A stretch of 58,578 nucleotides of DNA from Candidatus Cacconaster equi (GTDB lineage Bacteria > Bacteroidota > Bacteroidia > Bacteroidales > UBA932): the NCBI GenBank assembly GCA_018065895.1, contig JAGHSK010000019.1, positions 1 through 58,578 on the forward strand. Reading direction: 5' to 3'. The notes beneath the pieces are model-generated. The model saw nothing but the letters and a program-made list of their open reading frames with translations. It ran no database searches and was not told the origin of the DNA. Below are positions 1 through 58,578 of the stretch, piece by piece (the first letter of the stretch is position 1; every line of letters begins with the position of its first letter). Both the position numbers and the translations under genes were made by a program.

Positions 1-168
1 GCTGTTGTCGGCCTGGGTTTCTGCATTGCATCACTTCTGTCCAAGGGAGTTCTTTCGGCAATATTGGGCGTCATAGGTTTCAGCTGTTTCTGGTCGATAC
101 TGGAACTGTTTCAACAAGAAAAGAGAGTAGCCAAAGGCTGGTTCCCATCAAATCCCAAGAAAAAGTAA
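1..168 (+). CDS. DUF4491 family membrane protein, 3' fragment
   Basis: The window opens inside this gene; 55 codons remain before TAA. The visible part has two hydrophobic segments (about residues 1-12 and 16-34 of the fragment) followed by a basic tail ending GWFPSNPKKK. The WSILELF...EKRV..GWFP ending is what I associate with the small DUF4491 inner-membrane proteins of Bacteroidota, whose function is unknown. The start and any partner genes are outside the window. Confidence 0.75.
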   Translation, partial: AVVGLGFCIASLLSKGVLSAILGVIGFSCFWSILELFQQEKRVAKGWFPSNPKKK

Positions 169-252
169 AATCCCCATTTGTCCAATTGATCATTTGAGCG
201 AAGCGAAGGCGGTATCAGCCGCCGTGGCGCAGTCTTAGATTATCTGCTTGCT

Positions 253-333
253 TTGCTACGATATAACCGTTAAACGTGGCAAAATCAATGAATTACAGGC
301 AAATTGCTACGTTTGAGGCTCTGAGTGTAGCAA
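253..333. repeat. Two palindromic units, 51-base period
   Basis: Two hairpin units lie between the DUF4491 gene and tRNA-Asn. Unit 1 has TTGCTAC at 253-259 and GTGGCAA at 276-282; unit 2 has TTGCTAC at 304-310 and GTAGCAA at 327-333. Left arms are 51 bases apart and each right arm starts 23 bases after its left arm. This is the same geometry as the arrays at 54210, 55298 and 57038, with different but still pairing stem bases. The rest of 169-350 shows nothing else I can name apart from a short GGCGG/CCGCC stem near 209-222. Confidence 0.55.
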
Positions 334-350
334 TGTTAAGGAATAGATAA

Positions 351-385
351 AGAAAAAGGCTTCACCAATTTCTTGATGAAGCCTT
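351..385 (-). terminator. Rho-independent terminator of tRNA-Asn
   Basis: A perfect 9-bp stem (AAGGCTTCA at 356-364, TGAAGCCTT at 377-385) with a 12-base loop. On the minus strand it starts two bases after the tRNA-Asn 3' end and is followed by a run of five T. It therefore reads as the intrinsic terminator of the tRNA transcript. Confidence 0.85.
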
Positions 386-386
386 G

Positions 387-460
387 CTCCTCAAGTAGGA
401 CTTGAACCTACGACCCCCTGATTAACAGTCAGGTGCTCTAACCAACTGAGCTATTGAGGA
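387..460 (-). tRNA. tRNA-Asn (GTT)
   Basis: Minus-strand cloverleaf of 74 bases. Acceptor arms TCCTCAA/TTGAGGA, D-arm with AGCTCAGTTGGTTAGAGC, anticodon arm CTGACTGTTAATCAG with anticodon GTT, T-arm with GGTTCAAGTCC, discriminator G. The 3' CCA is not encoded. The transcript has its own TACATTTG promoter at 500-507 and an intrinsic terminator directly after the gene. Confidence 0.97.
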
Positions 461-499
461 ATTTTATCAATGGAAATCCATCGTCCCCTAATGGGACTG

Positions 500-507
500 C
501 AAATGTA
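500..507 (-). promoter_or_regulatory. Promoter -7 box for tRNA-Asn
   Basis: Minus-strand TACATTTG matches the Bacteroidota -7 consensus TAnnTTTG. It lies 40 bases upstream of the tRNA 5' end. A small palindrome (GTCCC/GGGAC, about 483-497) falls in the expected leader. Confidence 0.6.
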
Positions 508-567
508 GGGCTTTTTATAACAATAGCAAAATTTTTAATAAAATTTTTGCAGAAAAATTAGTTTGCT

Positions 568-575
568 TATCTTTG
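568..575 (+). promoter_or_regulatory. Promoter -7 box for tRNA-Leu and possibly dnaG operon
   Basis: TATCTTTG fits TAnnTTTG, with a TTTG at 546-549 about 18 bases upstream as candidate -33 element. It ends 11 bases before the tRNA. No second promoter of this type is visible between the tRNA and the gene at 690. Confidence 0.7.
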
Positions 576-586
576 CGAAGTCGAAA

Positions 587-670
587 GCCCGGGTGGCGGA
601 ATCGGTAGACGCGCTAGTTTCAGGGACTAGTAACCGCAAGGTTGTGCAAGTTCGAGCCTTGTCCCGGGCA
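587..670 (+). tRNA. tRNA-Leu (CAG)
   Basis: Class II tRNA of 84 bases with long variable arm. Acceptor arms GCCCGGG/CCCGGGC, anticodon arm CTAGT-TTCAGGG-ACTAG with anticodon CAG, variable-arm stem AACCGCAAGGTT, T-arm GTTCGAGCC, discriminator A. CCA is not encoded. Only 19 bases separate it from the next start codon. Confidence 0.96.
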
Positions 671-689
671 CATATCTCCAGATAGGAAA

Positions 690-1487
690 ATGGACATCAA
701 ACAGTTTTCGAAATGTCTAAAGGATGCGATCTGCAACCTCGAAAGGGTTGCAGTTCCTTATTTAGGGATATTTCAAGCCGAGTTGATGCCCGCCAACTAT
801 TCCGACAAACAGACTACAATCAACCCTCCATACCGCAAGATGACCTTTCGAAAGTGTGAGGTCTCGAATGAAGAGGGCATCGAATTTCTTGCCTTGATCG
901 CAGAATCGATGGGTATGACCGTCGAGCAGGCAAAAGTGGAGCTTGGTTGGTGCTTGAGCCGCCTGCGTTCCGAACTGGAGGGAAACAAGGTTTGCATTCT
1001 GCCCGATCTGGGCAAGATGAAGGCCAATTCTGCCAATGACTTTTTTTTCATACCTGACGCAGGCCTGGATATTTACCCGGAAGCGGAGGGGTTCGAACCT
1101 ATCTGCATAAAGAAGCAGCAGCCTCTGTTCAATATCGTTCGTGAGGATGCTCCTGCCCGAAGACCTGAAGAAAAAAGTCCTGATTCAAGATCTGCTGAAA
1201 AGGCTGCCCGGCAGGAAGCCAGAGCTGCCGCGAAGGAGAAAAAAGCTGCTGCGAAGGAGAAAAAAGCCGTTGAAAGGGCCGCCTCGAAGGCCAAGGCAGA
1301 TAAAGCCGTATCCGACAGGCCAAAAAAGGGTAACAGGACAATTGCAGTCATTTTGATTGTGATACTTTCATTGCTTGCCTTTGTCATTCTGGCCTGGCTT
1401 GTGATGTATCTGTTCCCTGATACGTTCTCGGATTTCCTCGACCATCTTCTCTATACAAAAGAAGAACTTGAACTGCTCGGGAGGTAG
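690..1487 (+). CDS. CCDC81-type HU-domain membrane protein
   Basis: I place the start at ATG 690, preceded by GATAGG; an upstream in-frame TTG lies inside the tRNA and is rejected. The 265-residue product begins with a region resembling the paired prokaryotic HU domains of the CCDC81 type (about residues 1-110; PYLGIF, then a second helical domain). A Lys/Ala-rich, highly charged linker follows (about 155-215), then one transmembrane helix (about 217-241) and a 24-residue tail. Related Bacteroidota proteins often end in a SPOR domain; none is present here. A membrane-tethered DNA- or peptidoglycan-associated role is possible but unproven. It ends 6 bases before dnaG and probably shares its transcript. 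Confidence 0.7.
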   Translation: MDIKQFSKCLKDAICNLERVAVPYLGIFQAELMPANYSDKQTTINPPYRKMTFRKCEVSNEEGIEFLALIAESMGMTVEQAKVELGWCLSRLRSELEGNKVCILPDLGKMKANSANDFFFIPDAGLDIYPEAEGFEPICIKKQQPLFNIVREDAPARRPEEKSPDSRSAEKAARQEARAAAKEKKAAAKEKKAVERAASKAKADKAVSDRPKKGNRTIAVILIVILSLLAFVILAWLVMYLFPDTFSDFLDHLLYTKEELELLGR

Positions 1488-1493
1488 CGCGTT

Positions 1494-3488
1494 ATGATAG
1501 ATCGTGCAACTGTCGACAGAATCCTTGATGCAGTCAGGATTGAAGAGGTCATAGGTGACTTCGTCACGCTTCGCAAGAGGGGTGCCAATTATTTGGGCCT
1601 TTGTCCGTTCCATCAAGACAAGAATCCGTCAATGAGCGTCTCCGCCACAAAAGGCATATTCAAATGCTTCTCCTGTGGCAAGGCAGGCAACGCGGTGACG
1701 TTCCTGATGGAGCATGAACATCTTTCGTATTCAGATGCCCTGAGATATCTCGCGAAAAAATATCACATCGACATAGTGGAAAAGGAGGAGAGCGCCGAGG
1801 AACGTGCCGACAGGATGAAATATGAAAGTCTGTTGATAGTGTCGGAATATGCTCAAAAATTCTATCAGGATATTCTTTGGAACAGCGACGTCGGCAGGGC
1901 GATAGGCCTTTCGTATTTCAGGGAGAGGAAATTCACAGACGAGACAATCCGTAAATTCGGCCTCGGTTATTCCGCCGGACGCGATCATTCACTCAGTCAG
2001 GAGGCCATTCGCGGCGGATACAGGAAAGAGTATCTCGTTGAATCCGGACTCAGCATAGAAAGGGACAACGGTGATTTGGCAGACCGTTTCTTCGACAGGG
2101 TGATGTTCCCTATTTACTCCTTGAGCGGCAGAGTGATAGCTTTTGGCGGGCGTACGCTGAAGAATGACAAGACCGTAGCCAAATATGTCAACAGCCCGGA
2201 GACGGAAATCTACAACAAAAGCCGTTCTCTCTATGGCATGTTTCAGGCCAAGAGCGCAATCGCCAAGAGTGACAAGTGCATTCTGGTTGAAGGATACGCC
2301 GATGTGATATCAATGCATCAGTCGGGCATAGAGAATGTGGTGGCCAGCTCCGGTACTTCACTTACAGTGGAGCAGATCAGGCTCATCAAGAGATTCACCT
2401 CGAACGTCACAATCATTTACGATGGTGACGAAGCCGGTATCAAGGCCTCTTTGAGAGGAATCGATCTTGTGCTGGAGGAGGGGTTGAACGTAAAGGTTGT
2501 CCTCCTTCCTCCTGAAGATGACCCGGATTCTTTCGCCAAGGCTCATTCCCGTCAGGAGATTCTGGAGTATGTGGAGGAGAACGAGAAGGATTTCATATCG
2601 TACAAGAGTGATATTCTTTCTGCGCGTACCGCTGGTGATCCGTTGAGCAGGGCGCAGATGATAAATGACATAATCCAGAGCATTTCCGTGATTCCTGACC
2701 AGATCCTCAGGAACGTTTATGTTGAGGCCGTATCGGAACAATTCTCTCTCAAGAGCGAGTCGGTTCTGATGAAAATAGGGGAGATGCGGCGACGCAAGCG
2801 TTATATGACAGAGTCGCGGCAGCAGTATGAGCAGGAGCGTGAGGAACGTGCCTCTGCCCGGGAAACTGCCCGTCCGGAGGCCGGACAGCAGGAATCCGGT
2901 GATATCGCGGATATATACCTGTCCGTGCCGGAAAAGGAACTGACATACTACCTGATAAAGTTCGGCTCCTACGTGATGCATTTTCCGGAAGATATGGTGT
3001 ATGGCGCTCAGAAACAGCCGGATATGTCGGTGGAAGAGTACATCACCGCATCCCTTTCGGAGGATGACATTGTCTTTACGAATCCGTTGTACCGTAAACT
3101 CTACGACCAATATAACGCCTTTTCCGCCTCACTTCCGGAGGAGGACCCTGTGGAAAGGCAGAAGAAGATTGTCAGATATTTCTCCACGAACGAGGATCTT
3201 TCAATATCGAAGGCCGTTCTGGATATGGTGTGTGAAAGCCACCCGGTTACGGTAAAGGAGTATATAAATTCTCTCGTACCGGAGGAACAGCTTCTGGCAT
3301 TCAGTGTCCCGAAGGCGGTGAACAACTATAAATACAGGCTCACCGACAGGGAGTGCAAGGCTCTCGCCAAACAGATTGCCGAAGCCCAGAAGTCCGGCGA
3401 TCAGGCTCAAGCCAGGGATCTGGTGAAACGTCTGCAGATGTTCAATAAAGTCAAAAACTGTCTTGCAAAGGAGATAAAGCGGTTATAA
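1494..3488 (+). CDS. dnaG: DNA primase
   Basis: Synthesises RNA primers at the replication fork. The 664-residue product has the CHC2 zinc finger at the N-terminus (C37, H40, C58, C61), the DnaG catalytic core with a TOPRIM segment starting near residue 262 ([10 protein letters not shown], then YDGDEAG), and a C-terminal helical region for helicase binding. Length is normal for the family. The start is ATG 1494, with a GGGAGG Shine-Dalgarno-like sequence at 1480-1485 overlapping the end of the upstream gene. Translation may be coupled to that gene. Identification is secure. Confidence 0.97.
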
Positions 3489-3492
3489 TTCC

Positions 3493-3500
3493 TATCTTTG
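3493..3500 (+). promoter_or_regulatory. Promoter -7 box for metG
   Basis: TATCTTTG starts four bases after the dnaG stop codon and 28 bases before the metG ATG, a normal leader for a Bacteroidota promoter. No well-spaced -33 TTTG is obvious. Confidence 0.6.
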
Positions 3501-3520
3501 CAACTCAAAATCCAATAATT

Positions 3521-5572
3521 ATGAATAATTACAAGAGAAATCTCATCACTTGCGCATTGCCTTATGCGAATGGTCCGGTACACATTGGTCATCTGGCGGG
3601 AGTCTATGTCCCGGCCGACATATATGTACGTTACCTCCGAATGCGTGGGCGCGAGACACTTTTTGTATGTGGTTCCGACGAGCACGGCGTACCTGTGACG
3701 ATGGCCGCCCGCAAGGAGGGCTGTTCCCCTCAGGACATCGTTGACAAATATCACAACATCATCAAGAAATCCTTCGCCGAGTTCGGAATCGATTTTGACG
3801 TTTATTCCCGCACTACCTCCAAAGTCCACCATAAGAACGCATCGGAGTTCTTCCGCAAATTGTATGATGACGGCAAGTTCATTGAACGTGAAAGCGAGCA
3901 GTTCTACGATCCTCAGGCAAATGTTTTCCTGGCGGACCGGTACATTGTGGGCACTTGCCCGAAATGCGGGGCGGAGGGAGCTTATGGCGACCAGTGTGAG
4001 AAGTGCGGTTCAACCCTGAGCCCTGAGGAGCTGATAAATCCACATTCCAAGGTCAGCGGAGCGGAACCGATAAAGAAGAAGACAAAACATTGGTACCTTC
4101 CGTTGGATCAGTATGAAGGATGGCTTCGTGAATGGATTCTCGAAGGGCATAAGGAGTGGAAGTCCAACGTGTATGGTCAGGTCAAGTCGTGGTTGGACGG
4201 AGGTCTTCAGCCGCGTGCCGTGAGCCGTGACCTGGATTGGGGCGTACCTGTTCCTGTAGAGGGAGCAGAAGGCAAGGTGCTCTACGTTTGGTTTGATGCC
4301 CCTATCGGCTACATTTCAAATACCATCGAACTTCTGCCTGACGGTTGGGAAAAGTGGTGGAAGAGTCCTGATACCCGTCTGGTACATTTCATCGGCAAGG
4401 ACAATATCGTCTTCCACTGCATTGTGTTCCCTTCTATGCTGAAGGCCTACGGAGACGGATTCATACTTCCTGAAAATGTCCCTGCAAACGAGTTCCTCAA
4501 CCTTGAAGGTGACAAAATCTCCACCTCCCGCAACTGGGCTGTATGGCTCAATGAATATCTTCAGGATTTTCCGGGCAAACAGGACACTCTGAGATACGTG
4601 CTGACCGCCAATGCTCCTGAGACAAAAGACAACGATTTCACCTGGAAGGATTTTCAGGCCCGCAACAACAGTGAACTTGTGGCCGTGTTCGGCAATTTTG
4701 TCAACCGTGCCGTGGTGCTGACTCACAAATATTTCGGAGGAGCTGTTCCGGCAGATGCAAAACCTGAGAAGATTGACGGGGAAGTGCTGGCTCAGATGCC
4801 TTCAATCCGCAAGTCGATTGAGGACAACATTGAGAACTACAAATTCCGGGAAGCGCTGAAGGAGGCTATGAATCTTGCCCGCCTTGGCAACAAGTACCTC
4901 ACCGATACAGAGCCTTGGGCCGTGGCGAAGAGTGACCTTGACCGCACCGCATCCATCCTCAATACCTCCCTTCAGATTTGCGCGAATCTCGCAATTGCGT
5001 TCGCTCCGTTCCTTCCATTCTCTGTCAGGAAGCTCAATGGCATTCTGAACATAGAGCCTATGGGTTGGGATGACCTCGGCAGGGCCGATCTTCTCAAACC
5101 GGGACATCAGCTGAACAAGGCGGAACTGTTATTCGCAAAGATAGAGGATGATGCAATCCAGAAGCAGATGGACCGCCTTGAAGCCATCAAGAAAGCAAGG
5201 CTGGAGGCGGAAGCCGCTGCAGCCCCTGCAGTTGAAGCTGCAAAGGATGAATGCACTTTTGACCAGTTCTCCCAGATGGATATCCGCACAGCCACCGTGC
5301 TGGCTGCAGAGAGGGTTCCGAAGACCGACAAACTGCTCAAGCTCACCATTGATACCGGGCTTGACAAGAGAGTCATCGTTTCAGGTATTGCTCAATACTA
5401 TACTCCAGAGGAGATGATCGGCAAGCAGATATGCACTCTGGCAAACCTTCAGCCGCGTACAATCCGTGGCATAGAAAGCAAGGGCATGATTCTTATGGCC
5501 AAGCAGATCGACGGGACGATGCGTGTGGTATCGCCTGAAGAGAAGGTCTGCAATGGCGCTGTCGTAGGATAG
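3521..5572 (+). CDS. metG: Methionyl-tRNA synthetase
   Basis: Charges tRNA-Met. The 683-residue protein has the HIGH motif at 21-24, a zinc knuckle (C146, C149, C159, C162) and the KMSKS-equivalent KISTS at 332-336. The C-terminal 100 residues (from about 584, [14 protein letters not shown]) form the EMAP-II/Trbp111-like tRNA-binding domain used for dimerisation. An Ala/Glu-rich linker joins the two parts. It has its own promoter and converges with prfB; only 19 bases separate the stop codons and no clear terminator is visible there. Confidence 0.97.
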
Positions 5573-5591
5573 AAGGCGGACAGGGAACCTT

Positions 5592-6663
5592 TTAATTGTT
5601 CATAAGGTATTCTTTCATGAAATCTCCGATATCCCCGTCGAGTACGGCCTGGGTATCGGATGTTTCATATCCGGTTCTCAAATCCTTGACCATCTTGTAA
5701 GGGTGGAGAACGTATGAGCGGATCTGCGAACCCCACTCAATCTTCTTCTTCTGCCCCTCCAGTTCGGCTTGTTTCTCCTGACGTTTCTTGAGCTCGATAT
5801 CGTACAGGTGTGATTTCAGTATGCGGAGGGCGTTCTGCCTGTTGTCAAGTTGCGACCTGGTTTCCGTATTTTCGACGACAATGCCTGTCGGGATGTGCTT
5901 CACTCTCACTCCCGTTTCAACCTTGTTGACATTCTGGCCGCCGGCTCCGGAAGAACGGAACGTGTCCCACTCGAGATCTGCGGGATTGATTTCAATGTTT
6001 ATCGAGTCATCGACCAGGGGATAAACGAATACTGAGGAGAATGTGGTTTGCCTCTTGCCCTGCGCATTGAATGGAGATATCCTGACGAGCCTGTGAACTC
6101 CGTTCTCCGCTTTAAGATAACCGTAGGCATAGTCTCCTTCAAATTGTATTGTACAGGATTTTATTCCGGCTTCGTCACCCTCGATGAATTCGGTTACGGT
6201 CATTTTGTAGCCGTTCCTTTCTCCCCAGCGTGTGTACATCCTCATCAGCATTGCAGACCAGTCGTTCGCCTCTGTTCCTCCGGCGCCGGAATTGATTGTG
6301 AGGACGGCGCCGAGGCTGTCGCCCTCTTCACCGAGCATGTTCCGCATTTCAAGGGCCTCCACCTGCTTCACCAGGTTGGCATAGGCCTTGTCGATGTCTT
6401 CTCCGGCATCTTCCCCGAATTCAAGCAAGGTTTCCAGATCCGACAGGGATGACATCAATCCGTCATAACCGTCCGTCCAGTATTTTACCTGCGACACGCT
6501 CTTCATGAAGGCTTCCGCCTTTTTCGGATCATCCCAGAAGCCTGGGGCGGTGGTCTGTGCCTGTTTCCTGCTTAGTTCATCTCTTTTCCCGGGGATGTCA
6601 AAGACACCTCCCCAACGTCTCTATCCGCTGTTTAATCTCTTTAATTTGTTCTGAAAGAATCAT
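5592..6663 (-). CDS. prfB: Peptide chain release factor 2, programmed frameshift
   Basis: Terminates translation at UGA/UAA. Translation starts at ATG 6663 and runs 21 codons to an in-frame CTT-TGA. A +1 shift that skips T6600 continues for 335 codons, giving a 356-residue protein. The main part carries the RF2 tripeptide SPF, which reads UGA, and the peptidyl-hydrolysis loop GAGGQNVNK. The GTG or ATG codons after the shift do not give a full-length factor, so the join is needed. It lies 22 bases after the TonB-plug gene and may be part of the same transcript as rlmN. Confidence 0.95.
6597..6613 (-). promoter_or_regulatory. prfB +1 frameshift site
   Basis: On the minus strand the sequence is GGGGAGGTGTCTTTGAC. 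It contains the slippery CTT codon, the RF2-cognate stop TGA followed by C, and an internal Shine-Dalgarno-like GGGGAGG just upstream. These are the three parts of the classical RF2 autoregulation signal: low RF2 slows termination at TGA and favours the shift. Confidence 0.95.
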
Positions 6664-6685
6664 AGTGTATTGCAAATTCTGATTA

Positions 6686-7288
6686 TTACTGTTTGTTCTC
6701 TTTTCTTGCAGCTCTTTTCGCTTCACGCGCTTTCTTTGCAGCGATTTTGGCCTGTCGGGCGTGTTCCCTGTCCAGTTCCTTCGCGTGCTGCGCTGCTATC
6801 GAGGTGATGAGGATGACTCCGTTTGCTCCCCGCACACCGTAAATTGCGGCGGCTCCGTCCTTGATCACGTCAATCGTAGCAATCTCGGAAGGTCTGATCT
6901 CTTCAACGCTGAATGCCTCCATTCCGTCAATCATCACGAGGGGGTCCGTATCACTCTGGATGGTGCTGATTCCTCTTATTATGAGCCCGCCGTTGGCGCT
7001 TCTGTCGACTCCTGCCACCTTTGAGCAGATGTAGTCCGCTGTGGAATTGAATGCCACCCGGTCCTGGGAGGTCAACGTTGCTCTTGAAGTGGCTGAAGTG
7101 CTGGTGTATTTAGAGGTTTCCGTATATCCGTCACTTACAATTTCATCAGTTTTCAGTGTGGTGATGTCCGATTTGTCGGAACCATCCTGCCGGGAGGAGG
7201 ATGCGCTGCGTGTGGCGGAGCAGCTTGCAATCACAAGGAATCCTGACAAGAGGAGCGCCGCGTCAAATATTGTCAACAATTTTTTCAT
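6686..7288 (-). CDS. Lipoprotein consisting of a TonB-receptor plug domain
   Basis: 200 residues. The N-terminus is a type II signal peptide with lipobox ending at C23 (VIASC). A Ser/Thr-rich spacer follows. Residues about 85-165 match the plug domain of SusC-type TonB-dependent receptors (GLIIRGIST, PLVMIDGMEA, IATIDVIKDGAAAIYG, GANGVILI). There is no beta-barrel; the protein ends in an Ala/Lys/Arg-rich tail of about 35 residues. It overlaps the end of recX by 26 bases and so is probably translationally coupled. Function is unknown; a free plug could bind outer-membrane or cell-surface partners. Confidence 0.8.
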   Translation of the reverse strand: MKKLLTIFDAALLLSGFLVIASCSATRSASSSRQDGSDKSDITTLKTDEIVSDGYTETSKYTSTSATSRATLTSQDRVAFNSTADYICSKVAGVDRSANGGLIIRGISTIQSDTDPLVMIDGMEAFSVEEIRPSEIATIDVIKDGAAAIYGVRGANGVILITSIAAQHAKELDREHARQAKIAAKKAREAKRAARKENKQ

Positions 7289-7733
7289 ATGCGTCTTTTA
7301 TTTCTGAATAATCATATCCTCGTCCGAGCGCGAAACGCAGCAGTTTTGCCTGTTTCTTTTTCATGTCGACTTCTCCGTCCAGACTCTTCCATTTTGCCTT
7401 TATTACGGCAAGCAGCTTGCTTTCGGCTCCTTCACGATCCATATCTTCGAAGGCGGAGGCAATCGCTCTGTCGTCAATTCTCTTTTGCCTGAGGGCCATT
7501 CTTATCTTGTTTGCACCCCATCCCTGAAGAACGCTCTTGTCGTGGACAAAGGCATCGGCATATCTTGTTTCATCGATATAACCGTCACGGCATAATTTTT
7601 CCACTATGTCAGAAACGTCTGATTCGGGAAGACCGCAGCCGTCCAGTTTCTTGATGATGTCACTCCTGCAACGCTCTCCAGTCGAACAGAGCCGCATCAT
7701 CCGGTCAAGTGCCTTTGTTTTGTCCGGCTCCAT
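7263..7733 (-). CDS. recX: Regulatory protein RecX
   Basis: 156 residues made of RecX-type three-helix repeats (RCRSDIIKKL, then DEIRYADAFV-like and GANKIRMALRQKRI segments). RecX proteins bind RecA filaments and limit recombinase activity. The length is typical. The start codon ATG 7733 follows the patatin-like gene stop with a single base between them, and recA itself lies about 3.4 kb away on the other strand. Family assignment is firm; the effect on RecA is inferred from the family. Confidence 0.9.
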   Translation of the reverse strand: MEPDKTKALDRMMRLCSTGERCRSDIIKKLDGCGLPESDVSDIVEKLCRDGYIDETRYADAFVHDKSVLQGWGANKIRMALRQKRIDDRAIASAFEDMDREGAESKLLAVIKAKWKSLDGEVDMKKKQAKLLRFALGRGYDYSEIKDAYEKIVDNI

Positions 7734-7734
7734 C

Positions 7735-10017
7735 TTAGAAAGAATATCCGATGCTCAGATAGGCACCCACCTGCTTTGTTATGTTCGACCAGATAATGTT
7801 GGCCGACAGCGGTCCGACAACCGAGTCGTACGAATACCCGAGCCTTACGCCGAAGAAAGGCTTCTCTTCGAATATTCCATGAAAAGTATGGTAGTCAAGA
7901 GCCATTACCCCGGAGAGTGTCGCGTAGTGGTTGTCAAGGAATCTTACCCTTGCATCCAATGTGGCAGATGAGACATTCTTGTCGAATACCTTGGTGTGGG
8001 TGATGCCGATGAAGGTCATCTGCTGGTCGGTATAGCGATGGGCTTCAAAGCCGCCCATCATATTGGCATAGATGCCCGGTGCCTGCTCTCCGAAGATTGA
8101 GCGGTGCTTGAGGGACGGTATGAGGGCGAATCTGTCGCCGAATGGAATGACACCGGTGAAGTTGAGGCTTGCCGTGAGAAGACTCGGATGTTTCGCCTCC
8201 TCGGATTCGAATATTCTGCTGTTGATGTAATCCGCCTCGGCTTCGAACTGTATACCCCGGGTAGGGAAGTACGGCTTGTCCATATTGTCGAAGCTGAAGT
8301 TTACGAACGCATCGAGGAAGAACCTTCTGCTCGGGTCGAGATCGTACCTGTCCGTCTGCTCTCCAACATATGAGAGCATCGACACATATTGGAACATATC
8401 GATTTTTGCCCCGATGTCGGAATGCCAGTATTTGGTCCTTTGTGTCGAAAAGTCGGCAATGAAGGAGTGCTGGTTGAACTTGAATGCGTTGACTGTTTCC
8501 TCCTTGAACATATTGAGGTCGGATTTCCTGAACTTGTACTTGAAATTGAATTGGGTGTTGCTCAAGAATCCGTATGAGTAATAGGCCTCTGCCTGCATGT
8601 TGTAGGCAAGCTTTGCCGTGAGGCCGAATCTGTGGCCTGCGAATGACCTGTTGTTCAGGCCTACGTTCAGAATGATGGATGCAATTTCCTCCGTGTCGAA
8701 CCTGAATCCGGCGTTGAGGCTTGAAGGTTTGCCTTTTACGAACTTGAGCTCCAGATCGTACGGCTCCTGCGTACCTTTGAGCGCATAGGTCACGGATTCG
8801 AACATCCCTGTGCTGTAGAACTTCTCGATCTGCTCCTCAATCATTGTGCCGGTCACTTTCACTCCCGGTTTGAAGATGGTCTTTCTCAAAAGTTTCGAAA
8901 TCTCCTTTGCATCCAGCCCATAAAGGCTTATGCCACCTATTGTGATTGTGTCATTGTCGATGTGCCTGGCTTTATTGTACCGCACTATTTCCTGCTCGGG
9001 CCCGACGAAGGTCTCCGATTTCAGGCTGTCTTCCTCGAATATGCGTCTCTTGAGGGCAAGCAGTTCATCCTGTTTTTCCCTGGCAGCCCTTTCGCCGTTG
9101 ACCATAAGTGAATCGAGGCTCTGCGTGTCGAAACTCAGTACGGAATATCCCTTTACGCTCGGCGTGATCAGGATGTCGGTGTTGTTGATGTTGTCGGCCA
9201 GTTTCACGTCAAGGAAGAGGTCCATCATTTCGCTGGCCATCGCTCCGATGTCGGTGATGCGGTGATCTTTAGGATCGCTTGCTCCGAGCAGGACGCCTAT
9301 GACGATGTCGGCGCCCATCGCCTTGACCACATCAACCGGGTAATTGTTGAGGGTACCACCGTCAACCAGCACCATATCGCCCATCTTGACCGGAGCGAAA
9401 TATCCTGGAATCGCCATTGAGGAGCGTATCGCATCAACGAAGTTTCCGCTATGGAACACCACCTCCTTCTTGCTTACCAGATCGACTGCCACGCAGGCGA
9501 ACGGGATAGGCATTTTGTTGAAATCCAGTGAGTCCTGGTAACCTACGGACAACTTTGTGAAGAGATTGTAGATATTCTGGCCGTTGACAAGAGCCAATGG
9601 TATGTTGCTCAGCAGGGACTTTTTGGAATCTTTTTTTTCAGATGAAAGGTTGCTGAGGTCCCCGACTCCGAACGGAATATGGAGAACATACTTGTCATAG
9701 CCTTTCTTGTGTTCGTATGCAAGGTCTCTTCTGGCTATTTTATCGTTCATTACGGAATTCCAGTCCTGGGCCAGCAGCAGGTCGTGCAGTTCGTCGGCAG
9801 AGTAGCCGATGGCATAAAGTCCGCCCATAATGGAACCCATACTTGCCCCGACGATGTAATCGATAGGGATTCCGTTCTCCTCCAGAACTTTGAGAACTCC
9901 TACGTGTGCGGCACCCTTCGCTCCTCCTCCGCAGAATACAACGCCCACCTTGGGCCTGTCGGCTGATGCTGCCGTGCAGATGAGCAGAGCAGCAAGAATG
10001 GTTGCAAGTCTTTTCAT
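7735..10017 (-). CDS. Patatin-like phospholipase with POTRA and outer-membrane barrel
   Basis: 760 residues. A signal peptide (1-19) is followed by a patatin domain: oxyanion loop GGGAKG at 30-35, nucleophile S59 in GASMG, and catalytic Asp D219 in a DGG motif. All active-site elements are intact. After about residue 350 comes a single POTRA-like domain, then a BamA/D15-type barrel (about 440-760) ending in an aromatic residue (GYSF). This is the type Vd (PlpD-like) domain order, so the lipase domain is probably exported through or tethered to the outer membrane. Start overlaps the rlmN stop by four bases (ATGA), placing it in the rlmN operon. Confidence 0.92.
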   Translation of the reverse strand: MKRLATILAALLICTAASADRPKVGVVFCGGGAKGAAHVGVLKVLEENGIPIDYIVGASMGSIMGGLYAIGYSADELHDLLLAQDWNSVMNDKIARRDLAYEHKKGYDKYVLHIPFGVGDLSNLSSEKKDSKKSLLSNIPLALVNGQNIYNLFTKLSVGYQDSLDFNKMPIPFACVAVDLVSKKEVVFHSGNFVDAIRSSMAIPGYFAPVKMGDMVLVDGGTLNNYPVDVVKAMGADIVIGVLLGASDPKDHRITDIGAMASEMMDLFLDVKLADNINNTDILITPSVKGYSVLSFDTQSLDSLMVNGERAAREKQDELLALKRRIFEEDSLKSETFVGPEQEIVRYNKARHIDNDTITIGGISLYGLDAKEISKLLRKTIFKPGVKVTGTMIEEQIEKFYSTGMFESVTYALKGTQEPYDLELKFVKGKPSSLNAGFRFDTEEIASIILNVGLNNRSFAGHRFGLTAKLAYNMQAEAYYSYGFLSNTQFNFKYKFRKSDLNMFKEETVNAFKFNQHSFIADFSTQRTKYWHSDIGAKIDMFQYVSMLSYVGEQTDRYDLDPSRRFFLDAFVNFSFDNMDKPYFPTRGIQFEAEADYINSRIFESEEAKHPSLLTASLNFTGVIPFGDRFALIPSLKHRSIFGEQAPGIYANMMGGFEAHRYTDQQMTFIGITHTKVFDKNVSSATLDARVRFLDNHYATLSGVMALDYHTFHGIFEEKPFFGVRLGYSYDSVVGPLSANIIWSNITKQVGAYLSIGYSF

Positions 10018-11036
10018 TTCTTCAGTCCTTTTCCGGCCAGCAGTCCGCAGGCCGCCATAATATCTTCGCCCCGGGATGCTCTCAGGGTTGTGGTGATTCC
10101 GGCATTGTTGAGCCGGTTCTTGAAATTTTCTATCGTTTCAGGCGATGAAGTCTTGAGCGGGGAATCCGGTATGGCGTGGAACCGTATCAGATTTATTCTG
10201 CACTCGACCCCTTTGAGCAGTCGTACAAGAGCATCTGCGTGCCGCACGGTGTCGTTCACGCCTGCAAACATCGTATATTCGAAACTCACTCTCCGCTGCC
10301 CGGAAAAGTCGTGTTTTCTGAGCAGGGCAACTACATCACGGATATCGTAGGCTCTTTGCACCGGCATCAGCTCCGCTCTCTCCTGCGGGAAAGGGTTGTG
10401 AAGGCTGACCGCAAGGTGGCACCTGCTCTGGTCCAGATACTTTTCCAGGTTTGGAATCACACCGATAGTGGAAAGTGTGATTCTTTTCGGACTCCAGGCG
10501 AAGCCCCATCCGGCTGTCAGTATCTCAAGCGCCTTGCTCACGTTATCCCAGTTGTCAAGAGGCTCTCCCATTCCCATGAATACGGCATTGGTGAGTTGCG
10601 ACGCTTCATCGATATTGAGAAACTGGGATATGATTTCAGTGGTGGAGAGCTGTCCGTGGAATCCACCCCTTCCTGTCATGCAGAACCGGCAGTTCATCTT
10701 GCAGCCGATCTGGGAAGATACGCAGATTGTGCATCTGTCACTGTCGGGAATCATTACGCTCTCGATGAGCTTTCCTTCGACCCCGGTGGGAAAGAGGTAT
10801 TTTTTCGTGCCGTCGGACGATTCGAATCTCCCTGCTGGAGAAATGTGCCCGATGTCGTATTTTTCAGAGAGTTTCGAACGTGCGGCCAGGGAAAGGTTGG
10901 TCATCTGGTCGATGTTCTGCACCCTCTTCTGATAGAGCCACTGCGCAATCTGCTTTGCAGCAAATGACGGCAGGCCTTCATTTGCGGCTATCGCTGTCAG
11001 TTCGTCAAGTGTCTTGCCAAGCAGATGTTCTTTCAT
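10014..11036 (-). CDS. rlmN: 23S rRNA (adenine2503-C2)-methyltransferase
   Basis: Radical-SAM enzyme that methylates A2503 of 23S rRNA (and A37 of some tRNAs). The 340-residue protein has the CX3CX2C cluster motif at C112, C116 and C119 and the methyl-carrying C330 near the C-terminus (MAACG). Length is normal. First gene of the minus-strand operon; its -7 box ends only 8 bases before the start codon, so the mRNA is likely almost leaderless. It is divergent from recA. Confidence 0.95.
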
Positions 11037-11043
11037 TATGTTG

Positions 11044-11051
11044 CAAATTTA
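11044..11051 (-). promoter_or_regulatory. Promoter -7 box for rlmN operon
   Basis: Minus-strand TAAATTTG matches TAnnTTTG. The rlmN ATG (11036) begins 7 bases after it, which leaves room for a leader of only a few bases. Confidence 0.6.
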
Positions 11052-11085
11052 ATGAAAATAGGTGGTTTTTCCCATATTTTTAAGG

Positions 11086-11093
11086 TATATTTG
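11086..11093 (+). promoter_or_regulatory. Promoter -7 box for recA operon
   Basis: TATATTTG matches TAnnTTTG and lies 54 bases before the recA ATG. No obvious SOS-type palindrome is present around it. Confidence 0.65.
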
Positions 11094-11147
11094 CATATTG
11101 ATAAACGGAAAAATCAGCGATTTACTAACTTATTAACACACACGGAA

Positions 11148-12149
11148 ATGGCAAACAATGAAGAGAAATTGAAGGCCTTGCAGGCCACTATCGCCAAGAT
11201 CGAGAAGGATTTCGGCAAGGGCACAATCATGAAAATGGGAGATCAGCCTGACTGGGAAGTTTCTACAATCGCTACAGGTTCAATCGCACTGGACCACGCA
11301 CTGGGCATCGGAGGTTATCCGAGAGGAAGAGTCATTGAAATTTACGGCCCTGAGTCAAGCGGCAAGACCACATTGGCCATTCACGCCATTGCGGAGGCCC
11401 AGAAGCAGGGCGGCATTGCTGCAATAATCGATGCCGAGCACGCATTTGACCGCACATACGCTCAGAATCTCGGTGTCGATATCGACACTCTGCTCATTTC
11501 ACAGCCTGACAACGGAGAACAGGCTCTTGAAATTGCTGACAACCTTATCCGCAGCGGCGCAATTGACATCATAGTCGTCGATTCGGTGGCGGCACTCACA
11601 CCGAAGGCTGAAATTGAGGGCGAGATGGGCGACAACAAGGTCGGCCCTCAGGCACGCCTGATGAGCCAGGCCCTCCGCAAGCTTACCGCCAACATCGCCA
11701 AGACCAATACCTGCTGTATCTTCATCAATCAGCTTCGTGAAAAGATAGGCGTGCTTTTCGGCAATCCGGAGACAACCACCGGCGGCAATGCTCTGAAATT
11801 CTATGCCTCAGTCAGAATTGACGTACGTCGCGTGACACAGCTCAAGGACGGTGAAGAGGCTCTGGGCAACCGCACCCGTGCGAAGATTGTCAAGAACAAG
11901 ATGGCACCTCCTTTCAAGAAGGCCGAGTTCGACATCGTGTTCGGTGAGGGAATATCCCACATCGGTGAGATTGTCGATATGGGCGTGGAGCTTGACATAA
12001 TCAAGAAGAGCGGCTCGTGGTTCAGCTATGAGGACTCCAAACTCGCACAGGGACGCGATGCCGTCAAGGCTCTGCTCAAGGACAATCCGCAACTCTGCGA
12101 CGAAATTGAGGCGAAGATTCGTGAAAAACTGAAAGATATCAAAGACTGA
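11148..12149 (+). CDS. recA: Recombinase RecA
   Basis: Forms the ATP-dependent filament for homologous recombination and repair. I choose ATG 11148 ([11 protein letters not shown]); an open frame continues 41 codons upstream but crosses the promoter and is rejected. The 333-residue protein has Walker A GPESSGKT at 67-74, Walker B (IIVVDS), the L2 loop and the [10 protein letters not shown] segment. The acidic C-terminal tail common in other phyla is short. The stop codon overlaps the trpS start (TGATG), so the two are translationally coupled. Confidence 0.98.
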
Positions 12150-13300
12150 TGGGAAAAGTGATCCTTACAGGCGACCGTCCTACCGGGCGCCTTCATATCG
12201 GACATTACGTAGGCTCGCTTCGTCGTCGCGTAGAGCTGCAGAATTCCGGTGAATATGAGAAGATATTCATAATGATTGCCGATGCACAGGCTCTTACCGA
12301 CAATGCGGGGAACCCTGAGAAAGTGCGTCAGAACATAATCGAAGTGGCCCTCGACTATTTGTCCTGCGGCCTGGACCCTGCAAAGAGCACGATGTTCATA
12401 CAGTCGCAGGTCAGCGAGCTCACTGAACTTGCTTTCTACTATATGAACCTTGTGACGGTGCAGCGTCTTCAGCGCAACCCTACCGTCAAGGCGGAGATAA
12501 TAATGAGAGGTTTCGCTGAAAACTCCGAAGATGAGGCGGCTTCCAACAAGAAGGGTATTCCGGTGGGATTCTTCACGTATCCCATATCACAGGCCTCCGA
12601 CATCACGGCTTTCAGGGCCACCACGGTCCCTGTGGGCGAAGACCAGGAGCCTATGATCGAGCAGACGCGTGAGATCGTGCGCAAGTTCAACTCAACATAT
12701 GGAGAGACTCTGGTGGAACCTGAGATCCTTCTTCCTTCCAACGCGGCCTGTCTGCGTCTTCCAGGCACCGACGGTAAGGCCAAGATGAGCAAGTCGCTCG
12801 GGAACTGCATCTATCTCTCGGATTCAGCCGAGGAGGTATGGGCCAAGGTGAAGGGAATGTTCACCGATCCGGGACACCTTCAGGTGAGCGATCCTGGAAA
12901 GGTGGAGGGCAATACGGTGTTCACCTATCTTGATGCATTCTGCCGTGACGAACATTTCGGGAAGTTCCGCGACTGCTTCGTCGGGAAAAAGGCCAGCTTC
13001 ACATTCAACTCTCTTGACGAGGTCAAGGCGCAGTACCGTGCCGGAGGCCTGGGCGATATGATGATCAAGAATTTCCTCAATGCCGTGCTCAACGACACTC
13101 TGGAGCCGATCCGTCAGCGCCGCAAAGAGCTGGAGAAGAATCTCCCTTACGTGTATGACGTACTTCGCAAGGGCTCTCAGGTGGCACAGGCAGAGGCGGC
13201 GAAGACTCTCGCTGCTGTGAAACACGCCATGAAAATTGACTATTTCGAGAAGGGTGTGCTCGAAGAACTATTGAAAGAACAGACAGAGAAATTCAAATAA
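12149..13300 (+). CDS. trpS: Tryptophanyl-tRNA synthetase
   Basis: Charges tRNA-Trp. 383 residues with the class I signature HIGH at 16-19 and KMSKS at 212-216, plus the tryptophan-pocket region GEDQEP. It is about 50 residues longer than the compact TrpRS of many bacteria, with the extra length in inserts around residues 115-135 and in the C-terminal half; this longer form occurs in other lineages. It overlaps recA by one base and ends 6 bases before the fumarase gene, so the three form one operon. Confidence 0.93.
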
Positions 13301-13306
13301 ACAGAT

Positions 13307-14926
13307 ATGGAATTCAAATACGCTCCAATGTTTCAACTCGGTGAAGACAAAACCGAGTACTACAAGATACCTGGTTCAGAGAAATATGTCTCTACAGGCG
13401 ATTTTGAAGGCAAGCCAATGCTGAAAGTGGCTGCAGAAGGCCTTACGGTTATGGCCAACACGGCTTTCAGGGATGTTTCGTTCATGCTCCGTCCGGCACA
13501 CAATGCCCAGGTTGCAAAAGTTCTCAGCGATCCTCAGGCTTCTGAGAACGATAAATACGTTGCCCTCACAATGCTGCGCAACGCAGAGGTGGCCTGCAAG
13601 GGAAAACTTCCTTTCTGCCAGGACACGGGAACAGCCATCATCCACGGAGAAAAGGGTCAGCAGGTATGGACGGGCTTCTGCGACGAAGAGGCTCTTTCAA
13701 AAGGCGTTTTCAAGACATATACCGAGGAGAACCTGCGCTATAGCCAGAATGCGCCTCTGACGATGTACGATGAGGTCAATACGAAGTGCAACCTTCCTGC
13801 CCAGATCGACATCGAGGCAACAGAAGGTATGGAGTACCGGTTCCTCTGCGTTACCAAGGGCGGCGGCTCTGCAAACAAGAGCTATCTCTATCAGGAGACA
13901 AAGGCACGCATCCAGAATCCGGGGACACTCGTTCCTTTCCTAGTAAGCAAGATGAAGACTCTCGGCACTGCCGCCTGTCCTCCTTACCATCTGGCTTTCG
14001 TTATCGGAGGCACGTCAGCCGAACGCAACCTTCTTACGGTGAAACTGGCATCCTGCCACTATTATGACGAACTCCCTACGACAGGTGACGAGACAGGCCG
14101 CGCCTTCCGCGACGTGGAACTTGAGAAGCAGGTACTGGAAGAGGCTCACAAGATTGGTTTGGGTGCACAGTTCGGAGGCAAGTACATGGCTCACGACGTA
14201 CGCATCATCCGTCTGCCGCGTCATGGCGCAAGCTGCCCTATCGGGCTTGGAGTAAGCTGCTCCGCCGACCGCAATATCAAGACAAAGATCAACAAGGATG
14301 GTATCTGGATCGAAAAGCTCGACGACAACCCTACACAGTGGATTCCGGAGTCTCTCCGCAATCAAGGCGAGGGCAATGCCGTGAAGATCGATCTCGACCA
14401 GCCTATGGCAGATGTCTGCAAGGTTCTCACCAAGTATCCTATCGGCACCCGTCTGAGCCTCAACGGCACTATCATCGTGGGTCGCGACATCGCTCATGCC
14501 AGGATCAAGGCACGCCTTGACGCAGGTGAGGGGATGCCACAATACCTCAAGGATCATCCTATCTACTACGCAGGTCCTGCAAAAACTCCTGCCGGAATGG
14601 CTTGTGGATCCATGGGCCCGACCACTGCCGGACGTATGGACCCATATGTTGATGAATTCCAGGATAATGGCGGAAGCTTGATAATGCTCGCCAAGGGTAA
14701 CCGCAGCCAGGCTGTCACTGATGCCTGCAAGAAGCACGGTGGTTTCTATCTCGGTTCAATCGGAGGTCCTGCCGCGATCCTTGCGCAGAACAACATCAAG
14801 AGCATCGAGTGTGTGGAGTATCCGGAACTCGGAATGGAAGCTATCTGGAAGATCAAAGTTGAGAACTTCCCTGCTTTCATCCTTGTCGATGACAAGGGTA
14901 ACGACTTCTTTGCCCAATTCAAATAA
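13307..14926 (+). CDS. Fumarate hydratase, class I
   Basis: Interconverts fumarate and malate using an oxygen-sensitive [4Fe-4S] cluster. The 539-residue protein is a single-chain class I enzyme (FumA/FumB type) with the N-terminal alpha-like part including C104 in PFCQDTGT, a central part with [10 protein letters not shown], and the C-terminal beta-like part with [11 protein letters not shown]. Length and motifs are complete. In fermentative Bacteroidales this step feeds fumarate reduction to succinate; aspA in this window also makes fumarate. Third gene of the recA operon, followed by a strong terminator. Confidence 0.95.
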
Positions 14927-14951
14927 CGGGAAGCATATTCTTTAATGATAA

Positions 14952-14980
14952 AGCGCGTCACCTGAAACAGGTGACGCGCT
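14952..14980. terminator. Strong hairpin terminator between convergent genes
   Basis: A perfect 13-bp stem (arms 14952-14964 and 14968-14980) with a 3-base loop lies 25 bases after the fumarase stop and 24 bases before the amidohydrolase stop on the other strand. CTTTC follows on the plus strand and TTATCATT on the minus strand, so it may serve both directions. Confidence 0.8.
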
Positions 14981-15003
14981 CTTTCATTGTGCTGCAGACC
15001 GGA

Positions 15004-16683
15004 TTATCTGCTGATGTGTTCGTTGCCGAGGGTCGTTCCGGCAAGTTCTCCGGTGTGTTCACCGTCCTTGATGGTCCAGACTCCATTTACGAAAACGTGT
15101 TGGATTCCGGCTGCAAAGATGTGCGGATTCGCATAGGTTGAAGTGTCGGCGATTGTCTCAGGGTTGAAGATGGTGATGTCGGCTGCATAACCCGGTATCA
15201 GCATACCTCTCTCCTTGAGCTTCATACGTGATGCAGGCAGACCGGTGCATTTGTAGATGGCCGTTGACATGTCCACGATCTTCTTCTCGCGTACGAACTT
15301 TTCGAAGAAACGAGGGAATGTACCGTAAGAACGTGGGTGAGGCAGCTCCTTCCCGAGTACTCCTTCAGGAGAATAGACACTTCCGTCGGAAGCCGGCATT
15401 GACAGAGGATGTGCATAAATCTTTTCGAGGTTCTCCTCCTTCATCGCGAATGTCGCCTGGTTGACACCGAGTTTCTCAGAGATGAGCAGATAGCGGATCA
15501 TCTCCCACTCGTCCATCCCGGAGATCTTGCAGCATTCAGCAAGGTTCTTGCCTGCGTAAACCTGATTTGCAGGGTCTTCGCAGCCTGCAACCACAACCTG
15601 CTGAGGACCGCCGAAACGCTCGAGACGGCTGTAGGCGTATGTTCTGATCTTTTCGCAGGCAGCCTTGTCATTGAGACGTTTCATTATGTCGTCGTGAGTG
15701 CCGTCACGCAGCTCGATAGGAATGAATGAGGTGAAGCCGGTAGAGAATGCTGTGTAAGGATAGCGGTCGAACGCAATGTCGATACCTTCAGCGCGTGCGT
15801 CGTCAATCTTCTTGAGCATCTGGTCGATCTTGTCAAAGTTGGCAGGGTTCTGAGCCTTGAGGTGAGAGATTTCGAGACGTGCGCCTGAAAGACGGGCAGC
15901 CTCGATAGCCTCGTCCATAGCCTCGAGCACGTGGTCGTCCTCGTTTCTCATATGGATAGAATACAGAGCATTATGCTTTGCAATCACCTTGTTGAGGGCT
16001 ACCATCTCCTTTGTGTCACTGTAGCAGCCGGAAGCATATTCCAGACCGTATGAAATACCTATTGCTCCCATTTCCAGCTCTTTGTCGAGAATGTCGCACA
16101 TCTGTTTGAGCTGCTCGTCAGTTGCAGGAACGTTGTACGGACCTACGACAGCGTCGCGGATGTCGCCGTGACCTACGAGAGAAGCGTAGTTGATGCCGAT
16201 TTTGTTCTTGTTGAGAGTCTCATAGAAGCCGTCGATATCTCTCCAGGCAGGATATCCGCAGCGGGTTGTATCCTTGCGCTTTGCCCACGCCTCGTCGGAA
16301 TATACGAACGGAGCGCCTCCGCAGTTGCCTCCGAGGTCAGTTGTGATACCCTGGAATATACGGCTGTCGCCCTTAGGGGCATAGAACAGGTTAGTGTCGG
16401 TGTGGGTGTGAATGTCAATGAAGCCAGGAGATACTGTGAGGCCCTGAGCATCAACTACTGTTCCGGCATTTGTGCCGAGGTCTTTGCCCAATGCGGCAAT
16501 TTTGCCTCCGCGGATGGCTATGTCCCCCTTGATAGGCTCTTTCCCGTCTCCGGCATAAATCACACCGTTCTTGATGATTGTGTCAAACGATTCCTTCGTC
16601 TTGACTCCACATCCAGGCAGTGTGCTGATTCCGAATGCAGCTGCGCCGAATGCAGTGGCTTTTAGAAAATTTCTTCTGTTCAT
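15004..16683 (-). CDS. N-acyl-D-amino-acid deacylase family amidohydrolase, lipoprotein
   Basis: Likely hydrolyses N-acylated D-amino acids or related amides. I use ATG 16683 (559 residues); an earlier in-frame start lies within apbE. The N-terminus MNRRNFLKATAFG looks like a twin-arginine signal and ends with a lipobox (LPGC), so export and lipidation are likely. The metal-dependent hydrolase core begins with GFIDIHTHTD, continues through a GHGD loop and SHLKAQ, and ends with an ADITIFNPE segment. This order matches D-aminoacylase/dihydroorotase-like proteins. It starts two bases after the ApbE gene. The exact substrate cannot be read from the sequence. Confidence 0.85.
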   Translation of the reverse strand: MNRRNFLKATAFGAAAFGISTLPGCGVKTKESFDTIIKNGVIYAGDGKEPIKGDIAIRGGKIAALGKDLGTNAGTVVDAQGLTVSPGFIDIHTHTDTNLFYAPKGDSRIFQGITTDLGGNCGGAPFVYSDEAWAKRKDTTRCGYPAWRDIDGFYETLNKNKIGINYASLVGHGDIRDAVVGPYNVPATDEQLKQMCDILDKELEMGAIGISYGLEYASGCYSDTKEMVALNKVIAKHNALYSIHMRNEDDHVLEAMDEAIEAARLSGARLEISHLKAQNPANFDKIDQMLKKIDDARAEGIDIAFDRYPYTAFSTGFTSFIPIELRDGTHDDIMKRLNDKAACEKIRTYAYSRLERFGGPQQVVVAGCEDPANQVYAGKNLAECCKISGMDEWEMIRYLLISEKLGVNQATFAMKEENLEKIYAHPLSMPASDGSVYSPEGVLGKELPHPRSYGTFPRFFEKFVREKKIVDMSTAIYKCTGLPASRMKLKERGMLIPGYAADITIFNPETIADTSTYANPHIFAAGIQHVFVNGVWTIKDGEHTGELAGTTLGNEHISR

Positions 16684-16685
16684 AG

Positions 16686-17723
16686 CTATTTTGTAAGTTG
16701 TTTCTCTTCTGTCCTGAATCCTGCGCTCTTCCATACCTTCATCTCCTGCTGGTCGCCGTAAACCAGGTAGGCCTCAATGTCATCACGTTGCGAAGCAATT
16801 GCGGAGGCCTTTTCGAGTCCTGCCACCATGAACCAGGTGGCGTAGGCATCGGCGGTCGCTGCATCTTTCGCTATCACGGTGGCGCTGAGAAGGGTATGTT
16901 TTACAGGCGAACCTGTGCGCGGATCAATTGTATGGGCGAATTTCTCACCGTCCTTTATATAGAATTTGCGATAATTGCCGGATGTCACTATGCCTTTCCC
17001 ACTGACATCCACAATATCCTGAAGGTTCACCTCCTCGCCGGCATTGTCCACCGGCTTGTCTATTCCGATACGCCACGCTCCGCCACCCTTGCGCTCTCCA
17101 CTGCACATCATTTCCCTTCCGACATCAATCAGGTAGTCGTGGCACTTCTCCGACTCCAGGAATTCCGCAATCATATCGCAGGAAAGTCCCTGCGCTATCG
17201 CATTGAAATTCAATTTTGCAAGAGAGTCTGCCTTTGCGAGGTGCATTCCGTCGGGTCTGCATTCCAAAGAGAATTTATCCATCCCCACAACCTGCATCGC
17301 CTGCGCAATCTGTTCCCGAGTCGGACTTCCGCCGTTTTCAAAGCCGAATCCCCATATGTCAAAAAGCGGAGCTGCAGACGGGTCGAAAGCCCCCTCGCTT
17401 TCCCTCCATACTTCGGTTGATCGCTTGAAGCATCTGATGAAAACGGAATCGAGAGGCAGATCCTCTCCGGCATTGAGCCTTGACAGGAGGGATCCTTTGT
17501 TGTATCCTGAAAGAGAATTGTCAATTCGGGCGAGGATGCTGTCTATCTCCAGCCGTATCTGTTCTTCGTCCGTGCCCTCAGGCACCCGGAAAGTGACGGC
17601 ATAAGTGCCTCCCTGGGCGAATCCTTCGATTCTGGCGTAGTCAGATTTCTCCGTGCAGGCCACTGTGAGAATGAGGGACGCAGCGGCGAAAAGGGAACGG
17701 ATGAAAACACTGACGGGTTTCAT
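16686..17723 (-). CDS. apbE: FAD:protein FMN transferase (ApbE), lipoprotein
   Basis: Covalently attaches FMN to extracytoplasmic flavoproteins such as NqrB/NqrC or RnfG. I prefer ATG 17723 (345 residues) over a GTG nine codons upstream because it follows directly into a clean type II signal peptide with lipobox at C23 (LTVAC). ApbE features are a GGTYAVTF segment, LNFNAIAQGLSCD, YLIDVGREMMCSG and the HTIDPRTGSP motif near the C-terminus. No Nqr or Rnf genes are in the window. Transcribed with the downstream amidohydrolase. Confidence 0.92.
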   Translation of the reverse strand: MKPVSVFIRSLFAAASLILTVACTEKSDYARIEGFAQGGTYAVTFRVPEGTDEEQIRLEIDSILARIDNSLSGYNKGSLLSRLNAGEDLPLDSVFIRCFKRSTEVWRESEGAFDPSAAPLFDIWGFGFENGGSPTREQIAQAMQVVGMDKFSLECRPDGMHLAKADSLAKLNFNAIAQGLSCDMIAEFLESEKCHDYLIDVGREMMCSGERKGGGAWRIGIDKPVDNAGEEVNLQDIVDVSGKGIVTSGNYRKFYIKDGEKFAHTIDPRTGSPVKHTLLSATVIAKDAATADAYATWFMVAGLEKASAIASQRDDIEAYLVYGDQQEMKVWKSAGFRTEEKQLTK

Positions 17724-17757
17724 TGGGTGGCACGATTTTAGTTTAATCACTCTCTTG

Positions 17758-17765
17758 CAAATCTA
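17758..17765 (-). promoter_or_regulatory. Promoter -7 box for apbE operon
   Basis: Minus-strand TAGATTTG fits TAnnTTTG and lies 34 bases before ATG 17723. It would make a transcript starting at the alternative GTG leaderless, which supports the ATG choice. Confidence 0.55.
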
Positions 17766-17777
17766 CAATAAAATATG

Positions 17778-17785
17778 CATCTTTG
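17778..17785 (+). promoter_or_regulatory. Near-consensus -7 box for FISUMP lipoprotein gene
   Basis: CATCTTTG differs from TAnnTTTG at one position and lies 16 bases before the ATG at 17802. It is divergent from the apbE promoter, with 12 bases between the two boxes. Confidence 0.4.
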
Positions 17786-17801
17786 CAAGTTGTAAGTAGT
17801 T

Positions 17802-18827
17802 ATGATGAATAAATTCAAGTACATATGGGCTGTTGCCGCCCTGGCTGTTTTCGCCATCCTTTCATGCTCCAAGGAGGAGGAAGAAGAGGAGTACAGGCTG
17901 AATATGGTTGGTGAACTGGAATATGACATTCCGAGGTATGTTCTGCTTGGTGAATACGTAACCGTTGAGGCCGGCGGAATACTCGCTCCCGAGAATCCTG
18001 TCATCAAGTGGGTGGCTCCTACGGTGGTTACCGACACCATCGTGGGCAAGAAGGTTACGTTCCGTTTTCCTGCCGACAGCCTTGGCACTTTCGTGGTTTC
18101 CGCCAGCGCCCATCATGAAGGATACTATACGACATCTGCCTCCGTGCAGGTAAGCACCATCGACACCACATTCAACGGACATACCCTCAAAGGCTTGAAA
18201 AGAAGCGGGAAGAGCATCGTTGACAAGCGTGACAACCATAAATACGCATACGTCACCATCGGCAACCTTGACTGGTTCAGTCAGAATCTGGCCTATGCCG
18301 GTGCAGGTGTCCCTTTCCACCGTTCCCCGATAACCTGGGACATGTTCGGATATTTCTACGATTGGAAAGATGCCACAGGTGGTAAGGCGGCAAGCGGATT
18401 GGGCTGCGGCCCGCAGGGGGCCTGCCCTGAAGGGTGGAGCGTCCCTACGAACGAGGACTGGGAAGATCTTGCTTCAGCCATGAATGACGGGCATTTCCTT
18501 CCGTTTTCAGACAAGTGGGAGGGAATCGGCGAGAAGGCTTCGGCCAATGTTACGTTCCAGAATGAAAATATGTGGGGATATTCTCCTGACAATGAACACA
18601 CGAACGATTTCGGCTGGAATGCCATCCCTCTCGGATACGTTACCAATGGCTACAAACGCTTTGAGTCGGAAGGAACATACGGTTTTTGGTGGAGTTCTTC
18701 TGAAAAAGACTCGCAAAAGGCATATTACAGATATATCTACAGCGATTTGTCACAGTTCCCGATGAACTATACGGGAAAGACCGGATTCGGCGTGAACGTG
18801 CGTTGCGTAAGATTGGCGGAGCGTTAG
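17802..18827 (+). CDS. FISUMP-domain lipoprotein
   Basis: 341 residues with a type II signal peptide and lipobox at C22 (ILSC), followed by a Glu-rich run (SKEEEEEEY). Residues about 30-120 look like an Ig-like beta domain. The C-terminal 200 residues match the Fibrobacter succinogenes major paralogous (FISUMP) domain: GNLDWFSQNLAY, MFGYFYDW, CPEGWSVPTNEDW, WWSSSE and a closing VRCVRL. Such proteins are surface-exposed in Bacteroidota; the ligand is unknown. The last four bases overlap the end of the convergent phoH gene. A second start codon (ATGATG) makes the exact N-terminus uncertain by one residue. Confidence 0.82.
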   Translation: MMNKFKYIWAVAALAVFAILSCSKEEEEEEYRLNMVGELEYDIPRYVLLGEYVTVEAGGILAPENPVIKWVAPTVVTDTIVGKKVTFRFPADSLGTFVVSASAHHEGYYTTSASVQVSTIDTTFNGHTLKGLKRSGKSIVDKRDNHKYAYVTIGNLDWFSQNLAYAGAGVPFHRSPITWDMFGYFYDWKDATGGKAASGLGCGPQGACPEGWSVPTNEDWEDLASAMNDGHFLPFSDKWEGIGEKASANVTFQNENMWGYSPDNEHTNDFGWNAIPLGYVTNGYKRFESEGTYGFWWSSSEKDSQKAYYRYIYSDLSQFPMNYTGKTGFGVNVRCVRLAER

Positions 18828-19786
18828 TTCTCCTCTTTCTCCTTCTCGAAAGCAGTAACGATCTTGGTTACCAGAGGGTGTCTGACGATGTCCTCCTTCC
18901 CGAATTCCACTATGCTCACTCCTTTGATGTTGCGGCAGATGTTGACCCCGCGCACCAGTCCTGAATTTCTCTTGTCCGGCAGGTCAATCTGAGTGGCGTC
19001 GCCCGTTACGATGAATTTGGCATCACATCCCATTCGGGTGAGGAACATCTTCAACTGGCCCAGAGAGGTGTTCTGCGCCTCGTCAAGAATCACGAAGGCC
19101 CTGTCAAGCGTCCTGCCCCTCATATAGGCCAGAGGAGCTATCTGAATGATGCCCTCTTCCATGAATGACTGAAGCTTCTTTGCGGGAATCATATCTTCCA
19201 AAGCATCGTACAGGGGCTGAAGATAAGGGTCAAGCTTGTCTTTCAGATCTCCCGGAAGAAAACCCAGGCGCTCGCCCGCTTCCACTGCGGGACGTGTCAG
19301 AATCAATCTCTTGACTTCGCGGTTCTTGAGCGCTCTTACGGCCAGAGCTATGGCGGTGTAGGTCTTTCCGCTTCCCGCGGGGCCCAGCGCGAAAATCAGG
19401 TCATTCCTGTAATACTCCGCCACCATCTTCTTCTGGTTCTTCGTGCGTGCCTTGATGGGCTTTCCCTCGGTGCTGTAAACTATGATGCTCTCGTGGTCCT
19501 CCGAAAGGTCGACTTCGCCCTCCTCGGGGTTGCGCATTTCGTCCTCAAAGAGTGACTCGACATCGTATTCGGTCAGATTACGTTTTTTCATCCTTTTGGC
19601 AATCAAAGCATTGATGCTCTTCTCAAATTTGTCTGCCTCCGCATCCGGCCCCACTACGTTTATTTCAGAGCCGCGCGCCACTGCGCGAATTTTCGGAAAA
19701 TGGCTCGCGAGCAGATCGAACAGTTTGTTGTTGACACCGTAAATTTCGACAGGATCGATTTCTTCCAGGACAATCTTTCTTTCCAT
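18824..19786 (-). CDS. phoH: PhoH family ATPase
   Basis: 320 residues from ATG 19786; a TTG six codons earlier is less likely. Walker A is GPAGSGKT at 135-142, with FVILDEAQNT as Walker B. An N-terminal extension (about 1-110) contains a KH-like or R3H-like segment (INVVGPDAE) and an acidic linker. PhoH/YbeZ proteins are RNA-associated ATPases often linked to YbeY and ribosome maturation. ybeY is not adjacent. It converges with and overlaps the FISUMP gene by four bases. Confidence 0.9.
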   Translation of the reverse strand: MERKIVLEEIDPVEIYGVNNKLFDLLASHFPKIRAVARGSEINVVGPDAEADKFEKSINALIAKRMKKRNLTEYDVESLFEDEMRNPEEGEVDLSEDHESIIVYSTEGKPIKARTKNQKKMVAEYYRNDLIFALGPAGSGKTYTAIALAVRALKNREVKRLILTRPAVEAGERLGFLPGDLKDKLDPYLQPLYDALEDMIPAKKLQSFMEEGIIQIAPLAYMRGRTLDRAFVILDEAQNTSLGQLKMFLTRMGCDAKFIVTGDATQIDLPDKRNSGLVRGVNICRNIKGVSIVEFGKEDIVRHPLVTKIVTAFEKEKEEN

Positions 19787-19832
19787 AGTTGCACCGTTTC
19801 TCAATTCAATTGTAAAGATACGATTTTTGCAT

Positions 19833-19840
19833 TATATTTG
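19833..19840 (+). promoter_or_regulatory. Promoter -7 box for SPOR-gcvT operon
   Basis: TATATTTG, exact TAnnTTTG, 21 bases before the SPOR-gene ATG. On the minus strand a TATCTTTA at 19814-19821 is a plausible but imperfect box for phoH. Confidence 0.65.
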
Positions 19841-19861
19841 TGAGGTAATAAACCCCTGGTT

Positions 19862-20341
19862 ATGCAACTGTTTTTTAGGATAGCCTCCGTCGCGCTTTCT
19901 GCGGCCCTGCTTGCGACAGGGTGCGATTTTGTACGCGCCTCCTTCAACAAGCCCACGTCAAGGGACCTGGACTCCTTGCGTCAGGTCAAGGCTGATGCAG
20001 AGCGTCTTGCCGCGCAGCGGGCTGCGGCTGAAAAGGCTGCCGCCGATTCTGCCGCCCGGGCCGCCCGTGATTCGCAGGCTTTGGCCAACAGCGTGCCGCA
20101 GAACAGATATTACGTGATTGCGGGATCTTTCACTGACCGTGAGAATGTCGAGAAGTGTTCAAAGGATCTTGTCAATGACGGTTATCAGGTGGTTTCCTTC
20201 AAGTTGCGCAGCGGCTACACGGCCGTGGCCATACTTGGTACGGACAATAAGGATCAGGCCTACAGATCCTGCTCGGAATATGCCAAGGTGGCGCCTTCAG
20301 GGGTGGAGCCTTGGGTGTATGACGCCGGGCCGAAGAAATAA
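19862..20341 (+). CDS. SPOR-domain lipoprotein
   Basis: 159 residues. Type II signal peptide with lipobox at C21 (LATGC), an Ala/Arg-rich predicted coiled coil (about 35-75, many AAAEKAA-type heptads), then a SPOR domain (about 80-153, starting YYVIAGSF and ending VEPWVYD). SPOR domains bind denuded glycan strands of septal peptidoglycan, so a role in envelope or division is likely. It is 20 bases upstream of gcvT and appears to share its promoter; no functional link to glycine cleavage is evident. Confidence 0.88.
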
Positions 20342-20361
20342 GATTCCAAATTTCCAATAGA

Positions 20362-21468
20362 ATGAAAAATACAGTATTTACAGAAAAACACATTGCGCTT
20401 GGCGCAAAGATGGCTCCGTTTGCAGGCTTCAACATGCCGATTCAGTACACCAGCATCAACGAGGAGCACGCCACTGTCCGCGAAGGGGTGGGCGTATTCG
20501 ACGTTTCGCATATGGGTGAAATATGGGTGATGGGTTCCAATGCGCTTGCATTCATACAGTATGTATCTTCAAATGATGCATCGGTCCTCTTCCCGGGCAA
20601 AGCTCAATATACCTGCTTCCCTAATGGCAAAGGCGGTATCGTGGACGACTTCATCGTTTACTGCTTCAGCACCGAGAAGTATCTGCTTGCCGTCAATGCG
20701 GCCAATATCGACAAGGATTGGGCACATCTGTGCTCTGTGGCTCCGAAATTCGGTATGGTAATCGGAAAGGATCTGATCAATGCTTCGGACGACATCTGCC
20801 AGCTTGCCATCCAAGGCCCGAAAGCAATGGAAGTTATGCAGAAGCTCTGCAAAGAGGACGTAATGTCGATGGAATATTACACCTTCAAGCAGATTGAGGT
20901 GGCCGGTATTCCGGATGCCATATTCTCCACAACAGGCTACACCGGAAGCGGCGGATGCGAGGTATACGTTCCGAACGGATATGGGGATAAACTCTGGAAT
21001 GCGGTATTTGAAGCAGGCGCTCCATTCGGCATCAAGCCTATAGGTCTCGGCGCCCGCGACACTCTCCGCCTTGAAATGGGATTCTGCCTCTATGGCAACG
21101 ATATCGACGACACAACCTCTCCTCTTGAGGCTGGATTGGGATGGATTACCAAATTCACTGACGCGAAGGGCGATTTCATTGACAAACAGTTCCTTCTCAA
21201 TGAGAAGGCAGAGGGTGTGAAACGCAAGCTCGTGGGATTTGAACTGGTTGACAAGGGTATTGCACGCCACGAAATGCCGATATGCGATGCTCAAGGCAAT
21301 GAAATAGGTCACGTAACCTCCGGAACAATGGGCCCTTCTGTAAAGAAGGCGATTGGCATGGGTTATGTAACTGTACCTTTCAACAAGGTTGACAGCGAGA
21401 TATTCATCAACGTAAGAGGAAAACTCCTCAAGGCGAAAGTGGTGAAGACTCCTTTCTACAAGAAGTGA
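20362..21468 (+). CDS. gcvT: Glycine cleavage system T protein (aminomethyltransferase)
   Basis: Transfers the methylene group from lipoyl-bound aminomethyl of GcvH to tetrahydrofolate. 368 residues with family motifs [24 protein letters not shown], a [11 protein letters not shown](M) segment and the closing GFELV and SGTMGPS regions. Length is typical. GcvH and GcvP are not in the window, so the system is dispersed. The M28-like gene starts two bases after its stop codon. Confidence 0.96.
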
Positions 21469-21469
21469 T

Positions 21470-22798
21470 TTGAAAAGATTTCTTACATCAATACTGATCT
21501 TCTGCGCTGCACTCTCTGCGGCGCAGAATTTTAATGTTTCCACTGACCTCAAGGACCACGTGGCGTATCTTTCGTCCAATGCGTTGAAAGGGCGCGCGGC
21601 CGGTTGCGAAGGGGAGCGCAAGGCTGCTGAATATCTCTTCAACCAGCTCTCTTCCGCAGGTGTTGTGATGCTTACGGATGAGAACGGACAGGATTTCTCC
21701 ATCCGGGATTCTCTTACCGATATACATTCCCTCAACATAGTGGGAATCGTTGAGGGATTTGACCAGAAGCTCCGGGAGGAGTACATAGTTGTAGGGGCGC
21801 ATATCGATGGAATGGGCGTCAACAGGATGACTTTCAACGGGGAGGAGGTCGAACAGGTTTATCCCGGAGCGGACGCCAATGCCTCGGGAATGTCGATGTT
21901 GATTGAATTGGCCAGGCAGGTGTCGGAGTGCCGCTACATGTTCCCCCGTTCGATAATTTTTGCGGGATTCGGAGCAGGGGAGAAGGGAACGGCAGGCTCC
22001 TGGTATTTTGTGAACAGGGCCTTCAGCGAGATTGGCAAGGTGAGAGCAATGATTGACCTGAATATGCTCGGCCATATGTCGAAGAACAATCCGTTCACAC
22101 TTCTGACACAGGTGTCTTCTTCCGATATCGGGCATCTGATGAATCTGACACAGTCTGAGCCTGTCGTTACGGTTCCGCAGATGGCCAGGGGAATCTCCAT
22201 TACGTCGGATTATCTGCCTTTCTACGAGAAGAAAATCCCTATCTTCTGTTTCTCTACAGGAATTTCGAAGGATTATCGCACTGTCAGGGATCAGGCCCGT
22301 AATCTTGCATACGACGGGATGGAACAGGAATGCAACTATATTTTCTACTTCCTCAAGAGCCTTTCCTGCTGCGAGGAGGATATGCCTGTAGTTGACAGGG
22401 AAAAACAGAGAAAGGCCTCAGCACAGGATCGGGCCAATAAGATTTATACGGTGGCCGAATGCGACAAGCGCCCTCAGTTCTTCCATTCCGATGAGAGTCA
22501 CTTCCTTCAGAGCTGGGTTTACAAATATCTCAGATATCCGGCGGAAGCGGTCAAGAATGGCATTCAGGGTACGGTTCTGGTCAGCTTTGTCGTAGAGAAA
22601 GACGGTTCTGTCACAAATATACGGGTTGAGAAGGGTGTGGATGAACTGCTTGATGACGAGGCCCTCAGGGTGATGAATGTGTCACCTAAATGGATCCCCG
22701 GAAAGATAATGGGCGAGAAGGTACGCACCAGGGTTGTTCTTCCTATAGAATTCCGTCTGACTGATTCCAAGTCATTCAAGTTAAGGCTCAAGAAATAA
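21470..22798 (+). CDS. M28-like pseudo-peptidase fused to TonB C-terminal domain
   Basis: 442 residues starting at TTG 21470, with a signal peptide (1-18). Residues about 30-310 have the M28 zinc-peptidase fold order, but most active-site positions are changed: H111 and E171 are kept, while the bridging Asp is A136 (GADANASG), the catalytic Glu is G170 (AGEKG), the next ligand Asp is N198 (DLNMLG) and the last His is R270 (DYRT). The domain is therefore probably inactive. Residues about 345-432 are a TonB_C domain (YPAEAVKNGIQGTV, WIPGKIMGEKV, PIEF). A periplasmic binding or energy-coupling role is inferred; the protein has no N-terminal transmembrane anchor beyond the signal peptide. Confidence 0.82.
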   Translation: MKRFLTSILIFCAALSAAQNFNVSTDLKDHVAYLSSNALKGRAAGCEGERKAAEYLFNQLSSAGVVMLTDENGQDFSIRDSLTDIHSLNIVGIVEGFDQKLREEYIVVGAHIDGMGVNRMTFNGEEVEQVYPGADANASGMSMLIELARQVSECRYMFPRSIIFAGFGAGEKGTAGSWYFVNRAFSEIGKVRAMIDLNMLGHMSKNNPFTLLTQVSSSDIGHLMNLTQSEPVVTVPQMARGISITSDYLPFYEKKIPIFCFSTGISKDYRTVRDQARNLAYDGMEQECNYIFYFLKSLSCCEEDMPVVDREKQRKASAQDRANKIYTVAECDKRPQFFHSDESHFLQSWVYKYLRYPAEAVKNGIQGTVLVSFVVEKDGSVTNIRVEKGVDELLDDEALRVMNVSPKWIPGKIMGEKVRTRVVLPIEFRLTDSKSFKLRLKK

Positions 22799-22813
22799 CT
22801 CAAGAAATATTTA

Positions 22814-22821
22814 TATCTTTG
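22814..22821 (+). promoter_or_regulatory. Promoter -7 box for leuS
   Basis: TATCTTTG, exact consensus, 22 bases before the leuS ATG. Its final G is also the first base of the leader hairpin. Confidence 0.7.
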
Positions 22822-22842
22822 CGAGTTGAAAAAATAACTCGC
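22821..22842 (+). promoter_or_regulatory. Leader hairpin directly before the leuS start
   Basis: GCGAGTT (22821-22827) and AACTCGC (22836-22842) form a perfect 7-bp stem with an 8-base A-rich loop. The right arm ends one base before the ATG, so the stem fills the expected ribosome-contact region. It could be a translational control element or a protein-binding operator. Confidence 0.5.
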
Positions 22843-22843
22843 A

Positions 22844-25555
22844 ATGGATTACAATTTTCAGGAAATAGAGAAGAAGTGGCAGGCTTATTGGGCTGAACAC
22901 CACACATTTGAGACCAAGAATAACAGCGACAAGCCGAAATACTACGTGCTTGACATGTTCCCATACCCTTCAGGTGCGGGACTTCACGTAGGCCACCCTC
23001 TGGGCTACATTGCGAGCGACATCTACAGCAGGTACAAACGTCTCAAGGGCTTCAATGTCCTTCACCCTATGGGGTATGACGCATTCGGATTGCCTGCGGA
23101 GCAATATGCAATCCAGACCGGACAGCATCCGGCGGTCACAACAGCCAAGAACATCAGCAGATATCGCCAGCAGATGGACCGCATAGGCTTCTCGTATGAC
23201 TGGAGCCGTGAGGTACGTACCTGTGATCCGTCGTATTACAAATGGACGCAGTGGGCTTTTCTGAAAATGTTCCAGCATTGGTACAACCCTCAGACACAAA
23301 AGGCTGAGCCTATCGAAACCCTTGTCGAAAAATTCCGTAAAGAAGGAAAATGGGACAATCTGAGCGAGAAGGAGCAGGCTGACCTGCTGATGAACTATAG
23401 AATCGCCTATCTTGGCGAGACTGCCGTCAACTGGTGCCCTGCATTGGGAACCGTACTTGCAAATGATGAGGTGAAGGAGGGTCTTTCAGTCCGCGGTGGC
23501 TTCCCTGTGGAGCAGAAGAAGATGCGCCAGTGGCAGTTGAGGGTTTCGGCATATGCCGAGAGACTTCTCGAAGGACTTGACGAACTGGACTGGACAGATT
23601 CCCTCAAGGAGATGCAGCGCAACTGGATTGGAAAGAGCCAGGGCGCAGAGGTGGTATTCCACGTGGTAAACGGAGATAAGGAATATGACGTGACGATCTT
23701 CACGACACGAGCCGACACTTTGTTCGGAGTTACTTTCATGGTACTTGCACCTGAAAGCGAATGGGTGGAGAAACTCACTTCGCCTCAGCAGAAACAGACG
23801 GTGGAGGAGTATCTCGCGGCAGCGAAGAAGAAGACGGAGCGTGAACGTATAGCTGAAACCAGAAAGGTTACCGGAGTCTTCTCAGGTTCGTACGGAATCA
23901 ATCCTGTGACGGGTGAAAAGGTTCCCGTATGGATCTCGGAATACGTTCTTGCCGGATATGGCACCGGCGCCATAATGGCGGTGCCTGCCCACGACAGCCG
24001 CGACTATGCTTTTGCCAGAACATTCAACCTTCCTGTAGTTCCGCTGATTGAAGGCTGCGACGTTTCAAACGAGAGTTTCGACGCGAAGGAAGGAATAATG
24101 ACAAATTCCGGATTCCTCAACGGAATGACCGTGAAGGAGGCCATCCCTGCGGCAATTGAATATGTCGAGAAGATGGGAATCGGGCACCGCAAGGTCAATT
24201 ACCGTCTGCGCGACGCCATCTTCAGCCGCCAGCGCTATTGGGGAGAGCCGTTCCCTATCTGCTATAAGGATGGAATAGCCACAGCTCTGCCGTTCGAGGA
24301 ACTTCCTCTCGAACTTCCGGAGGTTGACAAGTTCCTGCCGACTGAAAGCGGCGAACCTCCTTTGGCACGCGCCAAAGGCTGGGAGTACAAGGGATATCCT
24401 ATCGAAAGAAGCACTATGCCGGGTTTCGCCGGCAGCAGCGCCTATTATCTCAGATATATGGATCCGAAGAATGACGAGGCCCTCGTCGACAAGGATGTGA
24501 ATGCCTATTGGCGTAACGTTGATCTCTACATCGGAGGTACCGAGCACGCTACAGGTCACCTGATTTATTCCCGTTTCTGGAACAAGTTCCTCTATGATCT
24601 CGGATACGTATGCGAACAGGAACCTTTCAAAAAGCTGATAAACCAAGGCATGATCCAGGGCAGGAGCAACTTCGTATATCGAATCAAGAATACCAACACC
24701 TTCGTCTCTCTGGGGTTGAAGGACAAATACGATACGACGGAGATCCACGTCGACGTCAACATCGTCCATAACGACCGGCTCGACCTTGAGGCATTCAGAA
24801 GGTGGATGCCGGATTTTGCGACAGCCGAGTTCATACTTGAAGATGGAGAGTACATCTGCGGAGCCGCGGTGGAGAAGATGAGCAAGAGTATGTTCAACGT
24901 GGTGAATCCGGATATGGTTTGTGAGCGCTATGGCGCCGACACCTTGCGTATGTATGAAATGTTCCTCGGTCCTCTCGAGCAGTCGAAACCGTGGGATACA
25001 AAGGGCATTGACGGTGTTCACCGCTTCCTGCGCAAGTTGTGGAAGATGTTCTTCGACGGTGACACATTCTCCGTATCTGAAGAAAAGGCGACACCACAGG
25101 AACTCAAGGCTCTGCACAAACTGATAGGAAAAGCACAGTCCGATATAGAGAATTTCTCGTTCAACACTACAGTAAGTGCCTTTATGATAGCCGTCGGTGA
25201 CCTGTCGGATCTCAAATGCAACAAACGCGAGATTCTTGAACCTCTGGTCATAGTTCTCAGCCCGTACGCTCCGCATATTGCCGAAGAGTTGTGGAGCCTT
25301 CTCGGCCACGAAGAGACAATCACCTATGCAAGATTCCCGGAATACGTCGAGGCATATACTGTCGAAAATAACGTTACATATCCGGTACAATTCAACGGCA
25401 AGATGAAATTTACGGTCGACATGCCGAAATCATACAGCCGCGAAGAGGTGGAGGCTGCCATCAGGGCTGATGCCGGTACGGCAAAATATCTTCAGGGCGC
25501 CGCAATCAAGAAGGTGATAGTGGTTCCTGGCAAGATTATCAACATCGTCTGCTAA
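22844..25555 (+). CDS. leuS: Leucyl-tRNA synthetase
   Basis: Charges tRNA-Leu. 903 residues with the HIGH-type motif HVGH at 48-51, the CP1 editing domain in the middle, a leucine-specific insert around residues 560-670, and KMSKS at 678-682. The C-terminal domain ends in an [15 protein letters not shown] segment. All expected domains are present. It has its own promoter and is followed 11 bases later by the YitT gene. Confidence 0.97.
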
Positions 25556-25566
25556 AATCCTGCATT

Positions 25567-26463
25567 ATGACGGGCAGAAAGATACTATCCACAATCAGGT
25601 CCTACGGAATAATTACTGTGGGGCTTTTCCTCTACACATTTGCCTGGACCGTTTTCATCATTCCGAATCAGATGGTGGGTGGCGGTGTCACGGGTATAAG
25701 TGCCATCATCCAATATTTGACGGGTTTTGATGTCAGCTACTCATATTTCATAATCAATACCGTGCTGCTGGTCATTGCGATGAAGGTTCTTGGAAGCGGC
25801 TTCGGAGTCAAGACCATCTTTGCCATGCTTGTCTCGACCATCTTCCTCCGTTTCCTTCCTGAATTGATTTCGCAGGATTTCATACAGGAGATCTCAATCG
25901 AAAACGGGAAACTTCTCTGCGCGATGATCGGAGGTGCCGTTTCTGGCTTCGGAGTAGCGTTGACCTTCTCACAGGGCGGAAGCAGCGGAGGCACGGACAT
26001 AGTGGCCCTTATCATAAACAAGTACAGGGCGATCTCTCCGGGCAAGGTGATAATGACAATAGACATATTGATAATAGCTTCATCCCTGTTCCTCCCTTCA
26101 GATGGAACCTGGGGCGGCCGTATTGCCACGGTCCTCTACGGCTATGTGGTTTCCGGCATCTTCAGTGTCACCGTCGATATGGTCACTTCAGGTACCAAAC
26201 AGTCGATACAGGTTTTTATATTTTCAAGGAAATATGCTGAAATAGCCGATGCGATTTCCACCGAATTCCATCGTGGAACCACGCTCCTCAAAGGCATTGG
26301 CTGGCACACGAAGCAGGATATCAACGTTGTCGTGACAATTACCAGGAAACACGACACCAATGCGCTTCTTACATTGATCAGAAGCATTGATCCAGACGCA
26401 TTTATCTCTGTAAGCAGTGTGATGGGAGTATACGGAAAAGGCTTCGAACAAGTTAAAAAATAA
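25567..26463 (+). CDS. YitT family membrane protein
   Basis: 298 residues with five to six predicted transmembrane helices in the first 215 residues (YitT/DUF161 repeat, including IIPNQMVGGGVTGIS and FSQGGSSGGTDIVAL). The C-terminal soluble part (about 215-295) is a DUF2179 domain (VFIFSRKYAEIADAI, KGIGWHTKQDINVVVT). Function in the family is unsettled; some members are proposed transporters. Probably co-transcribed with leuS. A strong terminator follows. Confidence 0.88.
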   Translation: MTGRKILSTIRSYGIITVGLFLYTFAWTVFIIPNQMVGGGVTGISAIIQYLTGFDVSYSYFIINTVLLVIAMKVLGSGFGVKTIFAMLVSTIFLRFLPELISQDFIQEISIENGKLLCAMIGGAVSGFGVALTFSQGGSSGGTDIVALIINKYRAISPGKVIMTIDILIIASSLFLPSDGTWGGRIATVLYGYVVSGIFSVTVDMVTSGTKQSIQVFIFSRKYAEIADAISTEFHRGTTLLKGIGWHTKQDINVVVTITRKHDTNALLTLIRSIDPDAFISVSSVMGVYGKGFEQVKK

Positions 26464-26495
26464 TCGTTATATTTAAAAAGATTCACTGTTATGAT

Positions 26496-26530
26496 GCGGT
26501 TATATCAAAAATGATGTAACCGCTTTTTTT
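26496..26530 (+). terminator. Intrinsic terminator after leuS-yitT
   Basis: An 11-bp stem with one G-T pair (GCGGTTATATC / GATGTAACCGC) and a 6-base loop is followed by seven T. It lies 32 bases after the YitT stop codon. Confidence 0.92.
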
Positions 26531-26562
26531 ATTGATAGCTTCGCCGGAAAGAAACCGAAGTT

Positions 26563-27129
26563 ATGAACAGTGTATTATTGATTGCGGGGTATGCGACGTT
26601 GGCCGCGGCGATTGTCCTATTTGCCGTTGTTCTCAGGAGACGCCGTGACGAACCGCAGGAACCGGAAGCTCTTGCCTCCCCACCGCGCAGAGTGTTGGAG
26701 GATGAGGGAATCTCCCTGAGGGAATTTGAGATGGAGGATCTGAAGGACAGGCTTTGTGAGTTGATGGAGAGGGAACGGCTCTACCTCAATCCCAATATCC
26801 GCGTGAGCGATGTCGCTGCCAGGCTTTATACCAACAAAAGTTACCTTTCCCAGGCAATCCGTACCAAACTGAACAAGAATTTCTGCCAGCTGGTGCATTC
26901 CTACAGGGTAAGGGAGGCGATGAGACTCTATTCTGTCAATCAGAATATATCGATAGTGGATATGTGCAAGAAAGTAGGCTTCAATTCCATGGCTACTTTC
27001 ACCTCGGCATTCAGCCGGAATACGGGCTTTACACCGGCAGACTGGTGCCGTCAGTACAAGAGACAGAGCCTGAATGAACTTTCTTCGAAGAACGGATTGA
27101 GGAGGCAGAAAAATGACCAGACCACGTGA
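26563..27129 (+). CDS. Membrane-anchored AraC-type HTH protein
   Basis: 188 residues. A single transmembrane helix (about 4-24) followed by an Arg-rich stop-transfer run and an acidic linker. Residues about 75-170 form a complete AraC/XylS double helix-turn-helix (SDVAARLYTNKSYLSQAI, then ISIVDMCKKVGFNSMATF and GFTPADWCRQY). There is no sensor domain, so signals may come through the membrane helix or a partner. The next gene, of the same fold, overlaps its end by 17 bases. A weak TAGCTTCG box at 26536-26543 is the only promoter candidate. Confidence 0.8.
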   Translation: MNSVLLIAGYATLAAAIVLFAVVLRRRRDEPQEPEALASPPRRVLEDEGISLREFEMEDLKDRLCELMERERLYLNPNIRVSDVAARLYTNKSYLSQAIRTKLNKNFCQLVHSYRVREAMRLYSVNQNISIVDMCKKVGFNSMATFTSAFSRNTGFTPADWCRQYKRQSLNELSSKNGLRRQKNDQTT

Positions 27130-27496
27130 CAAGGAGGAGATTTTTCTGTCGGTATGCCGCGTTCTGGAGACAAAAAGGCTCTTTCTCGACGAAAATCTGT
27201 CGCTTGATACCCTGGCCTCCGAAGTGATGAGCAACAGGACGTATGTGACGAAGGCAATAAGTATGAAGTCCCTGAGCTTCGCGCAGCTCGTCAATTCGAT
27301 GAGGGCCAGATATGCGATAGATTACATCATGAGAGAGGACTGCCGTGACGTGAATCTGGTGGAGATAGCTGAAGAGAGCGGATTTGCAAGCGTGCGTACG
27401 ATGAACCGCTACATAAAACAGAGCACAGGTGTTTCCGCCTGTGCTCTGAGATATCGTCTGTATGGTCCTGGAAGGACTAGAGCTCAACCTTTGTAG
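27113..27496 (+). CDS. AraC-type HTH protein, short
   Basis: 127 residues that are little more than an AraC-type DNA-binding domain (SLDTLASEVMSNRTYVTKAI, then VNLVEIAEESGFASVRTM and TGVSACALRYR). It starts at an ATG inside the upstream AraC gene and resembles that gene's DNA-binding part, so the pair could come from a duplication. The 3' end contains a perfect 11-bp palindrome that may terminate aspA on the other strand. The last 20 bases overlap aspA tail to tail. There is no sensor domain or membrane segment. Confidence 0.72.
   Translation: MTRPRDKEEIFLSVCRVLETKRLFLDENLSLDTLASEVMSNRTYVTKAISMKSLSFAQLVNSMRARYAIDYIMREDCRDVNLVEIAEESGFASVRTMNRYIKQSTGVSACALRYRLYGPGRTRAQPL
27419..27448 (-). terminator. 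Probable aspA terminator inside the opposing AraC gene
   Basis: CAGAGCACAGG (27419-27429) and CCTGTGCTCTG (27438-27448) form a perfect 11-bp stem with an 8-base loop. On the minus strand the stem is followed by TTTTATG and begins 29 bases after the aspA stop. On the plus strand no T-run follows, so it looks directional for aspA although it is coding sequence on the other strand. Confidence 0.6.
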
Positions 27497-28907
27497 GTTT
27501 TACCATGTTCTTAGGGTTAAGAATCTTGTCGAGCTGAGCCTTTGTGAGAAGCTTCTTGGCGAGGACGAGGTCGAATACGCTGCCTCCTGAGAAGAGCGCC
27601 TCTTTTGCAACATCGGAGCAAGCTGAATATCCGATATAAGGCTTGAGAGCTGTAACGATTCCGATACTGTTGACTACAAGCCCTTTGCAGTTCTTCTTAT
27701 TGGCTGTGATGCCTTCGATGCACTCTACTCGCAGAGTATCGAGTACGCGTGTCATCCAGGTGATGGATTCAACAACACACTCTACAAGTACAGGTTCCAT
27801 AACGTTAAGTTCAAGCTGGGCGGCTTCTGAAGCCATCATAATGGCTGTGTCATTTCCGATAACCTTGAAGCATACCTGATTGGTGACTTCAGGGATGACA
27901 GGGTTGACTTTTCCAGGCATGATTGAAGAACCTGGCTGCTTCGGAGGAAGGTTGATTTCAGCCAGACCGGCGCGAGGACCTGAAGAGAGGAGTCGGAGGT
28001 CATTGCAGATCTTTGATACCCTGATGGCAATCTGTTTCAGCTGGCCGTGGTAGTTTACCATTGAAGATGTGTCGCTGGTGGCTTCAACAAGGTCTTTGGC
28101 AAGGGTGACATTCCATCCGGTGATCTCCTTGATGAATTGTGTGCAAGCTTCTGCATAGCCCGGCTCCGAAGTGATTCCGGTTCCGATGGCAGTTGCTCCC
28201 ATATTGATTACGAGCAGGTCCTGAGCGGCTTTGTCGAGTTTTTTCGTCTCATTTTCAACAGCAGTGGCATATGCGCCGAACGACTGACCGAGAGTCATAG
28301 GAACTGCGTCCTGAAGTTGTGTACGTCCCATCTTGATGACGGAAGCGAACTGACGCTGCTTTACTCTGAGTGCTTTTGAGAGGTCTTTGAGCGACTTCAT
28401 CAGGTTGGAGTGCATCATATACAGGCCGAGGTGCATTGCCGTAGGATATGCGTCGTTTGTTGACTGGGCCATGTTGACGTGGTCGTTAGGATGAACCACC
28501 TTGTAGTCGCCGTGTTTCTTGCCCAGAATTTCAAGGGCGCGGTTGGCGATTACCTCGTTGGCGTTCATATTGGCTGAAGTGCCGGCGCCTCCCTGAATGA
28601 GGTCGATCGGGAAATGTTCTGTATGTTTTCCTTCCATCAGTTCCGTGCAGGCGGCAACGATTGCATCCTTTATCTTGTCATCGACGAGCCCGAGCTTGTG
28701 GTTTGCGAGAATGGCACCCATTTTCACAATGCCGAATGCCTTTATGAATTCGGGATGATCACCGAGGAGATTTCCGCTTATGTCGAAATTTTCGATGCAA
28801 CGTAATGTCTGAACTCCGAACAGAGCCTCTTCCGGAACTTCCTTGTTGCCAAGAAGATCATGTTCCGTTCTGGTTTTTCCTGATGTTTTGAATTTGTATT
28901 GAACCAT
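27477..28907 (-). CDS. aspA: Aspartate ammonia-lyase
   Basis: Deaminates L-aspartate to fumarate and ammonia. 476 residues with the fumarase/aspartase signature GSSIMPGKVNP, TSANMNANEVIANR and the N-terminal EHDLLG...YGVQTLR-type segment (here FGVQTLR). Length is typical for aspartase. It follows trkA by 23 bases and is likely co-transcribed with it. The fumarate produced could enter the class I fumarase or fumarate reductase route. Confidence 0.95.
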   Translation of the reverse strand: MVQYKFKTSGKTRTEHDLLGNKEVPEEALFGVQTLRCIENFDISGNLLGDHPEFIKAFGIVKMGAILANHKLGLVDDKIKDAIVAACTELMEGKHTEHFPIDLIQGGAGTSANMNANEVIANRALEILGKKHGDYKVVHPNDHVNMAQSTNDAYPTAMHLGLYMMHSNLMKSLKDLSKALRVKQRQFASVIKMGRTQLQDAVPMTLGQSFGAYATAVENETKKLDKAAQDLLVINMGATAIGTGITSEPGYAEACTQFIKEITGWNVTLAKDLVEATSDTSSMVNYHGQLKQIAIRVSKICNDLRLLSSGPRAGLAEINLPPKQPGSSIMPGKVNPVIPEVTNQVCFKVIGNDTAIMMASEAAQLELNVMEPVLVECVVESITWMTRVLDTLRVECIEGITANKKNCKGLVVNSIGIVTALKPYIGYSACSDVAKEALFSGGSVFDLVLAKKLLTKAQLDKILNPKNMVKPTKVEL

Positions 28908-28930
28908 GATAAAAATTGTTTGTTTATTGA

Positions 28931-30280
28931 TTATTCAAAGAATTTCTCCACTTTTCTCATTGCGGACGGCAGCGCGAACACCGACACCTTGTCGTACGGG
29001 CGCACGATTGTGTCGCCACCTGCGATGATCGTGTCATTGCCGCGGACAATACCGCCGATGACCGACTCCTTCGGCAGATGCATCTCGCGCAGCGGGGCCA
29101 TCGTGATCCTGCTTCCCGGGTTGACGATATATTCGATGATTTCGGCATCACTTCCGTTGATCATCTTCACTGTGCGTACCTTTGTGCTCATCGTGAAGCG
29201 GAAGATACGTCCGGCAGTGATAAGTTTCTTGTTGATTACGGCATCGACTCCCATCTCCTCGGCAAGCCTGATGTATTCGATGTTCTCCACTTCGGCGATG
29301 GTCTTTGCAATGCCCATCTTCTTTGCCGCCACGCAGGCCATGATGTTGGTTTCGGAACTGGATGTCACTGCCACGAAAGCGTCGCAGCTCTTTACGTCCT
29401 CCTCGAAGAGGAAATCCGAGTTTCGTCCATCTCCGTTTATGACGAGAGTCTTGTTAAGCTTTTCGGAAAGGACCTCGCACCGGGCCTTGTTGATTTCTAT
29501 GATTTTAACGAATTCGGCACTTTTCTCGAACTGCATCGCGAGCATCTCTCCGATGCGTCCGCCGCCCAGAATCGTCAGCCTCTTTATTGAGACGAGATCC
29601 TGCCCGGAATATTCCAGAAGTTTGTCAACGTGATCTTCGCGCGCTATCACGAATACCAGGTCATTGCGTTTGAAAATGGTCTCTTTCTGCGGAATTATGG
29701 TCTGGTCGCCACGCGAAATCGCCACTGTCCTGTATGGAAGAGGTCCGTCGGTCGGAGTGCATTCCGCAAGCGTCCTGTTGATCAGAAGGGACTTCTCGTC
29801 AAGTTTGAATGCCACCAGCTGCAACCTTCCGTGGGAGAATTCCATAAAATCGGAGAGGTTCGACTGCTTCAGCAGGCCTTCGATCTCGTTAGCCGCAATC
29901 TTCTCGGGATAGAACAGCAGGTCGATGCCCATTTCGGTGAACATCACCTTGTTGTCGGCTGTGAGATATTCGGCGTCGTTGATTCGGGCAGTGACCTTCT
30001 TTGCGCCCAGATGCTTTGCAAGTATCGCACAGACGATGTTCACATCCTGCTCCTTGGCGGGATGCACGGCCACGAACAGGTCTGCGTCACTTACACCGGC
30101 TGCTTTGAGCACGTTGATTGACGTAGGGTTGCCCATGACGGTCACTACGTCCATGCTTTCGCTCACCAGGGCAAGGCGTTCCTCATAGTTGTCCACGATG
30201 GTTATGTCGTGATAACCCTCGCTGAGCATTTTCGCCAGATGGCAACCGACTTCGCCTGCTCCCGCTATGACAATTTTCAT
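28931..30280 (-). CDS. trkA: Trk potassium uptake regulatory subunit TrkA
   Basis: Cytoplasmic NAD(H)-binding gating ring of the Trk/Ktr potassium channel. 449 residues arranged as two RCK units: the first TrkA-N Rossmann fold starts with GxGxxG at G7-G9-G12, with a TrkA-C domain near 145-225; the second Rossmann fold begins LTILGGGRIGE, with a second TrkA-C at the end. This double arrangement is standard. The channel subunit gene trkH is not next to it in this window. Confidence 0.94.
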   Translation of the reverse strand: MKIVIAGAGEVGCHLAKMLSEGYHDITIVDNYEERLALVSESMDVVTVMGNPTSINVLKAAGVSDADLFVAVHPAKEQDVNIVCAILAKHLGAKKVTARINDAEYLTADNKVMFTEMGIDLLFYPEKIAANEIEGLLKQSNLSDFMEFSHGRLQLVAFKLDEKSLLINRTLAECTPTDGPLPYRTVAISRGDQTIIPQKETIFKRNDLVFVIAREDHVDKLLEYSGQDLVSIKRLTILGGGRIGEMLAMQFEKSAEFVKIIEINKARCEVLSEKLNKTLVINGDGRNSDFLFEEDVKSCDAFVAVTSSSETNIMACVAAKKMGIAKTIAEVENIEYIRLAEEMGVDAVINKKLITAGRIFRFTMSTKVRTVKMINGSDAEIIEYIVNPGSRITMAPLREMHLPKESVIGGIVRGNDTIIAGGDTIVRPYDKVSVFALPSAMRKVEKFFE

Positions 30281-30343
30281 GAAATGGACAGATTTTTATA
30301 TAATAAAGTGCAATTTACGAATAATATTTGTGAAATTTGCATT

Positions 30344-30907
30344 ATGAAGATTCTTTTTATCACAGCTGAACAGCCGGAGGCCGAAGCCTGCCTCAGGGCA
30401 TGCAGGGAAACGGGAGTGGATGCACGTGTTGTCTTCTCCGGAATGGGCGCCGAGGCAACCGAATCAAAGATGGCGGAAATGCTCTCTTCGGGAGAAAAGT
30501 ATGACTATGTGATAGATGCCGGCATAGCGGGGACATTCGACGGTTCTCCTTCCGGAGCTGCGTTCAATGTGATCGAAGAGCGTCACGGGGAGGCCCCGGA
30601 TACGATTCTTACCGGTGCGAAGCCACTTTTCGGATGGCTTCCGTGCGTCAGCGGGCTGACAATCCAGGTTATGACGGAAGATGCCGGGGAGGTGGAGCGC
30701 AGAAAGGCTTTAGGCGCGCAGGTAGAGTCGATGGAGGGTGCTTCTTTTTTTCAGATGTGTCATAAATACGGCGTGGAGAATTTCGCCGAGTTGCGCACCA
30801 TATCGAATGCCGTCGGCGAGAGCGACAGAAGCAGGTGGGATACCGGCGCCGGGATTGAATCGATATATGTCAATTGCCGCAGGTTCCTCGAGGGTTTGAA
30901 AAAATAG
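30344..30907 (+). CDS. Futalosine hydrolase-like nucleosidase
   Basis: 187 residues from ATG 30344. The fold is that of the nucleoside phosphorylase/nucleosidase family: MKILFITAEQPEAEA at the start, YDYVIDAGIAGTFD in the middle, MEGASFF as the substrate-contact segment and ISNAVGESDRSRW near the end. The last motif and short length fit MqnB of the futalosine menaquinone route best; MTA/SAH nucleosidase is the alternative. No other mqn genes are in the window. A near-consensus AATATTTG at 30323-30330 may be its promoter. It leads a run of genes reading through to the HsdR-N gene. Confidence 0.68.
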   Translation: MKILFITAEQPEAEACLRACRETGVDARVVFSGMGAEATESKMAEMLSSGEKYDYVIDAGIAGTFDGSPSGAAFNVIEERHGEAPDTILTGAKPLFGWLPCVSGLTIQVMTEDAGEVERRKALGAQVESMEGASFFQMCHKYGVENFAELRTISNAVGESDRSRWDTGAGIESIYVNCRRFLEGLKK

Positions 30908-30955
30908 CTCTTGCGGAACGGATTTTGCATCCGTAAGGGCATTAATGGTTTTGCT

Positions 30956-31630
30956 ATGGAGGTTATAAGGATTGAGGGGGTAAGCAAGCATTACCTTGTC
31001 GGAGGAAATCAGGTTAAGGCTCTCGACGGAGTGAACCTGACAATCAGCAGAGGCGAATTCGTCGCCATTATGGGACCTTCCGGTTCCGGAAAATCAACAA
31101 TGATGAACATCCTGGGGTGCCTTGACACTCCCACTGAGGGCAGATACTGGCTCAATGGCACCGACGTGAGCAATATGGATGATGACGCTCTCTCCGATGT
31201 CAGAGGACGGGAGATAGGATTCGTGTTCCAGTCGTTCAACCTGCTGCCGCGTTACGATGCCCTTGAAAACGTGTCGCTTCCGCTGCTGTATGCCGGTGTG
31301 CCGCGTGAAGAACGGCTCAGAAGGGCGGGGGAGGCTCTGATAAGGGTGGGACTTGGCGAAAGGCTGCACCATAAGCCGAACGAACTCTCCGGAGGCCAGA
31401 GGCAGCGCGTGGCGATTGCCAGAGCGTTGATCAACAATCCTTCCATAATTCTGGCTGACGAGCCCACGGGCAACCTCGACACTAAGACCTCCGATGATAT
31501 CATGTCTCTCTTCGCGCAGATAAATTCAGCCGGAAATACGGTGGTACTTGTAACCCATGAGGAGGATGTGGCGGAATGTGCCGGGCGTATTGTGCGACTT
31601 CGTGACGGGCGCATCTGCAACGGGTGCTGA
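30956..31630 (+). CDS. ABC transporter ATP-binding protein (MacB/LolD type), orphan
   Basis: 224 residues from ATG 30956 ([13 protein letters not shown]). Walker A GPSGSGKS at 40-47, Q-loop [10 protein letters not shown], signature [15 protein letters not shown], Walker [13 protein letters not shown] and switch His in VLVTHEED. This pattern is typical of the MacB/LolD/FtsE group, which power tripartite efflux or lipoprotein release. No permease gene is adjacent. A 6-bp stem (ACGGAT/ATCCGT, near 30918-30934) lies upstream between it and the nucleosidase gene. Confidence 0.9.
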
Positions 31631-31647
31631 ATTCCTGTTTTTTTTTG

Positions 31648-31655
31648 TATATTTG
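31648..31655 (+). promoter_or_regulatory. Promoter -7 box for holA
   Basis: TATATTTG lies 6 bases before the holA ATG at 31662, preceded by a run of T. A transcript from it would be leaderless or nearly so. Confidence 0.6.
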
Positions 31656-31661
31656 CCTGAT

Positions 31662-32723
31662 ATGGCTAAGCAGACTTCAGACAGTTCAACCGAGTTCAAG
31701 GCTATCAGAGAACAGATCCTTCAGGGCGATTTCAAGCCTTTTTATCTGCTTTTCGGCAAGGAGCATTACTATATCGACGAGTTGTGCAGATTGCTGATGG
31801 ACTCCGTCGTGCCTGAAGATCAGAAGGATTTCGGCCAGATTGTCTATTACGGGGCGGACGTTTCGGCGGCTCAGGTCGTGAGTACCGCGCGGCAGTTCCC
31901 GATGATGGTCGAAAGGCAGATTGTGGTGGTGAAGGAGGCGCAGATGATGAAGAAGATAGAGGACATAGGCGTCTATTTCGAGGGAATGATGCCATCCACA
32001 GTCCTGGTTGTCTGCTACAAGACTCCGAATGACCCCACCAAAAGCGGCAAGAACATCGACAAGCGCACATCCTTCTACAAACAGGCTCAGAAGGCGGGCG
32101 TGGTGTTCGAGTCGAATCAGGTGCCGGACTACAAGATGCCGGGATGGATTGAGAAATATGCTGCTCAGAAGGGCGTTGGAATGAGCCCTGACGCTGCAGC
32201 GCTGCTCTCGGAATTTGCCGGTGTTGATATGGCGAAAGTCGCTCTCGAGATAGACAAACTGTTGAAGCTTCTGCCTCAGGGATGCAAGCGCATCTCGGCG
32301 CAGGACATAGAGGCGAACGTAGGGATGAGCCGCGACTACTCAGTATTCGAACTCACCAAGGCCCTCTCCCTGAAAGATGCGCAGAAAGCCTTCAGAATCA
32401 CGCAGTTCTTCTCTTCTTCGCCGAAGCGCTATCCGTTGGTCGTGACACTTGCCGCCCTTACCACCCATTTCATCCGTCTGCTCAGATACCACGCACTGCT
32501 TCAATCCGGGACATCCCGCAGCGAAATTCTTGCTGAGCTGGGGATAAACCCCTATTTTGCGGGTGAATACGATACTGCCATAAAGAACTACAGTTGTCCG
32601 AAGGTGATCAAGGCGATAAGCGTTCTGAGAAATACCGACACGAAAGCGAAGAGCAACGGCAGGGGAGAAGCCACTGACGGAGAACTGTTGCAGGAACTTG
32701 TTTCAAAAATTCTATTCCTATGA
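31662..32723 (+). CDS. holA: DNA polymerase III subunit delta
   Basis: Clamp-loader subunit that opens the sliding clamp. The start is ATG 31662 (353 residues); the open frame extends upstream but into the ABC gene and across the promoter. The N-terminal region (FKPFYLLFGKEHYYIDEL) and the AAA-like core (VVVKEAQMM) followed by helical domain (FELTKALSLKDAQKAF) match HolA. Its stop overlaps the cca start by four bases (ATGA). Confidence 0.9.
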   Translation: MAKQTSDSSTEFKAIREQILQGDFKPFYLLFGKEHYYIDELCRLLMDSVVPEDQKDFGQIVYYGADVSAAQVVSTARQFPMMVERQIVVVKEAQMMKKIEDIGVYFEGMMPSTVLVVCYKTPNDPTKSGKNIDKRTSFYKQAQKAGVVFESNQVPDYKMPGWIEKYAAQKGVGMSPDAAALLSEFAGVDMAKVALEIDKLLKLLPQGCKRISAQDIEANVGMSRDYSVFELTKALSLKDAQKAFRITQFFSSSPKRYPLVVTLAALTTHFIRLLRYHALLQSGTSRSEILAELGINPYFAGEYDTAIKNYSCPKVIKAISVLRNTDTKAKSNGRGEATDGELLQELVSKILFL

Positions 32724-34120
32724 TTTGCGAGGCACTTGACAAAAAAATATTCAGGACGATAGCTCAGACTGCGCGTGAGCACGGTGTGCGTGCCTTCGTC
32801 ATAGGCGGATATGTGAGAGATTTCTTCCTCCAGCGGCCGTGTACGGATATTGACGTAGTGGTTGAAGGCAGCGGTATCGAGATTGCCCAGGCCGTGGCGG
32901 AAAAGCTTCACGCGAATGTATCCGTATTCAAGAATTTCGGCACGGCGATGCTCAAGCACAATGGAATGGAGGTTGAGTTCGTGGGGGCGCGCAAGGAGTC
33001 ATACAGGGCGAATTCCCGCAAACCGATAGTTGAGGACGGTACTCTTGAGGAGGATCAGCTCCGCCGCGATTTCACCATAAATGCCATGGCATTCAGTCTT
33101 CAGGAGGAGGACTATGGCTCCCTGGTGGACCCGTTCGGAGGCATCAAGGACCTGAATGAGGGAATCATCCGCACGCCTCTTGACCCTGATACGACATATA
33201 GCGACGATCCTCTCAGGATGCTTCGGGCAGTGCGCTTCGCAACACAGCTGGGATTTTCCATAGTGCCTGAGTCAATCGAGTCGATGCGCCGCAACAAGGA
33301 GAGGATGTCGATACTTTCCGCAGAACGGATTGCTACCGAACTCAACAAGATAATGCTCTCCCCCCAGCCTTCGACAGGCTTCCGGCTTCTGGATGAATGC
33401 GACCTGCTCACCTCCGTCCTTCCGGCCTTGTCAAACCTCAAGGGGGTGGAGAATGTGGACGGTCGCGGACACAAGGACAATTTCAAGCATTCCCTTCAGG
33501 TGCTTGACAACGTCGCACGGGAGAGTGACAATCTGTGGCTCAGGTGGGCTGCTTTGCTGCACGACATTGGCAAGGCGCGGACAAAACGTTATGAACCTGG
33601 AACAGGCTGGACTTTTCACGGACACGAATTTGTCGGCTCGAAGATGGTCAAGGGCATATTCAACAAGTTGAAAATGACCCAGAGCGAGGATATGAAATAT
33701 GTCGAGAAACTGGTGGCTCTCCATTTGAGGCCTATTTCCCTTGTGACGGATGAAGTTACCGATTCGGCTGTACGCAGACTCCTGTTCGAGGCGGGGGACG
33801 ACATTGACGATCTGATGATTCTCTGCAAGGCCGATATCACGTCAGCCAACGAACAGAAGGTTGAACGCTTCAGGAAGCAGTATGAACACGTTCAGGAAAA
33901 GCTGCTGGAGGTTGAGGCGAAGGATGCCGTACGTAATTTCAAGAATCCTATCTCGGGCGATCTGATTATGGAACGCTATCATATTCCTCCTTGTCAGGAA
34001 ATCGGGCAGATAAAGGAATATGTGAAGGAGGCCATCCTCGACGGAGTCATCCCCAACGAATATGACGCCGCATTTGCTCTTATGGAACAGAAAGCCGCCG
34101 AAATGGGGCTGAAAGCTTGA
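32720..34120 (+). CDS. cca: CCA tRNA nucleotidyltransferase with HD domain
   Basis: Adds or repairs the 3' CCA of tRNAs; both tRNA genes in this window lack an encoded CCA, so such an enzyme is required. 466 residues. The class II nucleotidyltransferase head has GG at 29-30 and catalytic D43 and D45 (TDIDVVV), then RRDFTINAMAF and the ERxxxE-type helix. Residues about 245-370 form an HD phosphohydrolase domain (ALLHDIGKA). Start overlaps holA by four bases. Confidence 0.93.
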   Translation: MICEALDKKIFRTIAQTAREHGVRAFVIGGYVRDFFLQRPCTDIDVVVEGSGIEIAQAVAEKLHANVSVFKNFGTAMLKHNGMEVEFVGARKESYRANSRKPIVEDGTLEEDQLRRDFTINAMAFSLQEEDYGSLVDPFGGIKDLNEGIIRTPLDPDTTYSDDPLRMLRAVRFATQLGFSIVPESIESMRRNKERMSILSAERIATELNKIMLSPQPSTGFRLLDECDLLTSVLPALSNLKGVENVDGRGHKDNFKHSLQVLDNVARESDNLWLRWAALLHDIGKARTKRYEPGTGWTFHGHEFVGSKMVKGIFNKLKMTQSEDMKYVEKLVALHLRPISLVTDEVTDSAVRRLLFEAGDDIDDLMILCKADITSANEQKVERFRKQYEHVQEKLLEVEAKDAVRNFKNPISGDLIMERYHIPPCQEIGQIKEYVKEAILDGVIPNEYDAAFALMEQKAAEMGLKA

Positions 34121-34128
34121 CATTCCTT

Positions 34129-34506
34129 ATGAAAATCTTTGACCCGCTCCGCAGGAAAGAGGTGGAACTTACCCCGGAAGAGGGGGTGCGGCAGGCCGTC
34201 ATCACCTGGCTCCGCGATACTTGCTCAATATCTCCGACAAGAATGAAGAGCGAGGTTCCGTTTGAATACAACTCGCTGCAGTACCGCGCCGATATCGTGG
34301 TCTATGACAGAAACCTCAATCCCGACATTCTGGTGGAATGCAAGGCTCCTTCCGTAAAGATAGACCGCAGTGTGATCGAGCAGGTGGTGCGCTACACCAG
34401 GGTGCTGCCAGTGCGCGCTGTCATGGTGACAAACGGCACAACCACACTCTTTTTCAAAAAAAGCGGAAACGGATACGTTCAGGCCGATTCTACAGCCCTC
34501 TTATGA
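34129..34506 (+). CDS. Stand-alone HsdR N-terminal (PD-(D/E)XK) domain protein
   Basis: 125 residues from ATG 34129, 8 bases after the cca stop. The whole protein corresponds to the N-terminal nuclease-like domain of type I restriction HsdR (HSDR_N_2). The fold's catalytic residues are retained: D55 in RADIVVYD and E70/K72 in ILVECKA. No restriction motor, specificity or methylase subunit is nearby. The arrangement beside holA and cca suggests a housekeeping nucleic-acid role rather than restriction, but that is inference. The last 17 bases overlap the convergent DUF456 gene. Confidence 0.82.
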   Translation: MKIFDPLRRKEVELTPEEGVRQAVITWLRDTCSISPTRMKSEVPFEYNSLQYRADIVVYDRNLNPDILVECKAPSVKIDRSVIEQVVRYTRVLPVRAVMVTNGTTTLFFKKSGNGYVQADSTALL

Positions 34507-34960
34507 TGAGGACCATCATTGTGATGGAGGCAATCAATTTGAACCCCGTGCTGAAGAGAAAACCCACAAGTGAGCCGAAGGCAGGCTTGAGGGACTGACG
34601 CAGTTCCTTGCCCTCCAGAAACATCTCCCCGAAAATGGCTCCGAGAAAAGCTCCAAGGAGCATTCCCCACGGTGGAAAGAAGAATATTCCTACAAGGAGT
34701 CCCACAAGAGACCCTTTGCCGGATGACTTGGATCCGCCGGTAACGCGGGTGAAATATGCCGGGATTATATAATCCAGAACTGTCACCACAACAGCCACGA
34801 CAAGCCATATGATCAGAGAGGTGGTGCTGACCTTGCTGCTGTCGGCAATGTACAGCAACAACATTCCGACCCAACTCAGAGGAGGACCCGGAATGACTGG
34901 AAGTATGCATCCCGCAATGCCGAGGATGCCGCAGATGACGGCAATTATGTCAATCAGCAT
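34490..34960 (-). CDS. DUF456 family membrane protein
   Basis: 156 residues, nearly all hydrophobic, with about four to five transmembrane helices. The proline/glycine-rich ILPVIPGPPLSW near the start, the YTTRVTGGSKSS-like loop (here YFTRVTGGSKSSGKG) and PPWGMLLGAFLGA are typical DUF456 features. Function is unknown. It overlaps the end of tdk by 11 bases, so the two are probably translated from one mRNA. Confidence 0.88.
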   Translation of the reverse strand: MLIDIIAVICGILGIAGCILPVIPGPPLSWVGMLLLYIADSSKVSTTSLIIWLVVAVVVTVLDYIIPAYFTRVTGGSKSSGKGSLVGLLVGIFFFPPWGMLLGAFLGAIFGEMFLEGKELRQSLKPAFGSLVGFLFSTGFKLIASITMMVLIIRGL

Positions 34961-35525
34961 TCTTCTTTTTCAACTTGTTGAAACAGTGACGGCATACAGG
35001 CTCATAGATGTCCTTTTCGCCGAGCTCCACTATTTTGTCGCTCTTTGTCAGACGGTGGGAGTGGTTGGCCAGGTCGCCGCAGTGGACGCAGATGGCGTGC
35101 TCCTTGGTTACATATTCGGCTATGGCCATAAGATAAGGCATAGGACCGAAAGGAATGCCGCGGAAGTCGGTGTCAAGGCCTGCAATGATAACCCGCACGC
35201 CCTGGTTTGCGAGGGTCTGAGCCACTTCAATGATTCCGTTGTCCAGGAACTGGGCCTCGTCAATTCCGATTACCTCCACGCCGCCTGCCAGAGTGTGCTC
35301 AAGAATCTCCGCCGAGCAGGATACGGTGATTGACTTGATTGATTTGGCGTCGTGTGACACCACCTCCTCCACCGAATATCTGGTATCGATCTTCGGCTTG
35401 AAAATGGCAAGGCTTCTTTGCGCAAACTGCACTCTTCTCATTCGACGTATCAGTTCTTCCGTCTTTCCGGAAAACATTGAACCGCAGATTACCTCAATCC
35501 AACCGGTTTTTTTTGCGTATTCCAT
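34950..35525 (-). CDS. tdk: Thymidine kinase
   Basis: Phosphorylates thymidine in nucleotide salvage. 191 residues of the type II (small, tetrameric) class: P-loop GSMFSGKT at 15-22, DEAQFLD as Walker B and catalytic base region, the lasso region with GIPFGPMP, and a zinc site of two CxxC motifs (CVHCG and CRHCF). Its promoter box is at 35562-35569. First gene of a two-gene minus-strand unit with DUF456. Confidence 0.96.
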   Translation of the reverse strand: MEYAKKTGWIEVICGSMFSGKTEELIRRMRRVQFAQRSLAIFKPKIDTRYSVEEVVSHDAKSIKSITVSCSAEILEHTLAGGVEVIGIDEAQFLDNGIIEVAQTLANQGVRVIIAGLDTDFRGIPFGPMPYLMAIAEYVTKEHAICVHCGDLANHSHRLTKSDKIVELGEKDIYEPVCRHCFNKLKKKNAD

Positions 35526-35538
35526 AAATTTTTTTGAC

Positions 35539-35546
35539 TATTTTTG
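35539..35546 (+). promoter_or_regulatory. Promoter -7 box for rsmI
   Basis: TATTTTTG fits TAnnTTTG and lies 30 bases before the rsmI ATG. It faces the tdk promoter across 15 bases, so the two transcripts overlap at their 5' ends. Confidence 0.55.
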
Positions 35547-35561
35547 TGTTTGTAACCACTA

Positions 35562-35569
35562 CAAAGGTA
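35562..35569 (-). promoter_or_regulatory. Promoter -7 box for tdk
   Basis: Minus-strand TACCTTTG, exact TAnnTTTG, 36 bases before the tdk start codon. Confidence 0.6.
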
Positions 35570-35576
35570 GAAAAAA

Positions 35577-36281
35577 ATGTCGAAACTCTTCATAGTTCCC
35601 ACTCCAATAGGCAATCTTGAGGATATTACCCTCAGAGCCCTGCGGGTTCTCAGGGAAGCGGACCTGGTACTGGCGGAGGATACGCGTACAAGCGGCATCC
35701 TGCTGAAGAAATATGAGATTTCCGCACGGATGGAGAGCCACCATAAGTTCAACGAACACAAGACGGTGGAATCGGTCAGGGACAAGATCCTCAGTGGAAT
35801 GACCGTCGCCCTGATAAGCGATGCGGGCACTCCAGGTATTTCCGATCCCGGATTTCTGTTGGTCAGGACCTGCGTTGAGGCGGGCATCGAGGTTGAGACA
35901 TTGCCTGGGGCCACGGCATTCGTGCCGGCGCTCGTCAATTCGGGCTTCCCGTGTGACAGGTTCTGTTTCGAGGGCTTTCTTCCGGTGAAGAAGGGACGTC
36001 AGACGAAGCTGCGTGAACTTTCGGCGGAAAGACGTACAATGATTTTTTATGAGTCGCCATATCGGCTGGTGAAGACCCTGGGCGAGTTCGCCCAGATTTT
36101 CGGGGCTGAAAGGGAGGCGTCGGTCTCTCGCGAGATTTCGAAGGTGCACGACACCACGCATCGCGGCACGTTGGGGGGACTGTATGAATATTTCAAGGCT
36201 CACGAGCCTAAAGGAGAGATAGTTGTCATAGTGAAAGGAGGAGGAGAGAATGAGGCGGGAGACGAAGAAACGACTCTCTGA
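35577..36281 (+). CDS. rsmI: 16S rRNA (cytidine1402-2'-O)-methyltransferase
   Basis: Methylates the ribose of C1402 in the decoding centre. 234 residues of the tetrapyrrole-methylase-like SAM fold: IVPTPIGNLEDITLRAL, AEDTRTSGILL, ALISDAGTPGISDPG and FEGFLP. The C-terminal extension found in longer homologues is absent, which is common. The next gene begins 32 bases before its stop codon. Confidence 0.95.
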   Translation: MSKLFIVPTPIGNLEDITLRALRVLREADLVLAEDTRTSGILLKKYEISARMESHHKFNEHKTVESVRDKILSGMTVALISDAGTPGISDPGFLLVRTCVEAGIEVETLPGATAFVPALVNSGFPCDRFCFEGFLPVKKGRQTKLRELSAERRTMIFYESPYRLVKTLGEFAQIFGAEREASVSREISKVHDTTHRGTLGGLYEYFKAHEPKGEIVVIVKGGGENEAGDEETTL

Positions 36282-37101
36282 CAGTGCTGCTTCGGGCATT
36301 GTCGCATTGATTTTTCTGGTATTGGGATTCCAGCTGGCTGTTTTCGTCATGAAGGTGGTCAGGAGGCCTGCGTCTGTTGACGGACTTCAGGAGGAATCTG
36401 TTGTCGGTAGTGATTCTGTTCCTCCGGCGGTGAATGCGCTGCGGGGGTATCCTCGTCCGCAGAGGAGTGGACTCCCGGCTCGTGGTGTGGCTCGTGGCGG
36501 GCGGAGGGTGGAGAGTTTCCCTTTCGATCCCAATACCGTCACGCTGGAAGAACTTGTGCGTCTGGGACTGAGCGAAAGGCAGGCCGAGTCTGTCGACAAT
36601 TATCGGAAGAAAGGCGGCAGATTCCGTGAGAAGCAGGATTTTGCGAAGATGTATGTGGTATCCGACACTCTGTTCAGACGGCTCGAGCCCTTCATCGAGA
36701 TTGCGAAAGTGGAACTGAACGGGGCCGACAGCGCAGCTTTGGTGTCGCTCAGTGGCATCGGCCCCTATTTTGCCGGCAGGATCATCTCCTATCGCAGGCG
36801 GGCGGGAGGCTTCTGGTCAGTGGAGCAATTGCTTGAAATTGACCGCTTCGACCGGGAGAAACTCGAACATCTCCGCCCGCAGGTTGTGATCGACACGGGA
36901 AAAATCGAATGGCTCGACCTATGGAATGAGGGGCAGGAACGCCTTTCCCTGCATCCTTATCTGGGCGAGCGTGCAGCCAAAGCCATACAGCGTTTCAAGA
37001 AAGTTTACGACACTGCCGCATGGAGTGTGGAGAATCTCCTCAGGGAAAACATTCTTTCGGAGGAGGAAGTGTCAAAGCTCAGACACTATCTGAAAAGGTG
37101 A
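36250..37101 (+). CDS. Membrane-anchored helix-hairpin-helix (ComEA-like) protein
   Basis: 283 residues. One N-terminal transmembrane helix (about 17-36), a Pro/Arg-rich linker (about 40-90), then three consecutive helix-hairpin-helix segments: FDPNTVTLEELVRLGLSE, LNGADSAALVSLSGIGPYFA and LDLWNEGQERLSLHPYLGER. Such HhH repeats bind DNA non-specifically, as in ComEA of the DNA-uptake system. No other competence genes are in the window. It overlaps rsmI by 32 bases. DNA uptake is a guess from the family only. Confidence 0.82.
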   Translation: MRRETKKRLSDSAASGIVALIFLVLGFQLAVFVMKVVRRPASVDGLQEESVVGSDSVPPAVNALRGYPRPQRSGLPARGVARGGRRVESFPFDPNTVTLEELVRLGLSERQAESVDNYRKKGGRFREKQDFAKMYVVSDTLFRRLEPFIEIAKVELNGADSAALVSLSGIGPYFAGRIISYRRRAGGFWSVEQLLEIDRFDREKLEHLRPQVVIDTGKIEWLDLWNEGQERLSLHPYLGERAAKAIQRFKKVYDTAAWSVENLLRENILSEEEVSKLRHYLKR

Positions 37102-37161
37102 CAAATCGGTGATTTTTAAACAGAAACTTGATGTGGACCAGTGTTGAAGAGAAATTTTTCG

Positions 37162-37169
37162 TAAATTTG
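37162..37169 (+). promoter_or_regulatory. Promoter -7 box for ABC exporter operon
   Basis: TAAATTTG, exact TAnnTTTG, 24 bases before ATG 37194. It probably drives the four genes up to 41039. Confidence 0.6.
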
Positions 37170-37193
37170 CAAGTTGTTTAAAATCTTTTGAAG

Positions 37194-38039
37194 ATGTTGC
37201 AGTGCAATAACGTTACAAAGAGATTCGGCGCGTACACGGCCCTTGACGACGTGACGCTGGAAATACCTGAAGGGAAGATTTACGGCCTGCTCGGACCGAA
37301 CGGGGCTGGAAAGACCACGATGATCCGAATCATCAACCGCATCACCGTGCCGACATCCGGAACGATAGTGTTCAACGGAAAGATGATGACCGACGAGATG
37401 GTCCGCACCATCGGATATCTGCCCGAGGAGAGAGGACTCTACAAAAAGATGAAGGTCGGCGAACAGGCGCTCTATCTGGCAAGGCTCAAGGGGATGTCAA
37501 CGGCCGACGCCCTGAACGAGCTCAAGTTCTGGTTCAAGAAATTCGGCATCCAGAGCTGGTGGGACAAGAAAGTTGAGGAACTCTCAAAAGGAATGGCGCA
37601 GAAGGTCCAGTTCATCACCACCGTCCTTCACCGCCCGAAACTCCTCATCCTTGATGAACCTTTCTCAGGCTTTGACCCCGTGAACGTACAGACCATCAGG
37701 CAGGAGATACTCCGCCTCAAGGACGAAGGCACTACCATCATCCTCTCAACCCACAATATGGAGTCAGTGGAGGAACTTTGCGATGGTATTGCCCTGATCA
37801 ACAAGTCGAAACTCGTAGTCAGCGGAGAGACTGACGTCATCAGACGGCAGTACGGCGACAACAAGGTCGAACTCATATACACTGACGAGCAGGGACGCCA
37901 CACTGAAATTCTTTCCGGTGGAGAGGAGGGCGCAGCCACCCTTCGCGAAATGCTCGACAAACAGGTTACAATCAATTCATACCGTGAACTCATCCCGCGC
38001 ATGAATGACATATTCATCAAGCTGGTAAGCGGTAAATAG
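37194..38039 (+). CDS. ABC-2 type exporter ATP-binding protein
   Basis: 281 residues from ATG 37194; a TTG two codons earlier is less likely. Walker A GPNGAGKT, Q-loop YLPEERGL, signature-like ELSKGMAQKVQ, Walker B LLILDEPFSG and switch STHNME. The C-terminal 70 residues form the DUF4162-type extension seen in NatA-like ATPases. The partner permease follows 12 bases later. Together they resemble NatAB sodium or drug exporters; the substrate is unknown. Confidence 0.92.
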   Translation: MLQCNNVTKRFGAYTALDDVTLEIPEGKIYGLLGPNGAGKTTMIRIINRITVPTSGTIVFNGKMMTDEMVRTIGYLPEERGLYKKMKVGEQALYLARLKGMSTADALNELKFWFKKFGIQSWWDKKVEELSKGMAQKVQFITTVLHRPKLLILDEPFSGFDPVNVQTIRQEILRLKDEGTTIILSTHNMESVEELCDGIALINKSKLVVSGETDVIRRQYGDNKVELIYTDEQGRHTEILSGGEEGAATLREMLDKQVTINSYRELIPRMNDIFIKLVSGK

Positions 38040-38051
38040 GAGGGCAACGAA

Positions 38052-39446
38052 ATGGATCTCAAGAAGATAGGCATAGTTATAAGCCACGAATATTCAATCA
38101 GGGTAAGAAAGAAATCGTTTATCCTTACAACCATTCTCACCCCTCTGCTGCTCGGACTTCTGATATTCGTGCCGGCAGGGATAATGCTGATGGGAGGCGA
38201 AGATGCCCAGAAAGTCAAGATCATTGATGAATCCGGACTCATTGCGCCATATTTCGAAAGCAACGACAAAATAGAATACGTGATGGCCGAACCGGGCGAA
38301 ACCCTGGAGAGCGTCCGTGACAATTTTTTCGACACTGACCTGTATGCTGTCGTTGGTATATCAGAACTCGATGCCAAAGGAGAAGTTTCAGTGACGTCGT
38401 TCTCGAGCGAGCCGCTCAGTGTGGAGGTGCGCCAGTCAATCTCCAGGACAGTCAACAAGGTGATCGAGACCCGCAAGCTCAAAGGTTACAATATCGACAA
38501 CCTCGATCAGATAATGGATGACGTCAAGACCGACATCAAAGTTACCTCAATGACTCTCAACAAGTCGGGCGAAGCCAAAAAAGATACCGTGGAGATATAT
38601 ATGGTGCTCGCCTACCTGATGAGTTTTCTGATATATCTATTCGTCTTCATGTTCGGCACGATGGTGATGCGGAGTGTGATTGACGAGAAGAGCAGCAGGG
38701 TTGTGGAGGTTATCGTATCGTCTGTCAAGAGCGTGGACCTGATGATGGGCAAGATAATCGGTGTGGCCCTCGTGGCATTGACACAGTTCTTTATCTGGGT
38801 GGCGCTCACATCCGTGATAGCATTCGGGGCATCTACCGTTGCAACGCAGAAACTCGTTGAGAAGGCGGGAGGAATGGAATCCGTAATGAGCAAGATGGCT
38901 GCTGCAGGGCAGACCGTCTCTGACGGAAACTCAGTGGATATCGCCACCTTGATTGAGGTTACAGGCGCTGATGGTGAAGATTCAGGCGTCGCAGGCGTCA
39001 TCCGCCAGATATCCGGCATCGACTGGGGATATATCATCGGATGCTTCATCATCTATTTCATCCTCGGATACCTGCTCTATGCGGCGATGTTCGCGGCAAT
39101 CGGCGCGGCTGTGGACAATGAATCGGACACCAGCCAGCTGCAGCTCCCCGTGACGCTCCCTCTCATAGTGGGTCTGTTCATAATGCTGCACACCTTTGAG
39201 CATCCTTCGAGCGACCTGTCGTTCTGGGCTTCGATGATTCCGTTCACTTCTCCGATGGTGATGCTGGCAAGAATTCCTTTCGGAGTAGTACCGTTCTGGC
39301 AGCTTGCTCTCTCCATTGCTCTTCTCCTGCTGACTTTCATCGGGATGGCATATATTTCAGCAAAGATTTACAGAGTGGGGATCCTGACCTATGGCAAGAA
39401 ATCCACTTTCAAGGATCTTGTCAAATGGTTGAAACAGAGAGATTGA
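38052..39446 (+). CDS. ABC-2 type exporter permease
   Basis: 464 residues. An N-terminal transmembrane helix (about 30-50) is followed by a large extracytoplasmic domain (about 55-195) and then about six transmembrane helices from 196 to 440. A second periplasmic or extracytoplasmic loop lies around residues 270-325. The SFIL-TTILTPLLLG start and the YLMSFLIYLFVFMFGTMV helix fit the NatB/CcmB-like ABC-2 family. Encoded directly after its ATPase. Confidence 0.9.
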   Translation: MDLKKIGIVISHEYSIRVRKKSFILTTILTPLLLGLLIFVPAGIMLMGGEDAQKVKIIDESGLIAPYFESNDKIEYVMAEPGETLESVRDNFFDTDLYAVVGISELDAKGEVSVTSFSSEPLSVEVRQSISRTVNKVIETRKLKGYNIDNLDQIMDDVKTDIKVTSMTLNKSGEAKKDTVEIYMVLAYLMSFLIYLFVFMFGTMVMRSVIDEKSSRVVEVIVSSVKSVDLMMGKIIGVALVALTQFFIWVALTSVIAFGASTVATQKLVEKAGGMESVMSKMAAAGQTVSDGNSVDIATLIEVTGADGEDSGVAGVIRQISGIDWGYIIGCFIIYFILGYLLYAAMFAAIGAAVDNESDTSQLQLPVTLPLIVGLFIMLHTFEHPSSDLSFWASMIPFTSPMVMLARIPFGVVPFWQLALSIALLLLTFIGMAYISAKIYRVGILTYGKKSTFKDLVKWLKQRD

Positions 39447-39453
39447 TATCAAT

Positions 39454-40206
39454 ATGGGAAAAGCCGTTCCGCTCATCGTTGCGCTCTTCACGGCCACATT
39501 GTCCTTTGCGCAGATATCCTACAAATGGACCGCTGTTCCCATTGACTCCACTTGGGATGAAATGAAGGACCCTTCCGCCACGCAGGTGATAGAGAGGTAC
39601 AAGCCTCAGATAGGCCCGCTTCAGGAGATTGTGGGCTATACGGTGGAGGAGTACTCGAAACATCGGCCTGAAAGCGCCCTGTCGAACCTCTCTGCAGATA
39701 TGGTGAAAGAAATCGTGGAGAGTGAAAGCGGTGAGAAGGTTGATATAGCCTTGATAAACTTCGGTGGAATCCGCACCGACCTGCCGAAAGGAGCGGTGAG
39801 GGTTTACGACTTGTACTCGATATTTCCTTTCGAGAATACGCTGGTATATTTCGACATAAAGGGGTCGGACCTCAAATCCGTACTGCTCGGCATGATAAAG
39901 CGGGGACGCATCGAGGCGCTGAGCAACGTGAAGATTGTCGTCAGGGATGGAGTTCCCCTGCAGTTGGATGTGGCGGGAGCCCCTATAGATGAGGAAAGAA
40001 CATACAGGCTCGCCACAATCAATTTCCTCATGGATGGAGGTGACGGCTTGAAGTTGAGAAATTATGCTGAGAATTACGTCGATACGGGCCTGCTTCTGCG
40101 CGATGCCTTCGCCAGCTATTTCCGCGAAAACTTCCTGAATCCCGGGAAACCGGTCAGGCTTTCCACGGACGGACGCGTAACGATTGAAAATCATCTGGAG
40201 AAATGA
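39454..40206 (+). CDS. 5'-nucleotidase C-terminal domain protein
   Basis: 250 residues with a signal peptide (about 1-19, ending SFAQ). The rest is the substrate-binding C-terminal domain of UshA-type 5'-nucleotidases (DIALINFGGIRTDLPKG, YSIFPFENTLV, YRLATINFLMDGGDG). The catalytic metallophosphatase domain is missing here but is encoded by the next gene, which starts four bases before this one ends. The two genes thus hold one enzyme's domains in the reverse of the usual order. Likely periplasmic; probably acts as a complex with its partner. Confidence 0.9.
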   Translation: MGKAVPLIVALFTATLSFAQISYKWTAVPIDSTWDEMKDPSATQVIERYKPQIGPLQEIVGYTVEEYSKHRPESALSNLSADMVKEIVESESGEKVDIALINFGGIRTDLPKGAVRVYDLYSIFPFENTLVYFDIKGSDLKSVLLGMIKRGRIEALSNVKIVVRDGVPLQLDVAGAPIDEERTYRLATINFLMDGGDGLKLRNYAENYVDTGLLLRDAFASYFRENFLNPGKPVRLSTDGRVTIENHLEK

Positions 40207-41039
40207 TGAGAAGGAGTGCCATATTGATTATTTCCCTGCTTTGCTCACTTTGCTGCGCACAGGCCAGGAATCTTGTGATAATCCACACCAATGACACCCA
40301 CAGCCAGATAGAGCCGCTCAGGCTGGGCTCCGACAATGGAAAGGGAGGCGTGGAGAGAAGACTTCAGTTCGTCAACAGCGTCAGGGACAAATATGGGAAG
40401 AACAATGTCCTTTACCTTGATGCGGGTGACTTCAACCAGGGAACGCCATACTATACCATGGGGCACGGTGATCTTGAAATAGAGCTTTGCAACATCCTGA
40501 AAATAGACGTGGCTGCACTTGGAAATCACGAGTTCGACAATGGGCAGGAGGATCTGGCGCGGCGTCTGGCAAAGGCCCGCCACAAGACCGTGACCTGCAA
40601 TTATGATTTTACTGGTACTTCGCTTGAGAAATATGTGAAGCCGTGGACAATTGTACGCCGCGGCGGGTTGAAAATCGGCATTGTCGGAGCCACTTCCTAC
40701 CTGGAAGAGGCCGTGATGAAGGCGAATACCGAGGGGCTCAAAAGGCTTGACACGGTCGGGGAGGTGAACAGATGGGCTGACTACCTGAAGAACAAGAAGA
40801 AATGCGATATTGTGATACTGCTCTCCCACCTGGGATACCAGGGAGGCAATTACTCCCGTCCATCAGACGTGTTCATGGCCGAGCATTCCCGCAATATCGA
40901 CTTGATAGTCGGCGGACACAGTCACACCTTCCTCAAGAATGTCAGGGAGGTTAGGAATTTGGATGGAAAGGTTGTTCCGATAGCGCAGAGCGGCGCACAG
41001 GGTATTGTAGTGGGGCTGTGGGAGATTAATTTCGACTGA
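40203..41039 (+). CDS. 5'-nucleotidase-type metallophosphatase domain protein
   Basis: 278 residues with a signal peptide (about 1-21). All metal-site motifs of the calcineurin-like domain of 5'-nucleotidases are present: HTNDTHSQIEP, DAGDFNQGTP, GNHEFDNG, LLSHLGYQG and GGHSHTF. It lacks the C-terminal nucleotide-binding domain, which is the preceding gene. Expected to release phosphate from nucleotides or related esters in the periplasm. Its last 14 bases overlap the convergent DUF4783 gene. Confidence 0.9.
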   Translation: MMRRSAILIISLLCSLCCAQARNLVIIHTNDTHSQIEPLRLGSDNGKGGVERRLQFVNSVRDKYGKNNVLYLDAGDFNQGTPYYTMGHGDLEIELCNILKIDVAALGNHEFDNGQEDLARRLAKARHKTVTCNYDFTGTSLEKYVKPWTIVRRGGLKIGIVGATSYLEEAVMKANTEGLKRLDTVGEVNRWADYLKNKKKCDIVILLSHLGYQGGNYSRPSDVFMAEHSRNIDLIVGGHSHTFLKNVREVRNLDGKVVPIAQSGAQGIVVGLWEINFD

Positions 41040-41424
41040 TTTTAATCTGCTCGATGTAGCTGCTCTCAGACGTTGATTTGACAAAGAGAATCACTCTGAA
41101 CTCCTCACCTCCGGCGGTCAGACTGCCGACGGCATATTTCATAGGAGCTTTGCCGCTCTTGTGGATGATGGTGAACTTCTTCGGAGTGTACTTGGTAAAA
41201 AAGTTCTTCATTATAAGCTTTGCCTGATTCCTGGTGCAATTGTTGACAGAACCTAGGATTTCCAGTTCAAGATTGTCTGCAAACCAGGCTGAAAGGCTTT
41301 CGTAGTCCCCGGCCTGCATATATTTGCTGATGGGAGCGAACATATCCTGATCGGGCTCCTGGGCATTTGCTCTGCAAAGGGATGCGAGGAAAAGCAATGA
41401 TACGAGAAGAATTTTTTTAGCCAT
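41026..41424 (-). CDS. DUF4783 secreted protein
   Basis: 132 residues from ATG 41424, with a signal peptide (about 1-21, ending ANA). The mature part is a single NTF2/SnoaL-like alpha+beta domain of the DUF4783 type (MQAGDYESLSAWFADNLELEI, FFTKYTPKKFTIIHKSG, YIEQIKIS). Function is unknown. It is divergent from rlmH; between the two starts lies an imperfect palindrome with CTCAATT at 41435-41441 and AATTGAG at 41463-41469. Confidence 0.8.
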   Translation of the reverse strand: MAKKILLVSLLFLASLCRANAQEPDQDMFAPISKYMQAGDYESLSAWFADNLELEILGSVNNCTRNQAKLIMKNFFTKYTPKKFTIIHKSGKAPMKYAVGSLTAGGEEFRVILFVKSTSESSYIEQIKISRN

Positions 41425-41434
41425 AATTAATTGT

Positions 41435-41469
41435 CTCAATTCGAAAGATTTTTTGCTTCAAAAATTGAG
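41435..41469. promoter_or_regulatory. Palindrome in the DUF4783-rlmH divergent region
   Basis: Inverted arms CTCAATT and AATTGAG, 21 bases apart, fill most of the 60-base intergenic region. No exact TAnnTTTG box is visible in either direction, so this could be an operator or a leader hairpin shared by two weak promoters. Confidence 0.3.
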
Positions 41470-41484
41470 CCAAAATATAGAAAA

Positions 41485-41958
41485 ATGAAGATCAAACTGA
41501 TTCTGGTGGGCAAAACGGTGGAAGGCTATCTCCAGGCCGGCATATCGACGTATGCGGGCCGTCTGGGCCATTACGTGCCCTTCGAGATGGTGGAGGTTCC
41601 TGATCTCAAGCAGGCTGCCTCGCTCAGTACGGATCAGATAAAAATCAGGGAAGGGGAGTCTATACTCAAGGCGGTGAAGCCGTCAGACCATCTAATTCTG
41701 ATGGACGAGAGGGGGGAAACTTTCACTTCTGTGGAATGGGCACGGGATTTGGAGCAGAAAAGCGTCCGTCTTGCGAAGGACCTCGTCTTCGTGATAGGCG
41801 GTCCTTACGGGTTTTCGAAGGCTGTCTATGACAGATGCGACGAGAAGATATCACTTTCGAAGATGACCTTCTCCCACCAGCTGGTGAGGGTGATATTCCT
41901 CGAACAGCTCTACAGGGCCTTCACGATAATAAAGGGTGAACCATACCACCACGAATGA
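41485..41958 (+). CDS. rlmH: 23S rRNA (pseudouridine1915-N3)-methyltransferase
   Basis: SPOUT-class trefoil-knot methyltransferase acting on the 70S ribosome. 157 residues from ATG 41485 (MKIKLILVGKT). Typical motifs are LILMDERGETFTSVEWA, FVIGGPYGFS and the C-terminal KMTFSHQLVRVIFLEQLYRA knot, ending GEPYHHE. Its stop overlaps the histidine-kinase start by four bases. Confidence 0.96.
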   Translation: MKIKLILVGKTVEGYLQAGISTYAGRLGHYVPFEMVEVPDLKQAASLSTDQIKIREGESILKAVKPSDHLILMDERGETFTSVEWARDLEQKSVRLAKDLVFVIGGPYGFSKAVYDRCDEKISLSKMTFSHQLVRVIFLEQLYRAFTIIKGEPYHHE

Positions 41959-44900
41959 GAAAGATCAAGAAAATATCCACACGGGTGACGCTGAGGCATC
42001 TGAGGAAACTTGTCCCGCAGACTCTCTTCTGCGTGGCGCTCATACTGTTCTCCCTCTCCTTCATAAATCAGGATTACGGCAGACGTCTCTCCCGTCAGGT
42101 GTCCCATGCCGAAAAGGCGTTGCACAAGCGTGAGAAATTGGCAGAGCACTATGCGAATATCGCTCTGAATGACGAACAGAACTGGGTGGGCTTCGACGAT
42201 ATGCCGGAGGATATGGTGCTGTACCGCTATAACTGCGACACGCTTCAGTCCTGGGTTCACCAGTTCCCGATAAGCAACGACGACACTGACGTCTATCCTT
42301 TCGCCTACCGCCTGCAGTATCTGAGCAACCGCAACCTGTTCACCACTCCTCTCGCCTATCTGGGCAACGGAGAAAGATATGTCAATCTGGGTTCGGCCTG
42401 GTATGTGGTCAATACGTACGTTTCCAAGGACAGACGGATAAAGGTCATCACCGGCATTCTGATAAATACTGAGTATGCCATCGCCAACATTCCGAACAGC
42501 ATAAATCCGAGGTTGGGCATCGAAAAGGGATTCTCTCCCGTAAGCCTGAACAACGACGCCAATTCGGTTGTTTACAGCCGCTCTTCGGAGCCTCTCTTCT
42601 CGATTGTGGCGGATACTGACGTGACCTTCGAGAGGGGCAACCTGAAGATGAGGTGGATAGCCTTCCTGCTCTTCCTGCTGGCCGTTTTCCCGTATCACTA
42701 CAGTGTCAGGACCTGGAAGAGCTTCTGGATAGCTTTCGGCACGCTGGTGATGGTGCGACTGTTTGCATATCTGCTCGTAAGCCAGGGTATCGATGTCGGG
42801 GAGATATTCTCTCCGATGATATATGCCGACTCTTCGATTGCCGAGTCGCTGGGAAGCCTCCTGATGAACAATGTGTTTGTGGCGTTGACAGTATATGCCG
42901 TATTCGTGATGCGCAACGACATCTTCAGAAGAATATCCACCGCATCACAAGGCAGGAGAAGGCTGGTGATAGCGGCGGTGATATTTGCCGGTGTGCTGCT
43001 GATGTGCTACATCCACGCAGTGTTCCACTCTCTGACGGTCAACTCCAGCATCGTTTTCGAGGTGTACAGGATCGACCAGATGACGATATATTCGGCTCTG
43101 TGCTACCTGACCTTCGCGATGCTCTTCCTGTCGCTGCTCTACCTGGCCCAGATGGCGGTGATTTTCATAATGAGAGATTCACGCATCAATCTCTTTTCCT
43201 GGAAGTTCATAATCCCGTATATCCTGCTTGTGTCGGCCTATTCGGTTGCCGTCACGGGAATTTACGGACTGGAGCGGGAATACGAGATCAACCGGGTGAG
43301 AACCAGCAAGCTGGCGATAGAGCGCGATCTTCCTCTGGAACTCTATCTGCGCTCGGTGGAGGAGGAAATCGCCCACGACCAGTTCATAGCGGTGCTCTCT
43401 TCTGTCAATGGAGTGGACCTCATCCGCAACAGGCTTCTGGAGAGGTATCTCAATAATGACATCATCTCGCGCTACAACGTGAAGATTTCGGTGTGCGGCT
43501 CGCAGGACTTCCTGAACGTGGGCAGCAGCTCCGCCGACCTGGTGGGGTGTTTCCAGTTCTATGACGATATGGTGAAGGACTACGGTGTGCTTCTGGCCCC
43601 GAGCTCGAATTTCCTCTATCTTAACAACTATAACGGGATGGCTTCGTATCTGGGTGTTTTCACCTATGTTGACCAGACCTACAAGGTGTCGCGCCTTTTC
43701 TTCGAAATAGAATCCAAACGCAGGACGGATGCCGTTTCAAGCCCTCTCGACGTGCTCAGTTCGATGAAGTCGCGCAGCACGTCCATACCGAGACGATACT
43801 CCTACGCGCGCTATTCGAACGGACGCCTTGTCACCAACGGAGGAACCTACACCTATCCTGTGTTGCCTATCACAAACTACAAGACAGGATATATCATGAT
43901 AGGAAAGAACGGATTCATCCACTTCATCAACTGCATATCCGAAGAGGATATGACGGTGGTGTCGCGACCATACCGGCCTTTCTTCACCTATGTGGTGTCG
44001 TTCTCCTATCTGATGATATTCTACGGCCTGTTCATCCTCCTGTTCACTTTGTGGGGCAGATCGAACAAGCTCCTCAATCTTCCGCGCCGCAGTATCAAGC
44101 GCAAGCTCACGCTCCTGATTACCTGTACGATGGTCGGGGCGCTGCTGTGTATGGGCACGGGAAGTGTCGTGTATGTGATGAAGATGGATGCCACGCGCAA
44201 CAGCGACCTGATGGAGGAGAAGATTTCGGCGGTGCAGAATTCACTGTCGAAATACTGCAGATATGCAATGCGCTACAACCAGGTCAACTCTCCGGAGATG
44301 ATTGCCGGAATGGAAGAGGCGTCAAACCTCCTGCAGACCGACGTCAATCTGTACGACATTCGTGGAGGACTGCTCGGCAGCACGAATCCGGAGGTATTCG
44401 AGCAGTTCCTGGTGGGCAAGCGAATGAACAACAAGGCGTATTCAGACATAATCTTCAACAACTCGCCGCGCTACGTGACAGTGGAGAATATGGCTGGAGT
44501 GAGCTATTATTCAATCTATGCGCCGCTCTTCAACGAAGCAGGCGAGATGGTGGCCATAGTCAACATACCTTATTTCGACAATAACGAAGACGTGCGTACG
44601 GCATCACTTTCCACAGTTTCGACCATCGTCAACATCTACCTGATACTGCTGCTTGCGGCAATCACCTTGGGTGCCATCCTGGCCAACTCGTTTGCACGGC
44701 CTCTTGCTGAAATCAAGTCGAAGATTGATCATTTCGCCCTTACGGGCACCAACAAGCATATCCGCTACAAGAACGAGAAGGACGAGCTGGGTGTGCTGGT
44801 AGAATCATACAACAAAATGGTGGACGATCTGGCAGAGAGTACAAAGAGGCTGGCTCAGAATGAAAGAGAGCAGGCCTGGAAGGAGATGGCCCGCCAGATT

Positions 44901-45560
44901 GCCCACGAAATCAAGAATCCGCTTACCCCTATGCGTCTGAGCATACAGTACCTTATGAGGCTCAAGGCGCAGAACGCTCCGGGATGGGAGGGCAAACTCG
45001 ACAAGATAAGCAAATCCCTGCTGGAGCAGATAGACACTCTCTCCGAGACGGCAAACGAGTTTTCATCCTTCTCGAAGTTCTTCACCGAAGATGTGGTGGA
45101 CGTGAATCTGGATGAACTCCTCAAGGAACAGCTCGTGCTGTTCGACAATAGGGAGAACGTGCATATCCGCTATGTGGCATCCTGCACCGACAGCGTTGTG
45201 GAGGCGAGAAAGAGCCAGATAGCGCGGGTGTTCGTGAATCTGGTCACCAACTCCATCCAGGCTCTGGAGAATGCCGGAGTGGAGAGGGGAGAGATTGAAA
45301 TCCATCTTGATGAAGCGCTCAAGGAGGGCTCCCGCTGCTACAACATAACGTTTGAGGACAACGGACCGGGCGTGAAGGAGGAAAACCTCGCCAAACTGTT
45401 CACCCCGAATTTCACTACGAAATCGGGCGGCACCGGCCTCGGACTGGCCATCAGCCGCAATATCATCGAGCAGAGCCAGGGTTCGATATCATACCGCAAG
45501 TCTGAAAAGCTCGGAGGAGCCTGCTTCGAGATATCACTTCTGGCGAAGGAAAATCTGTAG
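41955..45560 (+). CDS. Very large NtrY-like sensor histidine kinase
   Basis: 1201 residues. A first transmembrane helix near 20-37 precedes an ectodomain (to about 230), then a block of about six transmembrane helices (about 233-430), a second ectodomain (about 440-670), further helices near 675-745, a third extracytoplasmic domain (about 760-890) and a helix near 895-915 leading to HAMP. The kinase core has H984 in [14 protein letters not shown]-box [10 protein letters not shown], and G-boxes EDNGPGV and [19 protein letters not shown] is typical of NtrY. The likely partner regulator lies 1.3 kb away on the opposite strand behind der. The last 27 bases overlap der. Confidence 0.9.
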
Positions 45561-46847
45561 GACGCACCCTTTGAAATCGAAGTGGCTGCGGAGTTTGTTC
45601 TCGAGGAAGCGCTTGTAAGGATCCCTGATATACTGGGGCAGGTTGCAGAAGAATGCAAACGAAGGCGACTTCGTCGGCAGCTGTGTGATGTATTTGATCT
45701 TGATGTATTTCCCCTTCCATGCAGGCGGAGGATAATTCTCAATTTCGGGAAGCATCGCGTCGTTGAGCTGCGAGGTGCTGATTCTGCGTGAATAGTTGGT
45801 ATAAACCTGTGACGCGGCCTCAAGCACGTCCATCAGCCTCTGTTTGTTTATTACCGAAGTGAATATGACAGGAATGTCGCTGAACGGGGCGATTCTCTTC
45901 TGGATGGCCTCGATGTACTCTTTCATGGTGTTGGCCGTCTTGCCCTCCACCAGATCCCATTTGTTCACCACTATCACGCATCCTTTCCGGTTGCGGATAA
46001 TCAGGTTGAAGATAGCCATGTCCTGCGCTTCGATGCCTGTGGTGGCATCGATCATCAGGATGCAGACATCGGAGTTCTCGATGGCCTTGATGGAACGCAT
46101 CACCGAATAGAATTCAAGATCTTCGGTGACTTTCGATTTCTTGCGCAATCCGGCTGTGTCCACAATCATGAATTCATGGCCGAATTTGTTGAAATGCGAC
46201 GAAATGGCGTCGCGGGTGGTGCCCGCTACTGGTGTCACGATGTTGCGGTCCTCGCCAAGGAGGGCATTTGTCAGGGACGATTTGCCCACGTTCGGCTTTC
46301 CGACGATGGTGATGCGCGGCAGGCCTGCGTATGGATCGGTCTCTCCCTTGGCCTCTTTCGGAAGCAGTTCGACAACCTTGTCGAGAAGGTCTCCGGTACC
46401 GCTTCCGGTGGCGGCTGCAATCGACATAGGGTCGCCGAGTCCCAGGCTGTAGAACTGGTAGCTGTCGTACATCTTGTCGCCGGTGTCAACCTTGTTGACG
46501 GCGAGAATCACCGGTTTGTTGCATCTGCGGAGTATGTCGGCTATTTCGGAATCATAGTCGGTGATGCCTGTGCCGGCTTCCACCATAAAGAGAACAAGGT
46601 CGCTCTCCTCGATGGCGATGAGCACCTGCTTGCGTATCTCCTCTTCGAAAACGTCGTCGCTTCCTGAAGTGAATCCTCCCGTATCGACTACTGAGAATTC
46701 ATTTCCGCACCACTCGCACTGTCCGTAGTGTCTGTCTCTGGTCACGCCGGCAGTCTCGTCGACGATGGCCTGACGGATGCCTACAAGGCGGTTGAACAAT
46801 GTTGATTTGCCCACGTTGGGGCGTCCGACTATAGCTACAAGATTCAT
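45534..46847 (-). CDS. der: Ribosome biogenesis GTPase Der
   Basis: Tandem GTPase needed for 50S subunit assembly. 437 residues with two G domains: the first starts [12 protein letters not shown] with DTGGF and NKVD, the second [12 protein letters not shown] with DTAGL and NKWD. A KH-like C-terminal domain ([15 protein letters not shown]) follows. All GTP-binding motifs are intact. It starts 13 bases after the NtrC-like gene, so regulator and GTPase share a transcript, and it converges with the sensor kinase gene. Confidence 0.97.
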
Positions 46848-46860
46848 TGTCTGATTGCGG

Positions 46861-48021
46861 TTAAATTGAAGGCGTAGCGTAAGCTATGATGTCTTCTTTC
46901 GTTATCTCTTTGCCGCAGAGGATCATAAGCCGCTCCGCGACGTTTCTCAATTCGCGTATGTTGCCGGTCCAGGGCAGTTCCTGAAGCGCCTTTACAGCCT
47001 CAGGTGTGACCTTTTTCACCGGAATGCCCTCTTCCTTGCTTATCTGGTTGATGAAATGATCCATCAGCAGAGGAATGTCCTCCTTGCGCTCCGAGAGTTT
47101 CGGCACGTTTATCACTATCACGCTCAGGCGGTGGTAGAGGTCCTCACGGAAGGTGCCTTTCTCGATTTCTGCCGTGAGGTTCTTGTTGGTGGCGGCCACC
47201 ACTCTCACGTTGACGGTTATATCCTTGTCGCTGCCCACCCGGGAAAGTTTGTTCTCCTGAAGCACTCTAAGCACCTTGGCCTGTGCGGCGAGGCTCATGT
47301 CGCCGATTTCGTCGAGGAACAGCGTGCCTCCTTCGGCCTGCTCGAACTTGCCTTTATGCTGCTTTACGGCTGAGGTGAAAGCTCCCTTTTCGTGGCCGAA
47401 GAGCTCACTTTCGATGAGTTCGCCCGGAATTGCCGCGCAGTTCACCTCGATGAAAGGGGCGGAGGCTCTCTGGCTCTTGTCGTGGATCCGGCGCGCCACG
47501 AGTTCCTTTCCTGTGCCGTTCGAACCCATTATGAGCACCCGCGCATCGGTGGGGGCGACACGGTCAACCAGCTCCTTGATATGCTCTATCGCAGGAGAAC
47601 TGCCCACGATGTCGTATTTGCCCTGGACCTTCTTCTTGAGGAGTGTGGTTTCTTTCACGAGGGAGGTCTTGTCGGTGGCGTTTTTCAACGTGATGAGGAT
47701 GCGGTTGAGGTCGAGAGGCTTCTGAATGAAATCAAAGGCCCCTTTGCGGATGCATTTCACCGCGGTGTCGATGTCACCGTGGCCGGAAATCATTATCACC
47801 TCACTTTCGCATTCGGCTGCCGAGAGGGCGTCAAGCACCTCCAGACCATCCATATTCGGCATTTTGATGTCGCAGAAGATTGCGTCAAAGTTGCCGCCCA
47901 GCGCTGCGTCAACTCCCTCCCTGCCGTCCTCGGCAAGGGTGATCTCGTGGCCTTCAAACTCGAGTATCTCTTTCAGAGTGTTGCGGATACTTCTTTCGTC
48001 ATCAATGATAAGTATTTTCAT
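46861..48021 (-). CDS. NtrC-type sigma-54 regulator lacking the DNA-binding domain
   Basis: 386 residues from ATG 48021. The receiver domain (1-120) has D51 as phosphoacceptor (FCDIKMP). The AAA+ domain has a Walker A-like GSNGTGKE, the sigma-54 contact loop GAFTSA in place of the usual GAFTGA, Walker [11 protein letters not shown] and the RNI-type end [13 protein letters not shown]. The protein stops about 20 residues later, with no Fis-type helix-turn-helix; the stop is followed in 13 bases by der, so no frameshifted remainder exists. It could activate from solution or act through another DNA-bound protein. Own promoter at 48043-48050. Confidence 0.9.
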
Positions 48022-48042
48022 CTGGTGTTCATAAATCTTTTG

Positions 48043-48050
48043 CAAAGATA
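48043..48050 (-). promoter_or_regulatory. Promoter -7 box for the NtrC-like/der operon
   Basis: Minus-strand TATCTTTG, exact consensus, 21 bases before ATG 48021. This box supports the ATG choice over an upstream in-frame start. It is divergent from the cmk promoter with 13 bases between boxes. Confidence 0.7.
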
Positions 48051-48063
48051 GACAATTTTTATA

Positions 48064-48071
48064 TACATTTG
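48064..48071 (+). promoter_or_regulatory. Promoter -7 box for cmk-ispH
   Basis: TACATTTG fits TAnnTTTG, 19 bases before the cmk ATG. GGAGGG at 48073-48078 is a rather distant purine-rich sequence. Confidence 0.6.
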
Positions 48072-48090
48072 TGGAGGGAGACAACAACAT

Positions 48091-48792
48091 ATGCCGAACA
48101 TAATCATAGCCATTGACGGATCTTCTTCCTCAGGAAAGGGCACTTTCGCAAAGAAAATAGCATCCTGCCTCGGTCTGCCCCATCTCGACAGCGGAGCGGT
48201 GTACCGCGCCGTGACCTTGTACGGGCTCCGCAGCGGACGTATCGCCTGGAACGGTGACATTGATTTCCGCGCGCTCCAGGAGGATCTTCTCCACGAGAAG
48301 GCGGACATATCCTTCGTGGTGGACAGGAGGGGTGACAGCCATATCTTCCTGGGAGACGACGACGTTTCGACAGAAATACGTGAAATGGAGGTGGCGCGCA
48401 ACGTGAGTGCGGTCTCAGCCCTTCCGTTCGTGCGCAACTATGTGGATGAGCTGCTTCATAAACTCGGATCCAAGGGGTGCGTGATGGACGGGCGCGACAT
48501 TGGTACGGCGGTCTTCCCCAATGCCGATTTGAAGATCTATATGACGGCAGACCCCCAGATACGGGCTCAGAGACGTGTGGAGCAGATGCGCCAGAGCGGT
48601 CTTGAGGCCAATTTCGATGAAATTCTAAAAAACGTGCAGGAGCGCGACTATATGGACTCCCACCGCTCTTTCCACCCTTTCAAGATGGCTGACGACGCGC
48701 TTGTCCTCGACAACAGCCATATGACGGTCGAACAGCAGATGGAGTGGCTTGACGGGATTCTGCAAGAACGGTTCGGTCTCAAACTGCTATGA
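48091..48792 (+). CDS. cmk: Cytidylate kinase
   Basis: Phosphorylates CMP and dCMP. 233 residues with P-loop GSSSSGKGT near the start, LDSGAVYRAVTLYGL as the CMP-contact region, GRDIGTAVFPNADLKIY and RRVEQMRQSG in the lid area. Length is normal. The stop overlaps the ispH start by four bases. Confidence 0.96.
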   Translation: MPNIIIAIDGSSSSGKGTFAKKIASCLGLPHLDSGAVYRAVTLYGLRSGRIAWNGDIDFRALQEDLLHEKADISFVVDRRGDSHIFLGDDDVSTEIREMEVARNVSAVSALPFVRNYVDELLHKLGSKGCVMDGRDIGTAVFPNADLKIYMTADPQIRAQRRVEQMRQSGLEANFDEILKNVQERDYMDSHRSFHPFKMADDALVLDNSHMTVEQQMEWLDGILQERFGLKLL

Positions 48793-49655
48793 AATTCGAT
48801 GTTGAGATAGACAGCCGTTCCGGCTTCTGCAACGGGGTTGTACGCGCCGTACAGCAAGCGGAGAACTATCTCAAATTCAGTCATCATCTCAACTCTTTGG
48901 GCGACATAGTCCACAATTCCCTGGAACTCGAAAGGCTCAAGGCCAAGGGGCTTGAGATACTCTCGCTTCAGCAGGCTTCCAAGCTACGTAATGACGTCAT
49001 TCTCATAAGGGCCCATGGCGAGCCGCCAGGAACGTACGATCTGCTTCACCGCAACAACATCCAGATTATCGACTGCACCTGCCCGGTGGTTCTCAAACTG
49101 CAGGAACGGGTGAGGAGCGTCTATCAGCGTCTTTCCCCTGAAGGGGGACAGGTGGTGATCTTCGGGAAGCAGGGGCACGCCGAGGTGAACGGCCTTGTCG
49201 GGCAGACCGACGGCCATGCAATCGTGATAGATTCGGTCAAGTCGGCTTCGGATCTCGATTACAGCAAGCCTACGGCACTTTTCTCGCAGACCACGAAAGA
49301 CCCTGTGGAATACCGTGAAATAGCACGGTATGTAAAGTCCAAACGTCCGGATGCTCAGGTGTATGACACTATCTGCACTCAGGTGGCACAGCGCCACGAG
49401 TCGCTGGTGGCCTTCGCCCGGACGCACAGCGCGATAATATTCGTAAGCGGCAGGGAAAGCTCCAACGGAAAGGTGCTTTTCGATCTGTGCAGGAGCGTGA
49501 ATACGCGTTCCTACAGGGTGGAGAACGTCAGCCAGATTGACCCCGGATGGCTGTGCGACGGCGACAATGTCGGCATTTGCGGAGCAACGTCAACTCCCAA
49601 ATGGCAGTTAGAAGAAATTTTTGTATATTTGCGGGGATTATCCGACAATCAATAA
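48789..49655 (+). CDS. ispH: 4-Hydroxy-3-methylbut-2-enyl diphosphate reductase
   Basis: Last step of the MEP isoprenoid pathway. 288 residues with the three cluster cysteines C14 (SGFCNGVVRA), C98 (IIDCTCPVV) and C196 (YDTICTQVAQR), plus GKQGHAEVNGLVGQT and the GATSTPKW end. The first motif reads GFCNGV where many homologues have GFCFGV. The downstream efp promoter lies inside its last codons. Confidence 0.95.
   Translation: MKFDVEIDSRSGFCNGVVRAVQQAENYLKFSHHLNSLGDIVHNSLELERLKAKGLEILSLQQASKLRNDVILIRAHGEPPGTYDLLHRNNIQIIDCTCPVVLKLQERVRSVYQRLSPEGGQVVIFGKQGHAEVNGLVGQTDGHAIVIDSVKSASDLDYSKPTALFSQTTKDPVEYREIARYVKSKRPDAQVYDTICTQVAQRHESLVAFARTHSAIIFVSGRESSNGKVLFDLCRSVNTRSYRVENVSQIDPGWLCDGDNVGICGATSTPKWQLEEIFVYLRGLSDNQ
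49624..49631 (+). promoter_or_regulatory. Promoter -7 box for efp, inside ispH
   Basis: TATATTTG within the 3' end of ispH, 39 bases before the efp ATG, with a T-rich tract upstream. Confidence 0.6.
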
Positions 49656-49670
49656 CAAAACATATTTTTT

Positions 49671-50243
49671 ATGGCAACAACAGCTGATTTCAAAAACGGC
49701 CTGTACATCGATTTCAACGGCAAACCTTGCTCAATCGTTTGGTTCCAGCACGTTAAACCGGGCAAGGGCCCTGCATTCGTAAAGACCAAACTCCGTAACC
49801 TCGAAAACGGAAGAATCCTTGAAAAGACCTTCTCGGCAGGCGAGCGCGTCGAGACCATCACAGTCGAGCACCGCGAATACCAGTTCCTCTATGCAGAGGC
49901 TGACGGATTCAACTTCATGAACACCGAAACTTTCGATCAGATCACACTTCCTACAGACGTAGTTGAGAATGCTGACCTCATGAAAGAGGGCCAGATTGTG
50001 GAGATGGTGTTCCAGGTTGAGGGTGAAGACGAGAAATGCCTCACTTGCGAACTTCCTACCTACGTGGAGCTTGAGGTTACCTACACAGAGCCTGCAGTAA
50101 AGGGCGATACAGCTTCTACAAGTGCATTGAAAGAGGCTACTCTCGAGACCGGCGCGAAAATCATGGTTCCTCTGTTCATCAACCAGAACGAGAAGATCCG
50201 CGTCAACACCACTGACCGTTCATACGGTGAGAGAGTGAAATAA
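49671..50243 (+). CDS. efp: Elongation factor P
   Basis: Relieves ribosome stalling at polyproline stretches. 190 residues in three beta-barrel domains. The loop that enters the peptidyl-transferase centre reads HVKPGKGPAFV, with lysine at the modifiable tip, as in the lysine-type EF-P group. No modification enzymes (EpmA/B or equivalents) are nearby. The C-terminal ends with INQNEKIRVNTTDRSYGERV, the standard EF-P closing motif. Confidence 0.97.
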   Translation: MATTADFKNGLYIDFNGKPCSIVWFQHVKPGKGPAFVKTKLRNLENGRILEKTFSAGERVETITVEHREYQFLYAEADGFNFMNTETFDQITLPTDVVENADLMKEGQIVEMVFQVEGEDEKCLTCELPTYVELEVTYTEPAVKGDTASTSALKEATLETGAKIMVPLFINQNEKIRVNTTDRSYGERVK

Positions 50244-50270
50244 CAAACCTGAAACCAATCATCCTGCTTT

Positions 50271-51632
50271 ATGCGCAGAACACTTATCACACTTATGTCC
50301 ATATTCGCTCTCTGCGGGTGTGGACATTCTGTTTCTACGGAACAGACACCGGCAAACGATCCTACAACCTGCATCACGGAAGAAGAACGTGCTGCACGTA
50401 TCGCCATTGACTTCTCCCGCGACAGTTCCTACATTGTGGATTATCTGAAGGAATTCTATCCGCAGCTCACTCAGGAACAGGTATCTGCCTGGGAGGCAAC
50501 CAATGCTCTTGAAAACATGATGATCGACGGACAGAAACGTTATTTCCGCTCTGCAGCCCGCAATCTCTTCCGCATCGACAAGGATGCGAGAGCCGTATAT
50601 GAGGCCAAATATCCTACAGTAAGGGAATCTGACGACGCTTATATGGACGCATACCTGCCTAAGGTCATCGAAACAGTCCGCACAAGCGGCGAGAATCTCG
50701 TGCTGCCTGAGACATTCATAGTCACCTACGGCCTGACAGTAAAGGCTGACGCCGTTCCGGCAGGAGAGACAGTCCGCGCCTGGATGCCTTATCCGCGTGA
50801 GGACCAGAACAGCATCAAGGACGTGCAGCTCCTCGAGGCTTCCGAGTCCGACTACGTGATATCTTCCGACAACGTGGAACACAAGAGCATCTATATGGAG
50901 AAGCCTGCAGTTGAGGGCGAGCCTACAGTATTCACCTACAAGTTCAAGTTCACCTGCTACAACGAGTGGTACGATATCCATCCTGAGGACGTGAAGCCTT
51001 ACGACACCCAGAGCGAGCTTTACAAGACCTACACTGCCGAGCGCTCACAGCACATCGTCTTCACCGACCGTATCAAGGCCATCACCGACTCTCTGGTCGC
51101 CGGGCAGACCAATCCTTACCTGAAGGTAAGAGCCATCTACAAGTGGATTGTGGACACCTTCCCTTGGGCTTCGGCTCGCGAATACTCCACAATAGAGAAT
51201 ATCCCTATGTACGTCATAGAGAACCGCCACGGAGATTGCGGTCAGGTAGGGCTTCTGCTCGTGACAATGTGCCGTTATGCAGGAGTTCCTGCACGTTGGC
51301 AGAGCGGCTGGATGCTGCACCACGATGCAGTGAACATGCACGATTGGAGCGAAATCTATTATGAGGGCATCGGCTGGGTTCCTACCGACGTATCGTTCGG
51401 CCGCGGCCGTCAGAAGGGCATCGACAGCGACGATGTCTATAATTTCTACGCAAGCGGACTCGACGCTTTCCGTATGATCGGCAATACCGATTTCGGAGGA
51501 GCGTTCGAACCTGCAAAGCAGTTTATCCGCAGCGAAACCGTCGATTTCCAGAGGGGCGAAGTTGAGTGGAAGGGAGGCAACCTCTATTTCAACCAGTGGT
51601 CCGGCTGGATTGACGACATCGAGTACGAATAA
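50271..51632 (+). CDS. Transglutaminase-like lipoprotein
   Basis: 453 residues. Type II signal peptide with lipobox at C17 (LCGC). A helical region and a beta domain (about 130-260) precede a transglutaminase core with the full Cys-His-Asp triad: C323 in HGDCGQVG, H357 in MHDWSEIYY and D373 in VPTDVSFG. Bacterial members act as cysteine proteases or peptide-processing enzymes more often than as crosslinkers. It lies 27 bases after efp and 24 bases before parE. The substrate is unknown. Confidence 0.88.
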   Translation: MRRTLITLMSIFALCGCGHSVSTEQTPANDPTTCITEEERAARIAIDFSRDSSYIVDYLKEFYPQLTQEQVSAWEATNALENMMIDGQKRYFRSAARNLFRIDKDARAVYEAKYPTVRESDDAYMDAYLPKVIETVRTSGENLVLPETFIVTYGLTVKADAVPAGETVRAWMPYPREDQNSIKDVQLLEASESDYVISSDNVEHKSIYMEKPAVEGEPTVFTYKFKFTCYNEWYDIHPEDVKPYDTQSELYKTYTAERSQHIVFTDRIKAITDSLVAGQTNPYLKVRAIYKWIVDTFPWASAREYSTIENIPMYVIENRHGDCGQVGLLLVTMCRYAGVPARWQSGWMLHHDAVNMHDWSEIYYEGIGWVPTDVSFGRGRQKGIDSDDVYNFYASGLDAFRMIGNTDFGGAFEPAKQFIRSETVDFQRGEVEWKGGNLYFNQWSGWIDDIEYE

Positions 51633-51656
51633 ACACGCGAAATTTAGAAACGCCTG

Positions 51657-53573
51657 ATGATTGACGACGAACTGAACATACCTCAGAATGAATATGGTGA
51701 CGAAAGCATCGTTCACCTTGAAGATCTTGAACACATACGTCTGCGTCCGGGAATGTACATCGGCCGACTCGGCGACGGTACAGCCCCGAACGACGGAATG
51801 TATGTGCTGATGAAGGAGATTATTGACAACTCCATCGACGAGTTCGCGATGGGCTATGGCAGGCAGATAATCATAGCTATCCGCGACAAGGAAATCTCCA
51901 TCCGCGACTTCGGCCGTGGAATTCCTTTCGGATTCGACGAGAAGGGCAACAACACCCTCGACTCGGCCGCCAGCAAACTGCACACCGGCGGTAAATTCGA
52001 CAGCAAGAATTTCCAGAAATCTGTGGGAATGAATGGTGTGGGCCTGAAGGCCGCCAATGCTCTGTCGTCGTCGTTCGTCATTCAGTCGTTCCGCGACGGA
52101 GAGACGCTGCGTATAGAGTACTGCAAGGGAAAGAGAATCACGGAAAAGCTGGTCGTCGAGCCTACCCGTGAGAAAAACGGCACGTACGTCAGCTTCGTGC
52201 CTGACGACACTCTCTTCGAGCCTTACGAGTACAATTACGACTACATCGAGACGATGCTGCGCAACTATGCGTATCTCAATGTAGGTCTGCGTCTTACTTT
52301 CAACGGTCAGGATTTCCGTTCTGAGAACGGTCTTCTCGACCTTCTCAACGAGAGTATGGAGGTGGATCCGCTTTACGAGCCGATTCATCTCACTACAAAG
52401 GATATCGAGGTGGCATTCACCCACGGCAACGAATACGGAGAGAATATCTACTCATTCGTCAACGGGCAGAACACCACTCTCGGAGGAACTCATCTGGCGG
52501 CCTTCAAGGAGGCGATTGCCAAGGTTCTGAAGGATTTCTTCAAGAAGGATTTCAATCCTGTCGACGTGCGCCAGTCCATCATCGGGGCGGTGAGCGTGCG
52601 TATCCAGGAGCCTGAGTTCGAGGGGCAGACAAAGGTGCAGCTCGGTTCGAAATATATGTGGCAGAACAAGCAGGACGGGAGTCATGGCCCTACTATCAGC
52701 AAGACGATGTCCGATTTCCTCGCCACCGAGCTCGACAATTATCTGCACAAGCATCTCGACGTGGCGGACGTGATCCTGGCCAAAATCCAGGATTCCGAAA
52801 AGGAGCGCAACGCCATATCTTCAATAAGCAAGAAGACAAAGGCTCGTCTGAAGAAGGCCAGCATACACAACAAGAAGCTGCGCGATTGCCGCATCCACTA
52901 CGGCGACCGCAATCCTGATGCCGAGAAGAGCACGATTTTCATCACTGAGGGTGACTCCGCCTCGGGCAGTATCACCAAGAGCCGTGATGCCAACACACAG
53001 GCTGTATTCAGTCTTATGGGCAAGCCTTTCAATTGTGCGAAGGCTTCGAAGAAGGATCTCTATGTTGACAAGAACGTGGAGTTGTGTCTGCTGCAGTCGG
53101 CCCTGAACATCGAGGACGGTGTGGAGGGTCTGCGTTACAACAACATCGTCATCGCCACCGATGCGGATGTCGATGGTATGCATATCCGTCTGCTGATGCT
53201 CACTTTCTTCCTGAAGTTCTATCCCGACGTGGTCAGGGCGGAGCATCTGTACATCCTTCAGACTCCTTTATTCCGTGTGCGGGACAAGAAGAACAATTTC
53301 TACTGCTACAGTACGGCAGAGAAGGATGAGGCTGTGAAGAAGTTGGGCAGGTCGGCGGAAATCACCCGTTTCAAGGGTCTGGGCGAGATTTCTCCCGACG
53401 AGTTCAAGGGTTTCATAGGGGAGGAGATGAGGCTTGAGCCGGTGCGCCTGACAAATGAGGACAAGATCAGTGATCTGATTGAGTTCTATATGGGCAACAA
53501 TACTCCTGTCCGCCAGAAGTTCATACGCAACAATCTGCGTTCGGATATCGACAATGTCGAGGAGGGGCAGTGA
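51657..53573 (+). CDS. parE: DNA topoisomerase IV subunit B
   Basis: ATPase subunit of a type IIA topoisomerase. 638 residues with GHKL features (EIIDNSIDEF, DFGRGIPFG, GVGLKAANALS), a transducer domain with the QTK-type lysine region, and a TOPRIM domain (FITEGDSASGS, DADVDGMHIR) ending FMGNN-like (YMGNNTPVRQKFI). The ParE-type length and end fit topo IV better than GyrB. parC, often adjacent, is not here; an acyltransferase gene follows with one-base overlap. Confidence 0.93.
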   Translation: MIDDELNIPQNEYGDESIVHLEDLEHIRLRPGMYIGRLGDGTAPNDGMYVLMKEIIDNSIDEFAMGYGRQIIIAIRDKEISIRDFGRGIPFGFDEKGNNTLDSAASKLHTGGKFDSKNFQKSVGMNGVGLKAANALSSSFVIQSFRDGETLRIEYCKGKRITEKLVVEPTREKNGTYVSFVPDDTLFEPYEYNYDYIETMLRNYAYLNVGLRLTFNGQDFRSENGLLDLLNESMEVDPLYEPIHLTTKDIEVAFTHGNEYGENIYSFVNGQNTTLGGTHLAAFKEAIAKVLKDFFKKDFNPVDVRQSIIGAVSVRIQEPEFEGQTKVQLGSKYMWQNKQDGSHGPTISKTMSDFLATELDNYLHKHLDVADVILAKIQDSEKERNAISSISKKTKARLKKASIHNKKLRDCRIHYGDRNPDAEKSTIFITEGDSASGSITKSRDANTQAVFSLMGKPFNCAKASKKDLYVDKNVELCLLQSALNIEDGVEGLRYNNIVIATDADVDGMHIRLLMLTFFLKFYPDVVRAEHLYILQTPLFRVRDKKNNFYCYSTAEKDEAVKKLGRSAEITRFKGLGEISPDEFKGFIGEEMRLEPVRLTNEDKISDLIEFYMGNNTPVRQKFIRNNLRSDIDNVEEGQ

Positions 53574-54136
53574 TGAGTCCGTCTGTCGCCAGGTTTCTGC
53601 TTTGCAAGGTGCTCGGCTGGAAGATGCTTCTGGTTGAGCCTCCGAAGGATGAGAAGTGTATCGTTCTGGGTTTCCCGCATACCTGCATTGCGGATTTCTT
53701 CATTTTTTATCTTTATACTCGTGCTCTTGGCGACAAGATGAATGTCTTCATCAAGCAGGAGTTTTTCAAGTGGCCGCTTTCCTGGATTCTCAAGGGTTTG
53801 GGGGCCATTCCTGTGAATCGTACCCGTGGAGCTGGGATTCTCAAGGAGTATATCCGTATTTTCCAGGAGAGGGAGCATATTCATCTGGCGCTTGCTCCCG
53901 AGGGTACCCGCAAGCCTGTGGCGCATTGGAAGATGGGTTTCCACGCTATCGCTCTTGCCGCTGGGGTTCCTGTCTATCTTGGCCATTTCGAGTGGGCGAA
54001 GAAGGAGATCTCCTATGGCCCGAAGTTCATCGTTTCTGATGATTCCGAGGCCGATTTGCGCAAGATTCAGGCCTATTACCGCAGTTTCAATCCTCAGGGC
54101 AAATATCCCGAAAGGGTGGCGTATCTTCCGGAGTAG
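53573..54136 (+). CDS. PlsC-like lysophospholipid acyltransferase
   Basis: 187 residues from ATG 53573, which overlaps the parE stop (TGATG); a GTG one codon earlier is possible. The acyltransferase motifs are HX4D at H36-D41 (PHTCIADF), then AIPVNR and the EGTR block (LAPEGTRKP). The KMGFHAIALAAGVPV segment is typical. It is shorter than most PlsC proteins (about 240 residues) and lacks a clear transmembrane anchor. Likely acylates a lysophospholipid or related alcohol. It is the last core-genome gene before the accessory end. Confidence 0.88.
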   Translation: MSPSVARFLLCKVLGWKMLLVEPPKDEKCIVLGFPHTCIADFFIFYLYTRALGDKMNVFIKQEFFKWPLSWILKGLGAIPVNRTRGAGILKEYIRIFQEREHIHLALAPEGTRKPVAHWKMGFHAIALAAGVPVYLGHFEWAKKEISYGPKFIVSDDSEADLRKIQAYYRSFNPQGKYPERVAYLPE

Positions 54137-54170
54137 GGGACTCGGTTTCCCGGGGGGCTGGTTGGTTTCT

Positions 54171-54204
54171 GGGGGGTGTCTGGGTGTGTCTGGGTGTGTT
54201 TGGG
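54171..54204 (+). other. G-quadruplex motif and 10-base tandem repeat
   Basis: Four G-runs (54171-54176, 54182-54184, 54192-54194, 54202-54204) are separated by loops of 5, 7 and 7 bases, meeting the usual G3+/N1-7 rule. The last three runs come from a TGGGTGTGTY tandem repeat (54181-54210). The motif ends six bases before the first palindromic unit. Confidence 0.6.
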
Positions 54205-54209
54205 TGTTT

Positions 54210-54340
54210 CTGCCACAAATTTGCTTTGCTTCGTGGCAAACTCCCGCATTTTTCTCCTTTCTGCCACAAAAATGTCACAGTCTGTGGCAATATGTTCGGA
54301 AAAATGTCTTTTTGACACAGGAACACATCAAAGTGTGGCG
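54210..54340. repeat. Palindromic 51-base array upstream of the transposase (3 units)
   Basis: Left arms CTGCCAC start at 54210 and 54261, and a degenerate TTGACAC at 54312; right arms GTGGCAA, GTGGCAA and GTGGCGA start at 54233, 54284 and 54335. Each right arm is exactly 23 bases after its left arm and units are exactly 51 bases apart. Unit 1 is almost identical to unit 3 of the array at 55298. The third unit runs into the transposase promoter. Confidence 0.75.
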
Positions 54341-54347
54341 AATTTTT

Positions 54348-54355
54348 TATTTTTG
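54348..54355 (+). promoter_or_regulatory. Promoter -7 box for the transposase gene
   Basis: TATTTTTG fits TAnnTTTG and lies 20 bases before ATG 54376. It begins 8 bases after the right arm of the third palindromic unit, so the -33 region falls inside that unit. Confidence 0.55.
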
Positions 54356-54375
54356 TGCAATAAAAGCTGTGAGGT

Positions 54376-55281
54376 ATGAATGATTTCAGTGAGAAGGAAA
54401 ACAGCTGCAGGGATATATTTGAGTGTCTTGGCCCCTGCTGGCATCTTTGGTCCCCGGAGAACTTCGAGGTCATTTTCAGAAACGAAGAAGATTACAAATT
54501 CGGGATGAGCATTTTCGCAATATGCGCAAAAATGTGCTCTGGAGTAATGGTCTTGACTTTCGAGATAATGTCAAATCACATCCACGTCTGCATGGTTGGC
54601 GAATGGTCGGAGGTATCGGAATTTATCGACATGTTAAAAAAGTTCCTCGAACGTCACTTCAAAAGAGTGGGATACACTATCAACTGGCAGGTATTTGAGA
54701 TACGGAGTCGCGCTCTTGAGACTTTGGATGACATACGCAATGTGATAATATATGACAATCGCAACGGATATGTCGTTCATCCGGAATATTCTCCTTTTAC
54801 ATATCCATGGGGAGCAAACAAATATTTCTTTAATCCTGATTGTTGCAGATACACGGCTTCGTGCAGTAAAGAAATGACCGTACGGGAAAAGCGGATGTTC
54901 ATGCACTCAAGGATTGGTGAATCCGTCGTTGGACTGAAAATGGCCGACGGCTATGCGAATCCCATGACGTTTTGCAATATTGGCCTGGCGGAGAAGTTGT
55001 TTAGGGATGCCGGCAACTATTTCTACAAACTCGGGAAAAGCGTGGAAGCAAACAGGCAGATCTCCAAGGAATTGGGCGAGAGCATTTATTACACAGACGA
55101 TGAATTGTTCGCTGCCATCAGTCATATCTGTAAGAAAAGGTTCGGGAATGGGCTTCCATCGGTTATCCCGGCCAATGCTAAAATCGAGCTGGCCCGAACT
55201 ATGCGATACGAATACAACGCCTCGCCAAAGCAAATACAACGGATTTTACGGATAGATACCGGACTGATTTCGCAATTATAA
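54376..55281 (+). CDS. REP-associated (RAYT-like) Y1/HUH transposase
   Basis: 301 residues. The core has the HUH motif H68-I-H70 in MSNHIHV, preceded by a beta strand (VMVLTFEI), and a candidate catalytic tyrosine Y126 in VIIYDNRNGYVV. This is the IS200-like Y1 fold, but there is no TnpB and the protein is about twice the length of TnpA of IS200. The extra C-terminal part (about 170-301) ends in a helix-turn-helix-like YNASPKQIQRILRID. Palindromic arrays lie on both sides, three units before and four after, in the same orientation, as expected for a REP/RAYT locus. It presumably cuts or joins single-stranded DNA at these hairpins; this is inference. Confidence 0.82.
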   Translation: MNDFSEKENSCRDIFECLGPCWHLWSPENFEVIFRNEEDYKFGMSIFAICAKMCSGVMVLTFEIMSNHIHVCMVGEWSEVSEFIDMLKKFLERHFKRVGYTINWQVFEIRSRALETLDDIRNVIIYDNRNGYVVHPEYSPFTYPWGANKYFFNPDCCRYTASCSKEMTVREKRMFMHSRIGESVVGLKMADGYANPMTFCNIGLAEKLFRDAGNYFYKLGKSVEANRQISKELGESIYYTDDELFAAISHICKKRFGNGLPSVIPANAKIELARTMRYEYNASPKQIQRILRIDTGLISQL

Positions 55282-55297
55282 TCTTTTGGATGAGAAT

Positions 55298-55480
55298 CTG
55301 CCACAAGAATCACGTTCTGCGTGGCAATTCGCTCACATTTTCGTCTTTCTGCCACAAAAAGAGGTCTCAGCGTGGCAGAAATAGGCTTCCTCCAGCTTTC
55401 TGCCACAAATTTGCTTTGTTTCGTGGCAAACTCCCGCATTTTTCCTCTTTCTGCCACAAAAAAGGGACTTTGTGTGGCGA
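55298..55480. repeat. Palindromic 51-base array downstream of the transposase (4 units)
   Basis: CTGCCAC left arms start at 55298, 55349, 55400 and 55451; GTGGC right arms start at 55321, 55372, 55423 and 55474. Spacing is exactly 51 and offset exactly 23 in every unit, while loops and linkers differ. The first arm begins 16 bases after the transposase stop codon. Confidence 0.85.
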
Positions 55481-55576
55481 TTTGCCATTCCGGCTCTGTC
55501 GCAGACAGGGATGCGTCCGAGACTCACGGTTTCGCAGAGCTGCCTCTGTCCTTGACGTCCCTTTGCTGCGGAACTC

Positions 55577-55607
55577 GTGATTTTAGCTGCTACGCATCTA
55601 AAATCAC
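55577..55607. repeat. Perfect 10-bp palindrome in the tail of copy A
   Basis: GTGATTTTAG at 55577-55586 and CTAAAATCAC at 55598-55607 with an 11-base loop. The matching place in copy B (57318-57348) has two mismatches, so this stem is less conserved than the 51-base units. Confidence 0.6.
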
Positions 55608-55785
55608 TCACACAGTCCTCGCAATTCGCTTCGCGAACCGGGGCATCTGCGTCCGCCGGCTATTTCGCTCTGCTAAAAGTGAGTCCTGCCCGCATCCTGT
55701 CTGCTTTGAGGAGCCTGGGATTTTGGTTTTGCGGCCTACGACTGCTTTTTTGTGAAATAGTCACATTGCCCCAAAAAGATTTGTT

Positions 55786-55793
55786 TAGTTTTG
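55786..55793 (+). promoter_or_regulatory. Promoter -7 box for the RhuM-like gene
   Basis: TAGTTTTG fits TAnnTTTG with TTG at 55766-55768, 17 bases upstream, as -33 candidate. The ATG follows 20 bases later. It lies just outside copy A. Confidence 0.6.
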
Positions 55794-55813
55794 TCCATAA
55801 GAACGTGTGATTT

Positions 55814-56707
55814 ATGGAAGAAGAGAAAGGGAAAGGCGAAGTCGTTCTTTATCAGCCGAACGACACTATTCGATTGGAGGTCAGGCTCGATCAGGAAACA
55901 GTATGGCTGACACAGCAACAGATTGCAGACTTGTTTTGTGTCAAGCAGCCTGCCGTATCAAAACACCTTTCCAATATCTTCAAAGAAGGCGAATTGGAAA
56001 AGAATTCAGTTCATTCCATTTTGGAATATACTGCCGCTGATGGAAAAGTTTATAGAACCCAGTTTTATAACCTTGATGCCATTCTTTCTGTCGGCTACAG
56101 AGTCAACAGCATCAATGCTACGGCGTTCCGTCGTTGGGCGACGTCTGTGCTGAAGCAGTATCTTCTCAGGGGTTATAGTTTCAACCGGCAGTTGATGCAG
56201 ATGGAGGAGAGGATTGATCGTAAGTTGAATGTTCATCAGGATGAAATCAGGGTTATCAAGGGTGTTCAACAGAAGCAGCAGTCCCAGATAGATTTTTTCG
56301 TACGTACTTCATTGCCTCCGGTTGAGGGGGTTTTCTTTGATGGACAGGTATGGGATGCCTACGAGTTGGTTTCAAAACTCATAAAGAGTGCCAGGCGCAG
56401 GGTTGTGATCATAGACAATTATATCGATGATTCGGTTCTGACGTTGTTGGATAAGCGTGATTCGGGTGTCTCAGCAGAGATATACACAATGCAAATATCG
56501 AAACAGCTGGCTTTGGATATGGCAAGACACGATGCGCAGTACGCGCCTATCCCAGTAAAAATTATCAAGTCAGTCCACGACAGGTTTCTCGTCATTGACG
56601 AGGATGTCTATCACGTTGGAGCTTCCATCAAGGATCTCGGAAAGAAATGGAGTGCAATAATTAAGATGAAGAGTCTTGATTCTTCTTCTCTTCTGTCCCA
56701 TATTTGA
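55814..56707 (+). CDS. RhuM-type HTH protein fused to a phospholipase-D-like domain
   Basis: 297 residues. The N-terminal half (about 10-125) matches the RhuM/phage-antirepressor-like domain: VWLTQQQIADLFCVKQPAVSKHL is a clear helix-turn-helix, followed by FYNLDAILSVGYRVNS and FRRWATSVLKQYL. A short coiled coil (about 135-165) leads to a PLD-like region with RRVVIIDNYIDDSVL and one HxK-type motif in which Lys is Arg (H255, R257, D262 in HDRFLVID), then VGASIKDLGKK. Related genes are common near mobile or defence loci in Bacteroidota. It has its own promoter and sits between two direct repeats. Role unknown. Confidence 0.8.
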   Translation: MEEEKGKGEVVLYQPNDTIRLEVRLDQETVWLTQQQIADLFCVKQPAVSKHLSNIFKEGELEKNSVHSILEYTAADGKVYRTQFYNLDAILSVGYRVNSINATAFRRWATSVLKQYLLRGYSFNRQLMQMEERIDRKLNVHQDEIRVIKGVQQKQQSQIDFFVRTSLPPVEGVFFDGQVWDAYELVSKLIKSARRRVVIIDNYIDDSVLTLLDKRDSGVSAEIYTMQISKQLALDMARHDAQYAPIPVKIIKSVHDRFLVIDEDVYHVGASIKDLGKKWSAIIKMKSLDSSSLLSHI

Positions 56708-57037
56708 GTTTGTTATTTTCCTTTGTCCTCGACGACGGCAGTTTTGGCAGAGGTGATTGCCGATCCTGGTGCTGTGGAGAATACTTTGCGAGATAGTTTG
56801 CTTTGGAGAACTGGCTGCCGCTGCCGTCGGCTTACAATTCATCGGGTAAACTGAGATTCAGGTAACGGGTATAGGCTACAGAGCAGCATCTAAGGGCTAC
56901 TGCGAGAACTTGACGCTCTTTTTCGGGCTTCAAGTTCCAAGGGTACCTCACTGGAGTACATCCCAGGGCACATTGCCGTTACTTGATTTCGGGAAATCAG
57001 AGCATAACATAAGTTTCAGCTACTGGGACGGGGCTTT
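56708..57037. other. 330-base stretch without a recognisable gene
   Basis: I see no convincing coding region, promoter box or RNA gene here. The only structure is a long-range inverted pair (CGACGGCAG at 56733-56741 and CTGCCGTCG at 56821-56829). It may be decayed DNA left by the duplication of the neighbouring module. Confidence 0.4.
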
Positions 57038-57461
57038 CTGCCACAAAAAAGGGTTTTTGTGTGGCAATTTGCTCACATTTCCGCCTTTCTGCCACAAAAA
57101 GAGGTCTCAGCGTGGCAGAAATAGGCTTCCTCCAGCTTTCTGCCGCAAATTTGCCTTGTTTCGTGGCAAACTCCCACATTTTTCCTCTTTCTGCCGCAAA
57201 AAAGGGACTTTGCGTGGCAATTCGCTATTCCGGCTCTGTCGCAGACAGGGATGCGTACGAGACTCACGGTTTCGCAGAGCTGCCTCTGTCCTTGACGTCC
57301 CCTTTGCTGCGGAACTCGCGATTTTAGCTGCTACGCATCCAAAATCACTCAGACAGTCCTCGCAATTCGCTTCGCGAACCGGGGCGTCTGCGTCCTCCGG
57401 CTATCTCGCTCTGCTCAAAGTGAGTCCTGTCTGCATCCTGTCTGCTATGGGGAGCCTGGGA
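57038..57461. repeat. Duplicated module, copy B, with four palindromic units
   Basis: Left arms start at 57038, 57089, 57140 and 57191 and right arms at 57061, 57112, 57163 and 57214, again 51-base period and 23-base offset. In units 3 and 4 the left arm is CTGCCGC, which still pairs with GTGGCA through a G-T pair. The remaining 220 bases match the tail of copy A. Confidence 0.85.
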
Positions 57462-57611
57462 ACGTCCGCTTGCAAGCCTTTGCTTTTTCTGCAAAGATAA
57501 CGGCCCTTGCCTTCAGCCGCAAGACGTACTTTTTCGAAGGCTTACCTTCAAACATCAGGTCTTTGACCTCAAAAGCCTAATAATCTGTAAACAAAAATCA
57601 GGACGGGTCAA

Positions 57612-57662
57612 GTCCGTTCTCTCTCCGCTATTCTGACGTTTCAGAACGGAGAATGAACGGAC
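57612..57662. repeat. Nested palindrome
   Basis: GTCCGTTC (57612-57619) and GAACGGAC (57655-57662) pair perfectly; after a 2-base mismatch six more pairs form (TCTCCG/CGGAGA). The loop itself contains TTCTG/CAGAA, so the stem may extend to the top. It lies between copy B and the FISUMP gene and could be a terminator, an attachment-type site or a structured RNA. The rest of 57462-57774 shows only the terminator pair described next. Confidence 0.5.
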
Positions 57663-57695
57663 AACGAACGGAGGGGTGGTGTTCAGGGATGGGGG

Positions 57696-57750
57696 ACAGG
57701 CTTCCAGCCTGTATAAACACTGCGCGCCACCCGGATGAGGCAGCGCGCAG
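57696..57750 (-). terminator. Two hairpins after the FISUMP gene
   Basis: On the minus strand, 24 bases after the stop codon, CTGCGCGC and GCGCGCAG (57720-57727 and 57743-57750) form a perfect 8-bp stem. A second stem, ACAGGCT/AGCCTGT with a 3-base loop (57696-57712), follows. T-runs are weak (TGTTTATA), so this is a probable rather than certain terminator. Confidence 0.5.
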
Positions 57751-57774
57751 GGAATTGCAGATAGTCCTAAAGTA

Positions 57775-58578
57775 TTATTCAGTGGTAGGAACATCCTTGA
57801 CGGGACGGATGGAACAGCCAGCGTAACGACTGGTCTTATTGTTGTATTTCAGTTGCGTAGAAAGATAGAACATAAGGCTATAAGCAGGTGAAGAATCTGT
57901 TGTTCCAGGGTATAGTACACTGCTCCAATAGTAACCCGCCTGGCCCGGAAATTGTAAATTTTCGTTACTTGTGCTGCCCGTAGCGGGGAAGAACAATAGA
58001 GCGTCGGCTTTGATATCTGTGGAAGTAATTGTTCCTTTTGTGTTATGTTGGCCATTTGTGCCCATTCCAGGCAAGAATACATAATATCCTTTGGCGTTAT
58101 CGTCCCATGCCCAATATGTGGCGCCAATCAATGCTCCTAACTCGGCTTCGGTAGGCATACGCCAGGTATCACCGAGAATAATGCGTGCAGCATCATCGGT
58201 ATTTTTGAGTTTGTTTTCTTCCGTTGTGTTATATTTTATATACTTTTTGGGGCTTTGCGTCTTATCGTAATACGGTGAAATGCCGACTGTTTCGCCAACA
58301 TCATCTTTATTGAATATATAGGGCTTGTCATCATTTGTCTTGAACACAAAGCCGTCCGTGCCAGTATCGTCAACACATTTGGTATTGGTGAAGGAATTGT
58401 AGATAAGAAGCCCCTTGTCTGTACCCGACTCGTTACCGCAGTATCCCGCATATGCCCCCCATTGGAAATAATCACCAACGACAGTGGGATAAATCGTACC
58501 AGGAACTGTGACGGCATCAGTATTGCCTCCTTTCCATTTCTTGTTTCCAGAATCGGTAATTGCAAGGTTCTGTGTCGA
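57775..58578 (-). CDS. FISUMP-type surface protein, 5' truncated by window end
   Basis: The frame is open from the window edge to TAA at 57775, 267 codons. An internal GTG at 58347 should not be taken as the start because conserved sequence continues upstream of it. Recognisable FISUMP-like pieces are GDYFQWGAYAGY, WRMPTEAELGALI, ALLFFPATGS, GYYWSSVLYP and the closing AGCSIRPV. The N-terminus, expected to hold a signal peptide or repeat domains, is outside the window. A second protein with this domain type is encoded at 17802. Confidence 0.78.
   Translation of the reverse strand, partial: STQNLAITDSGNKKWKGGNTDAVTVPGTIYPTVVGDYFQWGAYAGYCGNESGTDKGLLIYNSFTNTKCVDDTGTDGFVFKTNDDKPYIFNKDDVGETVGISPYYDKTQSPKKYIKYNTTEENKLKNTDDAARIILGDTWRMPTEAELGALIGATYWAWDDNAKGYYVFLPGMGTNGQHNTKGTITSTDIKADALLFFPATGSTSNENLQFPGQAGYYWSSVLYPGTTDSSPAYSLMFYLSTQLKYNNKTSRYAGCSIRPVKDVPTTE

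Follow-up and report, generated by a model that had tools for sequence, protein, structure and literature searches.

The window, which is the whole stretch of 58,578 nucleotides of Candidatus Cacconaster equi DNA analyzed here, contains a gene for a RAYT-like Y1/HUH protein with palindromic units on both of its sides. The features are as follows:

54376..55281, + strand, RAYT-like Y1/HUH protein, 301 aa
54577..54585, + strand, codons of H68-I-H70, the HUH motif, read from the translation (H68 and H70 invariant)
54751..54753, + strand, codon of Y126, candidate catalytic tyrosine (invariant; in helix 117-134 of the model)
55081..55278, + strand, C-terminal helical domain, residues ~236-301, possibly HTH-like
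54211..54238, + strand, upstream palindrome unit 1 (TGCCAC-N16-GTGGCA)
54262..54289, + strand, upstream palindrome unit 2
54313..54340, + strand, upstream palindrome unit 3, degenerate (2 of 12 arm bases changed; 51 from unit 2)
55299..55326, + strand, downstream palindrome unit 1
55350..55377, + strand, downstream palindrome unit 2
55401..55428, + strand, downstream palindrome unit 3, a near copy of upstream unit 1
55452..55479, + strand, downstream palindrome unit 4
57039..57219, + strand, second four-unit array with no transposase adjoining (units at 57039, 57090, 57141, and 57192; steps of 51)
254..332, + strand, degenerate two-unit array with stem TGCTAC (51 apart; 1 and 2 arm mismatches)

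The first-pass annotation had described three units upstream and four downstream of the gene, with a period of 51 and a fixed arm offset. All seven were present, the third upstream unit being degenerate; the arm offset was constant (22 counted from TGCCAC, 23 from CTGCCAC), and every step was 51. A search for TGCCAC/GTGGCA with up to two arm mismatches yielded 18 matches in the window, whereas 20 mononucleotide shuffles averaged 2.0; 11 of the 18 make up the three 51-step arrays. The array at 57039..57219, which the annotation had not listed, is a 92% copy of the downstream array of the gene plus the sequence after it. The TGCTAC pair at 254-332 lies ~54 kb away from the transposase gene.

The annotation had also called for a genome search for such units, and they were not confined to the locus: in addition to the second array, 21 further units were found in the stretches of the same genome (G000) examined beyond the window. 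Groups of at least two units were located in the window (3+4+4) and on contigs C7 (2), C19 (2), C36 (2), C59 (4+3), and C60 (2+3), with all 19 within-group steps being exactly 51, and single units were found on C7, C23, and C42 (one each). C19 and C60 start with the same array sequence and so may not be independent. Array units were also observed at or near contig ends (G000:C19:1-102, C60:1-102, and C42:106-133); the MAG assembly therefore probably breaks there, and the copy numbers are lower bounds. A search for an empty site of the C7 array gave no match spanning the array in another genome.

A RhuM-like gene (55814-56707; Virulence_RhuM, E 3.2e-19, with a weak PLD domain) lies between the two arrays, and the same composite of array, RhuM-like gene, and array recurs at G000:C59 (L146, 945-2431). 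The aligned parts of the two composites are 93-96% identical, positions 55927-56064 of the window (near the HTH-like part) could not be aligned to C59, and positions 56324-56796 are missing there. Judging from the alignment, this difference is possibly an exchange of a specificity segment. An element of ~215 bp with inverted ends directly follows both window arrays (55491-55707 and 57231-57446) and was found alone, without an array, at G000:C18:52545-52760; it is probably an independent MITE-like repeat.

The protein and its distribution

Residues N67, H68, H70, and Y126 were invariant in 76 of 76 aligned homologs, the two histidines and the tyrosine being those that the annotation had named, and we infer that Y126 is catalytic. 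The predicted structure displayed a Y1/HUH fold nearest to 4er8, a solved REP transposase. The C-terminus, earlier called HTH-like, was helical in the structure model; an HTH identity is plausible, not established, with the C-terminal model giving a weak DnaA-domain-IV-like match tied with YqeY and the Pfam search of this domain giving no consistent match.

A RAYT or TnpA-REP assignment holds in the broad sense, with the HUH motif and tyrosine, the fold, and a set of palindromes of its own both flanking the gene and dispersed, and it does not extend to two published features of TnpA-Y1 class 2 (Quentin 2018). The GT[AG]G foot of the hairpin, which belongs to subclasses 2.2, 2.4, 2.5, 2.7, and 2.8 in the accessible text of PMC6006769, was found in 0 of 6 window units, on 21 of 528 hairpin sides compared to 29 for the reversed control motif, and in at least half of the units at 5 of 57 loci. 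The Y---NP motif of this class is absent from the window protein, which reads Y126-D-N-R-N-G, and the residue after N130 was G, N, D, or Q, never P, in 19 homolog rows. The units are near-symmetric palindromes with no clear asymmetric foot, and a REPIN or BIME orientation is unreadable in them.

Two other identities were rejected. For IS200/IS605, which is marked by a core protein of ~150 aa, Y---Q, and near-identical copies, the protein has 301 aa, and its own genome holds one close copy and one relative of 17% identity. For a CRISPR array, only the short arms are constant, and no Cas was found among the three neighboring proteins scanned.

The protein family is widespread in one Bacteroidales family yet nearly invisible to curated models, with Pfam Y1_Tnp detecting 9 of 76 members (E 0.01) and the NCBIfam RAYT model 3 of 76. 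A homolog was present in 31 of 40 genomes of the window's genus at E 0.001. Within the window's family, the A1 profile at 1e-10 was found in 94 of the 199 genomes drawn and in 12 of 25 genera, and an order-wide draw of 295 genomes yielded the profile in 2, both from the window's family. The second homolog in the genome of the window (G000:C50:850-1695) is 17% identical, and no TGCCAC units were seen in the stretch that contains it (L149).

The main sample for locus comparisons consisted of the best 80 of 149 homologous loci from Bacteroidales MAGs. The named relatives among these best 80 are MAGs, many of them from horse, rumen, and other gut samples, and include Candidatus Cryptobacteroides, Cacconaster, and Egerieousia. 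Independence among the loci is incomplete: several share one MAG, and there are pairs of near-identical orthologs.

Spacing, stems, and folding of the arrays

The 500-bp flanks of the best 80 of 149 loci were scanned for any 5-mer arm and its complement at periods of 20 to 129. Tandem palindromes with a period of 49-53 were found in 61 of the 80 loci; period 51 occurred in 50 loci, 102 in 24, 52 in 15, 103 in 5, 50 in 4, 101 in 3, and 104 in 2, and any other period in at most 1. Among control windows from these loci, 1 of 76 had such palindromes, again at 51; first-order Markov versions of the flanks averaged 0.05 of 80 at 50-52, compared to the 61 observed. The other 19 of the 80 did not contain an exact 49-53 array; some of them are cut by contig ends, and some demonstrated imperfect hairpins ~51 apart by a looser test without control. 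When the stem of each locus was followed along the full length of that locus, 220 neighbor steps of up to 130 were counted, with 166 at 51, 32 at 52, 4 at 50, one at 52.5, one at 53, 11 at 101-102, and five others (26 twice, 42, 107.5, and 108); the stems for this count were picked beforehand from chains at 50-52 or doubles.

The array sequences have diverged and their length has not. Between adjacent units of 51 loci, column agreement was 0.89-1.0 in the arms (partly by construction), 0.30-0.48 in the spacer, and 0.39-0.50 in the loop center. On a protein tree of 57 loci, whose proteins are 35-50% identical to that of the window, the 51/52 state changed 6 times. The same 51 despite different stems, diverged loops and spacers, and with almost no indels, needs a constraint, and the comparison of sequences suggests that the spacing itself matters, since it is kept in most relatives with differing palindromes. 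A coding repeat (51 being 17 codons) was rejected: an ORF spans the window array, but among the 62 array loci (the 61 of 80 plus the window) the main period was 52 in 11 and 50 in 2, which would break any reading frame.

The stem sequence was shared by the two flanks of the same gene in 34 of 34 readable loci at the level of the 5-mer, compared to a mean of 9.0 and a maximum of 17 for shuffled partners. Twelve paralog pairs from ten MAGs were available, and in all 11 that could be compared the arm 5-mers differed. The stem was common to 38 of 47 pairs of loci with proteins >70% identical; below 70%, sharing was 30-53% by a lenient test that gives 30% for the most distant pairs. Among 55 loci, 38 had the same stem as their nearest protein neighbor. 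Stem sharing thus tracks the protein only above 70% identity, indicating that stems turn over faster than the protein.

Strand matches to the window repeat numbered 30 in its own genome and 7 in five congeners, with none in 34. GTCCAT-N16-ATGGAC was found at 19 places in G018, 3 in G017, 2 in G021, and 1 each in four genomes, with none in 33. GGCACA-N14-TGTGCC was common to several congeners (8 in G025, 6 in G023, 6 in G031, 5 in G009, and 4 in G017), with 1-2 in seven other genomes and none in 28, so the repeat families are not strictly private.

The annotation had asked whether copy number follows the transposase; in the sampled stretches, arrays were seen only in genomes with a homolog. A sequence-independent scan for arrays with 6-mer arms and periods of 50-52 was performed on samples of incomplete congener genomes. 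No clusters were detected in G007 (266 kb) and G012 (312 kb), two of the nine homolog-free congeners, compared to 11 clusters at ~9 separate places in 308 kb of the homolog-carrying G018 and 1 cluster in 267 kb of the homolog-carrying G017. The homolog-free G003 has a 74% identical version of the gene that lies upstream of the window array; similarity to the window stops there, different genes come next, and the listed ORFs include no RAYT-like gene. This neighborhood is rearranged and is therefore not a clean empty site.

Changes in unit number were compared in six orthologous locus pairs. L072 and L074 differed by 204 nt (4 x 51) upstream and 150 nt downstream, and L105 and L106 by 51 and 13 downstream, with poor alignment upstream. 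A 60-nt difference lay beyond the array in L112/L119, L110/L113 differed by 24 nt, and no gap of at least 10 was found in L127/L132 and L098/L104. The whole-unit differences could be explained by slippage as well as by enzyme action.

The four-unit array folded as DNA better than its shuffles, of which 1 of 200 did equally well (z -3.3). In the minimum-energy structure, the first and last units each form their own hairpin and the middle two pair across. Around the 5-bp arm, pairing exceeded the control for ~2-3 pairs on the inner side and 3 on the outer side, and the inner pairing was clear for the first two pairs and slight for the third. Deeper inner pairs reached 0.32-0.43 compared to 0.27-0.45 in the control, except for the sixth (0.42 compared to 0.29, sd 0.039), for which swapping within arrays gave no support (0.42 compared to 0.39). 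Such limited pairing makes the unit two imperfect arms of ~7-8 bp with about two helical turns between them. A short-loop REP hairpin was rejected, since the limited pairing inside the arm leaves a short stem with a wide loop or no hairpin. A wide-loop hairpin and a pair of duplex half-sites both fit, and by analogy we would prefer the hairpin because of the class of the enzyme.

Loci of more distant homologs were less regular, with a period of 49-53 in 11 of 40 loci of a first sample. A second sample of 60 loci was intended to hold distant homologs, but ten of them (L380-L389, its final entries) lie nearer the main clade (~E 1e-75 or better). A robust period was found in 21 of the 60, the ten closer loci supplying 7 of them; 14 of the 21 (the same 7 included) were at 50-52 or 102, and the others at 43, 57, 63, 72, 73, 74, and 83. 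On reading the sequences, the periods 43 and 57, as well as 42 in L225 of the first sample, were ordinary tandem repeats. With periods of 50-53 and offsets of 15-32, arrays were counted in 21 of 100 loci (16 of 90 distant and 5 of 10 closer); counts for distant homologs vary between scans owing to unequal flank sizes and offset limits.

A second geometry, with arms 43 apart and a period of 72-74 on both sides of the gene, was observed in L234, L337, L339, and L377, whose stems differ, and by a wider criterion in 8 of 100 loci, none of them from the ten closer loci. Its distance from right arm to next left arm is 29-31, near that of the main clade (51 minus 20-24). An offset of 52-54 with a period of 83 was seen in a few loci; in L341, the plausible hairpin comes from reading it the complementary way, with an offset of 31. 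A ladder of helical phasing, stated before the second sample was analyzed, is not claimed, because the periods 43, 57, and 42 were ordinary repeats and the Rayleigh R had the same value, 0.73, for 10.0 and 10.5.

Explanations for the fixed spacing

The best reading is a RAYT-type family not described before, whose cognate REP-like arrays tolerate a change of stem but not of spacing. We assign a probability of roughly 0.7 to a RAYT-type system in which a low-copy, probably domesticated Y1/HUH enzyme has its own REP-like palindromes in arrays of fixed spacing. The equivalent of a RAYT system in Bacteroidales, as first proposed, is supported by the fold, the motifs, the locus-specific palindromes on both sides, and the dispersed copies. 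The protein itself is very probably a RAYT-like enzyme, and the sequence evidence makes the arrays its likely substrate. On single-stranded DNA, e.g., the lagging-strand template, each unit would fold into a hairpin, the HUH domain would read the stem, and Y126 would nick beside it. If adjacent units were nicked and rejoined again and again at equivalent positions, whole units could be added, removed, or seeded. The spacing would be held because enzymes bound to neighboring hairpins need to touch, and the C-terminal domain may provide this contact or serve as a second part that binds DNA; that protein-protein spacing causes the 51 is a tentative proposal, at somewhat less than even odds. Several results count against the RAYT-type reading: the 19 of 80 loci lacking an exact array, the low share of distant homologs with one (11 of 40), stem sharing that follows the protein only above 70% identity, the GGCACA family found in several genomes, inner loop positions that mostly do not pair above control as they would in short-loop REP hairpins, the single cluster in G017, and the incomplete independence of the loci.

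The palindromes could instead be double-stranded, helically phased half-sites, operator- or iteron-like, bound by dimers via a DnaA-like C-terminus; the array would then be a platform for autoregulation, chromosome organization, or replication control, and HUH cleavage would be secondary. We consider this unlikely, and several observations are consistent with it: arms are 20-24 bp apart, about two helical turns, in 71 of 98 arrays, loops are mostly unpaired above control past 2-3 pairs inside the arm, the first weak match of the C-terminal model is DnaA domain IV, and the distant-homolog periods of 63, 72-75, and 83-84 are near multiples of 10.5. A quite unlikely variant is that each RAYT lineage passes on its array geometry (arm distance and period) together with the enzyme while the stem can drift freely, with cooperative phased binding on an iteron- or origin-like platform. 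Part of this was observed, with arms ~22 apart and a period of 51-52 in the main clade, and arms 43 apart and a period of 72-74 in four distant loci whose two flanks were both readable. If true, the array would be a platform for a domesticated HUH initiator and no set of mobile hairpins, and the tail would possibly be DnaA-like.

A role of the arrays as RNA, in which terminators, attenuators, or protectors of mRNA ends merely adjoin the gene, could draw on the position of the first downstream arm, which in 53 arrays lies at a median of 28 nt past the point where the protein match stops, and on REPs elsewhere, which are said to affect transcripts in the accessible text of PMC8266576. It leaves the fixed 51 and the upstream array unexplained, as well as the stem that the two flanks share, and is very improbable. 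A neutral satellite, whose units were multiplied by replication slippage and whose period is a frozen accident, would also fit the whole-unit gains and losses, but it is hardly credible given the same 51 with different stems, diverged loops and spacers, near-zero indels, and proteins 35-50% identical to that of the window; a simple satellite was rejected, as loops and spacers have diverged while the 51 step is kept.

For the preferred RAYT-type system, the stem has varied in many lineages with the spacing held, which makes the recognition of sequence and of geometry separable by experiment. To our knowledge, the role of RAYTs for their hosts and the recognition of fast-changing palindromes are open questions.

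Comparison with known systems

The system resembles the RAYT/TnpA-REP systems of E. coli, Pseudomonas, and Stenotrophomonas in its low-copy gene, its own flanking palindromes with dispersed copies, a fold nearest to 4er8, and different palindrome families for different paralogs. It differs from them in the absence of the GT[AG]G foot, in Y-x-N-R-N in place of Y---NP, and in having an extra C-terminal domain, long loops, and one period across different palindromes.

Two TnpA-Y1 subclasses in the accessible text of PMC6006769 share part of these features. Subclass 2.6 is alike in its occurrence in Bacteroidetes, its NH[LIV]H, and the "atypical secondary structures" adjoining the gene; its WQ is found in the window protein and is absent from most homologs. 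It is unlike in its median of 179 aa compared to 301 here and in its YIH[QN]NP, which is absent here (YDNRNG), and that text describes no tandem layout for it. Subclass 2.1, or TIRYT, is alike in its long protein with an HTH or DnaA_C-like C-terminus, of which there is a weak structural hint here; according to the same text, no REP-like sequences were found for it by automatic or manual search, whereas arrays flank the gene here.

Regular spacing itself has precedents. In P. fluorescens SBW25, according to the accessible text of PMC3116915, REPIN clusters adjoin each of three RAYTs, and arrays with set spacings of 112 and 72 and evenly spaced GI arrays are present; these units are near-identical, including their flanks, and come from one genome, whereas the units here are diverged and span many species and stems. 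BIMEs, e.g., of Xanthomonas campestris, are regularly spaced REPs in alternating orientation in the accessible text of PMC2817692. In the open-access literature searched, we found neither a report that RAYTs of Bacteroidales have fixed-period arrays nor a description of one spacing conserved over different palindromes. The tandem layout had been called unusual for its regularity; the regularity was borne out, and the layout alone is not new, since tandem REP clusters are known beside Pseudomonas RAYTs. The new part is the spacing conserved across different stems.
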